IMG/VR virus record: IMGVR_UViG_3300025769_000266
Span: 1-41,389 of that record
DNA: 41,389 nucleotides
Strand: one strand, 5' to 3'
Origin: a virus
Shown: positions 1 to 41,389 of the stretch, piece by piece
Layout: the number at the start of each line of letters is the position of its first letter
How positions within the stretch are numbered: position 1 is the first letter of the stretch
Notes under the pieces: model-generated
What the model was told of the DNA's origin: nothing
Databases searched by the model: none
Seen by the model: only the letters and a program-made list of their open reading frames with translations
Translations under genes and position numbers: made by a program

Positions 1-140
1 ACAAATGTCACTTGCGTTGATGAATCTACTGTTACACCTGTAGTGTAAGCAGATGTGTTACCACTATCTGTAGAAAATCTAAATGGGTGTGCTGAAGGGT
101 GTGTAAATACATAAGTATTTCCTTCATATAATTCTAAAGT
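1..140. repeat. Terminal direct repeat, left copy
   Basis: The first 140 bases recur as the last 140 bases of the window (41250-41389), matching at 139 positions. The single difference is T at 127 against A at 41376. The repeat lies inside a tail gene and reading continues in frame when the ends are joined, so the window is a circularised or terminally redundant genome. The difference changes a Tyr codon to Phe, which suggests a population variant in the assembly rather than noise. Whether this is a physical terminal repeat or assembly overlap cannot be told from sequence alone. Confidence 0.95.
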
Positions 141-629
141 GTCTTGTTGAACACCATTAATATAATATTTACCACCACTATCTGTAACTGTTATGTGTAT
201 AGTTGATGGGTCATAGTATCTTTCAAAACCATAGACTTCTGCTGAACTAGCATTACCTAGCTCCCAACCATTCCCTGCATCATTAACCTTAAATACTTGT
301 CCTGCCGCAATACCTGTTGTAGATAATTTAGCCGCAGTAACAGAGTTGTCATTAGGTGTAAGTGCTACTCCTGTTCCGATTTGGAATATAAAGTCCATTG
401 TGTCGGAAGCTGTAAGTGTTGCACCTGTGAATGTAATTTGAGACCCACTAACTGTAAAGTTTCCAAACTGTACTACACCATTGATTGAGCAAATTATGTG
501 GTCTGCTCCAATGGGAGTAAATGCTGTAGAACCTTTAGTTAGGTTATAAGTAGAACCACCATTAAACGTAATGTTGTCTAGCTTTTCTACTGTTTGTATT
601 CGGTCTAAACCTACACCTATGTATGCCAT
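1..629 (-). CDS. Tail-fibre-associated protein with cupredoxin-like motif, N-terminal part (crosses circle junction)
   Basis: The ATG at 629 opens a frame that runs to base 1 and continues at 41249 to a stop at 41018. The joined gene is 861 nt, 286 aa. It starts MAYIGVGLDRIQTVEK, like other marine phage tail proteins beginning MAYIG. The middle is beta-rich. Near the junction it has Y-V-F-T-H-P-S-A-H-P-F-R-F, and the continuation has YYYCSSHANMGG. Together these look like the copper-site pattern of cupredoxins: an early His, then C-x2-H-x2-M. Known marine phage structural proteins carry similar HPFRFS/YYYC motifs. It is followed by a carbohydrate-binding-like protein and a small Ala/Glu-rich protein, a module present twice. 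Metal binding is inferred. Confidence 0.85.
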   Translation of the reverse strand, partial: MAYIGVGLDRIQTVEKLDNITFNGGSTYNLTKGSTAFTPIGADHIICSINGVVQFGNFTVSGSQITFTGATLTASDTMDFIFQIGTGVALTPNDNSVTAAKLSTTGIAAGQVFKVNDAGNGWELGNASSAEVYGFERYYDPSTIHITVTDSGGKYYINGVQQDTLELYEGNTYVFTHPSAHPFRFSTDSGNTSAYTTGVTVDSSTQVTF

Positions 630-630
630 G

Positions 631-855
631 TTACAATACTATTGTGTTAGCTTCTTCTTCAGTTAATGCTTCACCTGCAATTAACTTTGCTTTAGCACTA
701 GCTTTTAGATTTTCTTTAGCTTGTATCTCGTTTTGACGAACTTCTTCTTCACTAGCAACTTTTTCTGCATTTGCATTGTATGCTGTTTCTTCTTCAGCAG
801 TCATATCAGAAATAATTGTTTCGCCAGTTAATCCATTGTATATTGCTTTTTTCAT
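631..855 (-). CDS. Small Ala/Glu/Lys-rich tail-region protein, copy 1
   Basis: A 74-aa protein of unknown function. The C-terminal half is charged and probably helical. It ends LKASAKAKLIAGEALTEEEA followed by NTIVL. The same ending occurs in the 82-aa protein at 39876-40124, so the two are paralogues. It starts after a good Shine-Dalgarno (GAGGAGATAAA before the ATG). It sits between the carbohydrate-binding-like protein and the cupredoxin-like protein. That position suggests a fibre chaperone or small fibre connector, which is inference only. Confidence 0.8.
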   Translation of the reverse strand: MKKAIYNGLTGETIISDMTAEEETAYNANAEKVASEEEVRQNEIQAKENLKASAKAKLIAGEALTEEEANTIVL

Positions 856-872
856 TTTATCTCCTCATTAAA

Positions 873-1736
873 TTATGCGTGTTTCAAACCATAAATAGTA
901 CAGCTTGTACCAGTTGTCATATTTCCAGATGTTGTTGAAAATTTTATACCAGACATAGCTACATTATTTGCGTTCCAACCACCACCAACTAATTCTCTAG
1001 CATAAGAACCATCATATTGTGATATATGATGTTGCCACCTAGTTTGTAATGCTTCCATTGGTCTAACAATTCTCATGTGCCATATAGCACTATGCGAAGA
1101 ATTATTACTTTGGTTTTCATGTGGTCTAAAATTACTATAATCCCAATCTCCTTGACAAGTCGCAGAACTTGTAGAAGCATTTTTTGTTGCCATATTAGAC
1201 GCAAAATAATAATTAGCTGTTTGCATTGAACCATCAGATGATTTTTCAAATTCCACTTGTACTTGTGATTGAGTATCTCTTTGAAATTGGAAGTAAACTT
1301 CGTAAATATCATAAGTAGTTGTAAAAACATTACTCATAGTAAATGAACTTGCATCACTTGATAATTCAGAATTTGCAACCTTAACAAAGTTAGAGGATAC
1401 TGTTCCCCAACTTGGATTAGCACCAGAGCCACCAGTTTGTAATACTTGACCTGCTGTTCCATATCCTAATCGTGCAAGACCAGAGCCATCACGATAAAGT
1501 ATATCGCCTTGAGTTGTTAGTGTAGTACCTACATCTGTACCATCTGTACCATCTGTTCCTTTAGCCGCTAATTTTGTCCAATAGGAAGCGTTGGACGTAG
1601 CGTTACCTGTAGAAGCCTGTATACAGATGAAAGTTTCATCTCCAAATGTTACAATATCGTCAACTACATAAGCTGTACTGTTATTGTAAGCACCTTGAAA
1701 TACTGGCTTAATTCTTCCTAAATTTAATGTTGCCAT
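873..1736 (-). CDS. Tail fibre/decoration protein with carbohydrate-binding-like N-terminus, copy 1
   Basis: A 287-aa protein. Residues about 13-52 (GAYNNSTAYVVDDIVTFG ... YWTKLA) have the aromatic pattern of a family 5/12 carbohydrate-binding module: W/Y residues around a 'Y..GD.V' core. A short collagen-like GTDGTDGTD stretch follows. Next comes the segment LYRDGSGLARLGYGTAGQVL, common in marine phage fibre proteins. The C-terminal domain is beta-rich and not recognised. It is a paralogue of the 287-aa protein at 40137-41000: the first 120 residues are closely similar, while the C-terminal domains differ strongly, as expected of a receptor-binding tip. Confidence 0.85.
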   Translation of the reverse strand: MATLNLGRIKPVFQGAYNNSTAYVVDDIVTFGDETFICIQASTGNATSNASYWTKLAAKGTDGTDGTDVGTTLTTQGDILYRDGSGLARLGYGTAGQVLQTGGSGANPSWGTVSSNFVKVANSELSSDASSFTMSNVFTTTYDIYEVYFQFQRDTQSQVQVEFEKSSDGSMQTANYYFASNMATKNASTSSATCQGDWDYSNFRPHENQSNNSSHSAIWHMRIVRPMEALQTRWQHHISQYDGSYARELVGGGWNANNVAMSGIKFSTTSGNMTTGTSCTIYGLKHA

Positions 1737-1763
1737 AATTGCCTTATTTTCTCCTTATTATTG

Positions 1764-2066
1764 TTAAATTGTAACATTCAGATTGCCTGTGGCATCTACT
1801 GAAAATGTTAGTCCTCGTTTTGATACAAAACTTTCAGCGTATTTATCTGATTGTTGTGTGTCATTATTTGCTACTGATACATTGTCAGAACCATTTGAGT
1901 ATTCTAACTCTAGTGTACCATTAGCTAATTTTTTAAATCCGTAAAAATCTACTGTCCCTAAACTTGCTTGTGCCGCCGCAGAAATATCTTGTAATTCTAC
2001 TGCACCATCTTGTATTTGTGATGAAGATGTAACAACAGCACTCGGAGTCTGTCCTATGTAAGCCAT
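1764..2066 (-). CDS. Tail-region protein, MAYIG family
   Basis: A 100-aa protein beginning MAYIGQTPSAVVTSSSQIQD. It shares the MAYIG opening and a closing GLTFSVDATGNLNVTI with the cupredoxin-like protein (which ends GFTFSMDSNGDLIATI), so it is a short relative lacking the middle domains. The start ATG overlaps the end of the gene before it (position 2066). No enzymatic motif is visible. Its place behind the T7-type tail fibre gene suggests a small distal fibre or adaptor subunit. Confidence 0.8.
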   Translation of the reverse strand: MAYIGQTPSAVVTSSSQIQDGAVELQDISAAAQASLGTVDFYGFKKLANGTLELEYSNGSDNVSVANNDTQQSDKYAESFVSKRGLTFSVDATGNLNVTI

Positions 2067-2392
2067 TATGTGCTTATGCTATCAACCGCAGAAACCCACA
2101 CATCACATGAACTAGCTGTGTCAGAAACTACTTTAATAACATCTCCGTTTTGTACTACTATTTTAGCTCCGCCATCAATCAACTGTAATTGCGAACCAAC
2201 TGGAATTGGAGCTGACTTAACTAAATGTATGTCATTTGCACCATCATTAATATAACAATCTACATTAATAGATGACCCTGATACGTTAGTTAAGGCTATT
2301 CCAACTATAGTATCGTAGCTGTCTGCTGTGTACACACTAACTGGTGATGTACCAACATTGTTACTTGTATTTCTTCTAAAGTTTTGAGCCAT
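2066..2392 (-). CDS. Putative virion protein, beta-sandwich type
   Basis: A 108-aa protein, MAQNFRRNTSNNVGTSPVSV at the N-terminus. It is rich in Ser, Val, Ile and Asn with alternating hydrophobic residues, consistent with an all-beta fold. Small proteins of this type (start 'MA.NF.R....NVG') are frequent beside fibre genes in marine podoviruses. It lies between the tail fibre gene and the MAYIG protein and shares a one-base junction with the latter. Function is not established; a head or tail decoration role is inferred from position. Confidence 0.75.
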   Translation of the reverse strand: MAQNFRRNTSNNVGTSPVSVYTADSYDTIVGIALTNVSGSSINVDCYINDGANDIHLVKSAPIPVGSQLQLIDGGAKIVVQNGDVIKVVSDTASSCDVWVSAVDSIST

Positions 2393-2406
2393 TTATTTTC
2401 CTTTGT

Positions 2407-3411
2407 TTATAATGCGATTGCCATAGCAATCACTAATCCTGTTGTAACATTAACTGAAGAGGCACTGTTTGCCGCCGCAGTAGCACTAGAAGCCGCCGCA
2501 GTTGCAGAGTTAGCCGCATTTGTAGCAGACGTAGCCGCTTCTGCCGCTTTTGTCGTTGCTGTTGAGGCATTTCCACTAGCACCTTGTATTGCTGTAATGT
2601 TAGTTGCCGCAGTGTTTACGTCACTGATGTTTGTAGCAACTGTATTTACGTTAGTAATACTATTACCTACGTTATTAACATTAGTTATATTTGTAGCAAC
2701 AGTGTCAATCTCTGATGTTGCTTCGTTTAAATCGTCAGCTACAGTCTCAACTTCTGATACTGCTTCTGCTAAATCGTTTGCTACAGCTACAACTTTTGTA
2801 ATATCTGTCGCTACTGTATTAACTGAGCCAATGTTATTAGCTACAGTATTAATGTTAGTAGAGTTAGAATTGTTTGTAGTGATAGCTGATATGTTACCAT
2901 TAACAGTATTAATTGCCGCTATATTGCTATTAACATTGTTAAGAGTAGCTTTGTCTGACGCTGATAACCAAGTGTTTTCTAAGTAGTGTTTTGTAGCCGC
3001 ATCTTGGTCAGACGTAGGATTAGCAACATTTGTTAATCTTTTATTCTGTGCGTCCCATTGAAAATTAGTATTATCAATCTTAATAACATCACCTGCATCA
3101 TCAATCGCTTCTTGCGACATGAAAAAGGCTTGTTCACTATCTGTATCTAAATCGTTCTCTGTTAGTACAGACCCAGACGCATAGTCTACTAATTTAGAGT
3201 TTTGTGACGTTCTTCTTCTAATCTCAATGGCTGTAGTGTTAGCAGGTGGCGAACTAAAAGTTAGTGTCGTTCCTGCGGCATTTAGTGTAAAAGCTGTAGT
3301 AGCAACCCCTGCTAGTGTAACAGTTAGGTCTGCTGTACTTCTATAACTAAAAGGTATAGAATATGATGACGTATTACCGTCACCTGTGTATCGTACAAAA
3401 CTATTAGCCAT
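2407..3411 (-). CDS. Tail fibre protein with T7 gp17-like N-terminal domain
   Basis: A 334-aa protein. The first 150 residues (MANSFVRYTGDGNTSSYSIP, later LTENDLDTDSEQAFFMSQEA) match the T7 gp17 N-terminal domain that anchors the fibre to the tail. From about residue 155 to 285 there are repeated heptad-like 'N-V-A-T-N-I' units (NINTVANNIGSVNTVATDI), probably a trimeric coiled coil or beta-helix shaft. After that comes an Ala/Ser/Thr-rich stretch (AATSATNAANSATAAASSA). It lacks a large tip domain. Host recognition is therefore probably carried by the separate downstream proteins. A phage promoter-like motif precedes it at 3435-3453, making it the first gene of its own unit. Confidence 0.9.
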   Translation of the reverse strand: MANSFVRYTGDGNTSSYSIPFSYRSTADLTVTLAGVATTAFTLNAAGTTLTFSSPPANTTAIEIRRRTSQNSKLVDYASGSVLTENDLDTDSEQAFFMSQEAIDDAGDVIKIDNTNFQWDAQNKRLTNVANPTSDQDAATKHYLENTWLSASDKATLNNVNSNIAAINTVNGNISAITTNNSNSTNINTVANNIGSVNTVATDITKVVAVANDLAEAVSEVETVADDLNEATSEIDTVATNITNVNNVGNSITNVNTVATNISDVNTAATNITAIQGASGNASTATTKAAEAATSATNAANSATAAASSATAAANSASSVNVTTGLVIAMAIAL

Positions 3412-3434
3412 TTAATTCCTTAATTTTATTGTTT

Positions 3435-3453
3435 TATCTAAAAGGGGTACTTT
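3435..3453 (-). promoter_or_regulatory. Putative phage RNA polymerase promoter (tail-fibre unit)
   Basis: The minus strand reads AAAGTACCCCTTTTAGATA, matching the 19-nt consensus AAAGTWCCCNTWKTAGAYA seen at six block boundaries. It lies in the short gap between the gp16-like gene (stop at 3459) and the tail fibre start at 3411. The position suits a late class promoter for the tail genes. Confidence 0.7.
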
Positions 3454-3458
3454 TTGTA

Positions 3459-6400
3459 TTATAGTCCTAATAGAACATTTAGGGCACTGTTAGCCTTTTC
3501 TACTTCATCTTTCTTAAAGTTTCCTCTTTTTTCACGCTCTTTTACTATTTGTGGAAACTCTTTTAATATCATAGCTTTAGCTTTATTTTCTGCCGCATTT
3601 ACATAATTTAATATTAGATTTTGTCTCATATCCTCACCTAATACTTTATTGTTAGGAAGACGGTATAATTGACTTTTTTTGTCCATTACTAATTTTTCTA
3701 CTATTTCTTTCAATGTATACTCTTTACCATCTTCGTATCTAATTTTAACTACTCCTACAAGCTCTCTCATTCTATCGTAAGCTGTCTGACCAGTTTTTTT
3801 ATTTTTAATATCTCTTAAATCTATACCTGATTTTCTATCTATCTTGTCAGGCGGTCTATAATCAAAATCTCTACCTTCAAAGAACTTAGATATTTCAGGA
3901 TATTTAAACTCTGTCATAGCAAATGGTGAAGACCATAATCCTGACCTTTTACCAAGACCAAATAACCAACCATTTTTTCTATTTATAACTTCACCAAACA
4001 TATTTCGTTGTGGCATAATACTGTTTTTTTCTACAATTTGTGGCATTAATACTTTTAATCTATCTGATAGAGTTAATAATTCTTTTTGTTCGTCCATTTC
4101 AACTCTACTTAAATATCTTAGTCCACCTGATAATGGAAAGAATTTATATAATGTTCTTGCAAAGATAGAAGTACCAACTCTATCTGGTGCTCTACTTCTA
4201 GCAAAATCATCACTAAATAAAAAGTTTGCTGTTTCTATAATATTTTTAAGATAAAATTTAGATTGAATGTTTCTAGTTAAACTAGCTACTACACCCATAG
4301 ATAATTCTAACATAGTGTTTTCTGCTTCACTAGGTAAGTCTTCATTAGTTTCTAAATGTTTATTTATAACTTCAAACATGTCTGCCATAATTAAAAACGG
4401 CATCATAATTGGGTCAAGTCTGTTTACTGAGATATATCTACCATCATTAGTTTTATATGAGTACGGTTGCCAACCAGTTGTTCTTTCTCTTTCTTGATTT
4501 TCTTTATAATCTCTTGAACCACCACTTGTAAATTTACCTGCTTTTACTGCAAAGAACGCTGACAACCATAACGCCATACCCATCTGCATACGTGCATTAG
4601 CTTCAGCCGCCGCTTCAGGATTTAAGTATTTACCGTCTTTACCTTTCATTAATGAATGTCTAACAGACACAATACTTTTTCTAATTAAAGGCAGTTGTTC
4701 AAAATTCCATTTTAACAAGTTAGCAGGTGTATTAATAAAGTGTAATCCTAACGCTCTAGCCCATTTGTGTTTTGCTGTAAAACTTAATGTAGCACCTGTA
4801 ACACCTTGTTCTGTTTTACCTGTTGCAGGATTTATAGAATATGCTGATTGTGTATATGTACCTTCTCTAGCATATTGTAATGGGTCATTAACTTCTAATC
4901 TACTAGACTCTAATATACCAGACCTTGCATTTATATCTGCTGTAGGTATAGCTTCACCAATACCTTTTTCGTATTCACTAGCTATTTCTTTAAATCTTTT
5001 TCTATAACCATCTTTATCTAATTTACTAAACAAAGGTAATGAACCTGTTTCATTTCTTATTTGTGCATGTATTTGTGCTGTTCTTCTAGCTTTATACATT
5101 ATAGTTTTAAGAAATTCATCACCTGCTGTTAAAAATCTCATAGGCATACTTGTTGCATAAGCAACAGGATTGACTACCATTTTTTGTAAACCTTTACCTA
5201 CAAAACCTAATGGCTCAGTAAGTAACTCACCAGACGCATTAATAAATTGTTGTAGTTGTCCTTGACGCATAGCGTTGTCAAACTTCATTTGTTTACTATC
5301 TATAATACCTCTACCTAAATAAAAACTTTTACCAAATTGTTTAAACGCATGAGCTATGTATACATATTGCATAATGTAAGTGTCCATTGCTTCTATTGCT
5401 AATGTACCTGCTCTTTGTCTATCTGTAATAGATAAGTTAGCCGCTCTAACTAACATAATTAATGGTTTCCATTGTGTTTGAACTAGACCTGACACTATGT
5501 TAATTATGTGTGTATCTGGTGAAGATAGTAAGTTATTGTTTATAAATTCATTAACTAAATCCCACTTACCAACTTTACGTGCATGTTGTAGTGCTAAGAT
5601 AACTTGTTCATCATTATCTAATTTAGCTAATGCTTTATAAAATTCTTTTGGATTAGTTTCTTTGAGATTTTTTAATTTAGGGTCTTCAGGGTTAAGGACT
5701 AACTCTGCCGCTCTTTGTGCATCTTTGTTTATTTGTTGAAATCTTTGAGCTCTTGCTATATTTTCAGTCATGGTTTTTTGATTGATTAATATATCATCAA
5801 CCATTTTTCTTCTGACTTCTAATTCTTTTAATATTTTTCTTTCTTCTGTAGCTGTAATATTTTGTTTATGTAACTGATTAGACAACTTAATCATATCATC
5901 AGTTTGTTTAGCCATTAAATCACCATGAGCTAATATTTCTGCATATAGTTGTCTGTCTGCTTTAGCTCTTGACTTACCTAATTTAATAACTTCATCAGGA
6001 TTTAAACCTAATATTCTAGCTTGTTCTTCTACTTCTTTTACAGTAACTACTTTCTTTTCAATAGTACCATCAGCTAATAATCTATCTGCTGTATTTTTTA
6101 AATATTTTGCTAGTGACTTTGGATTGTACTTAGTGTAATTTAATAATTCTTTAGGTGGTTTAGATGACCCATCAATTCTAGTGTTTCTTAATTTTTTAAT
6201 TTGTTCATCAATGTCTTTACCATCTAACTTACTTCTGTATTCAATATCATCAATCTCTGCATCAGTTAAATTTTTGTAATATGATTTTTTATCTTTTTTA
6301 GTAGACAAATCTGCAAACAATCTTTTACCTGTAATTGTGCTTCTACCGTAATTATGTAAATCTTCTAAGTTTTTAATAGATGTATTTTTTAATTGTCTGT

Positions 6401-7214
6401 TAGTTAGTTTAAATCCACCATAAGAAAATGCACCCCCAAATACTGTACCAAATCCAAAACCTGCCGCAGTAGAAAATGCCATTTGTTTCAATGAAAACTC
6501 ATCTTGCACACCTGTGTTTATTGCAGTGTTTTGTAACATAGCATCTTGACCTGTTGCAATACCTGCACCAATAAAGCCTTCATACAATGCACCTTTCTTA
6601 ATAGCTTTTCCCATAGCCGCTTGTTGTGCTTCTTTTTGTGCTTGTTGTATAACTTTCTTAGATACTTCTTTTGCTATCTTACCTTTTAATGCTTCTTTTA
6701 ATGCCTGTTTATATGCTTGTTTTGCCGCTTGACCACCAATACCAACTCCAATTAAATTAACTGGGTCAAGTATCATAGCACCACCATTGTCTATTAACCA
6801 GTCACCAAAACTTCTATTAGGGTCATTCCAAAATGATGGTAGTTGTTCGTAAGTTTGTTGTATGTATGCAAACTCTTTTAATCTTGGAGCAGTGTCAGTC
6901 ATGGAATTTGACATGTCCATACCCATAGACACAGAGTTATTGTTTCTCCAAGACCTATCTTCGTAAAAATATTCTAACAAATCTGCATGAGACATGTTAT
7001 TAAATTTATCTTCTTCACCTTCTCTATAACCATAATATGACCTAAGAGTTTTAAAAAATCTTTCAGTTTGTATTTCTTCTAGTGCAGACTCAGCATCTTT
7101 TGCTTTTTTTAATCTTTTTTCTTCTTCTTCTTGTAGATTAACTGTATTACCAAAAATTGTTATTTCTTGGTTTTCATTAGATTCTGCTTCTTTTAAAACA
7201 CTATAATCTGTCAT
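3459..7214 (-). CDS. Internal virion protein, T7 gp16-like
   Basis: At 1251 aa it is close to the size of T7 gp16 (about 1.3 kb codons) and in the same place, after gp15 and before the tail fibre. It is mostly helical with charged segments (for example EEEEKRLKKAKDAESALEEI near the N-terminus). Around residues 145-260 there is a Gly/Ala-rich, possibly membrane-active segment (FIGAGIATG, AGFGFGTVFGGAF). No lytic transglycosylase motif is recognised at the N-terminus, where T7 gp16 has one. In T7, gp16 is ejected and helps form the DNA channel across the envelope. Assignment is by size, order and composition. Confidence 0.85.
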   Translation of the reverse strand: MTDYSVLKEAESNENQEITIFGNTVNLQEEEEKRLKKAKDAESALEEIQTERFFKTLRSYYGYREGEEDKFNNMSHADLLEYFYEDRSWRNNNSVSMGMDMSNSMTDTAPRLKEFAYIQQTYEQLPSFWNDPNRSFGDWLIDNGGAMILDPVNLIGVGIGGQAAKQAYKQALKEALKGKIAKEVSKKVIQQAQKEAQQAAMGKAIKKGALYEGFIGAGIATGQDAMLQNTAINTGVQDEFSLKQMAFSTAAGFGFGTVFGGAFSYGGFKLTNRQLKNTSIKNLEDLHNYGRSTITGKRLFADLSTKKDKKSYYKNLTDAEIDDIEYRSKLDGKDIDEQIKKLRNTRIDGSSKPPKELLNYTKYNPKSLAKYLKNTADRLLADGTIEKKVVTVKEVEEQARILGLNPDEVIKLGKSRAKADRQLYAEILAHGDLMAKQTDDMIKLSNQLHKQNITATEERKILKELEVRRKMVDDILINQKTMTENIARAQRFQQINKDAQRAAELVLNPEDPKLKNLKETNPKEFYKALAKLDNDEQVILALQHARKVGKWDLVNEFINNNLLSSPDTHIINIVSGLVQTQWKPLIMLVRAANLSITDRQRAGTLAIEAMDTYIMQYVYIAHAFKQFGKSFYLGRGIIDSKQMKFDNAMRQGQLQQFINASGELLTEPLGFVGKGLQKMVVNPVAYATSMPMRFLTAGDEFLKTIMYKARRTAQIHAQIRNETGSLPLFSKLDKDGYRKRFKEIASEYEKGIGEAIPTADINARSGILESSRLEVNDPLQYAREGTYTQSAYSINPATGKTEQGVTGATLSFTAKHKWARALGLHFINTPANLLKWNFEQLPLIRKSIVSVRHSLMKGKDGKYLNPEAAAEANARMQMGMALWLSAFFAVKAGKFTSGGSRDYKENQERERTTGWQPYSYKTNDGRYISVNRLDPIMMPFLIMADMFEVINKHLETNEDLPSEAENTMLELSMGVVASLTRNIQSKFYLKNIIETANFLFSDDFARSRAPDRVGTSIFARTLYKFFPLSGGLRYLSRVEMDEQKELLTLSDRLKVLMPQIVEKNSIMPQRNMFGEVINRKNGWLFGLGKRSGLWSSPFAMTEFKYPEISKFFEGRDFDYRPPDKIDRKSGIDLRDIKNKKTGQTAYDRMRELVGVVKIRYEDGKEYTLKEIVEKLVMDKKSQLYRLPNNKVLGEDMRQNLILNYVNAAENKAKAMILKEFPQIVKEREKRGNFKKDEVEKANSALNVLLGL

Positions 7215-7220
7215 TTATTA

Positions 7221-9167
7221 TTATCCTTGAGATGTTAGACTTTTTAATTTTTCTAATACATATTGATTATCTTTACCAACAGCTTCCGCAATAGGTGTTA
7301 AGATAGCATCTATATCTACATTGTTGTCTATTAAATATTTCATAAATCTATCATTAAGCTCTATACCTGAAAATGCTTGAGGAAGAATACTATTAACTAA
7401 TTGACTAATTTGTCTATCTCTATCTTCTGCTTCTTCATCAGTAAATATATTTATTTTATCACCAATAGTTGTTTCGTATGGTGTAAAGTTTTGAACACCT
7501 TGTTTAACAAGTTGTGTAATGTTGTCTACATTTTCTATGTTAGTTTGAATACTATTAGCTGTATTAGTTTCGTATTCTTTCTTTTCAAACTCTTCTTTTT
7601 CTTTGTTTTCTTTTGCTTCTTCAAATGGTATTAAACTTTGTGGTTCTGGTACGTTATCTGATTTATATGTTTCAATAACATATTTACCTAAATCCATAAT
7701 AAATACTCTACGTTCTGCATTAGTAGGTTTTCTACCATTCTCTTTTTCAAACCTATCTTCGTAATCTAATATTTCATTTTCAATAAAATTGTTTGCAATA
7801 AATGTAGCAAACTTAGCATTAGGATTAGGTAAACCACTAACGTCAGGTTTAAATGATTCTTCTACGGCTTTTAATACTTTAGTTACATTATCAGAATAAT
7901 TAGCGTTACTTGTAAATATAGGTTGTGAACCTTCGTCTCTACCTTTAGTATATTGATTCCATCTAATATTAGCTGTACCTAATTCAGACTCAGGTATACC
8001 TCTAGCTAACATTTCTGTTATCATTTCATCATAAGAAGCAAACTCACCTTTTACAATATCTATCATAAATTGTGAACTAACAGCAGGGTCATTGTTTACT
8101 GTTCTGTTCTTGTTAAAGAAATCTGCAAATGTTGCTACAAGTTGTGGGTCATTGAATTGTTTTAATTTTTCTTGTATTTCTTGTAATTGAATTTTATTTT
8201 TAGGACTGCCATCTTCATTAGGTGCAAATGCTTCAGCCCATATAGCTTCTACAGCTTTACCTTTTTTATACTCTTCATCTGCTCTAGTGTTTTGTAGCAC
8301 TGCTCTTTTCTTAGTAACTAACTTAGCTTTAAGAGCATCTACTTCTGTAGATTTTCTGTCATTTAATGTTCCTAATTTTTGACCCTCTTTACCAATACCC
8401 ATATCTAAATTTAAAATAGTTTCTGCTCTTTCTATTTCTTCCATAGTAGTTGCAGTATTAATAATAGATTCTACATCAGCTATAATTACAGCTTGTAATT
8501 CTTTGTTAGTATATAATTTATTAGGTGTACTTCCACCGTCAGTATTAGGTACATCTATGTTTAAATTTTTCCAAGTTTCTATATAATCTGATTCTAAATT
8601 TTCATCAGAGATAATAGACAACTGTACTCTACCTTCTTCTATTTTTTTCTTAGAAGCGTGTGCACTTCTTACTGTAGCATCTTTTATAGACTCATTAGCT
8701 TTGTAATTATTAAATACAGAAGCAAAACCTGTAGTATAAGAATTATCTGCTTCATCAAAATTTGGTAAAAATTGTTCGTAAAATGATGTTAAATTTGTTT
8801 TTTCAAAATCATAATTATCTTTATTAGCTTCTATATTTTTAATAACTTCAGCCGCTTTTACTTTACCTAAATGAAACTGTGTAGTTTTTTCTACATATTT
8901 ACCTGTTAAATCTGGGTGTTTACCTGCAAGTATTTCTGTTTGTATATCTTCCATGCTTTTACCAGAAGCATACAAAGATTGTATTTTTGTTACGGCTTCA
9001 TCTTTTTTCTTATCAGTTAAAACATTAGCAATACGCATACCACTTTCACCTGCATTTTGTAATGCTTTAGCTAACTCCATGCCTTCTGTTGTTTTTGCTG
9101 AAGCTACATAGCCTTCAAAGCCAGAGCCCATGTATTTGTTAGTTATTCTTGATTTATATTTTGCCAT
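7221..9167 (-). CDS. Internal virion protein, T7 gp15-like
   Basis: A 648-aa protein beginning MAKYKSRITNKYMGSGFEGY. It is highly helical and charged, with no transmembrane segment. It lies between the gp14-like and gp16-like genes, the T7 order for the internal core. Family knowledge: gp15 assembles with gp14 and gp16 in the capsid core and enters the periplasm during ejection. Its length is somewhat below that of T7 gp15 (about 747 aa). Assignment rests on order, size and composition. Confidence 0.85.
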   Translation of the reverse strand: MAKYKSRITNKYMGSGFEGYVASAKTTEGMELAKALQNAGESGMRIANVLTDKKKDEAVTKIQSLYASGKSMEDIQTEILAGKHPDLTGKYVEKTTQFHLGKVKAAEVIKNIEANKDNYDFEKTNLTSFYEQFLPNFDEADNSYTTGFASVFNNYKANESIKDATVRSAHASKKKIEEGRVQLSIISDENLESDYIETWKNLNIDVPNTDGGSTPNKLYTNKELQAVIIADVESIINTATTMEEIERAETILNLDMGIGKEGQKLGTLNDRKSTEVDALKAKLVTKKRAVLQNTRADEEYKKGKAVEAIWAEAFAPNEDGSPKNKIQLQEIQEKLKQFNDPQLVATFADFFNKNRTVNNDPAVSSQFMIDIVKGEFASYDEMITEMLARGIPESELGTANIRWNQYTKGRDEGSQPIFTSNANYSDNVTKVLKAVEESFKPDVSGLPNPNAKFATFIANNFIENEILDYEDRFEKENGRKPTNAERRVFIMDLGKYVIETYKSDNVPEPQSLIPFEEAKENKEKEEFEKKEYETNTANSIQTNIENVDNITQLVKQGVQNFTPYETTIGDKINIFTDEEAEDRDRQISQLVNSILPQAFSGIELNDRFMKYLIDNNVDIDAILTPIAEAVGKDNQYVLEKLKSLTSQG

Positions 9168-9168
9168 A

Positions 9169-9705
9169 TTACGGTGCTACTACCAGTCCTTCATCTTTTT
9201 TTGCAGACGTAGCTGAAGTATGTGCAACATATCCTTCACCTGCTGTCATAGCTACATCTAATAATAATCCTGTTCTACTTGGTTCTACTACTGGTGCAAT
9301 ACTATTATATGTTTTAGCCATGTTTGCGTATGCGTCAGTAGTTTGATTAGCAAGTGTAATCATATCACCTTTGTATTCTCTATTAATTTCTGTATATTCA
9401 TCATTGTATAATGAACCTATATCTTGCACAATAACAACAGCATTACCTGCATTTAAGTTAAGTGCTTGTGCTAGTTTCTTTTTAGATTCTTGTTTTGTTT
9501 TAAATTCTGCTACTGCTTTTTCTTGGTCAGCTTGTACTTTCTCTTGGTCTATTTTATTAATGTCACGCATGTAAGCCACTTGTGCGTTTTCTCTTGTTCT
9601 ATCATTAGCGGCACGTTTACTAGCGGCTAGAGCTTTTTGTTCTCTGTATTCTTGTACTTTACCTACTATTTGCACTCCTGCCATAGCGGCTTGTATACTA
9701 CACAT
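9169..9705 (-). CDS. Internal virion protein, T7 gp14-like
   Basis: A 178-aa protein. The N-terminus, MCSIQAAMAGVQIVGKVQEY, is a short hydrophobic or amphipathic segment. A long charged helical part follows (REQKALAASKRAANDRTREN) and then a Gly/Ala-rich C-terminus. The size (T7 gp14 is 196 aa) and location before gp15 agree with an inner-core protein that inserts in the outer membrane during DNA ejection. Its ATG overlaps the end of the gp13-like gene by 8 bases, suggesting coupled translation. Confidence 0.85.
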   Translation of the reverse strand: MCSIQAAMAGVQIVGKVQEYREQKALAASKRAANDRTRENAQVAYMRDINKIDQEKVQADQEKAVAEFKTKQESKKKLAQALNLNAGNAVVIVQDIGSLYNDEYTEINREYKGDMITLANQTTDAYANMAKTYNSIAPVVEPSRTGLLLDVAMTAGEGYVAHTSATSAKKDEGLVVAP

Positions 9706-10186
9706 GTTTACTATTTACCTCTTTCATCATTAATAAAAATGGCATTTTACCAACGCCATAGTTTTCTATATTTTCTTTTGGTTCAAATCCTAAAAACTGT
9801 AACCATTTTAAACTTTTCCAATTTCTTTTGTCTACAAAATTATAAATGTATTGATAACCTTCACTCATTTGTGCGACCCAGTAAGGACATTCTTTTATAA
9901 ATTGTTTAGTATGTTTAAATAAATCTTCACTAGACAATAACCATGCAACACCATATTCAGGTAGTTGTGTAGGATTACTGCCAAACATACCAATAACACC
10001 TTCTTTTTCTGTTCCTACTATTGTGTATATTTTTGCATTGTCATAAGTAAAAGGCATGACCAATGCTCGTAAAGGTGATATACCTTCAGAAGCCATAATC
10101 TCTTCTCTATCACCTTTTCTAATTTTAGGAGATAACTCCAACGCATCTGCTAATATAGCTTTACGTACATAATTTTCTTTAACCAT
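9698..10186 (-). CDS. T7 gp13-like protein, GNAT-like (DUF2833)
   Basis: A 162-aa protein at the T7 gene 13 position. It has GNAT-like features: a central IYTIVGTEKEGVIGMFG strand pair, and a C-terminal half (NFVDKRNWKSLKWLQFLGFE) typical of the family, where 'N..S..WL..LGF' precedes the last strands. T7 gp13 is needed for correct assembly of the internal core. Acetyltransferase activity is not established for the family. It overlaps the gp12 stop by one base. Confidence 0.85.
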   Translation of the reverse strand: MVKENYVRKAILADALELSPKIRKGDREEIMASEGISPLRALVMPFTYDNAKIYTIVGTEKEGVIGMFGSNPTQLPEYGVAWLLSSEDLFKHTKQFIKECPYWVAQMSEGYQYIYNFVDKRNWKSLKWLQFLGFEPKENIENYGVGKMPFLLMMKEVNSKHV

Positions 10187-12681
10187 TAAATCCTTCTTGA
10201 ACGTGCATGGTAATAACCTTCAATCTCAGCATCAGCTATATACACTGGTAAATGAGAATTGCTTTTTATATCCATGACAAATTCTGTGTTTCTACATTGC
10301 ACTGGAACTCTTAATGTTCCTGAACTAATAGCAGGTTGTCCTACAATAGAAGAAGACGTACCTATAACATAACCATTCATTATAGTTGTAGACTTGTCTC
10401 TATTGTTAGGTGTTACTTCTACTTGAAAGAAACCACTATTCTCAAAGTTAAATGAGATGTTTCTAATCTGGTATCTTCCTGAAGTTACTGCTACCAATCC
10501 TCTGCCAGTATTTTCTCTGACATATTGTGTAGACAATCTGTAAACAGAAGAATATGGTACACCTATAAATAAGGAAGTATGATTTCCTGATATAGTATAT
10601 GTAGAGCCTGTTGTATTTGTGGCTGTATAATTAGCACCATTTGTTCTATCTACTGCTATTAATCCTGTTCTTGCTCCATACGGTGACGTAAATGTAGTTA
10701 AGTTTGTTGCACTGTCATACGTACCTGTAACTGAAGTTTTTAAATCTAAATACACACCATGTCCTAATGTTGTGTCTTTTAAATTTCTTAAATCTATTTT
10801 AAATAATTTTGTATTTGTTCCTTCTGCCGCCATTACATATAAAAAACTTTCTAATGACATAGCACCTAATATCTTAACACCACTAAATTCCCATTTAGCC
10901 CACGCTGTTTGTACTTTCTCACCTCTGTCAAAAAAGTATTTGTATATAAACATTGTGTCTGCATTAGTAGGAGCTACGGCTGTACCTGATGTATATGGTG
11001 CAGTCTGTGAGTCTGCTGTGTCAGACGTTAATACAACTAACGTATCTTCTGTAGTATTACTAACAATTTGAAAAGCATTAGTTGGTATAAGACTTTGTAC
11101 TGAAACTGTAATATCTAATCCATCATTTGTTAATGTATCATCATCTGCAAAGTATTCTCTTATAGCAGTGTTGTTATTTCTAGCTTGTGCAAAGTATGCA
11201 AACTTACCTGCTGATACAGGTTGTACTGAATCATCATGTTCAAATGAAGATACTTCATTAAGTATAGCTGTAGTAGGCGATATAGTATCTCCTGCACTAT
11301 CTAGTTTGTATTGTGCTGTATCAGAAAATAAAAGTAAAGACTCATTAAATCCTACAGAATTTTTAAGCGTGTTTACTTGTGTTCCTGATGCCGCAATATC
11401 AATAGGGTCAGTATCTAAAACTTGTGTTGTTGTAGTTTGAAAGTAATTAAAGAAACTAGCATTTTCTGTTAATACTAAATTTTCACCAGACATAATACCT
11501 AATCTATTTTTGTAAAATGTAAGGTTATTTATTTTCTTACCTACAAAACTAGGGTCAGCATTTGTGTCACTATCTCCACATGTTCTATCTGTCCAATCTA
11601 ATTCTTTAAATGTAAACGTACCATTATTGTTATTTATTAATGCGTGTGGCATTGTAGAATTATCTAAACCTACAGATGTTGCAGGTGCAATAGTTTCGTT
11701 CCATACACCATTACCTTGAAACGCAACATAATAATCAGACAAAGTATCACCTTCATCACCTGTTACTTTTAATATAACTCCTAATTTACCATAATAAGGT
11801 AAGTCACTAAAATCTTGTATTGTATCTCTTATAGCATACATAGCTGTGTTACCAGAACCATCTGCTGTACTTACAGTATAGTTTGAGTTACCGTCAGTAG
11901 GTTTTCCGTATATAACTGAGTCATAACTTTCAAATGTAAAATGAGAAGTAAAACCAGAATAATTAGCTAAACCTTGTGTTGTAGATTGTGTTGCATTATT
12001 ATCTGTTCTTACTACTTTAAATCCTATACCGTTAGCCGCACTATCCCAGTGTGTACTAGACGTACCATATAATAATATATCTTTAATTTTGTTTGTATCT
12101 CTAAACTTACTATCAGTAGAAGCATCATTACCTGTAGGTAATTGAAACTGTACCTCTAACTCTTGTGCCATGTTAGGGTGTTTTAATGCTACTTTATATT
12201 CTCTACCGTAATTTGTTAATTTAACATTTATTAAAAACTCTTCTACTTTAGCCGCAGTGTTTGTAGAGTCTGCCGCTACAGTTGTAGCTGTGTTTGCAAT
12301 AAATGTATAGTCTGCAATGTTTACTAATTTAAAATTTTGTTTTGGATTTGTAGAAGTAAGATAACTTGAACCACTTTGTACTGTTACAGTTTTTTCATTA
12401 CCTGCTAAATCCCATACTTTTACACCACCATTATAAAAAGCTACAATGTATTGATTACTTTCATCTCTTTGTATAGACCAGAATTTTGTTGTATTAGGAT
12501 ATAAATTAGTATTATCTAAAGTTGCTATATAATCAAGCGGTGGTCTTTTTGACAAACCATCTACAATATTATTAGCAAAATTAACTTGGTCTTGACCTTG
12601 ATTTATTCCTCTTTGTGTAGGTGTCTGTTGAGACATACCATTAAGGAAATTAGGTATAGACTGAGATACCACACCACCCAT
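10186..12681 (-). CDS. Tail tubular protein B, T7 gp12-like
   Basis: An 831-aa protein starting MGGVVSQSIPNFLNGMSQQT, a hallmark of T7-type gp12 (nozzle) proteins: 'S.PNF..G.SQQ....R..Q'. The body is beta-rich and contains NKFYFKNRLGIMSG-like and FNESLLLFSDTAQY sequences, also typical. It forms the lower tail nozzle to which fibres attach. It starts at the last base of the gp11 stop, so the two are translationally coupled. Confidence 0.95.
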   Translation of the reverse strand: MGGVVSQSIPNFLNGMSQQTPTQRGINQGQDQVNFANNIVDGLSKRPPLDYIATLDNTNLYPNTTKFWSIQRDESNQYIVAFYNGGVKVWDLAGNEKTVTVQSGSSYLTSTNPKQNFKLVNIADYTFIANTATTVAADSTNTAAKVEEFLINVKLTNYGREYKVALKHPNMAQELEVQFQLPTGNDASTDSKFRDTNKIKDILLYGTSSTHWDSAANGIGFKVVRTDNNATQSTTQGLANYSGFTSHFTFESYDSVIYGKPTDGNSNYTVSTADGSGNTAMYAIRDTIQDFSDLPYYGKLGVILKVTGDEGDTLSDYYVAFQGNGVWNETIAPATSVGLDNSTMPHALINNNNGTFTFKELDWTDRTCGDSDTNADPSFVGKKINNLTFYKNRLGIMSGENLVLTENASFFNYFQTTTTQVLDTDPIDIAASGTQVNTLKNSVGFNESLLLFSDTAQYKLDSAGDTISPTTAILNEVSSFEHDDSVQPVSAGKFAYFAQARNNNTAIREYFADDDTLTNDGLDITVSVQSLIPTNAFQIVSNTTEDTLVVLTSDTADSQTAPYTSGTAVAPTNADTMFIYKYFFDRGEKVQTAWAKWEFSGVKILGAMSLESFLYVMAAEGTNTKLFKIDLRNLKDTTLGHGVYLDLKTSVTGTYDSATNLTTFTSPYGARTGLIAVDRTNGANYTATNTTGSTYTISGNHTSLFIGVPYSSVYRLSTQYVRENTGRGLVAVTSGRYQIRNISFNFENSGFFQVEVTPNNRDKSTTIMNGYVIGTSSSIVGQPAISSGTLRVPVQCRNTEFVMDIKSNSHLPVYIADAEIEGYYHARSRRI

Positions 12682-13289
12682 TAGTAAGTCCTTCTAGTTG
12701 TTCTATGAATTATTGAAAACGTATTAGAATCACCATTCAAAATATTTGTATCAGATTCTTGTGCTTCTGATTGTGTAAAATTAACTAATGCTTCATTTTC
12801 ATCTTGAGCTGTTAATTGTGTAAGCTGTGAATCACCAATAAATCTAGCCGCAAATCTTCTAGCCGCTTTTACTGTAATGTATCGTCTTGCGTATTCTGGG
12901 AGATGCTCAAATTGTTGGACTAGAACTATGTCCACTGAGTTAGGAACACTTGTAAATACATCAGTATCTTTTTCCATATCGTATAGAAAACCATTTCTGA
13001 TTGTAAGATTTATGTGTCTAATAGATTTGTTTGCGTCTACCTTCACACAGTTTGATGGTAAAGGTATTTTGTTATCACTATCTAAAGATAATGATTTATA
13101 TTCGTAGTTTGTATTAAAATTCCACCCTTGTGATTGTACTGACATTGATGTTTCGTCAAGAATATTTTTAGCGACAGATACATCTACAGTTGTTGTACCT
13201 GTGATTGAGTTTACAGGAGCTTCTCCTATAACGCTCAACATGGTATTAACTGCTTGTAACTCAGTAGTTGGTGTAATTTGTGTAGCCAT
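12681..13289 (-). CDS. Tail tubular protein A, T7 gp11-like
   Basis: A 202-aa protein close to T7 gp11 (196 aa). It begins MATQITPTTELQAVNTMLSV and continues IGEAPVNSI. It also has the family motif 'LPEYARRYITVKAARRFAAR' near residues 130-150. It forms the gatekeeper ring between portal and nozzle. The start ATG overlaps the stop of a 31-aa membrane peptide (TAATG at 13288-13290). Confidence 0.95.
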   Translation of the reverse strand: MATQITPTTELQAVNTMLSVIGEAPVNSITGTTTVDVSVAKNILDETSMSVQSQGWNFNTNYEYKSLSLDSDNKIPLPSNCVKVDANKSIRHINLTIRNGFLYDMEKDTDVFTSVPNSVDIVLVQQFEHLPEYARRYITVKAARRFAARFIGDSQLTQLTAQDENEALVNFTQSEAQESDTNILNGDSNTFSIIHRTTRRTY

Positions 13290-13383
13290 TATATTATGAT
13301 TGCTATTAATAATACAATAACTGCAACAGCTATTGCTTTCTTATGTTCTTCCCAAAAGTGTGGTAAATGTTCTTTTAATTTCA
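13288..13383 (-). CDS. 31-aa single-pass membrane peptide
   Basis: The frame reads MKLKEHLPHFWEEHKKAIAV and then a run of V, L, I and A to the end (VIVLLIAIII). This gives a charged amphipathic head and one transmembrane segment. A strong Shine-Dalgarno (AGAAGGGA) precedes the ATG at 13383, and the stop overlaps the gp11 start (TAATG). It lies just after the capsid terminator. Small KEH...HKK-membrane proteins occur at this place in other marine phages as far as I recall. A holin-like or membrane-anchoring role is possible but unproven. Confidence 0.7.
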
Positions 13384-13399
13384 TATTTATTCCCTTCTA

Positions 13400-13431
13400 T
13401 TTTAAAATAGAAAAGGGGGAAATTAATCCCC
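13400..13431 (-). terminator. Intrinsic terminator after the capsid gene
   Basis: The minus strand forms GGGGGA-TTAATT-TCCCCC (13431-13414), followed directly by TTTTCTATTTT. It lies 27 bases after the capsid stop, matching the position of Tphi in T7, which lowers expression of tail genes relative to capsid. An adjacent perfect 18-bp palindrome (TTCTATTTT-AAAATAGAA, 13395-13412) overlaps the T tract. Confidence 0.8.
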
Positions 13432-13457
13432 CTAATCTAAAAAGTATAAAGAAACTA

Positions 13458-14435
13458 TTACGCTTCTTTAATACCTACAGCCGCTTCTGGTCTTAATACA
13501 CCATGTCCCATAGCATATTTAGCAACCATTAACGTACCTTGTCTTCTGATGTCGTACTCTTTTTCAACACCTAAGTCCATAAGTTTAACTGTACCTACAG
13601 CACTTGGGTGAGAAACTAAAGCAACGTAGTTAGTCAGGTTGACAGCTTGTGGAGTTGAACCACCTGCTGTAGCCGAACCTGCGTCTACGCCTGAACTTAC
13701 GTTAGAAGCCACAAAGTGAGGAACTGGTACTAATTCAATTCCTGCAACTTTAACGACTTTACCTTCAGCGATTGAACCTCTACCACTGAAATCAACATTC
13801 ACTGCATTTGTAGCGTTTGCTAATTTGTAGTATTCTTCCAATCTCATAAAGCATTTTCTGCCTTCTGAAGGAACGTAGTTAGCGTCTAATTGTTTTGCCG
13901 CACCAAATAGTGCATCAATCATTGCGTTAGCCGCAGTAGCGTCTGTTGCAGATGCGATACCAGTATTAGTGATAGTTGCTCCTGCTCCATATCCACTGTC
14001 AGATACGTTAGCTGATGCTAATGATGCTTGACCGATTGTTTGTAAGATATGCTTATCTTTTGTAAAAGCTAATGCTCTTCCAATTTCTTGTGAGTAAGCA
14101 CTTCTTACGTCCCAATGGTTTTTTGCCTCTTCAATATTTGATAAGAATACTGATGAGATTAAAAGGTCATTAATTGTAATAACCTTTTCGTTGTGATTTA
14201 CGTCTGAGCCAGTAATTTCTGCTCCTGCTGTGTGGTAAGACGCACCAACTCTACCCATTACTGGGAAAGTTGCTGATTTTCCTGATGAGATACTTCTCAC
14301 CATGTCTGCACCTTCTGTTTTTGAAGCTCTTTCAAAAGAAGTTAATACTTCTCCTGCGAATACTTTTAGAAACAGAGCGTCTTCCGAACCACCTGCATTT
14401 ACTCTACCGACTGAGACTGGACTTGCGTTTGCCAT
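13458..14435 (-). CDS. Major capsid protein, T7 gp10-like
   Basis: A 325-aa protein starting MANASPVSVGRVNAGGSEDA. It has FLKVFAGEVLTSFERASKTE, then SISSGKSATFPVMGR near residue 50, the signature order of T7-type capsid proteins. It folds as HK97-like and builds the procapsid with the scaffold. A strong Shine-Dalgarno (AAAAAGGAGACAAAT) precedes the ATG. An intrinsic terminator lies just downstream. The 146-base leader 14436-14581 holds no convincing gene. Confidence 0.97.
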   Translation of the reverse strand: MANASPVSVGRVNAGGSEDALFLKVFAGEVLTSFERASKTEGADMVRSISSGKSATFPVMGRVGASYHTAGAEITGSDVNHNEKVITINDLLISSVFLSNIEEAKNHWDVRSAYSQEIGRALAFTKDKHILQTIGQASLASANVSDSGYGAGATITNTGIASATDATAANAMIDALFGAAKQLDANYVPSEGRKCFMRLEEYYKLANATNAVNVDFSGRGSIAEGKVVKVAGIELVPVPHFVASNVSSGVDAGSATAGGSTPQAVNLTNYVALVSHPSAVGTVKLMDLGVEKEYDIRRQGTLMVAKYAMGHGVLRPEAAVGIKEA

Positions 14436-14581
14436 ATTTGTCTCCTTTTTTGTGATTATGACGTTTATTTATAAAAGCCTCTTCAATTCAGTTATTTAGT
14501 CAAGATTGTCTACCGCAGTAGGTCAAGTTATTTGGCTAAATTGTTTTGGCAGTTGCCACACATAAGTGTTGCACAACTATA

Positions 14582-14821
14582 TTACCTACAATTCCATTTA
14601 CGTAAAGCTAATGCCTTTCTTGTAGGTTTACCATTTTTAGACATTGCTCCTTTTACTCCACTCATTCTCGCACAAAAGCTCTTTTTTCTGCCTTCTGCTT
14701 TAGAACCTTTTTTAGGACTACCTGTTACAGGTGCTTTTAGGTTCATTCCTTGAGAATTGTAATACCTTCGTCCTGCGGCGTTTAAACCACCTGAAGGATT
14801 CTGGTATCTTTTAGCAACCAT
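14582..14821 (-). CDS. Small basic conserved phage protein
   Basis: A 79-aa Arg/Lys-rich protein. The C-terminal half (SFCARMSGVKGAMSKNGKPT, then RKALALRKWNC) is strongly conserved in marine podoviruses and myoviruses as a domain of unknown function. Two Cys residues, in FCARM and the terminal WNCR, are part of that signature. It is encoded between scaffold and capsid with two more tiny basic proteins. A nucleic-acid-binding or head-assembly role is inference. Confidence 0.8.
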   Translation of the reverse strand: MVAKRYQNPSGGLNAAGRRYYNSQGMNLKAPVTGSPKKGSKAEGRKKSFCARMSGVKGAMSKNGKPTRKALALRKWNCR

Positions 14822-14823
14822 GA

Positions 14824-14973
14824 CTACCTTTTCTTAGCTGTCTTAGCCGCTCTTTTAAATTGCTTAGCAGTAGGTGCACCTTTAGCTCCTACTTTTCGCA
14901 TCTTCTCGCCACTACCTGCGGCGATTCTTTTACGCTTAGCATGAATGTTAGCGTATAATCCACGTTTTGCCAT
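14824..14973 (-). CDS. 49-aa basic protein, MAKRGLYANI family
   Basis: A short gene reading MAKRGLYANIHAKRKRIAAG, then SGEKMRKVGAKGAPTAKQFK and a Lys/Arg-rich end. I recognise the 'MAKRGLYANI.AK..RI..GSGEKMR..G..GAPT...F..AA' pattern from cyanophages and other marine phages, where it is annotated as unknown. It ends 2 bases before the 79-aa basic protein. Probably a DNA-binding or virion component; function not known. Confidence 0.8.
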   Translation of the reverse strand: MAKRGLYANIHAKRKRIAAGSGEKMRKVGAKGAPTAKQFKRAAKTAKKR

Positions 14974-14975
14974 AA

Positions 14976-15086
14976 TTATTTTCTTTTTTTAGATTTCATT
15001 ATTTTTGATTTTAAAGCGGCAGGTAATTTTTTTTGACCACCTTTTAACGCTTTACTTGGTTTTTTACTTTTACTTTTTCCGTACAT
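14976..15086 (-). CDS. 36-aa Lys-rich protein
   Basis: The short frame reads MYGKSKSKKPSKALKGGQKK and then LPAALKSKIMKSKKRK. The start is supported by an excellent Shine-Dalgarno (AAGGAGAAAACT before the ATG at 15086). It is the first gene after the phage promoter-like motif at 15097-15115. Similar 'MYGKK..KK.....GG.K.LP..LK..I' peptides sit beside the other basic proteins in marine phage head modules. Function unknown. Confidence 0.75.
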   Translation of the reverse strand: MYGKSKSKKPSKALKGGQKKLPAALKSKIMKSKKRK

Positions 15087-15096
15087 AGTTTTCTCC

Positions 15097-15115
15097 TTAT
15101 TAATATGGGTACTTT
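15097..15115 (-). promoter_or_regulatory. Putative phage RNA polymerase promoter (capsid unit)
   Basis: The minus strand reads AAAGTACCCATATTAATAA. The AAAGTWCCC half matches the six-site consensus perfectly; the TAGAYA half is degenerate (TTAATAA). It lies at the scaffold stop, upstream of the basic proteins and the capsid gene, as phi9/phi10 promoters do in T7. Confidence 0.6.
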
Positions 15116-15888
15116 TATATTTCTGAGTTTGCAATTTTAGCTTTTACCGCCGCTTGATAAGCAGGGTCTTTAGAATATCTAGGGTCAGCCATTGCTTCAG
15201 TTACTTCAGCCCAAGATGAATAACCTTGTTCTGCAACTGGCGTAGCTTTACCTTGTACTAAATTTGGTTCAGAACCATTAGCCGCTTGATATTTAGCTCG
15301 TAAACCATCTACTGCTAATTTTACTGTGTCCATGTCTGCACTGTTTACTGCCGCATTGTATGCTTTCTTTTCACCATCAGACATATTTTGTGAAGCCCAT
15401 GTTGCCATTTCACTATATGCTTTTTCACCACCTACCATGCTTTTTACATTGTTAGTTTGTTGTTCACCTATAGCTTTTTGTCCTGCAATAAATTGGTCAA
15501 CGTATGCTTTTGGAATACCTGACTCTTCTAATGCTTTGTATGACTCTTCACCTAATTGACCTTTTTCTGCGTACTCTTGTGCTAAATTATCAAAATTTAA
15601 TCCTGCATTTTCTACAGCATTTTCAGCTATTTCTAAAGTATTTTCTTGTTTTGTTTCTTCTACTTTAGACTCTTCGCCTTTTAATGTTGTTGCATTTACA
15701 GGGTCAACTTCTGGTTTTGTTTGAGATTGTTCACCAAGTTTCTTTTCAAGCTCAGAATAACTTTTAGCCATTTCTTCTACTGACTTAAATTTTTCTGGTA
15801 AGCCTTCAACACTTTGTGTGGACTGTTTCTCTTCTACTGGCTTTTCGCTAGTAGTCTCTGCTTCTTTTATTTCTACTGTGTCTACCAT
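15115..15888 (-). CDS. Scaffolding protein, T7 gp9-like
   Basis: A 257-aa acidic, low-complexity, helical protein (EIKEAETTSEKPVEEKQSTQ; YSELEKKLGEQSQ). It lies between portal and capsid. Its C-terminal part contains YSSWAEVTEAMADPRYSKDP, a phage scaffold signature. It guides capsid assembly and is lost before or during DNA packaging. Confidence 0.9.
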   Translation of the reverse strand: MVDTVEIKEAETTSEKPVEEKQSTQSVEGLPEKFKSVEEMAKSYSELEKKLGEQSQTKPEVDPVNATTLKGEESKVEETKQENTLEIAENAVENAGLNFDNLAQEYAEKGQLGEESYKALEESGIPKAYVDQFIAGQKAIGEQQTNNVKSMVGGEKAYSEMATWASQNMSDGEKKAYNAAVNSADMDTVKLAVDGLRAKYQAANGSEPNLVQGKATPVAEQGYSSWAEVTEAMADPRYSKDPAYQAAVKAKIANSEI

Positions 15889-15901
15889 TATGTTTCCTTA
15901 A

Positions 15902-17461
15902 CTATTGTTGTTTAGATAAATTGTTTGCAACTGGTGCTACAGCTTTTTCAGCCATATTCATCATTTGCTCGTTTTGCATTTGCTCTTCTTGAGCCGCCTG
16001 TTCCTGTGCTAATTGTTCTTGTGATTTAATTAATCCATCTGTATCAATACCTAAACCAGTAGCAATACGTTTAATTAAATCATCAGGGTTTAATGATTGA
16101 ACAACCGCAGGATTTATTTGAGCTAAGTTACCTATCTCAGCTACAAATTCTCTTAATTTTTGTAAATCATTTCCTCTACCTAGAGCTTCAATACCTGTAA
16201 TAATTGTAGGATTTACTGAGCCTTTTGGTAAAGAAGGTATTTCATTTGCTTGTTCCATTCTTTTCATTAGTATAGATACTAACGGAAGTTGAAACTCTTG
16301 TGATAATAAAGAATACACACCACCCATAGCAGTTTCTAATTGTTCTGCCATGTATCTAATCTCTTGTGCTGTAACTCTTTCAGCTTGTCTTTGTATAGCT
16401 GTGTGTAATAAGAAAGCAAATGATAATCTTTCTTCTAATTTTTGTATACTTCTTTCTACAACTTGTAAGTCATATTGTTTTTGTGCTTGTAAGACAGTTA
16501 CATCTTCAGCACTACCAGTAATAATGTCACCATTTCTACTTAATGATAAATCTTTTTTTCTTGTTACTGCATTAGGTCTTACTAAAAATACTACTTTACT
16601 AGAAGCCGCCGCAGATTCTACTAATGCTTGAGACAATCCTTCTAAGCTCTTAAGGTCTCCCAAGAACTCCTCAACGTAGCCTCTTCCATAGTCCTCATTG
16701 TCAACTCTAATCATTCTTAGAGCTTGGTATGGTAATCTATCTTTTTTAAATGTACCTACACTAGATGGTATTTTAACACCATTAGCTTCTTGACAAACAT
16801 AGAACTCATCATTTGGTAATTTATAAACATGTGTATATAATTCTACTTCTTCATCTTTTTTATAATTAGGGTCAGTCATTACTTGTGCGGCAACATCTTT
16901 ATCTAATGCCATCACACTCATTTTTTCTTGAACAATAATTTCACATACATTACCTGAACTATCTCTTTGACATACATATTGAGTTAATGGAAATACTCTC
17001 ATGCTACCTTTTTTAGGTAAATAAGTAAGTACATTACCTGCAACAATTAAATGTTTTAATGCTTCAAATACAGATACTCTTAATGCTAATTGTTCTATTT
17101 TATTAGTTACTTCTCTTTCAATAGTAGCTAAAGATTTTTCTACTTCTGACTTTAATTCTGCTCTTTGTTGTAAATCTTCTTTTGCTTTACCTGCAATAGA
17201 TAATCTAAAAAAAGGTGAGTTTGGGGGAAGTAATAATAGTAATAATTTAGAAGCTAAATTGTTGACACCCCTAGCTCCTACTGATTGGAAGGGGTTATAT
17301 AAATCTGATGAATCTGTAAATCCATCAGGCTGTATTAGAGACGGAATAGTAATTTCAGAACACTCTTCTGCTCTATCTAAAAAATGTTCTCTATGTTGTT
17401 TTAATTTTGAATAACGCTGTCTTGCTGTTCCTTGTGTAAAATTGTTATCCATGTATTCCAT
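15902..17461 (-). CDS. Portal protein, T7 gp8-like
   Basis: A 519-aa protein, near T7 gp8 (536 aa). Early motif: RYSKLKQHREHFLDRAEECS, then ITIPSL and GARGVNNLASKLLLLLLPPN, which are diagnostic for T7-type portals. The C-terminus is Gln/Met-rich (QEQLAQEQAAQEEQMQNEQM). It is the dodecameric ring for packaging and head-tail joining. It is followed 13 bases later by the scaffold gene. Confidence 0.97.
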   Translation of the reverse strand: MEYMDNNFTQGTARQRYSKLKQHREHFLDRAEECSEITIPSLIQPDGFTDSSDLYNPFQSVGARGVNNLASKLLLLLLPPNSPFFRLSIAGKAKEDLQQRAELKSEVEKSLATIEREVTNKIEQLALRVSVFEALKHLIVAGNVLTYLPKKGSMRVFPLTQYVCQRDSSGNVCEIIVQEKMSVMALDKDVAAQVMTDPNYKKDEEVELYTHVYKLPNDEFYVCQEANGVKIPSSVGTFKKDRLPYQALRMIRVDNEDYGRGYVEEFLGDLKSLEGLSQALVESAAASSKVVFLVRPNAVTRKKDLSLSRNGDIITGSAEDVTVLQAQKQYDLQVVERSIQKLEERLSFAFLLHTAIQRQAERVTAQEIRYMAEQLETAMGGVYSLLSQEFQLPLVSILMKRMEQANEIPSLPKGSVNPTIITGIEALGRGNDLQKLREFVAEIGNLAQINPAVVQSLNPDDLIKRIATGLGIDTDGLIKSQEQLAQEQAAQEEQMQNEQMMNMAEKAVAPVANNLSKQQ

Positions 17462-17464
17462 TTA

Positions 17465-17686
17465 TTAAGAAATATTTAAGCCAGAACCAGTTGCTACGTT
17501 TACACCTGAAGTAGTTTGTAATGAGCTTGTTCCTGATTTTTTAACTTTTTTCTTTTTCTTTGCAATATCTTGCTCGTCTGCTGTTACCAACTGTGGTGAT
17601 AATTCTTCACCTACTGTCTGTGATGTGTTCACAGGCATTGGCGGAGCAGGTTGTGGAGCAGGTACTTTTGGTCTGCTAGTGCACAT
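17465..17686 (-). CDS. T7 gp7.3-like small virion/assembly protein
   Basis: A 73-aa protein with a Pro-rich start (MCTSRPKVPAPQPAPPMPVN), a Lys cluster (AKKKKKVKKSG) and a C-terminus SSLQTTSGVNVATGSGLNIS. T7 gp7.3, which lies directly before the portal gene, also ends with 'KKSL....GGINI'. Position and tail support the same family. T7 gp7.3 is a tail protein needed for adsorption. The Cys at position 2 is typical of marine homologues. Confidence 0.75.
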   Translation of the reverse strand: MCTSRPKVPAPQPAPPMPVNTSQTVGEELSPQLVTADEQDIAKKKKKVKKSGTSSLQTTSGVNVATGSGLNIS

Positions 17687-17688
17687 AT

Positions 17689-17862
17689 TTATTTCTCCGT
17701 TCTCTCTTTTAAGTTATTGATAAATTTTACAACATCACGTTGTCCTGCTTTAAAGTAGATAGTTTTAGTATCGTCTTTTAACTCAGGTGATTTTTCAGGA
17801 AACACTTTATTAAGTAATTTCACTAAATCATCTACGTTTGTGGGTAATGTTAAATCTTCCAT
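17689..17862 (-). CDS. 57-aa conserved-type hypothetical protein
   Basis: A short gene, MEDLTLPTNVDDLVKLLNKV at the N-terminus and KAGQRDVVKFINNLKERTEK at the C-terminus. It is balanced in composition, probably alpha-helical. It ends 2 bases before the gp7.3-like gene and is the first gene after the promoter-like motif at 17864-17882. This leaves essentially no leader beyond the promoter, so there is little room for a Shine-Dalgarno. Function unknown; many T7-like marine phages have a small protein here. Confidence 0.65.
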   Translation of the reverse strand: MEDLTLPTNVDDLVKLLNKVFPEKSPELKDDTKTIYFKAGQRDVVKFINNLKERTEK

Positions 17863-17863
17863 T

Positions 17864-17882
17864 CGTCTAAAAAGGGAACTTT
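17864..17882 (-). promoter_or_regulatory. Putative phage RNA polymerase promoter (virion unit)
   Basis: The minus strand reads AAAGTTCCCTTTTTAGACG, matching the six-site consensus at nearly all positions. It overlaps the nrdB stop and sits directly before the block of gp7.3-like, portal and scaffold genes, where T7 has phi6.5. Confidence 0.7.
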
Positions 17883-18831
17883 ACTTCCACAAGTCTCCTG
17901 TTACTGTACCTTTATTGTACTCTGTTGCTCTGTTTTCAAAGAAATTAGCATGTTCTACACCATTTAATACCCAATCTAACCACCCTAAAGGGTTATGTTT
18001 TACACCATAATTAGGTTTTAATGACAGTTGTAGCAGTCTTCTGTCTGCTATATATCTGATATATTGTTTAACTTCTTCAGGATTTAATCCTCTTATACCA
18101 CCCATGCTAAAGGCTAAATCAATAAACTTATCTTCTAAATCTACCATATCTCTAGCTGTTTGGTATATGCTCTTCTTAAATTTTTCTGTCCAAATATTAG
18201 GGTTTTCTTTTATTAACGCATGAAATAATTTAATCATGCTTTCAACATGGTGAGTCTCATCTCTAATACTCCATGTTACTATCTGACACATACCCTTCAT
18301 TCTGCCGTATCTTTGAAAGTTAAGTAGCATCACAAATGAAGCAAACAACTGTAAGCCTTCACCAAATGCAGAGAAACAAGCTATCTCTCTAGCTAATGCT
18401 TCTAGTCCTTTACCTTTACTTTCAAATAAATAATTATGTTTGTCTGACATTTCTTTGTATTCTTGAAATGCTTTGTATTCTTTATCAGGTAAACCTATAG
18501 TATCATTAAGTAATGAGTAACTATGTGCGTGATTAGCTTCACTTGTAGCAAATGAAGACAACATCATTCTTACTTCTGGTGGTTTAAATTTAGGTATGTA
18601 TTTATCTAAGTACGCTTGAGCTATATCTACATCACCTTGTGTAAAGAATTTAAGTATCTGTGATATTAGATTCTTTTCTTCTGCTGTAAGTCTTTCGTTC
18701 CAGTCTCTTACATCTTCATGCAATGGTACTTCACTAGGTAGCCAGTGCATTTTTTGTTGCATGTCATAGGCTTCAAAAGCCCACTCATAATCAAATGGTT
18801 TGTAGTGTATACGTTCCTTAAATAAACTCAT
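17881..18831 (-). CDS. nrdB: Ribonucleotide reductase class I, beta subunit
   Basis: A 316-aa protein of the expected size. The di-iron and radical residues are all visible: E98 and H101 with Y105 in SEANHAHSY (E-x2-H-x3-Y, like E115/H118/Y122 of E. coli NrdB), E158 in FGEGLQLF, and E192/H195 in RDETHH. So it should carry a tyrosyl radical and serve the alpha subunit at 19212-20966. It makes deoxynucleotides for phage replication. The start overlaps the preceding 73-aa ORF by four bases (ATGA). Confidence 0.97.
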   Translation of the reverse strand: MSLFKERIHYKPFDYEWAFEAYDMQQKMHWLPSEVPLHEDVRDWNERLTAEEKNLISQILKFFTQGDVDIAQAYLDKYIPKFKPPEVRMMLSSFATSEANHAHSYSLLNDTIGLPDKEYKAFQEYKEMSDKHNYLFESKGKGLEALAREIACFSAFGEGLQLFASFVMLLNFQRYGRMKGMCQIVTWSIRDETHHVESMIKLFHALIKENPNIWTEKFKKSIYQTARDMVDLEDKFIDLAFSMGGIRGLNPEEVKQYIRYIADRRLLQLSLKPNYGVKHNPLGWLDWVLNGVEHANFFENRATEYNKGTVTGDLWK

Positions 18832-19049
18832 AGTTTGTTTTTTAACTCCTTTAAATATTTTTCATCTTCTACTGCTTGTTCGTTTTCGTATACTGGTGTA
18901 TCTGGTTTAGGAGCATCTTCAAACAATTCAAGATGTGGGTCTTTCTCCTTTTTCTTTTTCTTCTTACCAAATATAGCGTTCCAGTTTTCTCTAAATTTAT
19001 CTGATGGTATGTGAACACCATCTCTTATTTTATAATCTTTAAAGCCCAT
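18828..19049 (-). CDS. Small Lys-rich protein between nrdA and nrdB
   Basis: A 73-aa protein, MGFKDYKIRDGVHIPSDKFR, with a Lys/Asp-rich centre (GKKKKKKEKDPHLELFED) and a charged C-terminus. It overlaps nrdB by 4 bases (ATGA) and the preceding membrane protein by 11 bases. That tight coupling supports expression. Not recognised as glutaredoxin: no CxxC is present. Possibly an accessory of the reductase, by position only. Confidence 0.75.
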   Translation of the reverse strand: MGFKDYKIRDGVHIPSDKFRENWNAIFGKKKKKKEKDPHLELFEDAPKPDTPVYENEQAVEDEKYLKELKNKL

Positions 19050-19212
19050 AAAATAATTCTACTCCTTCTATTATTATTATTGCTAATAATTCTAGTGCTA
19101 AGATTGTATGATAGACAGTCCACAAAACTGTTTGCTTTTGTTGTTTCTTTTTACAATTACAACGCTTACGTCTTGGTTTGTCTATGTGGTCAAATATGCT
19201 ACTGTCTGTCAT
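19039..19212 (-). CDS. 57-aa membrane protein with CxC motif
   Basis: A short gene, MTDSSIFDHIDKPRRKRCNC, followed by KKKQQKQT and one transmembrane helix (VLWTVYHTILALELLAIIII). The ATG at 19212 overlaps the nrdA stop (TAATG). The CNCKKK motif before the helix would lie on the cytoplasmic side by the positive-inside rule. It is sandwiched between nrdA and nrdB, so it may tether or redox-couple the reductase; that is speculation. Function unknown. Confidence 0.7.
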   Translation of the reverse strand: MTDSSIFDHIDKPRRKRCNCKKKQQKQTVLWTVYHTILALELLAIIIIEGVELFYGL

Positions 19213-20966
19213 TATCCCTCACACGATAAACAATCAGCTTCAGGTATGATTGTTCTTTCTACTTTTTTAGACACTAACTCTGCACGTTTAATAGCTTCTG
19301 AACGACAGTAGTATAATGTTTTTAGTTTACGTTTCCAAGCTAACATGTGTATATCATGTAGCTCTTTAACATTTACATCAGCAGGTACAAACACATTTAT
19401 AGATTGTCCTTGACAAATATATTGTTGTCTGTCTGCCGCATGTTCTATTACCCATTGTTGGTTAATCTCAATCGCAGTCTTGAAAGTATCTTTCTCATAG
19501 TCCGATAACTCTTTAAGGTGTAATACCGAGCCACGATTTGCAAGTATTGAAGTCCAAGTCTCATCATTATTAATTCCTTTCTTCTCTAATAATTTTTCTA
19601 AATATTTATTCTTTACTAAGAATGAACCTGACATTGTTTTCTGCACATAGGCATTTGCTCTGTATGGTTCTACTGAAGGTGATGTAGTACCACAGATAAT
19701 AGAAGACGAAGCATTAGGTGCAATAGCTAATAAGTGTGCGTTACGCATACCAGTACCTTCCATGTCTGGTGCTTCACCTCTTTTAATTGCAAGTCTTTTA
19801 GACTCTTCTACTGCTTGTGCTTTTATTGTTTTAAATATTTTTAAATTTAATGACTTAGCTAGTACAGATTCAAACGGTATACCTTTAGATTGTAAGTAAG
19901 CATGGAAACCCATAGCACCTAAACCTAAACTTCTTTCATTGTTTGCACTAAACCTAGCTCTAAATAATTCTTCAGGTGCATTATCAATAAAGTATTGTAA
20001 TACATTGTCTAAGAATCTAATTAAGTCTGGTATAAATAATGTGTCATTCTTCCACTCGTCATACTTTTCTAAATTTACAGAAGACAAACAACATACTGCT
20101 GTTCTATTGTCACTTGTTGGTAAAGTTATTTCAGTACATAAATTAGAATGATGTACTTCTAAACCTAATTTCTTTTGTGTTTCAGGTAACGCATCATTAA
20201 TAGTATCAATAAAAGATACATAAGGCTCACCTGTTGCTACTCTTGTTTCTAAAATCTTTTGCCATAACTCTCTAGCAGATATAGTACGTACAACTTTTTT
20301 TGTGTGTGGGTCTACAAGATTCCAACTGTCATCATACGTAGGTTCTTTTATACAATTATCTATTAGTTGCATAAACTCATTACTAATGTTTACACCATGA
20401 TGTAAGTTAAGACATTTTCTATGTATGTCACCACCACTAGGTTTTCTCATTTCAATAAATTCTATAATTTCTGGGTGTGATATATCCATGTACGCCGCAT
20501 AACTACCACGTCTTGTTTTGCCTTGAGAAAATGCAAGTATCTCTGAGTCTACTACATGTAAGAATGGAATAGAACCTGATGATTGTGAACCACCAGATGT
20601 CATAGTGCCATCACTTCTTATGTGTCCCCAGTAACCACCGATACCACCACCCACAGAAGCCAACCAAGCATTTTCTGTGTAGTGTCCTGTTAATCCTTCT
20701 CTACTATCACCAACATAATTTAGGAAGCATGAAATAGGCATACCCCTTTTACTTCCTGCGTTAGACAAAACAGGTGTAGAGTACATAAACCATAGCTTAG
20801 ACGCATAAGAATAAATACGTTCAGCCATTTCATCATTATCTGAAAATGCTTTAGCCGCTCTTAAAAATCCATCTTGCGGTGAATCTTCTGTAGGCAATAA
20901 GTATCTATCTTTTAATGTTGTCTTACCAAAATCTGTAAGCAACTCGTCTCTACTATAATCTATCAT
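19212..20966 (-). CDS. nrdA: Ribonucleotide reductase class I, alpha subunit
   Basis: A 584-aa protein, shorter than E. coli NrdA (761) because it lacks the N-terminal ATP-cone, so dATP overall-activity inhibition should be absent. Visible residues: C80 (ISCFLN) and C292/C293 of the active-site disulfide region, N275-C277-E279 (SNLCTE) of the catalytic site, the tyrosine pair Y552-Y553 (KTLYYCR) for radical transfer, and the C-terminal redox pair C579-x2-C582 (CLSCEG). All are intact, so it should be active with NrdB. The start overlaps the SpeD stop by four bases. Confidence 0.97.
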   Translation of the reverse strand: MIDYSRDELLTDFGKTTLKDRYLLPTEDSPQDGFLRAAKAFSDNDEMAERIYSYASKLWFMYSTPVLSNAGSKRGMPISCFLNYVGDSREGLTGHYTENAWLASVGGGIGGYWGHIRSDGTMTSGGSQSSGSIPFLHVVDSEILAFSQGKTRRGSYAAYMDISHPEIIEFIEMRKPSGGDIHRKCLNLHHGVNISNEFMQLIDNCIKEPTYDDSWNLVDPHTKKVVRTISARELWQKILETRVATGEPYVSFIDTINDALPETQKKLGLEVHHSNLCTEITLPTSDNRTAVCCLSSVNLEKYDEWKNDTLFIPDLIRFLDNVLQYFIDNAPEELFRARFSANNERSLGLGAMGFHAYLQSKGIPFESVLAKSLNLKIFKTIKAQAVEESKRLAIKRGEAPDMEGTGMRNAHLLAIAPNASSSIICGTTSPSVEPYRANAYVQKTMSGSFLVKNKYLEKLLEKKGINNDETWTSILANRGSVLHLKELSDYEKDTFKTAIEINQQWVIEHAADRQQYICQGQSINVFVPADVNVKELHDIHMLAWKRKLKTLYYCRSEAIKRAELVSKKVERTIIPEADCLSCEG

Positions 20967-21352
20967 AATTTAACTCTCTCTACTTTCTCTTTTTTAATGT
21001 CAATAAAATCTGCTCTATCTATTATTGCATGGTCAACCTTGACTGGGTCAAACTCATCTAAGAATAATAAAACTATTTCTTTGTCTAGCGTACCACATGT
21101 GTAGACATCTAACTGCACAATAGCAGGAGATACTTCGTCCCAACAATGCAGTGCAATATGTGAAGTCTCTATACATTGCACCGCAGTAATGCCTTTGTTC
21201 TCTTCTTTGTTTACATACACAGCAGTAGGTCTACCTAATGGACGCATACCTATTGCTTTGACTAACTTACGCAACCACTTCTTTACTTTACGTATGTCTT
21301 GTGGTGGCTGTTTAACTTCAGCTCTAATTATAATATGTTTATGTTGTAACAT
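20963..21352 (-). CDS. speD: S-adenosylmethionine decarboxylase proenzyme
   Basis: A 129-aa protein from the ATG at 21352; a longer GTG start at 21379 is possible but overlaps the upstream gene more. It matches the bacterial class 1b enzyme. S64-H65 in ETSHIALH is the self-cleavage site giving the pyruvoyl group, H69 lies five residues later as in the Thermotoga enzyme (S63/H68), and C87 in DVYTCG is the catalytic acid. The product, decarboxylated AdoMet, is the aminopropyl donor for spermidine. No spermidine synthase is present, so it must feed host SpeE or another use. The residue before Ser is Thr rather than the common Glu. Confidence 0.88.
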   Translation of the reverse strand: MLQHKHIIIRAEVKQPPQDIRKVKKWLRKLVKAIGMRPLGRPTAVYVNKEENKGITAVQCIETSHIALHCWDEVSPAIVQLDVYTCGTLDKEIVLLFLDEFDPVKVDHAIIDRADFIDIKKEKVERVKL

Positions 21353-21569
21353 CTGGTGTGTCTGTAACTTTTGGTACACCTTCTTTTTCTATAATAAAAT
21401 CAATGTACTGTTTTGCTTTTTTTAAATCTTCAAGACCACCTTTACCACGCCAACGTGTTATGTATTTCACAACATTGCCTTCGCAATACGTGAGACCATT
21501 AGCTATAATATAATCAATAGGTTCTATCTCTTTGTTAGCATAGTGCGGTGGGTTTTTTATATTGTCCAT
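21339..21569 (-). CDS. DUF3310 protein (T7 gp1.7-related family)
   Basis: A 76-aa protein with the DUF3310 signature: NPPHYANKEIEPIDYIIANG, later GNVVKYITRWRGKGGLEDLK. In T7 this fold is part of gp1.7, a nucleotide kinase; the short stand-alone form is widespread in phages and its activity is uncertain. It sits between exonuclease and SpeD, with overlaps on both sides, inside the nucleotide-metabolism cluster. Confidence 0.9.
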   Translation of the reverse strand: MDNIKNPPHYANKEIEPIDYIIANGLTYCEGNVVKYITRWRGKGGLEDLKKAKQYIDFIIEKEGVPKVTDTPDVTT

Positions 21570-22318
21570 AATTTAACCTTACCTGTTTTTTTGTTGTAGT
21601 CACCATGCCTTAGTATTCTAGCAACTCTAGCTTGAGCTAGTGCTTCTTTAGCAGTGTAACCTTTATCTTTGTATATACCTTTTACTATTTTCCATAAGTC
21701 TTTTAATGGAACATTAGTATATTTTTGTATAAGTTTATTTGCAGTAACTACACCAACACCATCAATGCCATCATAGCCATCAACTTTATCACCAGTCAAT
21801 GTCTGTATCATAAAGTTATAGTCAGCCATTCTTGGTGGTATCTGTTCTACATTTAAACCGTCAGCAGATAAGTTACATGGTACTGTTCGTAAATCTTTAT
21901 CTATACTAACTACAATTCTTTCTTCATTAGTTGGCTCAGTTGCCATGATACCTAACACATCATCAGCTTCTAAGTTATCCCACATTACACCATTATGTTT
22001 TTTCATAACATAGTCACGCAATGCTTTTAATGTCATTGGCTTACGCTTCTGTCTTCTGTTATCTTTGTAAGAAGGTAAGACATCTTTTCTAAAGTTGTTC
22101 TTATCTGTCAATGCAACAACATAATCATCTGCACTGAATGATGAACCTAAGTCATCTATCACTGCATCTACATCTGCTTTACATTTATTCTCATCACAAT
22201 GTAATGTCCATAGTCCATCACCCCAATGAGTATCTACTTCGTTATTGACTGCAATTTGATATAATAAAATATCACCATCAATCAATATTACTTTTCTACC
22301 TTTTAGTTTATCACTCAT
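21557..22318 (-). CDS. 5'-3' exonuclease, T7 gp6-like
   Basis: A 253-aa member of the FEN/PIN family. Acidic metal-binding motifs occur in order: VILIDGDILLYQIA (N-terminus), RKDVLPSYKDNRRQKRKP (arch), NLEADDVLGIMA, VVSIDKDLRTVPC, then the helix-hairpin-helix stretch DKVDGYDGIDGVGVVTANKL. T7 gp6 removes RNA primers and helps degrade host DNA. Its start lies 4 bases after the nuclease-like gene upstream. Confidence 0.93.
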   Translation of the reverse strand: MSDKLKGRKVILIDGDILLYQIAVNNEVDTHWGDGLWTLHCDENKCKADVDAVIDDLGSSFSADDYVVALTDKNNFRKDVLPSYKDNRRQKRKPMTLKALRDYVMKKHNGVMWDNLEADDVLGIMATEPTNEERIVVSIDKDLRTVPCNLSADGLNVEQIPPRMADYNFMIQTLTGDKVDGYDGIDGVGVVTANKLIQKYTNVPLKDLWKIVKGIYKDKGYTAKEALAQARVARILRHGDYNKKTGKVKLWTI

Positions 22319-22322
22319 AATA

Positions 22323-22697
22323 TTATCCTATGTTCTTTTTTAAAAATAATTCAGCAAGAGGAACTAGAACAAACCTACTTCTATTACCATCACCGCCGCT
22401 TTTAATATTCTTGATATATTTTTTTGCCAATTTTTTTACGGTTGCAGTATCAAATATCAAACGACAATAATCTTTATCACCGTTAGCTAGTATATGCACC
22501 CAGTAGTCAGCTTCAGTTGCCATGATACCTGACGGTTTACCATAACATTCTACTTCTATTGCAATGTTATTAGTTTTAAACCACCAGTCTCTTTCTGTTT
22601 TGACTTCCATTTTGGTTTTGTCTTTATCAAGAATAGATACAATTCTGTTTTCTCTCTCCTGTCCATACTTTAAATCTTTATCAAACTTCTTATTCAT
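22323..22697 (-). CDS. Putative PD-(D/E)XK nuclease-like protein
   Basis: A 124-aa protein. Motifs: YGQERENRIVSIL, KMEVKTERD (an E-x-K), IAIEVECYGKPSGI and ATEADYWVHIL. The last two resemble the 'EY..RGKPSGI..TEADYW' signature of a phage restriction-endonuclease-like family. The fold would be PD-(D/E)XK; target and role (junction or primer processing) are unknown. Its ATG overlaps the DNA polymerase stop, so it is in the replication operon. Confidence 0.65.
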   Translation of the reverse strand: MNKKFDKDLKYGQERENRIVSILDKDKTKMEVKTERDWWFKTNNIAIEVECYGKPSGIMATEADYWVHILANGDKDYCRLIFDTATVKKLAKKYIKNIKSGGDGNRSRFVLVPLAELFLKKNIG

Positions 22698-24394
22698 TAA
22701 TGTGTTTCACTCCAATCATTTCCTATTTTATATTCTCCTGTTAAAGGTAGTCTTAATTGGAAGTGTTCGCCAGTACATTGGATTGCTTTGACAGCTAACC
22801 TACCAACGGTCTCTGCATCTTTCTCAAGACACTCAACCTGTATTTCATCATGCACCCAAACAACCTGTTGGGCTTCAGGTATATCCTTAATTAATTTATC
22901 AAACTCAACAAGCCATTGTTTACAAACCAGTGCTCCTGAACTTTGTAGTAATGTATTGAGTGCCGCATGAGCTGAACGAACTTTAATCTGTCTTTTATCA
23001 AGACCAACTAAATGTCCTCTCTCTGCCGCTAATTGTACTTGCTCTATTAATTTACTTAGAGCAGGTAAGTTGTTTAAGAATCTTTTTTTAATCTTAGATG
23101 CTTCGCTAACTTTTTTACCAGTTACTTCAGCGATACGTTTAACGCCACCACCATAAAGAAAGCAATAATAAAAACGCTTTGCTAAATCTCTTGAGTCTAA
23201 TCCTGCAAGAGTTTGTGTCTCTGTATGTATGTCACCATCTAATACAACTTTTGTATACTCACCGTTGTCATACTTAGACATAAAGTGTGCTAACATTCTA
23301 ACTTCTAATCCTGATATATCTATACCTACTAGCTTCTTACCACTAGGTACAGTAAATAAACTTCTACATTCTTTACCAAATGGTACAGACACGCTTGGTA
23401 CTTGTGCCATGTTAGGAAACGAATGACTTGCACGTGCTGTTACAGTTGAATTAGTATTACATGTGCCATGTATCTTACCATTCTTTTCATGTTTCAACCA
23501 TGCTTGTGTGCCTGTAGCTAGTTGTGCAATTCTTTTATCTAATAAGAAATGTTCGCATAAAATTTTTGCTTCAGGATATTCCAGTTTACTTAATACAGTA
23601 TCATCTAGTTTTGGTTTACCATCATTAGTAAATTCTTTAGCTTCCCAACCATACTTAGTTTTTAATCTATCAGCTATGTGATGACGTGAACTAGGATTAA
23701 AGACAGTAACTCTATCTTTTAATTGCTTACCTGTTTTTTCTGATACTCTCTTCTCTGTAATAGGTAAAAATATTTTTTGTAGTTGTTCTTCTAACTCTAT
23801 TCTTCTAGTATTTAATTTAGTATATAACTTCTCGGCTTCCTCTTTATTAAAAGTAAAACCATATCTTTCTTGTCTAAATATTAACTCGGCAACATCATGT
23901 TCTAAATCCATTGCTTGTTGAGAATAACCTTTTTTCTCAATCATATTGAATAAAGTGTGAGTAACCTGAACATCTTGAATACAATACTCTAGCATACCCA
24001 CACTAAATTCTTTCCAATCTGTATCAAACTGTTCTTTATATTCGCCCACCCTGTTACCCCACGCTTTCAAGCTGTGTCTGCCAATACAGTCTCTTGGAAA
24101 ATTTTTATGTTTAAAATCTTGGTCTTTAATATCAGGGAATAACAATCTAGTTGCTACTATAGTATCAAAAACTTTTGCAGTTGATTTTAAATTATAAAAC
24201 TTTTTAAGAACTGGTATGTCAAACTTGATAATGTTATGACCAATAATTAATTCTGCTTGTTCTAATTTCTTTACAGCTTCTTCATTATTAAGATGAAGTA
24301 TTTTGTTTGTGTCTATATCTTTTAAAATTATACAGTGAACTTTTGTAGCTGTATCTAAAAATCCATCTGTTTCTATATCAAAGCAATATCTCAT
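22697..24394 (-). CDS. DNA polymerase, family A, T7 gp5-like
   Basis: A 565-aa enzyme with a proofreading 3'-5' exonuclease domain: D6-x-E8 in FDIETDG, DTIVATRLLFPD, LEYCIQDVQVT. The polymerase domain has D359 in motif A (GIDISGLEVR), motif B R402/K406/Y410 (RDLAKRFYYCFLYGG) and H515-D516 in motif C (VHDEIQVE). It is about 140 residues shorter than T7 gp5. Part of the deficit is where T7 has its thioredoxin-binding loop: only some 20-25 residues lie between the thumb helix and VFNPSSRHH. Overlaps flank both ends, consistent with coupled translation. Confidence 0.97.
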   Translation of the reverse strand: MRYCFDIETDGFLDTATKVHCIILKDIDTNKILHLNNEEAVKKLEQAELIIGHNIIKFDIPVLKKFYNLKSTAKVFDTIVATRLLFPDIKDQDFKHKNFPRDCIGRHSLKAWGNRVGEYKEQFDTDWKEFSVGMLEYCIQDVQVTHTLFNMIEKKGYSQQAMDLEHDVAELIFRQERYGFTFNKEEAEKLYTKLNTRRIELEEQLQKIFLPITEKRVSEKTGKQLKDRVTVFNPSSRHHIADRLKTKYGWEAKEFTNDGKPKLDDTVLSKLEYPEAKILCEHFLLDKRIAQLATGTQAWLKHEKNGKIHGTCNTNSTVTARASHSFPNMAQVPSVSVPFGKECRSLFTVPSGKKLVGIDISGLEVRMLAHFMSKYDNGEYTKVVLDGDIHTETQTLAGLDSRDLAKRFYYCFLYGGGVKRIAEVTGKKVSEASKIKKRFLNNLPALSKLIEQVQLAAERGHLVGLDKRQIKVRSAHAALNTLLQSSGALVCKQWLVEFDKLIKDIPEAQQVVWVHDEIQVECLEKDAETVGRLAVKAIQCTGEHFQLRLPLTGEYKIGNDWSETH

Positions 24395-24675
24395 AGTATA
24401 ATCTTTTTCTTTTTTAATACGTTGCTAGAAGGTATTGTAGTTATATTTCCTACATCACCTAGTGTACCATTGTCTTCAAAGTTTACATCAGCAACTAATA
24501 TGTGAACGTCTTTGTCTTCTTTAATTAACCAACCTGTTGATATACAAATTGTTGGTTTACTGTTCATGGCATCTTTCAAAGTTTTCCATGAGCTGTCAGA
24601 ATTTATATCCGACCATGTCAGTTGTACATAGTCTGCGTTTAATATCTTTTTAGTAACGTGTGGTAATGGTCTCAT
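24391..24675 (-). CDS. Hypothetical protein upstream of DNA polymerase
   Basis: A 94-aa protein from the ATG at 24675 (MRPLPHVTKKILNADYVQLT), which overlaps the stop of the previous gene as TAATG. A longer start at 24711 would overlap it by 36 bases, so the internal ATG is preferred. It overlaps the DNA polymerase start by four bases. It is predicted alpha/beta with a Lys-rich end (LKKKKIIL). No known motif. Its place between primase-helicase and polymerase suggests a replication accessory. Confidence 0.75.
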   Translation of the reverse strand: MRPLPHVTKKILNADYVQLTWSDINSDSSWKTLKDAMNSKPTICISTGWLIKEDKDVHILVADVNFEDNGTLGDVGNITTIPSSNVLKKKKIIL

Positions 24676-24893
24676 TAGTGTACCGTATGTGTTTGTATGT
24701 GAACATTCCAAGCGGCATCTTCTCCACTAAATGCAAGAGACAACAGTGCTTCTTGTAATACCATAGCAGAAGTTTCTTTACCTACGTGTAAAGTAACAGG
24801 TATTCCTGTTCTCTTTGCTCTACCTACAGCTTCCATAACATACATTGTCCATGTCATAGCCGCTTTTTTATGTTTAATATAATTAGAAGTCAT
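24675..24893 (-). CDS. Hypothetical protein after primase-helicase
   Basis: A 72-aa protein, MTSNYIKHKKAAMTWTMYVM, with a mid-part EAVGRAKRTGIPVTLHVGKE. It overlaps the primase-helicase stop by 11 bases and the next gene by TAATG. Not recognised. Composition is normal and the tight packing argues it is expressed. Confidence 0.75.
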   Translation of the reverse strand: MTSNYIKHKKAAMTWTMYVMEAVGRAKRTGIPVTLHVGKETSAMVLQEALLSLAFSGEDAAWNVHIQTHTVH

Positions 24894-26481
24894 CTAACAC
24901 CTCTGCTTTTACTTCAGATAAACAACCTGTTTGTAAATCATAATGTAAACTACATGCACTACCAGTCTCACCAGAGAATCTATTTTTTAGTATAGATACT
25001 TTTGCTATATTGTTTTCTGATTTTAAATCCCTACTCATACTAATAACTAAATCTGATAGTTGTGCTATTGATTGACTCCCTCTTAAACTACTTAATGTTA
25101 CTTGTTTACCATCTTCAAAACCTTTGTCACCTTCAGTTGACCTACGCAAATGACTGACTAAGATTAATCCAATGCCTGTCTCTTCTACTAATGTTCTAAG
25201 TTTACTTACAAAGTAGTCTATAAGTTTTCTTTCATCATTAGTATGCTCATCACCTAGTGCTGACAATGCCATGTGTAAATGGTCTAGTATTACCCAGTCA
25301 ACATTACATGCTTTAGCTAAGTATCTTATCTTTGACAATAAGTTATCTGCTACGGTTGCACCGAAGTGATTGTATAAATAAAAATTGCCATTACCAATAG
25401 TAGAGGTAAAGGCGGTATGAAGTTGTTTCTCATCTACTCCTTCTCTTGTTAAATGTAATGGTTGTTTTAAATGTACACCCATAATACCAAGTGCACTACG
25501 TTTAATACTTTCTTCTAGTGCTATGTAACCCACTGTGTATTTTTGTTCTAATAAACTAAGTGCAACATGTCTACAAAAGCTAGACTTACCTACACCACTA
25601 CCTGCTGTTACAGTTACAAGCTCACCTTTACGTAATCCATGAGTCTTTACGTTCATACATTCAAAAGGATATTTTGCTGTAACATACTCATCTTCTTTTT
25701 GTATATCACTCCAAATATCAGCACCAAGTATAATACCATCAGGTCTGTATGCTTTACTTGACCATATACAATCTGTTAATTCTTTTACTTTACCTGCAAG
25801 TACCATCTCGTTTGCATCTTTTAATGGTAACGTACATATCTTTGCTTTGTTAGGTGTAAGTAATTTAGCACATTCTATTGCACCTTTCTTACCCTGCTCG
25901 TCTTGGTCAAAACAAAAATACACAGAGTCAAATCCTTCAACCCACTCTAACTCTTTTTGTATATCTCTCTTTGCTCCTTGAGCTCCTGATTTTATACTGA
26001 CAACAGGAAATTTATTCTGGTTGATAGCAGATATACTCATTGCATCTATCTCGCCTTCTGTAATAATCAACATCTTACCTTTGTCTCTCCACAAATGCTG
26101 ACCAAACAAACCTGCTTCTCTTGCGTCACCTAACCACTGAAATGTTTTATCAGGGTATCTAAGTTTTTGTGCAACAAGCTCTTTGTCTTTGTTGTAGTAG
26201 TTTGCTATTTGACATGGTCTACCAAACCATGCACCAGATTGATAATTAAATTTTTGAACTGTGTTGTAATTAATTTTACGTTTACTTAATTCCGTAATAC
26301 TACCTTCAATAAATTCTTTACTGGTTTCTGTTGCTATTGGATTATTCAAATCGTTTCCTCTTGTTGTTGTATTGCATGAAAAACAATATGTATGTCCGTC
26401 AGAATAGACGGAATTGGCATCACTAGAATTGCAGTTGTCGCAAGACGTATGATATAAAAATTCACTTTCAGTTTTTTGCAT
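24883..26481 (-). CDS. Primase-helicase, T7 gp4-like
   Basis: A 532-aa protein with the full T7 gp4A layout. A zinc-binding domain uses C14-x2-C17 and C33-x2-C36. The TOPRIM primase core has E142 (LIITEGEIDAM) and D192-x-D194 (FDQDEQG). A hexameric RecA-like helicase follows, with Walker A at about residues 294-301 (GSGVGKSS), Walker B (VDWVILDHLHMAL) and a motif 4-like SLRGSQSIAQLSD. It unwinds the fork and primes lagging strands. A hairpin-rich gap of 66 bases separates it from the gp3.5-like gene. Confidence 0.97.
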   Translation of the reverse strand: MQKTESEFLYHTSCDNCNSSDANSVYSDGHTYCFSCNTTTRGNDLNNPIATETSKEFIEGSITELSKRKINYNTVQKFNYQSGAWFGRPCQIANYYNKDKELVAQKLRYPDKTFQWLGDAREAGLFGQHLWRDKGKMLIITEGEIDAMSISAINQNKFPVVSIKSGAQGAKRDIQKELEWVEGFDSVYFCFDQDEQGKKGAIECAKLLTPNKAKICTLPLKDANEMVLAGKVKELTDCIWSSKAYRPDGIILGADIWSDIQKEDEYVTAKYPFECMNVKTHGLRKGELVTVTAGSGVGKSSFCRHVALSLLEQKYTVGYIALEESIKRSALGIMGVHLKQPLHLTREGVDEKQLHTAFTSTIGNGNFYLYNHFGATVADNLLSKIRYLAKACNVDWVILDHLHMALSALGDEHTNDERKLIDYFVSKLRTLVEETGIGLILVSHLRRSTEGDKGFEDGKQVTLSSLRGSQSIAQLSDLVISMSRDLKSENNIAKVSILKNRFSGETGSACSLHYDLQTGCLSEVKAEVLDDF

Positions 26482-26504
26482 AAAATTTTTTGTCTAATTA
26501 TTTA

Positions 26505-26552
26505 GGGGTGATAGTTTCCACTCTCGCTTCTCTACCACCCCAACAAACTATC
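26505..26552 (-). other. Alternative RNA hairpins between gp3.5-like gene and primase-helicase
   Basis: On the minus strand two mutually exclusive stems are possible. One is GGGGTGGTAG with CTATCACCCC (26541-26532 with 26514-26505; 10 pairs, one G-U). The other is GATAGTTT with AAACTATC (26552-26545 with 26517-26510; 8 pairs). Both use the CTATC segment. No T tract follows, so it is not a standard terminator. It may be an mRNA stability element, a translational switch for the primase or a pause site. Confidence 0.5.
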
Positions 26553-26976
26553 TCAGCAACTCTGATACATCAAAGTGCGGAGATACGGAGTCTGCCACAT
26601 CTCTGTGACCTACTATCTCAACCCCACTGTAATCCTGTTTCAACTTTTTAACGAGGTTTACCAAAGCGGTGTACTGTTTGAACGTGTAATTACAGTCAGG
26701 TTGTCCATCTGTAGTTTTTCCGCCTACTAAGCAGATACCTATGGAATTTTTATTAGACAATTTTAGAGAACCATCAGCAATATGTGCTCCTGCTATTTGT
26801 ATGTCTCTACCATCTTGTATTGTTCCATCTCTTTTTATTATTTTATGAAACGCACAAGAAAACAAACCGTCTTTACGGTGTTGTGTGTCAATATCTTTAA
26901 CATCAAAGTCTTCTTTAGGTGAAGACTCACTGCTATGTATTACTATGTATTTTGTTTCTGTTCTCAAATTGCTCAT
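26548..26976 (-). CDS. T7 gp3.5-like amidase homologue, probably inactive as amidase
   Basis: 142 aa from the ATG at 26976, which overlaps the endonuclease I stop (ATGA); a GTG two codons upstream is the alternative. It aligns along T7 lysozyme: H14 in IVIHSSES equals zinc ligand H17, and H124 in GHRDV equals H122. The conserved core HKIIKRDGT...GRD and NSIGICLVGG are present. But the catalytic Tyr46 is Phe (F43), Lys128 is Ser (S130) and zinc ligand Cys130 is Ser (S132). T7 gp3.5 also binds and inhibits the phage RNA polymerase, and that role could survive. A separate lysozyme gene exists at 34404-34865. Confidence 0.88.
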   Translation of the reverse strand: MSNLRTETKYIVIHSSESSPKEDFDVKDIDTQHRKDGLFSCAFHKIIKRDGTIQDGRDIQIAGAHIADGSLKLSNKNSIGICLVGGKTTDGQPDCNYTFKQYTALVNLVKKLKQDYSGVEIVGHRDVADSVSPHFDVSELLR

Positions 26977-27416
26977 AACCACTCTATTGGAATATGTTTG
27001 TCAGCATACTTAAATCCGTATTTCTCACACCACATTCCGTAAGTTGTTTTACTTTTTTTACTAATTCTTTGTTTACTATTACTAAATATAAATCTTATGT
27101 CTAACTCAGGGTGTTGTTCTTTTATAAATCTCATCTTTTTTCTGTCTTGAGATGTGAACAAACCTTTTGTCTCTATAAAAAAATCTTTTTCTTTTAAATA
27201 AAAATCAGGTGTATATGTATGTACCTTCTCAGGCACAGTGTATTTTAATTTAATCTTTTCAAATTCGTATTTAACTTTGTTTAAGTCAAGCTCTTCTGAT
27301 ATTGCTATCTCCAAGCCTGACCTAAAACCGTATTTAAGACCTACTTGATTAGAAGTCAGTTTGCGAGTTTGCCACTTCATTTTCAAATGTCTTGTCTTCT
27401 GGTGCAACGTAACCAT
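26973..27416 (-). CDS. Endonuclease I (junction resolvase), T7 gp3-like
   Basis: 147 aa from 27416, supported by the Shine-Dalgarno GAGGTG but overlapping the SSB gene by 68 bases. An internal Met13 (27380) would give an N-terminus closer in length to T7. Catalytic residues in the T7 spacing: E36 (FRSGLE), D71 (YTPDFYL), E82 and K84 (FIETKG). It resolves branched DNA and nicks host DNA. The C-terminus ADKHIPIEWL matches the T7 'ADKLIPAEW'. Confidence 0.95.
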   Translation of the reverse strand: MVTLHQKTRHLKMKWQTRKLTSNQVGLKYGFRSGLEIAISEELDLNKVKYEFEKIKLKYTVPEKVHTYTPDFYLKEKDFFIETKGLFTSQDRKKMRFIKEQHPELDIRFIFSNSKQRISKKSKTTYGMWCEKYGFKYADKHIPIEWL

Positions 27417-27963
27417 CTTTCACCTCGTCAAAGCCGTAACCTTTTGAGTTACCTGCTCCACCCTCTACAAGTTTAGTTATCTGCACTGCCCTTAATCTAA
27501 GGCTTACTCCTGCACCTGCCATAGCTGTAAAATATGGTATCAACTCTGCTGATACTTTCATCTCACTGCCTGACCAGACATTAGCATCAACCATAGGTTT
27601 CCCTGCACTATCAAAGATAGCAACTTTATTTGGAATAACTTTACCATCTCTAGTTATGATTTTAGCTTTAGTCTTAAACTTGAAGATAAGATTTCCAGTA
27701 GGTTTACCTTCAATGATTTCCTCTTCGTATGGAAGATTTGCCATTTTAGGTTCTTTACCTTTAGTCTTCTCTTTAGCAAGAGTAACACTTTTCTTAATCT
27801 CATCATCAATCGCTTTGACAACTGATTGAGACTCTTTCGCATTGACTATAAGGTTGGTCTTATAATGACCATCTTGGTCAAATTGCGTATCAGGAGTTGT
27901 AAGCCATGCGTATTGTGAAATACCTATTGGCGTAACAATCCTTACATTGTTGTTTTTAGACAT
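27349..27963 (-). CDS. Single-stranded DNA-binding protein, T7 gp2.5-like
   Basis: A 204-aa protein in T7 gene 2.5 position and size (T7 232 aa). The N-terminus is MSKNNNVRIVTPIGISQYAW. The C-terminus is acidic and ends in Phe (EDKTFENEVANSQTDF), the tail by which gp2.5 contacts polymerase and helicase. Good Shine-Dalgarno (AAAAAGGAGAC). It is the first gene after the promoter-like motif at 27986-28004. Confidence 0.9.
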   Translation of the reverse strand: MSKNNNVRIVTPIGISQYAWLTTPDTQFDQDGHYKTNLIVNAKESQSVVKAIDDEIKKSVTLAKEKTKGKEPKMANLPYEEEIIEGKPTGNLIFKFKTKAKIITRDGKVIPNKVAIFDSAGKPMVDANVWSGSEMKVSAELIPYFTAMAGAGVSLRLRAVQITKLVEGGAGNSKGYGFDEVKDGYVAPEDKTFENEVANSQTDF

Positions 27964-27985
27964 ATTTTTAAGTCTCCTTTTTTAT

Positions 27986-28004
27986 TGTCTACTAGGGGTA
28001 CTTT
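27986..28004 (-). promoter_or_regulatory. Putative phage RNA polymerase promoter (replication unit)
   Basis: The minus strand reads AAAGTACCCCTAGTAGACA, a full match to the six-site consensus. It lies between the RNA polymerase stop (28007) and the SSB start (27963), where the polymerase would start transcription of the replication genes. Confidence 0.75.
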
Positions 28005-28006
28005 TC

Positions 28007-30454
28007 TTATGCAAAAAAGAACTCACTATTCCGCAATTCATTAATATCTAAGTCACCTTTTTGCGGAACTTCAGGCAACTTAGTCTTGTACTCTTCAGGA
28101 AGCTGTCTCAATACATCATCTCTGAAATTGGCTAGTATGTCATTATCAGTAAACATCTGTATGAACGCTTCTCTTAGACTCTTATTCAATACTTCTACGT
28201 CTGCCGCAGTAGTACCAAACGAGTCATGCACGTTACAAAAGTTTTCAATACCATTCTCTAATGCAATGTTGACAGTTTCAATCATAGCCGCAGAGTCTAC
28301 AGAGTGAACCAGATTAGGTGCGACTCCGTTAGACATTCTGAGTCTATCAGTTTTGTCATCTTCTACATTGATACGTGGTTTTATAACTTCACCCATGAGC
28401 ATAGCCTTAACTCTTTTAGACTTCATCTCAGGGTATGACTGATACACTGGAAAACCAACTGGTGTAACCCAATGTATAGGCAACTGTAACTTAGATACAA
28501 CACGTGCAATATCTTGTAAGAACTTCATACCAACTCTTGCTGATTTTAAGTTATCACCGATACTGTCCCATATTATACTTGCTAAATAAGATGCAGGTTT
28601 AAACATATCGTCAATAAATGGGTGCATCTCACCTTTGTCTTTACGCTTTGTTAAGTCTTCAACAACAAAGTCCGTACAAGAATATCTGGTACTTCCATAA
28701 CAGATAGTCATAATACTTCTTTTAGTAGTTGAACGCTTTACTCCATAGTCAAGCCATTGTTGTGCATACGGTCTACCGACCTTTGCATGTTCTTTTAATT
28801 TCTCTATTACAGAGTTTGCAACTAATTGATAAATGTCTTTTGGTTTATCACTAGGTAACAAGTTTACTAGCTCACCTGCTTTTTTGTCTCGCAACATCAA
28901 AGAGTAAATTTGTAAACCATTACAAGAGCCATCAACATTAACAACTATGTTAGACACAAAGCCATCACCTTCAGCTTTAAATCTCTTCCACTCTTCAGCC
29001 CACGCTAAAAATTGAAAAGCATTACTTGCGTCTTCCCATTGTCTATTTGTAAATGGGTCATCAACACATTTTATAATCCAGTCTTCATTATCTTTTACCC
29101 ACTGGACTCTATCCTGTAATGATATTTTATCGTTACCGTACATGTTAGCACCATGCACAGCCAACCAAAAGTCGCCTCTGTTTTCTTTTGTAATAGGTTT
29201 GCCCTTACTAAAAGACAACAACGCTTTAGCACCATTGATTGATTGATAGTTTAGAAATGCAGGTACACAGTATGCTCTGCCTCTAAAATCAAATTGTAAC
29301 GGAAAGTAAACTGTGGCGTAGTTTTTAAACTTATCACCCAAGTGTAGTATCTTTGCGTACAACATTCTTTTAGAAAACATACGTGCATTTTCTGTATGCA
29401 CTATAACTGCTTCCTTCTTCCACTTACGTCTTGACTCTTTGTTATCTTTAATGTCAAGAGGCTTGTTAGGTACTTCAAGATTTTTAATAGGTGGCATACC
29501 ACCGATAGCAAGTCCTCTGTCCCAAGCCTCTGCCATTACGCCTAAGATGTATTTGTTTATTTTAAATGCGGTTGACTGCATAGCGTTTACCGCCTTGTAT
29601 ACTTTAGGCATGTCAAAGTTTGCTAATTCACGTGCAAACAATTTGTTCTTTTGTTTTACTAAATCTAATGACGGCAACTCTTTAGTCCAGTAGCCGCCAC
29701 CTTCAACTGAGTCCCACATTTTTGGCGGCATAACCGTCATCATGTAGTCAGGGTTTAGTAACTCATTAAAAGCATTTCTGTTTTTAATCCAGTCTCTAGT
29801 CTTTTGAGTCTGTTTAACTATCTTTGCTTTTTTATGTTTAATAGTCTCTACACCTATCTCAATCATACCAGTAGACTCAATCATAAGCTCAACAAGTCTG
29901 AGACCTACGTGTAGTTTTGTGGGCGTAGTCCACTCTTCCCAAGCCATGACATTGTCACGCTTAGAACTCTCTCTTAGTTTTCTACGCTTGTAAGTGTAAT
30001 TCCAAGACCTCTTGTCCAAGTCTTGCTTGACCGTATCGTATAATTCAGGGTTAAGATGTCTGAAATTCTTTAGTGCAATCTCAGTCTCAACTTTACCACC
30101 AAGACTTATACATGTAGCGGTCAATGGTTTATATTGTGTGATTGTATTTATTATGTGCTTACCTGTAATCAAAGCCAATATCTCAGGTTCAACTTCACAT
30201 AGTTTAGTGAAAGCTATAGGTGGTTTACTCACAGTGTTTTTAGCAGTGTAAGTTATCCAGTCACCAATAGCCATTGCTAAAGGTCTGATTGTATTGGCTA
30301 CCATTACTTTACCGTAACTGGTAACACTCTCTTCTTCACGCTCAATATGAGAATGAAGTCTTTTGTTGGTTCTATTTTTACCACTTTCAGCCATGTCCTT
30401 CTCATTAGCTTGTTGGTCAGGGAAAGTAGGCATTATTTCTAGTATCTTGGTCAA
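28007..30454 (-). CDS. Single-subunit DNA-directed RNA polymerase, T7 gp1-like
   Basis: An 815-aa enzyme (T7 883). Catalytic residues: D508 in NVDGSCNGLQ, R574/K578/Y586 in the O-helix (KRSTTKRSIMTICYGS), and D744 in VHDSFGT. The specificity loop corresponds to about residues 660-695 (HWVTPVGFPVYQSYPEMKSK onward). The C-terminus is FFFA, like the T7 'FAFA' foot. It should read the six conserved motifs listed here. It is preceded by its own promoter-like motif at 30489-30507, suggesting autoactivation. Confidence 0.98.
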   Translation of the reverse strand: MTKILEIMPTFPDQQANEKDMAESGKNRTNKRLHSHIEREEESVTSYGKVMVANTIRPLAMAIGDWITYTAKNTVSKPPIAFTKLCEVEPEILALITGKHIINTITQYKPLTATCISLGGKVETEIALKNFRHLNPELYDTVKQDLDKRSWNYTYKRRKLRESSKRDNVMAWEEWTTPTKLHVGLRLVELMIESTGMIEIGVETIKHKKAKIVKQTQKTRDWIKNRNAFNELLNPDYMMTVMPPKMWDSVEGGGYWTKELPSLDLVKQKNKLFARELANFDMPKVYKAVNAMQSTAFKINKYILGVMAEAWDRGLAIGGMPPIKNLEVPNKPLDIKDNKESRRKWKKEAVIVHTENARMFSKRMLYAKILHLGDKFKNYATVYFPLQFDFRGRAYCVPAFLNYQSINGAKALLSFSKGKPITKENRGDFWLAVHGANMYGNDKISLQDRVQWVKDNEDWIIKCVDDPFTNRQWEDASNAFQFLAWAEEWKRFKAEGDGFVSNIVVNVDGSCNGLQIYSLMLRDKKAGELVNLLPSDKPKDIYQLVANSVIEKLKEHAKVGRPYAQQWLDYGVKRSTTKRSIMTICYGSTRYSCTDFVVEDLTKRKDKGEMHPFIDDMFKPASYLASIIWDSIGDNLKSARVGMKFLQDIARVVSKLQLPIHWVTPVGFPVYQSYPEMKSKRVKAMLMGEVIKPRINVEDDKTDRLRMSNGVAPNLVHSVDSAAMIETVNIALENGIENFCNVHDSFGTTAADVEVLNKSLREAFIQMFTDNDILANFRDDVLRQLPEEYKTKLPEVPQKGDLDINELRNSEFFFA

Positions 30455-30488
30455 AGTAACTCCTATAAGTTTATGTGTTAATTTGTGC

Positions 30489-30507
30489 TATCTACTATGG
30501 GAACTTT
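30489..30507 (-). promoter_or_regulatory. Putative phage RNA polymerase promoter (RNA polymerase unit)
   Basis: The minus strand reads AAAGTTCCCATAGTAGATA, a full consensus match. It overlaps the integrase stop codon and lies 35 bases upstream of the RNA polymerase start, so the polymerase may transcribe its own gene. Confidence 0.72.
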
Positions 30508-31312
30508 ACTTGTAGTCCTCTAATATGTTAACAGCTTTTAGTAGATTTTTAGGCATTAAATGGGCGTACCTAAGTGTCATATTGTAAGACTTATGACCCA
30601 ACCATTCTTTAATAAAGTGTAACTCTACTTTACCTGATTGAGCTAGTCTTGAAGCACACGTGTGACGTAGACAGTGTATTACAAACTGCTTATCGCCGTC
30701 TAGTCCCATCTCTTTACGTAGCTTCTGCCAAACACGCTCCGCCATGTTATAGTTTAGGTGACTAAAATCACCTGTTTTCTGCAACATAGCTACACACCGT
30801 CTAGTCAACGGTACACTCCGAGTTGTATTGTTTTTAGTTTCATCTGCATACAATACAATAAAGTATTTGCCGTCTAGTCTTTGTATTGCATCTTTTTTAA
30901 ATGACAATGCTTCGCCTAGTCTAACGCCTGTATCTAACAGAAATAAAAATAGACTAAGATATGGACTCTTGCCTAGTATCTTAATCATTCTTTGCTCTTC
31001 GTCTGCTGTCATAAATCTAAGTCTAGCCTTTGACTCTTCCTGCCATGCTATGTGCGGCAGTCTAGTCATATTGTAGACACTAGGTCTATTGTAGGCATAC
31101 TTCAATATCTTACTAATACTTGCAAGATACCTATTAACAGTAGAACCTTTGACTCCACGCTTTTTTATAAACGCCGTCAAGTCTTCTAAGTGTGTTTCAT
31201 TTATTGCATTAGGTTTTTTTGAGTGACCCAAAAAATTAATACAAGTCTCTGCTCTGCTACCTTGAGAAGTTTCCCAAGATAGCACGTCTTTTATTTGTTT
31301 TATTGTTTTCAA
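30506..31312 (-). CDS. int: Tyrosine recombinase/integrase
   Basis: A 268-aa phage integrase. The catalytic set is complete: R131 (TGVRLGEAL), K160 (DETKNN), H213-x2-R216 (HCLRHT), H240 (LGHKS) and the nucleophile Y249 (LRYAHL). A SAM-like N-terminal core-binding domain spans about residues 1-90. It lies just before the RNA polymerase gene, the arrangement known from integrase-bearing marine T7-like phages. Temperate growth is therefore possible. No attP could be recognised without a host sequence. Four copies of the GACTAGACGGC repeat or a variant lie inside the gene. Confidence 0.95.
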   Translation of the reverse strand: MKTIKQIKDVLSWETSQGSRAETCINFLGHSKKPNAINETHLEDLTAFIKKRGVKGSTVNRYLASISKILKYAYNRPSVYNMTRLPHIAWQEESKARLRFMTADEEQRMIKILGKSPYLSLFLFLLDTGVRLGEALSFKKDAIQRLDGKYFIVLYADETKNNTTRSVPLTRRCVAMLQKTGDFSHLNYNMAERVWQKLRKEMGLDGDKQFVIHCLRHTCASRLAQSGKVELHFIKEWLGHKSYNMTLRYAHLMPKNLLKAVNILEDYK

Positions 31313-31314
31313 GT

Positions 31315-31521
31315 TTAGTCCTCTTTGATTGTTTTTTGTAACTCATTAGATAACGCCAAGAGCGGCGGCAAGTCAGACTCAAAGATTTTCTCAATCAGTG
31401 TTGCTGACTTGTGAGCTACTTGTGATGGTGTCATACAGTCATACTCTTTACGGTATTGTGTAGTCAATAAAAAACTAATTATTTTAGATTTAATTGTCCA
31501 TGTGATTTTTGTCTTCGCCAT
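31315..31521 (-). CDS. Early hypothetical protein upstream of integrase
   Basis: A 68-aa protein, MAKTKITWTIKSKIISFLLT, basic N-terminus and acidic C-terminus (SNELQKTIKED). The Shine-Dalgarno AGGAAGG is followed by the repeat GACTAGACGGC and then the ATG, so the repeat lies in the translation initiation region. It ends 2 bases before the integrase start. Not recognised; an excisionase or regulator is possible by position but no helix-turn-helix is evident. Confidence 0.65.
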   Translation of the reverse strand: MAKTKITWTIKSKIISFLLTTQYRKEYDCMTPSQVAHKSATLIEKIFESDLPPLLALSNELQKTIKED

Positions 31522-31624
31522 GCCGTCTAGTCCTTCCTGTAAATAACTCTTTTAGTATTAAAAAAATAGAGCCCAAGATAAGTACCTTGAGCTCCATTGG
31601 TGCATCTAAAAATATTTCAATCAT
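31490..31624 (-). CDS. 44-aa small membrane protein
   Basis: A short frame, MIEIFLDAPMELKVLILGSI, then FLILKELF and a basic tail (TGRTRRHGEDKNHMDN). It has one predicted transmembrane helix. The ATG directly follows the stop of the 27-aa peptide, with GGAG nine bases upstream. Its 3' end overlaps the 68-aa gene in another frame, and the basic tail is encoded partly by the GACTAGACGGC repeat. Unknown early function, perhaps host takeover at the membrane. Confidence 0.5.
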   Translation of the reverse strand: MIEIFLDAPMELKVLILGSIFLILKELFTGRTRRHGEDKNHMDN

Positions 31625-31708
31625 TTATAGAGCTCCAGTTGCTTTCATACCCATTATAGCAATTATACCTATAACAAGTATACCAATAACTAATAATATA
31701 TTAATCAT
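31625..31708 (-). CDS. 27-aa hydrophobic peptide
   Basis: A very short frame, MINILLVIGILVIGIIAIMG then MKATGAL. Nearly all of it is one transmembrane helix. The ATG overlaps the stop of the preceding gene (TAATG), and AGGAAGGGCAAGTA provides a ribosome-binding site. It forms a coupled pair with the 44-aa membrane protein. Unknown function; such peptides are easily missed by gene finders. Confidence 0.5.
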   Translation of the reverse strand: MINILLVIGILVIGIIAIMGMKATGAL

Positions 31709-31935
31709 TACTTGCCCTTCCTTTGCTTCCTGTTGGTAAATGGAATTGAAATAACTTTTTTAGACTCGTTACCCTTCCTGCTAGTCCAATATATAACAGC
31801 CATGCTACAATTCTCTTTTGGTGAAAACTTTGCAATAGCTTTTTTTAGACTTAATGCAGGAATCTTAACAGGCAGAGCAACGTCAACCACTGCTCCGTCT
31901 AGTCTTCCCTTACTTATAAAATTATAGTCTATCAT
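31708..31935 (-). CDS. Early hypothetical protein
   Basis: 75 aa from the ATG at 31935, chosen because CGGAG lies eight bases upstream; a GTG at 31944 is less well placed. It starts MIDYNFISKGRLDGAVVDVA and ends basic (FTNRKQRKGK). The GRLDG segment is encoded by a one-mismatch copy of the 11-bp repeat. Basic and compact, possibly nucleic-acid binding. Not recognised. Confidence 0.65.
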   Translation of the reverse strand: MIDYNFISKGRLDGAVVDVALPVKIPALSLKKAIAKFSPKENCSMAVIYWTSRKGNESKKVISIPFTNRKQRKGK

Positions 31936-31937
31936 GA

Positions 31938-32165
31938 TTAACACTCCGCATTAACTTCAAAGCTAACTAAAATTTTATTGTGTGAGCTACGCTCTGCGGC
32001 GTGTCTCAGCTCTGACACAATCTCAATTAAGTTTGTATAATTGTCTTCAAATACAACTTTGTGTTTTTCTTTTGGCGTTTTATGGTCTTTGAATTTACCG
32101 CCGACCCATTTGCCATTTTCTATTTCAACCTCTGTTATTTTTAGGTTTTCTAAGCTCATATACAT
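31938..32165 (-). CDS. Early hypothetical protein
   Basis: A 75-aa protein, MYMSLENLKITEVEIENGKW, mixed alpha/beta and charged. The leader, AACAAACTAACAAACGGAGT, closely resembles the leader of the gene at 32622-33011, and both supply the GGAG ribosome-binding site. Not recognised; belongs to the early small-gene cluster. Confidence 0.65.
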   Translation of the reverse strand: MYMSLENLKITEVEIENGKWVGGKFKDHKTPKEKHKVVFEDNYTNLIEIVSELRHAAERSSHNKILVSFEVNAEC

Positions 32166-32264
32166 AAGTCTTACTCCGTTTGTTAGTTTGTTAATAATAA
32201 CGCCGTCTAGTCTTTGACAACTCTGCTGTGACTAAAAAGCCACCAATAAGCAATATATCAAAAA

Positions 32265-32381
32265 CTAAACGCCGTCTAGTCTTTTGGTGGAGTAGGCGAA
32301 ATTGTCTGTGTTAATCTTCCGCCTATCTCCGATAGAGTCATTAACTCTATTAATTATATCCTTGTAAGTATCACCTCTCAC
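32265..32381 (-). CDS. Possible 38-aa ORF, GTG start
   Basis: The frame reads from GTG as RGDTYKDIINRVNDSIGDRR, then KINTDNFAYSTKRLDGV. Composition is protein-like and it ends inside a copy of the 11-bp repeat. No Shine-Dalgarno is visible, and the frame is open further upstream to 32420 or so. It may be the remnant of a larger early protein or coincidental. It fills part of the gap after the type II ribozyme. Confidence 0.25.
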   Translation of the reverse strand: MRGDTYKDIINRVNDSIGDRRKINTDNFAYSTKRLDGV

Positions 32382-32448
32382 ATTTAAGCAAAGCTCATAG
32401 TTTTGCAGAATACAAGCTGACTAGAGTGCAAAGCACGACCCATAAATT

Positions 32449-32508
32449 GAGCTCATCAGTCAGGGCATGACCCTGAGACAAGGCGGAAAGCTCCGCCCTG
32501 TTTCGCTC
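32449..32508 (-). ncRNA. Hammerhead ribozyme, type II
   Basis: Minus strand in order: stem II 3' arm GAGC; core GAAA (32504-32501); stem III ACAGGGCGGA-GCTT-TCCGCCTTGT (10 pairs, one G-U, counting the last A of GAAA); cleavage triplet GTC ending at 32477; stem I TCAGGG-TCATG-CCCTGA (6 pairs); core CTGATGA (32459-32453); stem II 5' arm GCTC. Every invariant hammerhead base is present, with stem II as the open stem. Predicted cut between 32477 and 32476. It starts six bases after the stop of a 28-aa ORF in the early transcript. Confidence 0.9.
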
Positions 32509-32513
32509 TTTGT

Positions 32514-32600
32514 TTAGAATGGGAGTAATGCCCATACTTTTTGGGCATATATAAAAGTATACGTCCCAATAACTTTGCCTTTGTATATTAGCCAAGACAT
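32514..32600 (-). CDS. 28-aa peptide with strong ribosome-binding site
   Basis: The frame MSWLIYKGKVIGTYTFIYAQ then KVWALLPF starts at 32600 after AAGGAGCAAT, the best start signal in this stretch. It ends just before the type II hammerhead. A longer TTG-started frame at 32395-32595 runs through the ribozyme and has no good start, so I prefer this one. Aromatic and hydrophobic, perhaps membrane-associated. Function unknown. Confidence 0.45.
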   Translation of the reverse strand: MSWLIYKGKVIGTYTFIYAQKVWALLPF

Positions 32601-32621
32601 ATTGCTCCTTTGTTAGCGTTG

Positions 32622-33011
32622 TTAATCTCTAAAGCCGTTGACTCTTAGTCTCTCAGCGTAACGCTCATTCCTGAACGCCGCCTCTTTTTGCTCTTCCTCG
32701 TCCTTCCACTTTTTAAAGTATTTCTCTTTTAGAGCCTCTTCACTTAAAAAAGCGGTAGCCTTCATAGTCTTTTTATTTTTATTATAAGTAGCAGTTTTAA
32801 TTAACTCGCCATCAAAATAAAAATTATATGTTTTTTCTTTGCCGTCATCTGAATGGCTGACACTATATCCGCCAAAGTCATAAGAGTTAGAGGCACTTGT
32901 GCCAACGTAAATCCTTGATTGTGCATAATCTCTAACACCTTGAGACTTTGCACCGTTGTTAGAATAGGCGTTATTATATGTATCAATCCATATTGGGTAG
33001 CTTCTTGACAT
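32622..33011 (-). CDS. Early hypothetical protein
   Basis: A 129-aa protein. The N-terminal half is Tyr/Ser/Asn-rich (MSRSYPIWIDTYNNAYSNNG; YSVSHSDDGKEKTYNFYFDG). The C-terminal part is a charged helix with many Lys and Glu (LKEKYFKKWKDEEEQKEAAF). Leader AACAAACTAACAACGGAGTA gives a good ribosome-binding site and resembles that of 31938-32165. It lies within the segment bracketed by the two hammerheads. Not recognised. Confidence 0.7.
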   Translation of the reverse strand: MSRSYPIWIDTYNNAYSNNGAKSQGVRDYAQSRIYVGTSASNSYDFGGYSVSHSDDGKEKTYNFYFDGELIKTATYNKNKKTMKATAFLSEEALKEKYFKKWKDEEEQKEAAFRNERYAERLRVNGFRD

Positions 33012-33055
33012 AGTTTTTACTCCGTTGTTAGTTTGTTTGTTTTAGTTTAAATGCA

Positions 33056-33078
33056 AGGCGGCTAAAAGTCAACCGCCT
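33056..33078 (-). other. Stable intergenic hairpin
   Basis: Minus strand AGGCGGTT-GACTTTT-AGCCGCCT makes eight pairs with one G-U. It lies between the genes ending at 33091 and starting at 33011. The GC-rich stem stands out in AT-rich DNA. The following bases (TGCATTT) are a poor T tract, so it may be an attenuator or mRNA 3'-stability element rather than a full terminator. Confidence 0.5.
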
Positions 33079-33090
33079 GTGCATGTCTGT

Positions 33091-33348
33091 TTAATATCTC
33101 GCAAAGTATTTATTTTTAATAAGCTCCAGTTTTTGCTCTAGTGTTAGAACGTCAACCAGTGACTCAGTAAAAATAGACTCTTGCGAGTCTAAGAGCTCAC
33201 GCCCACCAGATACAAAGCCAACAGCGTTAGCCTGTAGCTCGTTGAACATGTGCTCCAAAGTTTGACAGCCAAGCCCTATAGTGTGAGTGTGCGGACAGGC
33301 AGGAACGCCGCCTCGTCTACACTCTGGACACCATACGACTAGAGCCAA
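33091..33348 (-). CDS. Early protein with Cys/His zinc-ribbon-like motif
   Basis: An 85-aa frame starting at TTG (33348): WCPECRRGG then ACPHTHTIGLGCQ. C-x2-C followed by C-x-H-x-H is a plausible zinc site. The C-terminus is helical and charged (DVLTLEQKLELIKNKYFARY). The start overlaps the stop of the upstream 56-aa ORF, with AGAAGG immediately before it, so reinitiation or frameshifting between the two is possible. The start site is uncertain. Confidence 0.5.
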   Translation of the reverse strand: MALVVWCPECRRGGVPACPHTHTIGLGCQTLEHMFNELQANAVGFVSGGRELLDSQESIFTESLVDVLTLEQKLELIKNKYFARY

Positions 33349-33509
33349 CCTTCTGCGACTGCTTCAGACAACATTTTCTTTTTTTTGTCTTTGTCAGTCT
33401 CTTTATTGTACGCCGCAAAGTGCTCGTTTTTTGCCTGTTCGTCTTTAAACTTAGACAGGCTGTCCTCGTTCTGCATTTTTGCAACTTTCTTATTAATACG
33501 TCTAGGCAT
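33339..33509 (-). CDS. 56-aa Lys-rich early protein downstream of hammerhead ribozyme
   Basis: A short gene, MPRRINKKVAKMQNEDSLSK, then FKDEQAKNEHFAAYNKETDK and a Lys run. ATG at 33509 with GGAG nine bases upstream. The type III hammerhead ends 18 bases before the start codon, so this is the first gene on the mRNA that self-cleavage would create, and the ribozyme body would form its 5' leader. Basic and helical; function unknown. Confidence 0.6.
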   Translation of the reverse strand: MPRRINKKVAKMQNEDSLSKFKDEQAKNEHFAAYNKETDKDKKKKMLSEAVAEGWL

Positions 33510-33527
33510 TATATAAGACTCCGTTTA

Positions 33528-33581
33528 GTTGTTTCGCTGTTACTGACAGCTCATCAGTCATATTTAATAATATGAGACAAC
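33528..33581 (-). ncRNA. Hammerhead ribozyme, type III
   Basis: Minus strand in order: stem III 5' arm GTTGT; C17 of the GTC cleavage triplet at 33576; stem I TCATAT-TATTAA-ATATGA (6 perfect pairs); core CTGATGA (33557-33551); stem II GCTGT-CAGTA-ACAGC (5 perfect pairs); core GAAA (33535-33532); stem III 3' arm ACAAC (5 pairs, using the last A of GAAA). All invariant bases are present and stem III is the open stem. Predicted cut between 33576 and 33575. It lies in the leader of the 56-aa gene at 33339-33509. Confidence 0.93.
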
Positions 33582-33587
33582 AGAGAC

Positions 33588-33741
33588 GCTAGACCTACTA
33601 CTCCGCCAAGAGTCCGCCTTCTAGCTTGAGTGGGCTTTCCTGACAGCTTAGAGACAAACTCGCCCAGATAAAGCAGTCATTGAAAGTCCGTTCCCAGACT
33701 GCAAGTCTACCGAGAGCCCTGCACCGCCGCACCCTGTCAGG
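33588..33741 (-). ncRNA. Candidate structured RNA upstream of hammerhead
   Basis: No ORF of note and visibly GC-richer than its surroundings. On the minus strand, CCTGACAG (33741-33734) pairs with CTGTCAGG (33646-33639) and would close a domain of about 100 nt. Inside is AGTCTG-GGAA-CGGACT (33700-33685), a 6-pair hairpin with a GNRA tetraloop. A second unit is closed by GCTAGA (33625-33620) with TCTAGC (33593-33588) around ACTC/GAGT. I do not recognise the class. It directly precedes the type III hammerhead. Confidence 0.55.
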
Positions 33742-33813
33742 CACTTAGTTTATTTTATGTAGAGTTAAAACTAGCAAATAATCAATATAAATAAGTTATA
33801 CACTAAAACGGAT

Positions 33814-34008
33814 TTATTTAGTAATGTTAATTTTGCATAACAGCTTTGCACGTATTGCATAGCTTATAACATCATACACTATTAATAGACTCATAAATAT
33901 TAAATACTCTTTTAATAAGTTTGGCGGTGTATTCTCTCGCCCAAGACTAGCGGCATATAATATTATAAATAAATAAGGTAAAAATAAATACTTAAATAAT
34001 TTAATCAT
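33814..34008 (-). CDS. Early membrane protein
   Basis: A 64-aa protein with two predicted transmembrane helices (FKYLFLPYLFIILYAASL and LIFMSLLIVYDVISYAIR) and a basic end. Its ATG overlaps the stop of the 28-aa peptide before it (ATGA), so the two are coupled. It is the second gene of the early region. Function unknown; interference with the host envelope or superinfection is possible. Confidence 0.65.
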   Translation of the reverse strand: MIKLFKYLFLPYLFIILYAASLGRENTPPNLLKEYLIFMSLLIVYDVISYAIRAKLLCKINITK

Positions 34009-34091
34009 AAATAATTAATTGCAGTGCAACCAATTAGAGTTAGCCAATAGCCAACCAAAGCGGCTAGAGTCAACATCTTAAATTTGCTCAT
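34005..34091 (-). CDS. 28-aa membrane or lipoprotein-like peptide
   Basis: A short frame, MSKFKMLTLAALVGYWLTLI then GCTAINYL. It has a basic start and a hydrophobic stretch, and the LIGC sequence fits a lipobox, though almost nothing follows the Cys. The stop overlaps the next gene (ATGA). The ribosome-binding site is weak (AAGAAGACAAAACAC). It is the first gene after the early promoter region. Confidence 0.45.
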   Translation of the reverse strand: MSKFKMLTLAALVGYWLTLIGCTAINYL

Positions 34092-34175
34092 GTGTTTTGT
34101 CTTCTTATCTTGTTAGTTGTTAGTGTGTAAGTAGTGAGTAGGTAGCCTGTATATATACTGTGTGAACCCTTGCTC

Positions 34176-34194
34176 TATCTTATATGGGAACTTA
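34176..34194 (-). promoter_or_regulatory. Putative phage RNA polymerase promoter (early unit)
   Basis: The minus strand reads TAAGTTCCCATATAAGATA, one mismatch in each half from AAAGTWCCCNTWKTAGAYA. It lies about 85 bases upstream of the first early gene. A phage promoter here could drive a second round of early or leader transcription, or be used in DNA entry or replication, as with phiOL in T7. Confidence 0.6.
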
Positions 34195-34196
34195 TC

Positions 34197-34403
34197 CTCT
34201 CAACACTCAAAACCAAAAAAACAGACTAGAGCTCACACGAGCAAAAAGAAAACCCAGAGCCGCAACGGATATAATGTCCGTTACGTATACAGGCACAAAA
34301 AACGCCGCTATATGCCACTTTTTTGCACTTTTTGGCGTAGTTTTTGGCGTACAGTATGGGGAAACTCGGCTCGTTATGTACGTATATACCCCTTCAAATT
34401 TTT
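34197..34403. promoter_or_regulatory. Non-coding control region between lysozyme and early genes
   Basis: About 200 bases without a credible gene. It holds an inverted repeat AACGGA-TATAATG-TCCGTT (34264-34282), whose spacer contains a TATAAT box on the plus strand. It also holds a tandem TTTTTGGCGTA pair (34329-34339 and 34341-34351) and T/A-rich tracts. Host RNA polymerase must start early transcription near here. The best minus-strand guess is TTGTGC with a CATTAT/ATTATA box over the inverted repeat, but it is weak. The region probably also ends late transcripts, yet no clean terminator is visible. Confidence 0.5.
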
Positions 34404-34865
34404 TTATTTAATATTTGCCATTATCTCAGACAATGACTTTGCACGTTTAGTTGTTTGTTTAGCCCAGTTAGAATTAAGCATTTCTGAACTAGCTAAATTA
34501 TACTCACCATTATTAATATGTTTTAAAGTCTTCTTAAACTTAGAAGTACCATTGTAGCCTAGTTGAAATACCATTTCTGTCACAACACCTAATACTTCAG
34601 GTGGGTGATTATTACCTATAAGCTCCATAGCACCAGACATAGCATTTTTAAAATCGTCCTCAAACATCATGTCTATCTCTTCTTGTGTATAAGAATCCTT
34701 GACTTCTCCGTATATTCTATGACCATGACCAACTGTAAAGAAGTCTTCTTTAATACCATTGTATTCTAATTGATATGGTACTAACTCTCCTTTACCACCT
34801 CTGCTTTCATGCTTCTTAATACGTTCTGCTACAAGTAGCATGTGTTCAGTTTGTCTTTCACTCAT
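34404..34865 (-). CDS. Phage lysozyme (endolysin), T4-lysozyme-like GH24
   Basis: 153 aa from the ATG at 34865, one base after the terminase stop. A longer frame to 35039 overlaps terminase and is rejected. Motifs: E20 in ERIKKHESRG (catalytic Glu), D41 and T44 in EDFFTVGHGHRIYG, and the C-terminal half with MVFQLGYNGTSKFKKTLKHI and SEMLNSNWAKQTTKRA, closely following T4 lysozyme. It cleaves peptidoglycan at lysis. It has no signal peptide, so it needs a holin. It is likely the real lytic enzyme, given the degraded gp3.5-like protein. Confidence 0.92.
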   Translation of the reverse strand: MSERQTEHMLLVAERIKKHESRGGKGELVPYQLEYNGIKEDFFTVGHGHRIYGEVKDSYTQEEIDMMFEDDFKNAMSGAMELIGNNHPPEVLGVVTEMVFQLGYNGTSKFKKTLKHINNGEYNLASSEMLNSNWAKQTTKRAKSLSEIMANIK

Positions 34866-34866
34866 A

Positions 34867-36507
34867 TTATATCCAACTATCCTTATGTGGTTGTCTTCCG
34901 ATTGTACTTTCCATAAAGCGTTCCAATTCTCTGTCCAATAGGTCTTCTTTGTGTTGATTGTAGGATAGGATTTGGTCTCTGTCCATACGTTCAACCCAAG
35001 CATTAGCGGCAATAGCCAAAGCATCAATCTGGTCATCATGTCGTAAAGCTCCTTTGTCTCTAGTTATCCTAGTCATCTGTCTAAACAACTGGTGATTAGG
35101 TTCTAATTTAAAGTCTTCTTTTATTAACAAATCGTCTACTACGAGCCTATGACCATTCATAATTGGCTCTAAAGTATCTATGATACGCTTTTCTTTTTGT
35201 ATATTGTGTCTTACTTCTTCTACTTCACATGGGTGTATCTTAGCCATTATAGGTTTTAGTAAAGCTGTAGCCATACCATCACCAAAGTTAGACTCTATAA
35301 CTACATAGTTTACATTATTTTTCTTGGCTATATTAGACAACTTATATAACGTGTCATCTGAATAACCACCATCTAATGAACCTATAGCAGTCAAATAAAG
35401 CACTCCATGAAGCATTTTAAGCACCGCATACGCTGTTTTGTCTTCTCCACGACCTGAAGGGTCTATAGACATTATAGTGCCTTCAAATGGTGTAAATTCT
35501 TTAGACATAAACAATGGTGCTACATAATAGTCACCTTTGAGTCCCACATTGGGTAACTCAGGGTCTATAGCTTTCATTTGTTCAGGAGAACTAGCCCACT
35601 GTATTTTAGCAGGAGCTTCTTTCCACGTGGAACAACCTGAAGCTACAATTAAATCGTTTAATTTTAGAGGGTATCTATTAGCATCAGACATTGTAGTATC
35701 TAACATAAACTGTAGGTTGAATCCACTACGTCCATAAGAACTAAGTCTTTCTAATAGGTCTACATCATCAAATCTTTTAGGGTCTGTAGGTTTACCTTCT
35801 TTGTCATTAATGTCAGCTATAATAGGTGCTAGTTTGTGACCATAGCCTATCTTTTGTACTTTATTAGGGTACAATGCTGTCCATATCTTTGTTTTATACC
35901 CACGTTCCTCTAAGCTATTATACAAAGACATCTCTGTCTGTGGTGTACCTAGAAATATAATACGTCCTACTTCTGGTTTTATAATAGCATCAAACTCTTT
36001 TACGGTCTCACTTAGTCTATCACGCATAAGTTGTGTCTGTGAGTTATTAGCTGACTCTACGTCATCAGCAATAATTAAATCTGCACGTGAACCTGTAAGT
36101 TGACCTGTAATACCCATAGACTTAACACTTGGTGCATGTGATGCTAACGCAGGTGCTACGTCAAAGCTAACCTTAGAATGTCTTTGGTTGTCTTTAGGTA
36201 CTAGATGTTTTAATATTGGCATCTCAGCGATTAAACGCTGTGTAAATGTACTGAAATCATCAGCCCTACTTTTAGATGCAGATACAACTAATATGTTACG
36301 TTGAGGATTTAATAGAAGTTGGTGGCAGACAAATGCTGAAGTAATCCATGATTTACCTACACCTCTAAAGGCTTCTATAACTAATCTCTTGTCATTTGAC
36401 TGTAAATAATCAGCTATATCGTACTGTATAGGTGTTGGTTCTGGTAAATTTAAGTGTTTCCAACACAAATACAAAAAATTTTTAAAATTCTTTATTCGTT
36501 TATCCAT
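34867..36507 (-). CDS. terL: Terminase large subunit, T7 gp19-like
   Basis: 546 aa from the ATG at 36507, which overlaps the small-subunit stop (ATGGATAA); a GTG at 36525 is the upstream alternative. ATPase: Walker A FRGVGKS near residue 47-53, Walker B LIIADDVE near 144-151. Nuclease: D349 (MSIDPSGRGEDKT), E405 (VIESNFGDG), D491-D492 and D495 (RHDDQIDALA). It packages concatemeric DNA into procapsids. Confidence 0.97.
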   Translation of the reverse strand: MDKRIKNFKNFLYLCWKHLNLPEPTPIQYDIADYLQSNDKRLVIEAFRGVGKSWITSAFVCHQLLLNPQRNILVVSASKSRADDFSTFTQRLIAEMPILKHLVPKDNQRHSKVSFDVAPALASHAPSVKSMGITGQLTGSRADLIIADDVESANNSQTQLMRDRLSETVKEFDAIIKPEVGRIIFLGTPQTEMSLYNSLEERGYKTKIWTALYPNKVQKIGYGHKLAPIIADINDKEGKPTDPKRFDDVDLLERLSSYGRSGFNLQFMLDTTMSDANRYPLKLNDLIVASGCSTWKEAPAKIQWASSPEQMKAIDPELPNVGLKGDYYVAPLFMSKEFTPFEGTIMSIDPSGRGEDKTAYAVLKMLHGVLYLTAIGSLDGGYSDDTLYKLSNIAKKNNVNYVVIESNFGDGMATALLKPIMAKIHPCEVEEVRHNIQKEKRIIDTLEPIMNGHRLVVDDLLIKEDFKLEPNHQLFRQMTRITRDKGALRHDDQIDALAIAANAWVERMDRDQILSYNQHKEDLLDRELERFMESTIGRQPHKDSWI

Positions 36508-36751
36508 CTGTATCAAACGGTACACTATCTAAAATGTTCTCAGGTTTCTTATTAAGATTATCTGTACTATAAGTTTTACAGACCTCTAAACATACCTTCA
36601 TTTCTGAAGCAGTTAGCTCTTCTCCTGATTTTAATTTTGTATATGCGTGTTTGACCAATAATTCTGGCAATTCTTTAACAATATCATCAATATTAACGAC
36701 CTTGTCCTCTGTACTTTTTTCTGCTGAATGATTTGTTTGGTCTTTTTGCAT
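36500..36751 (-). CDS. terS: Terminase small subunit, T7 gp18-like
   Basis: An 83-aa protein in the T7 gene 18 place, overlapping the start of terL by 8 bases. It begins MQKDQTNHSAEKSTEDKVVN and has a helical core, LPELLVKHAYTKLKSGEELT then ASEMKVCLEVCKTY, typical of small terminases of T7-like phages. It selects concatemer DNA. Its N-terminal coding region overlaps a 40-aa basic ORF in another frame. Confidence 0.85.
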   Translation of the reverse strand: MQKDQTNHSAEKSTEDKVVNIDDIVKELPELLVKHAYTKLKSGEELTASEMKVCLEVCKTYSTDNLNKKPENILDSVPFDTDG

Positions 36752-36815
36752 GTCTTCCTTTTCTCTTCTTAGGTTTTTCTCTAATTGTAATTTCTTTGAA
36801 ATTTATTCTAGCCAT
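36693..36815 (-). CDS. 40-aa Arg/Lys-rich protein overlapping terS
   Basis: The frame MARINFKEITIREKPKKRKG, then RHAKRPNKSFSRKKYRGQGR, overlaps the first 59 bases of terS in another frame. The pattern 'G.H.K..NK....K.Y.GQGR' recurs in small basic proteins of marine phages as far as I recall, so it is probably real. The ATG lies two bases after the stop of the coiled-coil gene. It has no clear Shine-Dalgarno, so coupled translation is likely. Possibly nucleic-acid binding. Confidence 0.6.
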   Translation of the reverse strand: MARINFKEITIREKPKKRKGRHAKRPNKSFSRKKYRGQGR

Positions 36816-36817
36816 GA

Positions 36818-36976
36818 TTAAGGGGTGTGATATTCCATGAGCCTAAACTCATGTTGATTTTTAATTTGTCGTTCTAATTCGTCTTTTTCTTCTTTTAGTT
36901 TTTTAATCTCTTCTTTTAATTCTTTGATTTCTTCGTCTTTATTTGGTTCTATCCAGTCGTCAAGACTTATCGCCAT
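36818..36976 (-). CDS. 52-aa coiled-coil protein
   Basis: A short gene, MAISLDDWIEPNKDEEIKEL, then a continuous Lys/Glu heptad region (KEEIKKLKEEKDELERQI). The ATG at 36976 follows GGAGTTAT, a good ribosome-binding site. It fills the gap between the membrane/lysis genes and terminase. Function unknown; a structural spacer or a terminase accessory are both possible. Confidence 0.65.
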   Translation of the reverse strand: MAISLDDWIEPNKDEEIKELKEEIKKLKEEKDELERQIKNQHEFRLMEYHTP

Positions 36977-36984
36977 ATAACTCC

Positions 36985-37206
36985 TTAGTTAGATAATATT
37001 AACTTTTTAATAGATTTACTGCCGTCTATGTTTGACTCAAGCTCTGCCTCTGACCTTATACACTGGTATTTGACATTACTATTAAGTTTTAAACTTCTTT
37101 TAGCAATACGTGACCCTTTAAGACACTCAGACATTGATGTTTGTATTCTTGCTTCCTTAATCTCTCCACTGATTATCATAAGCAGGGCTACCACCATCTC
37201 TGTCAT
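36985..37206 (-). CDS. Small exported-type conserved protein
   Basis: A 73-aa protein. A short hydrophobic N-terminus (MTEMVVALLMIISG) could be a signal or anchor. Two Cys residues (SMSECLKGSRIAKRS and VKYQCIRSEAELESNIDGSK) could form a disulfide outside the cytoplasm. The 'C.KG.R....... V.Y.C....AELE.N.DGS.SIKK' pattern is common in marine phage lysis-region proteins of unknown role. The start overlaps the preceding stop (TAATG). Confidence 0.75.
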   Translation of the reverse strand: MTEMVVALLMIISGEIKEARIQTSMSECLKGSRIAKRSLKLNSNVKYQCIRSEAELESNIDGSKSIKKLILSN

Positions 37207-37571
37207 TAATGTTCTCCGTTTCCGTTTGCTCTAACTTTGTCTTTTAAATCTTCAATATCAGCTAATGCTTTGTCTAATTGTACTCTTAAAAACTCAATGT
37301 TTACTTTATTGGTCATATTCATTTCTTGAGTCTCTTCCATTTTCTCTACGGACTTGTACAAATCCTCAATTAAAAAATGTTGCTCTTGGTCTGTAGGGAC
37401 TTGCTCAGATTTTTTAAGCAAATCGTTTTCAAACAATTCTCTTGATGTTTCAAGTGAAGTCAGCCTAGCTGTTACTTCTGTGTAACCAAATACACCCATT
37501 GCTACAGCTATAACAATACCAATCATGTTTTTAATTGGCATTGAAACGGCTGTGTTTTCAGATACTTTCAT
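37206..37571 (-). CDS. Membrane-anchored coiled-coil protein (spanin- or holin-like)
   Basis: A 121-aa protein with one N-terminal transmembrane helix (MIGIVIAVAMGVFGYTEV, residues about 17-34) and a long charged helical domain (LETSRELFENDLLKKSEQ; VQLDKALADIEDLKDKVRAN). The N-in, C-out topology and coiled coil resemble i-spanin proteins such as T7 gp18.5. It lies in the lysis block beside XhlA-like and exported small proteins. Identification is by architecture only. Confidence 0.65.
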   Translation of the reverse strand: MKVSENTAVSMPIKNMIGIVIAVAMGVFGYTEVTARLTSLETSRELFENDLLKKSEQVPTDQEQHFLIEDLYKSVEKMEETQEMNMTNKVNIEFLRVQLDKALADIEDLKDKVRANGNGEH

Positions 37572-37574
37572 AAA

Positions 37575-38006
37575 TTACTTCTTAACTAATGAACCACCAA
37601 AGTATAAACCTATAATAGCTGACACTAAGTTTGTGTCTAATGGTGTAATAACCAAACTATTAGAAGACAATGTAACCCATTTCATTATTTCTTTTTCAGG
37701 AATAAAGAAAAATGCAGGTTTAAATTCTAAATAACCTACAATTACACTTGTTTCTGGTTGTAATATTGGCATTAATTTTGGTAATAATACTATTGCAAAG
37801 ACCGCAGTTAAAGCTATAATTCTTCTAGTCCACTGAAAACCTTTGTTATCATATTCTCTAGCTTCCTTAAAACCTTGTTGTTGTACTTCCGCTCTTTGTA
37901 TTAGCATTTTTTGCTCGGCTTGTTTAGCCTTAATGCTTTGTGACCATATACTCATAACTCCACCTAATACGGTAGAACCAAGCATAGTTATCATTTCAAA
38001 TGGCAT
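37575..38006 (-). CDS. Membrane protein of lysis block (holin candidate)
   Basis: A 143-aa protein, MPFEMITMLGSTVLGGVMSI, then an amphipathic charged segment (KAKQAEQKMLIQRAEVQQQG) and two hydrophobic helices (IIALTAVFAIVLLPKLMPIL and LVSAIIGLYFGGSLV). Proteins with this layout are frequent in marine podoviruses next to lysis genes and are sometimes annotated as holin or structural protein. Which of this and the XhlA-like protein is the holin is not settled. Confidence 0.65.
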   Translation of the reverse strand: MPFEMITMLGSTVLGGVMSIWSQSIKAKQAEQKMLIQRAEVQQQGFKEAREYDNKGFQWTRRIIALTAVFAIVLLPKLMPILQPETSVIVGYLEFKPAFFFIPEKEIMKWVTLSSNSLVITPLDTNLVSAIIGLYFGGSLVKK

Positions 38007-38009
38007 GTG

Positions 38010-38219
38010 TTATACTTCCTCTCCAAATTTTATACATTGCATACTTATGTATATGTTTCTTCTAATAAACTCGTCATTGACGGCTTGTCCTATTTCTTGT
38101 GATACTTGTACGCATTGCTCGTAAGTATCATAATTTTGTGCAGTAGGTAAATCACCTACCATACATAAATTTTGTCCATTAACTGCTAAAACGCAGAGTA
38201 ATGCTGTAATTTTAAACAT
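38010..38219 (-). CDS. Small secreted Cys-containing protein
   Basis: A 69-aa protein with a signal-like start (MFKITALLCVLAVNGQNLCM) and two later Cys residues (YEQCVQVSQEIGQAVNDEF and SMQCIKFGEEV). It probably acts in the periplasm. It lies between the holin candidates; an outer spanin or a lysis accessory is possible. Not otherwise recognised. Confidence 0.65.
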   Translation of the reverse strand: MFKITALLCVLAVNGQNLCMVGDLPTAQNYDTYEQCVQVSQEIGQAVNDEFIRRNIYISMQCIKFGEEV

Positions 38220-38231
38220 TACGTTTCACCT

Positions 38232-38471
38232 TTACTTTATATTTAGCACACCAATTATGGTTGCTACTATTGTTCCTAAGAAAACTAAAACTTTTACCAT
38301 TCCTTTTCCAGTAGAAACGTCTGTTCGTAAAGATTTAACTTCTCTTTTTAATTCATTTATACTATCTTGTATTGTCTTCATTCTCTCTGCACATAACTTT
38401 TCGTGTGAAGAAAGTCTTACTCCTGCTGATATTTCGCTAAACTCTTTTGGAGTTAGTTTTTTTCTAGGCAT
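38232..38471 (-). CDS. XhlA-like small membrane protein (holin candidate)
   Basis: A 79-aa protein. A charged helical N-terminal two-thirds (SSHEKLCAERMKTIQDSINE, LKREVKSLRTDVSTGKG) is followed by one C-terminal transmembrane helix (VKVLVFLGTIVATIIGVLNI). This coiled-coil plus tail-anchor layout is that of haemolysin XhlA family lysis proteins. The start overlaps the fibre gene stop by one base. Confidence 0.75.
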   Translation of the reverse strand: MPRKKLTPKEFSEISAGVRLSSHEKLCAERMKTIQDSINELKREVKSLRTDVSTGKGMVKVLVFLGTIVATIIGVLNIK

Positions 38472-39853
38472 TAGTATTGTAGGCTAACGCCTCTAATTCT
38501 AGCTTCTTTACTTCCACTAGCTTGATTAGCAAATTCTATTTTGTATTTTAAACTTGTACCTGCTGTTACACTCAAGTCATTTACTTTTGCCATTTTAATA
38601 CCACTAGCAAAATCTGGCATAGCTGTCATTGTAGCTGTTGTGTAGTTAGAACCACCATCAGCAGAAAGTTTTAAAATTATATCTGTGTTTAATGTGTTAG
38701 TACCTGCTTGGTCTTGATAAGTAATAATAGCACCCATCTTGTTTGTTGATGATGGAGCTGTAATTGCATTACTTTCAAATGAGCCAGTTGCATTAACAAC
38801 TTCTGAACCATAACTCCAAACATTAGTTGGAGTAAAAGAAGTACCATCTGGATAAATTGCTCTATTTGATATTCTTAATAAATCTAAATACCCCTCAAAA
38901 TTTCTTGAACCACTACTTCTGTGATAACCATATCTAAAATAGTTATCTGAAAAATTACTTGTTCTTGCTGTACCATTATCAACTTGTGTTCCATTTTTGT
39001 AAAGACGAGCAGTTGAACCTTGTTTGACATAAGCAATGTGATGCCATTGATTTTTTGTAAGTTGTCCTAAATTTCCATGACCACCACTATAAGCATTATA
39101 AACTTTTAAATCTTCTGAACCATCATATTCAAATTGTAAAGTTTGACCAATGTCCATTACACTATCACTATTTGCGTCATAACTAACTGTGTTTAAAGGA
39201 TAAACCCAAGTTTCTATTGTGTAATTAGTTTGAGATGGAAGATTTTGAAAAGCAGTTGAACTTGGTGTACTTGCACTTGCATTATATACTGCATCACTTG
39301 ACCCCCCTGTTGTTCTTATAGAAACACTTGCACCAGTTAAACTTTGATTTGAACTATATGCCATATTACCATCTACTTGAATTGTAGTTTGTCCAACTCC
39401 ACCTGTAGATAAATCTACAATATTTGTTTCGCCATTTGAGTGTCCAAAACTATCTAATACTACAATGTCGTCTGTTGTTGTAGAAGGTGAAGAAAAACTG
39501 CTAGTTTGAGTTGAAACATATTCACTAGCATTTCTGTCAGTATTAGTTTCTGTTCCTATTCCAGTATCATCTTGAAATACATCAACATACATTGAGTTAG
39601 TATTGTAAGCCGCTTTGTTTTCGTTAGATGCTTGTCTTAAAGCAAGTGTAGAAATATCATTAACAAGTTTGTTATCGTCAAATGATTGTGCGTGTTGAGA
39701 TACACTAGAAGACGAAATTCTTGCGTCAGCAAAAGTACCACTTCCGATACGACTTGCATCAAAGTTACCTGTAGTAATTTTACTTGCGTCTAGGTTTGGA
39801 ATTTCTGCCGCATCTAGGTCTATTGCTCTATTTGCTACTTTAATTATCGCCAT
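38471..39853 (-). CDS. Fibre protein with LamG/concanavalin A-like lectin domain
   Basis: A 460-aa protein. The N-terminal 120 residues are repetitive and Asp/Ala/Ser-rich (NLDASKITTGNFDASRIGSG), typical of fibre shafts. Residues about 195-345 show a LamG_3-type jelly-roll: TIETWVYPLN, NQWHHIAYVKQGSTARLYKN and GYLDLLRISNRAIYPDG. The C-terminal 110 residues are beta-rich. It likely binds a host surface glycan. It is the last fibre gene before the lysis block. Confidence 0.88.
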   Translation of the reverse strand: MAIIKVANRAIDLDAAEIPNLDASKITTGNFDASRIGSGTFADARISSSSVSQHAQSFDDNKLVNDISTLALRQASNENKAAYNTNSMYVDVFQDDTGIGTETNTDRNASEYVSTQTSSFSSPSTTTDDIVVLDSFGHSNGETNIVDLSTGGVGQTTIQVDGNMAYSSNQSLTGASVSIRTTGGSSDAVYNASASTPSSTAFQNLPSQTNYTIETWVYPLNTVSYDANSDSVMDIGQTLQFEYDGSEDLKVYNAYSGGHGNLGQLTKNQWHHIAYVKQGSTARLYKNGTQVDNGTARTSNFSDNYFRYGYHRSSGSRNFEGYLDLLRISNRAIYPDGTSFTPTNVWSYGSEVVNATGSFESNAITAPSSTNKMGAIITYQDQAGTNTLNTDIILKLSADGGSNYTTATMTAMPDFASGIKMAKVNDLSVTAGTSLKYKIEFANQASGSKEARIRGVSLQY

Positions 39854-39875
39854 CTATTTGTTTCCTTTTTGATTA

Positions 39876-40124
39876 TTATAATACTATTGTATCTGCTTCT
39901 TCTTGTGTCAGAGCTTCACCTGCTATAAGTTTAGCTTTAGCACTAGCTTTTAAAGCATCTTTAGCTTCTTTATCTGCTTGTGCTTGTGCTTCGGCTTCTG
40001 CTTTTGCAGTTTTTTCAGCTTCTTCATTAGCAATATCAGCTTCTCTTTGTGTTTCTTCTTCTGGTGTCATATCAACTAAAACACCATTTGGATTTTCTAA
40101 ATCAATTACTAGTTTTTTTGTCAT
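39876..40124 (-). CDS. Small Ala/Glu/Lys-rich tail-region protein, copy 2
   Basis: An 82-aa paralogue of the protein at 631-855. The C-terminal 25 residues (LKASAKAKLIAGEALTQEEA then DTIVL) differ by only two conservative changes. The middle has an Ala/Glu repeat (AEAEAQAQADKEAKDALKAS). It follows the second carbohydrate-binding-like protein just as copy 1 follows the first. Its function may be as a chaperone for the neighbouring fibre; this is inferred. Confidence 0.8.
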   Translation of the reverse strand: MTKKLVIDLENPNGVLVDMTPEEETQREADIANEEAEKTAKAEAEAQAQADKEAKDALKASAKAKLIAGEALTQEEADTIVL

Positions 40125-40136
40125 TTAATTATTCTC

Positions 40137-41000
40137 CTATTTAATTCCATAAAGTTTAAAATTGCCTTTAGCTATATTTTGAGCACAATATATTTTGATA
40201 CCAGTCAAAGCAGTATTAGCAGACAAGGTATAAGCACCATTAGTTACAATTACATAATTATAGTTGTTATTATTAATCATCATTTGAGCATGAAAATTCG
40301 TATCATTACTTGTAGATAATGGGTCATGTATTGTTAGTTCAAAAGCACTTGAGCTTGAAGCATTTGATGACCAATCCCAATTGGTAAATCTAAAATTATC
40401 ATTACCCCAGTCTCTACTAGCATCTGCATTTCCACCACCATTATTTCCATAGGTTGTACTTTGAACATTGTAATAATGACCAGATGTATATTCAGAATTA
40501 CCTACCATAGCTCTAAATCTTAAAGCTGTTTGTCCAGATAATAAAACATTAGAACCAAATATTTTATAATTTTTATAAGTTGATGAAAATAATCCATCAA
40601 ATGTGACTGATGATGTATTAGAAGTAATATCTGTCGTTCCTAATAAAACAAAGTCAGATGATACATTAGTCCAACTTGGATTTGCACCAGTTCCCCCAGT
40701 CTGTAAAACTTGTCCTGAAGTTCCTGCACCTAATCTCTGAAGACCAGAACCATCTCTATATAATAAATCACCCTGTGTTGTTATTGTTGTACCAACATCA
40801 GTACCATTAGTACCATCAGTACCTTTTGTTGCCATTGGTTGAAAGTACGTAGTATTAGTTGGAAGGTTACCTGTACTTGCCAATATGCAAATGTAAGACG
40901 ACCCATTGTACTCTGTAACGTCATCTATCGCATAGGCTGTGCTTCCGTTGTAAGCTCCCTTCCAATTAAACTTCAACGAACCGATATTTACTGTAGCCAT
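40137..41000 (-). CDS. Tail fibre/decoration protein with carbohydrate-binding-like N-terminus, copy 2
   Basis: A 287-aa paralogue of 873-1736, of the same length. Shared parts: GAYNGSTAYAIDDVTEYNGS with an aromatic carbohydrate-binding pattern, the collagen-like KGTDGTNGTDVGTT, and LYRDGSGLQRLGAGTSGQVL. The C-terminal 160 residues (from about SSDFVLLG) diverge completely. Thus the two proteins share an attachment end and carry different tips, suggesting two receptor specificities. Confidence 0.85.
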   Translation of the reverse strand: MATVNIGSLKFNWKGAYNGSTAYAIDDVTEYNGSSYICILASTGNLPTNTTYFQPMATKGTDGTNGTDVGTTITTQGDLLYRDGSGLQRLGAGTSGQVLQTGGTGANPSWTNVSSDFVLLGTTDITSNTSSVTFDGLFSSTYKNYKIFGSNVLLSGQTALRFRAMVGNSEYTSGHYYNVQSTTYGNNGGGNADASRDWGNDNFRFTNWDWSSNASSSSAFELTIHDPLSTSNDTNFHAQMMINNNNYNYVIVTNGAYTLSANTALTGIKIYCAQNIAKGNFKLYGIK

Positions 41001-41017
41001 TTGTTATTTTCTCCTTG

Positions 41018-41389
41018 TTATATTGTAGCTATTAAGTCGCCATTGCTGTCCATGCTAAAGGTAAAACCTGAAGCACTGTATAAGACATCACTAAACGTGG
41101 CGTATTTTTCGTTTGTAATGTTATCTTGACCTTGATTAGTCGTGATATATCTTAATTTGTTTGGTATTGGTGCAGGTGTGTTAGCCTGTCCACCCATATT
41201 TGCGTGTGATGAGCAGTAATAGTAAAGCGTTGGAGCTCCACTAGGTACTACAAATGTCACTTGCGTTGATGAATCTACTGTTACACCTGTAGTGTAAGCA
41301 GATGTGTTACCACTATCTGTAGAAAATCTAAATGGGTGTGCTGAAGGGTGTGTAAATACATAAGTATTTCCTTCAAATAATTCTAAAGT
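41018..41389 (-). CDS. Tail-fibre-associated protein with cupredoxin-like motif, C-terminal part
   Basis: This is the continuation of the gene that starts at 629 on the other side of the junction. Within it, YYYCSSHANMGGQA supplies C-x2-H-x2-M. The protein ends GFTFSMDSNGDLIATI, like the 100-aa protein at 1764-2066. A frame beginning at an internal GTG (41260) is only the visible fragment. Bases 41250-41389 duplicate 1-140. Confidence 0.85.
   Translation of the reverse strand, partial: TLELFEGNTYVFTHPSAHPFRFSTDSGNTSAYTTGVTVDSSTQVTFVVPSGAPTLYYYCSSHANMGGQANTPAPIPNKLRYITTNQGQDNITNEKYATFSDVLYSASGFTFSMDSNGDLIATI
41250..41389. repeat. Terminal direct repeat, right copy
   Basis: It matches bases 1-140 at 139 of 140 positions. 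Base 41376 is A where 127 is T, giving Phe in place of Tyr in the tail gene. When one copy is removed, the gene across the junction keeps its frame (861 nt). Confidence 0.95.

Follow-up and report, generated by a model that had tools for sequence, protein, structure and literature searches.

Phage T7 makes a long early transcript with the host polymerase, and host RNase III cuts this RNA between genes, with hairpins at the mRNA ends. Hammerhead ribozymes have also been connected with long phage RNAs. Perreault et al. (2011) (PMC3088659) describe how all three hammerhead types cluster around prophage genes, with prophage clusters in Agrobacterium tumefaciens, Azorhizobium caulinodans and Clostridium scindens, and propose that they process long phage RNAs. 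That paper also reports that phage-borne clusters cleaved in vitro, the A. tumefaciens set also in E. coli, and that the mapped 5′ end in haloviruses HF1 and HF2 is no more than three nucleotides from the cleavage site. In a 2017 review (PMC6155905) the function of hammerheads in prokaryotes is still counted among the open questions, and their persistent link with phages is noted. Our literature search for hammerheads in pelagiphages or Autographiviridae found only a general review in which both words occur; the 2011 supplements and subscription papers lay outside that search, so some marine metagenomic copies may already be listed there.

The DNA analyzed here (the window) is the whole 41,389-nucleotide stretch of IMG/VR record IMGVR_UViG_3300025769_000266, which DNA similarity places in the Pelagivirus neighborhood, that is, among the HTVC019P-like Autographiviridae of SAR11. 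A predicted type III hammerhead at positions 33528–33581 of its minus strand is very probably the first of a conserved self-cleaving array that would cut the Pelagivirus immediate-early polycistronic transcript into gene-sized mRNAs. Hammerhead clusters in prophages have been known since 2011, so these molecules add new members to an established ribozyme class, in a type of arrangement already described. What appears to be new is the fixed order, the confinement to the early region throughout a T7-like genus, and the leader RNA.

Two hammerheads in the early region of the window

The type III hammerhead is immediately preceded by terminase and lysozyme genes and followed by the early genes, integrase and RNA polymerase, so the ribozyme heads the early region (all window features described below are on the minus strand). 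From 33581 to 33528 this strand reads GTTGT C^ TCATATTATTAAATATGA CTGATGA GCTGTCAGTAACAGC GAA ACAAC, where the caret marks the predicted cut between 33576 (C17) and 33575. Every base of the core (C3, U4, G5, A6, N7, G8, A9, G12, A13, A14, A15.1, U16.1 and H17) is canonical under the consensus used by Perreault et al. (2011) (PMC3088659). Stem III, which is open, has 5 pairs including A15.1–U16.1, stem I has 6–7 and stem II has 5. The hammerhead is also the minimum-energy fold of 33520–33590 (RNAfold), at an energy that is itself ordinary (z = −0.9). The predicted hammerhead is almost certainly real, and the intact core, three stems and minimum-energy fold confirm the class, strand, topology and cut site assigned in the preliminary description.

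The motif stops 18 bases (33527–33510) short of the ATG at 33509, which starts the first early gene (33339–33509, 56 aa), and a good ribosome-binding site, AACGGAG, lies between ribozyme and ATG. This ORF position and the Pelagivirus similarity agree with the context first proposed, namely 18 bases before the start of an early gene in a T7-like phage. The gene had been called small and basic; small it is, and its product is only mildly basic, with 14 K/R vs 10 D/E by hand count. It has 17 IMG/VR relatives. A 129-aa early gene with its own AACGGAG site lies between the two hammerheads (32622–33011), and a PHROGs search gave no match for the product of either gene. The last early gene ahead of the RNA polymerase is an integrase (30506–31312; PHROG 1, E = 4.4e-47), and it is the boundary at which the hammerhead-bearing region stops. 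The phage RNA polymerase gene (28007–30454) aligns with annotated pelagiphage RNA polymerases and was the anchor of the census below. We also note that GACTAGACGG occurs seven times on the minus strand of the window (32272, 32203, 31895, 31523, 30870, 30797 and 30696); all copies are on the coding strand, within the final 1.6 kb of early DNA that precedes the polymerase gene, and there are none elsewhere in the window.

A second hammerhead, overlooked in the first reading, lies between early genes at 32449–32508. It is of type II, with stem II open and loops closing stems I and III, has a canonical core and reads GAGC GAA ACAGGGCGGAGCTTTCCGCCTTGT C^ TCAGGGTCATGCCCTGA CTGATGA GCTC, with the predicted cut at 32477/32476. 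Here too the hammerhead is the minimum-energy fold, with z = −3.7. Pseudoknots between loop I and the 3′ tail are common in type II hammerheads, according to PMC3088659. Long flanks reduce the pairing probability of both window ribozymes in local folding (mean about 0.66–0.70). A relaxed search allowing one core mismatch found no further hammerhead in the early region of the window. The idea of a lone leader ribozyme is ruled out by this second site and by the presence of up to four hammerheads in relatives.

The descriptor search covered all three circular permutations of the hammerhead in the window and in the genomes of annotated relatives, and it scored the type III site at 16.3 and the type II site at 17.1. 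Among 60 dinucleotide-preserving shuffles of the window, 2.5 Mb in all, 1 match reached 12 and none reached 16, so the preliminary judgment that the type III motif (16.3) is very unlikely to have arisen by chance holds. Shuffles of the descriptor-searched genomes (1.1 Mb) gave one match of at least 11 and none of at least 12.

At its curated gathering cut-offs Rfam finds no family in the whole window and no hammerhead in six relatives' genomes. The core, three-way junction and topology are common to the window sites and Rfam families RF00008 and RF02276, but the scores fall short. RF00008 (Hammerhead_3) matches the type III site at 31.5 bits (E = 6.6e-5 for 501 bases) against a curated cut-off of 48.5, and Rfam annotation misses the site for this reason; the expected Hammerhead_3 match thus exists, at a score below the library's threshold. 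RF02276 (Hammerhead_II) matches the type II site weakly, at 22.0 bits (E = 0.015 in 161 bases) against a cut-off of 37. The gathering score is a library cut-off without mechanistic meaning for a ribozyme, and since gathering scans are blind to these hammerheads they were unusable for a census. Our own type III covariance model R1, in which the window itself is included, gives the type III site 75.6 bits.

The array in related phages

In six annotated genomes, the descriptor search found four hammerheads in HTVC031P (types III, III, II and I), three in HTVC168P (III, I and II), three in Eistla (I, II and I), two each in HTVC142P and HTVC019P, and one in HTVC021P. All 15 lie in an intergenic gap or overlap the upstream stop codon by no more than 4 nt. 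The HTVC031P, HTVC142P and HTVC168P records start at gene 1 and have the corresponding hammerhead at the extreme record end, which is 10–16 nt ahead of gene 1 on the circularized map. With these three linear records treated as circular, type III leads wherever it co-occurs with other types, and types I and II lie between later early genes. Weak matches at 16220 in HTVC168P and 21781 in HTVC309P, both a long way from the early region, are probably due to chance and were disregarded.

For the census, 80 related IMG/VR contigs were collected through their RNA polymerase and matches scoring at least 12 were counted. Of 95 matches, 90 (type I 59, type III 16, type II 15) lie upstream of the polymerase gene in 221 kb, all on the coding strand; because some contigs are nearly identical, these are numbers of matches and not of independent events. 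Five low-scoring matches in the 626 kb downstream of the polymerase were set aside as probable chance, and the opposite strand of the 80 contigs had no match at all. Stem III has a median of 11 pairs in type I, 9.5 in type II and 7 in type III. At four type I sites (L025:488, L026:663, L027:8787 and L027:10041) GTAACA, which forms the 5′ strand of stem I, includes the TAA that terminates the upstream gene, so that the ribozyme starts where the reading frame ends. Pelagivirus-like RNA polymerases and hammerhead arrays are also present in L111 (NZIV01000032.1), binned as Neomarinimicrobiota, and L112 (NHCX01000075.1), binned as Verrucomicrobia; these contigs are probably misbinned phage.

Covariation in related phages, whose absence the preliminary description had named beforehand as refuting evidence, is strong in all three stems of the type III hammerhead. 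In 28 distinct type III sequences 96.6% of cells are paired and 12 of 17 pairs are altered on both sides, with compensatory changes in every stem; this alignment was fitted to its own model, so its figures lean towards the structure. The type I and type II alignments were made with plain MAFFT from sequences picked by the descriptor, and they gave 99.8% pairing with 13 of 17 pairs altered on both sides (type I, 25 sequences) and 99.2% pairing with 13 of 19 pairs so altered (type II, 13 sequences). For each of the three types, none of 500 shuffles equaled the pairing or double-change counts, and pairing falls to 25–47% when partners are slid by 1–3 columns.

Three covariance models were also run on whole phage records. 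Seven of eight Pelagivirus records outside model building (HTVC022P, 131P, 201P, 304P, 109P, Jormungand and S35-C6) match at E values of 1e-15 to 1e-20, and overall 13 of 14 named Pelagivirus records have hammerheads. In HTVC105P (L119, MH598804.1), also a Pelagivirus, none of the three models finds a convincing match. The array is therefore dispensable, and this phage is a natural comparison for studying the array's purpose. The three models likewise gave no convincing match in four other pelagiphages, HTVC200P (Votkovvirus), HTVC309P, HTVC011P (Stopavirus) and HTVC010P, or in P-SSP7 or T7.

A structured leader RNA

Upstream of the type III hammerhead, the window carries a class A structured leader RNA (33590–33745) that consists of a stem, P1 (CCTGACAG/CTGTCAGG), and 3′ hairpins and is 83% identical to the HTVC168P leader. 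P1 takes the forms CCTGACAG/CTGTCAGG, CCACACAC/GTGTGTGG, CCAAAGTC/GACTTTGG and CCATACAC/GTGTATGG in different phages; its sequences differ and its pairing is kept by compensatory change, which argues that P1 is maintained, and in more distant members it is interrupted. The class A members (the window, L005, L008, L010, L011, L014, L015, L018, L021 and L100) have a strongly conserved GGAAAGCCCAC stretch, and a TGGGC/GCCCA pseudoknot is possible. An Rfam search with the class A leader gave no convincing match.

An alternative leader, class B, occupies the same position in L002, L004, L007, L013, L016, L019, L053, L106 and L107. It has the form AAGTCGGACACCGCAACAG ... GTCTAGYGCTTCAGCG and is found some 200 nt ahead of the type III ribozyme; among its 9 sequences RNAalifold detects 17 pairs in which both bases have changed. 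The class A leader would probably be released as a separate small RNA by type III cleavage.

Proposed early transcript processing and comparison with known systems

The intact core, three stems, covariation, coding-strand intergenic placement and fixed type order can all be read from the sequence, and from them we infer cleavage in cis and use in the cell. A sigma-70 scan for an early promoter gave nothing beyond shuffle level, so a single long early transcript is an assumption, made for the array genes from their common strand and close packing. On such a transcript, each ribozyme would cleave in cis as the RNA is made. The type III cut would free a structured leader RNA of ~150–200 nt and leave gene 1 mRNA with a 5′-OH and a start flush with the stem I hairpin. 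A type I cut would place the end of the upstream mRNA one base past the stem III hairpin. Type II cleavage would have both effects: the downstream RNA would open directly with the stem I hairpin, while the upstream RNA would end after the stem III hairpin. After either a type I or a type II cut, the 3′ end of the upstream mRNA would be a long stem III hairpin with a 2′,3′-cyclic phosphate. Such ends should change decay segment by segment and uncouple neighboring genes. The geometry of these predicted products may explain which permutation is used where, and the longer stem III of types I and II is as expected if stem III acts as a 3′ cap.

The same hammerheads, if active, might serve chiefly to trim the leader and release it as a small RNA with a function of its own, such as a decoy or a regulator, with mRNA segmentation a secondary effect. 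That a conserved structured RNA, in either of two alternative classes, precedes type III and that compensatory changes keep P1 of class A are both consistent with this, but types I and II lie between later genes, remote from the leader, and Eistla and several contigs carry type I or II with no detected type III (some contigs may end before the leader); we consider such a primary role unlikely. It is less probable still, indeed quite improbable, that the ribozymes are regulated switches in which a host or environmental signal (a ligand or ion) gates early mRNA cleavage, which would then not be constitutive. The structured leader before type III could act as a sensor, and PMC3088659 raises regulation for the halovirus hammerhead upstream of an early gene; however, the stem loops are small and ordinary, most members have no aptamer-like insertion in stem I or II, and the array is found at many different genes.

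The Rfam scores under the curated cut-offs could also be taken to mean that the motifs are chance resemblances or decayed, inactive relics. Almost no matches arise in shuffles, however, cores stay intact while stems covary, the strand and position bias is complete, and held-out records match at E 1e-15 or better, so that this explanation is extremely improbable. Cutting of the early transcript by a conserved array is the reading that we prefer, and we tentatively extend it as follows. Pelagivirus may have moved its early-mRNA processing from a host enzyme to ordered self-cleaving RNAs, each permutation placed where it would leave a protective hairpin (type III at the 5′ end of the first mRNA, types I and II at upstream 3′ ends), and the first cut may free a new structured viral small RNA; this fuller scenario is a serious possibility, though we would not yet call it the probable one. 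These hammerheads keep their order in one early region of phages that can be grown in culture, HTVC031P on HTCC1062 among them, so a role in mRNA processing is directly testable. If that role is confirmed, a widespread marine virus group manages its first genes by self-cutting RNA. Our results show, too, that curated Rfam cut-offs conceal a whole phage ribozyme family.

Among described hammerheads, HHphage of haloviruses HF1 and HF2 (PMC3088659) is similar in that it lies 13 nt ahead of the gene that opens a polycistronic early transcript. It differs in its variant core with a two-base insertion and in belonging to an archaeal virus, whereas the window hammerhead has a fully canonical core and sits within an array. 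The prophage clusters of that paper are alike in that hammerheads of mixed type border individual genes or short gene blocks within one phage transcript, and unlike in that they lie in bacterial prophages at varying genes, with no fixed genus-wide order reported in the available part of the paper. The Pelagivirus array, in contrast, belongs to T7-like SAR11 phages, is found in the early region before the RNA polymerase only, and has type III in the lead behind a structured leader.

T7, a phage of the same family, has an early transcript that is cut between genes, as is predicted for Pelagivirus. In T7, which lacks a match to our three models, a host protein makes the cuts, whereas the Pelagivirus RNA is predicted to cut itself. 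The ribozyme array would most likely do the job that RNase III does in T7, and do it without an enzyme.
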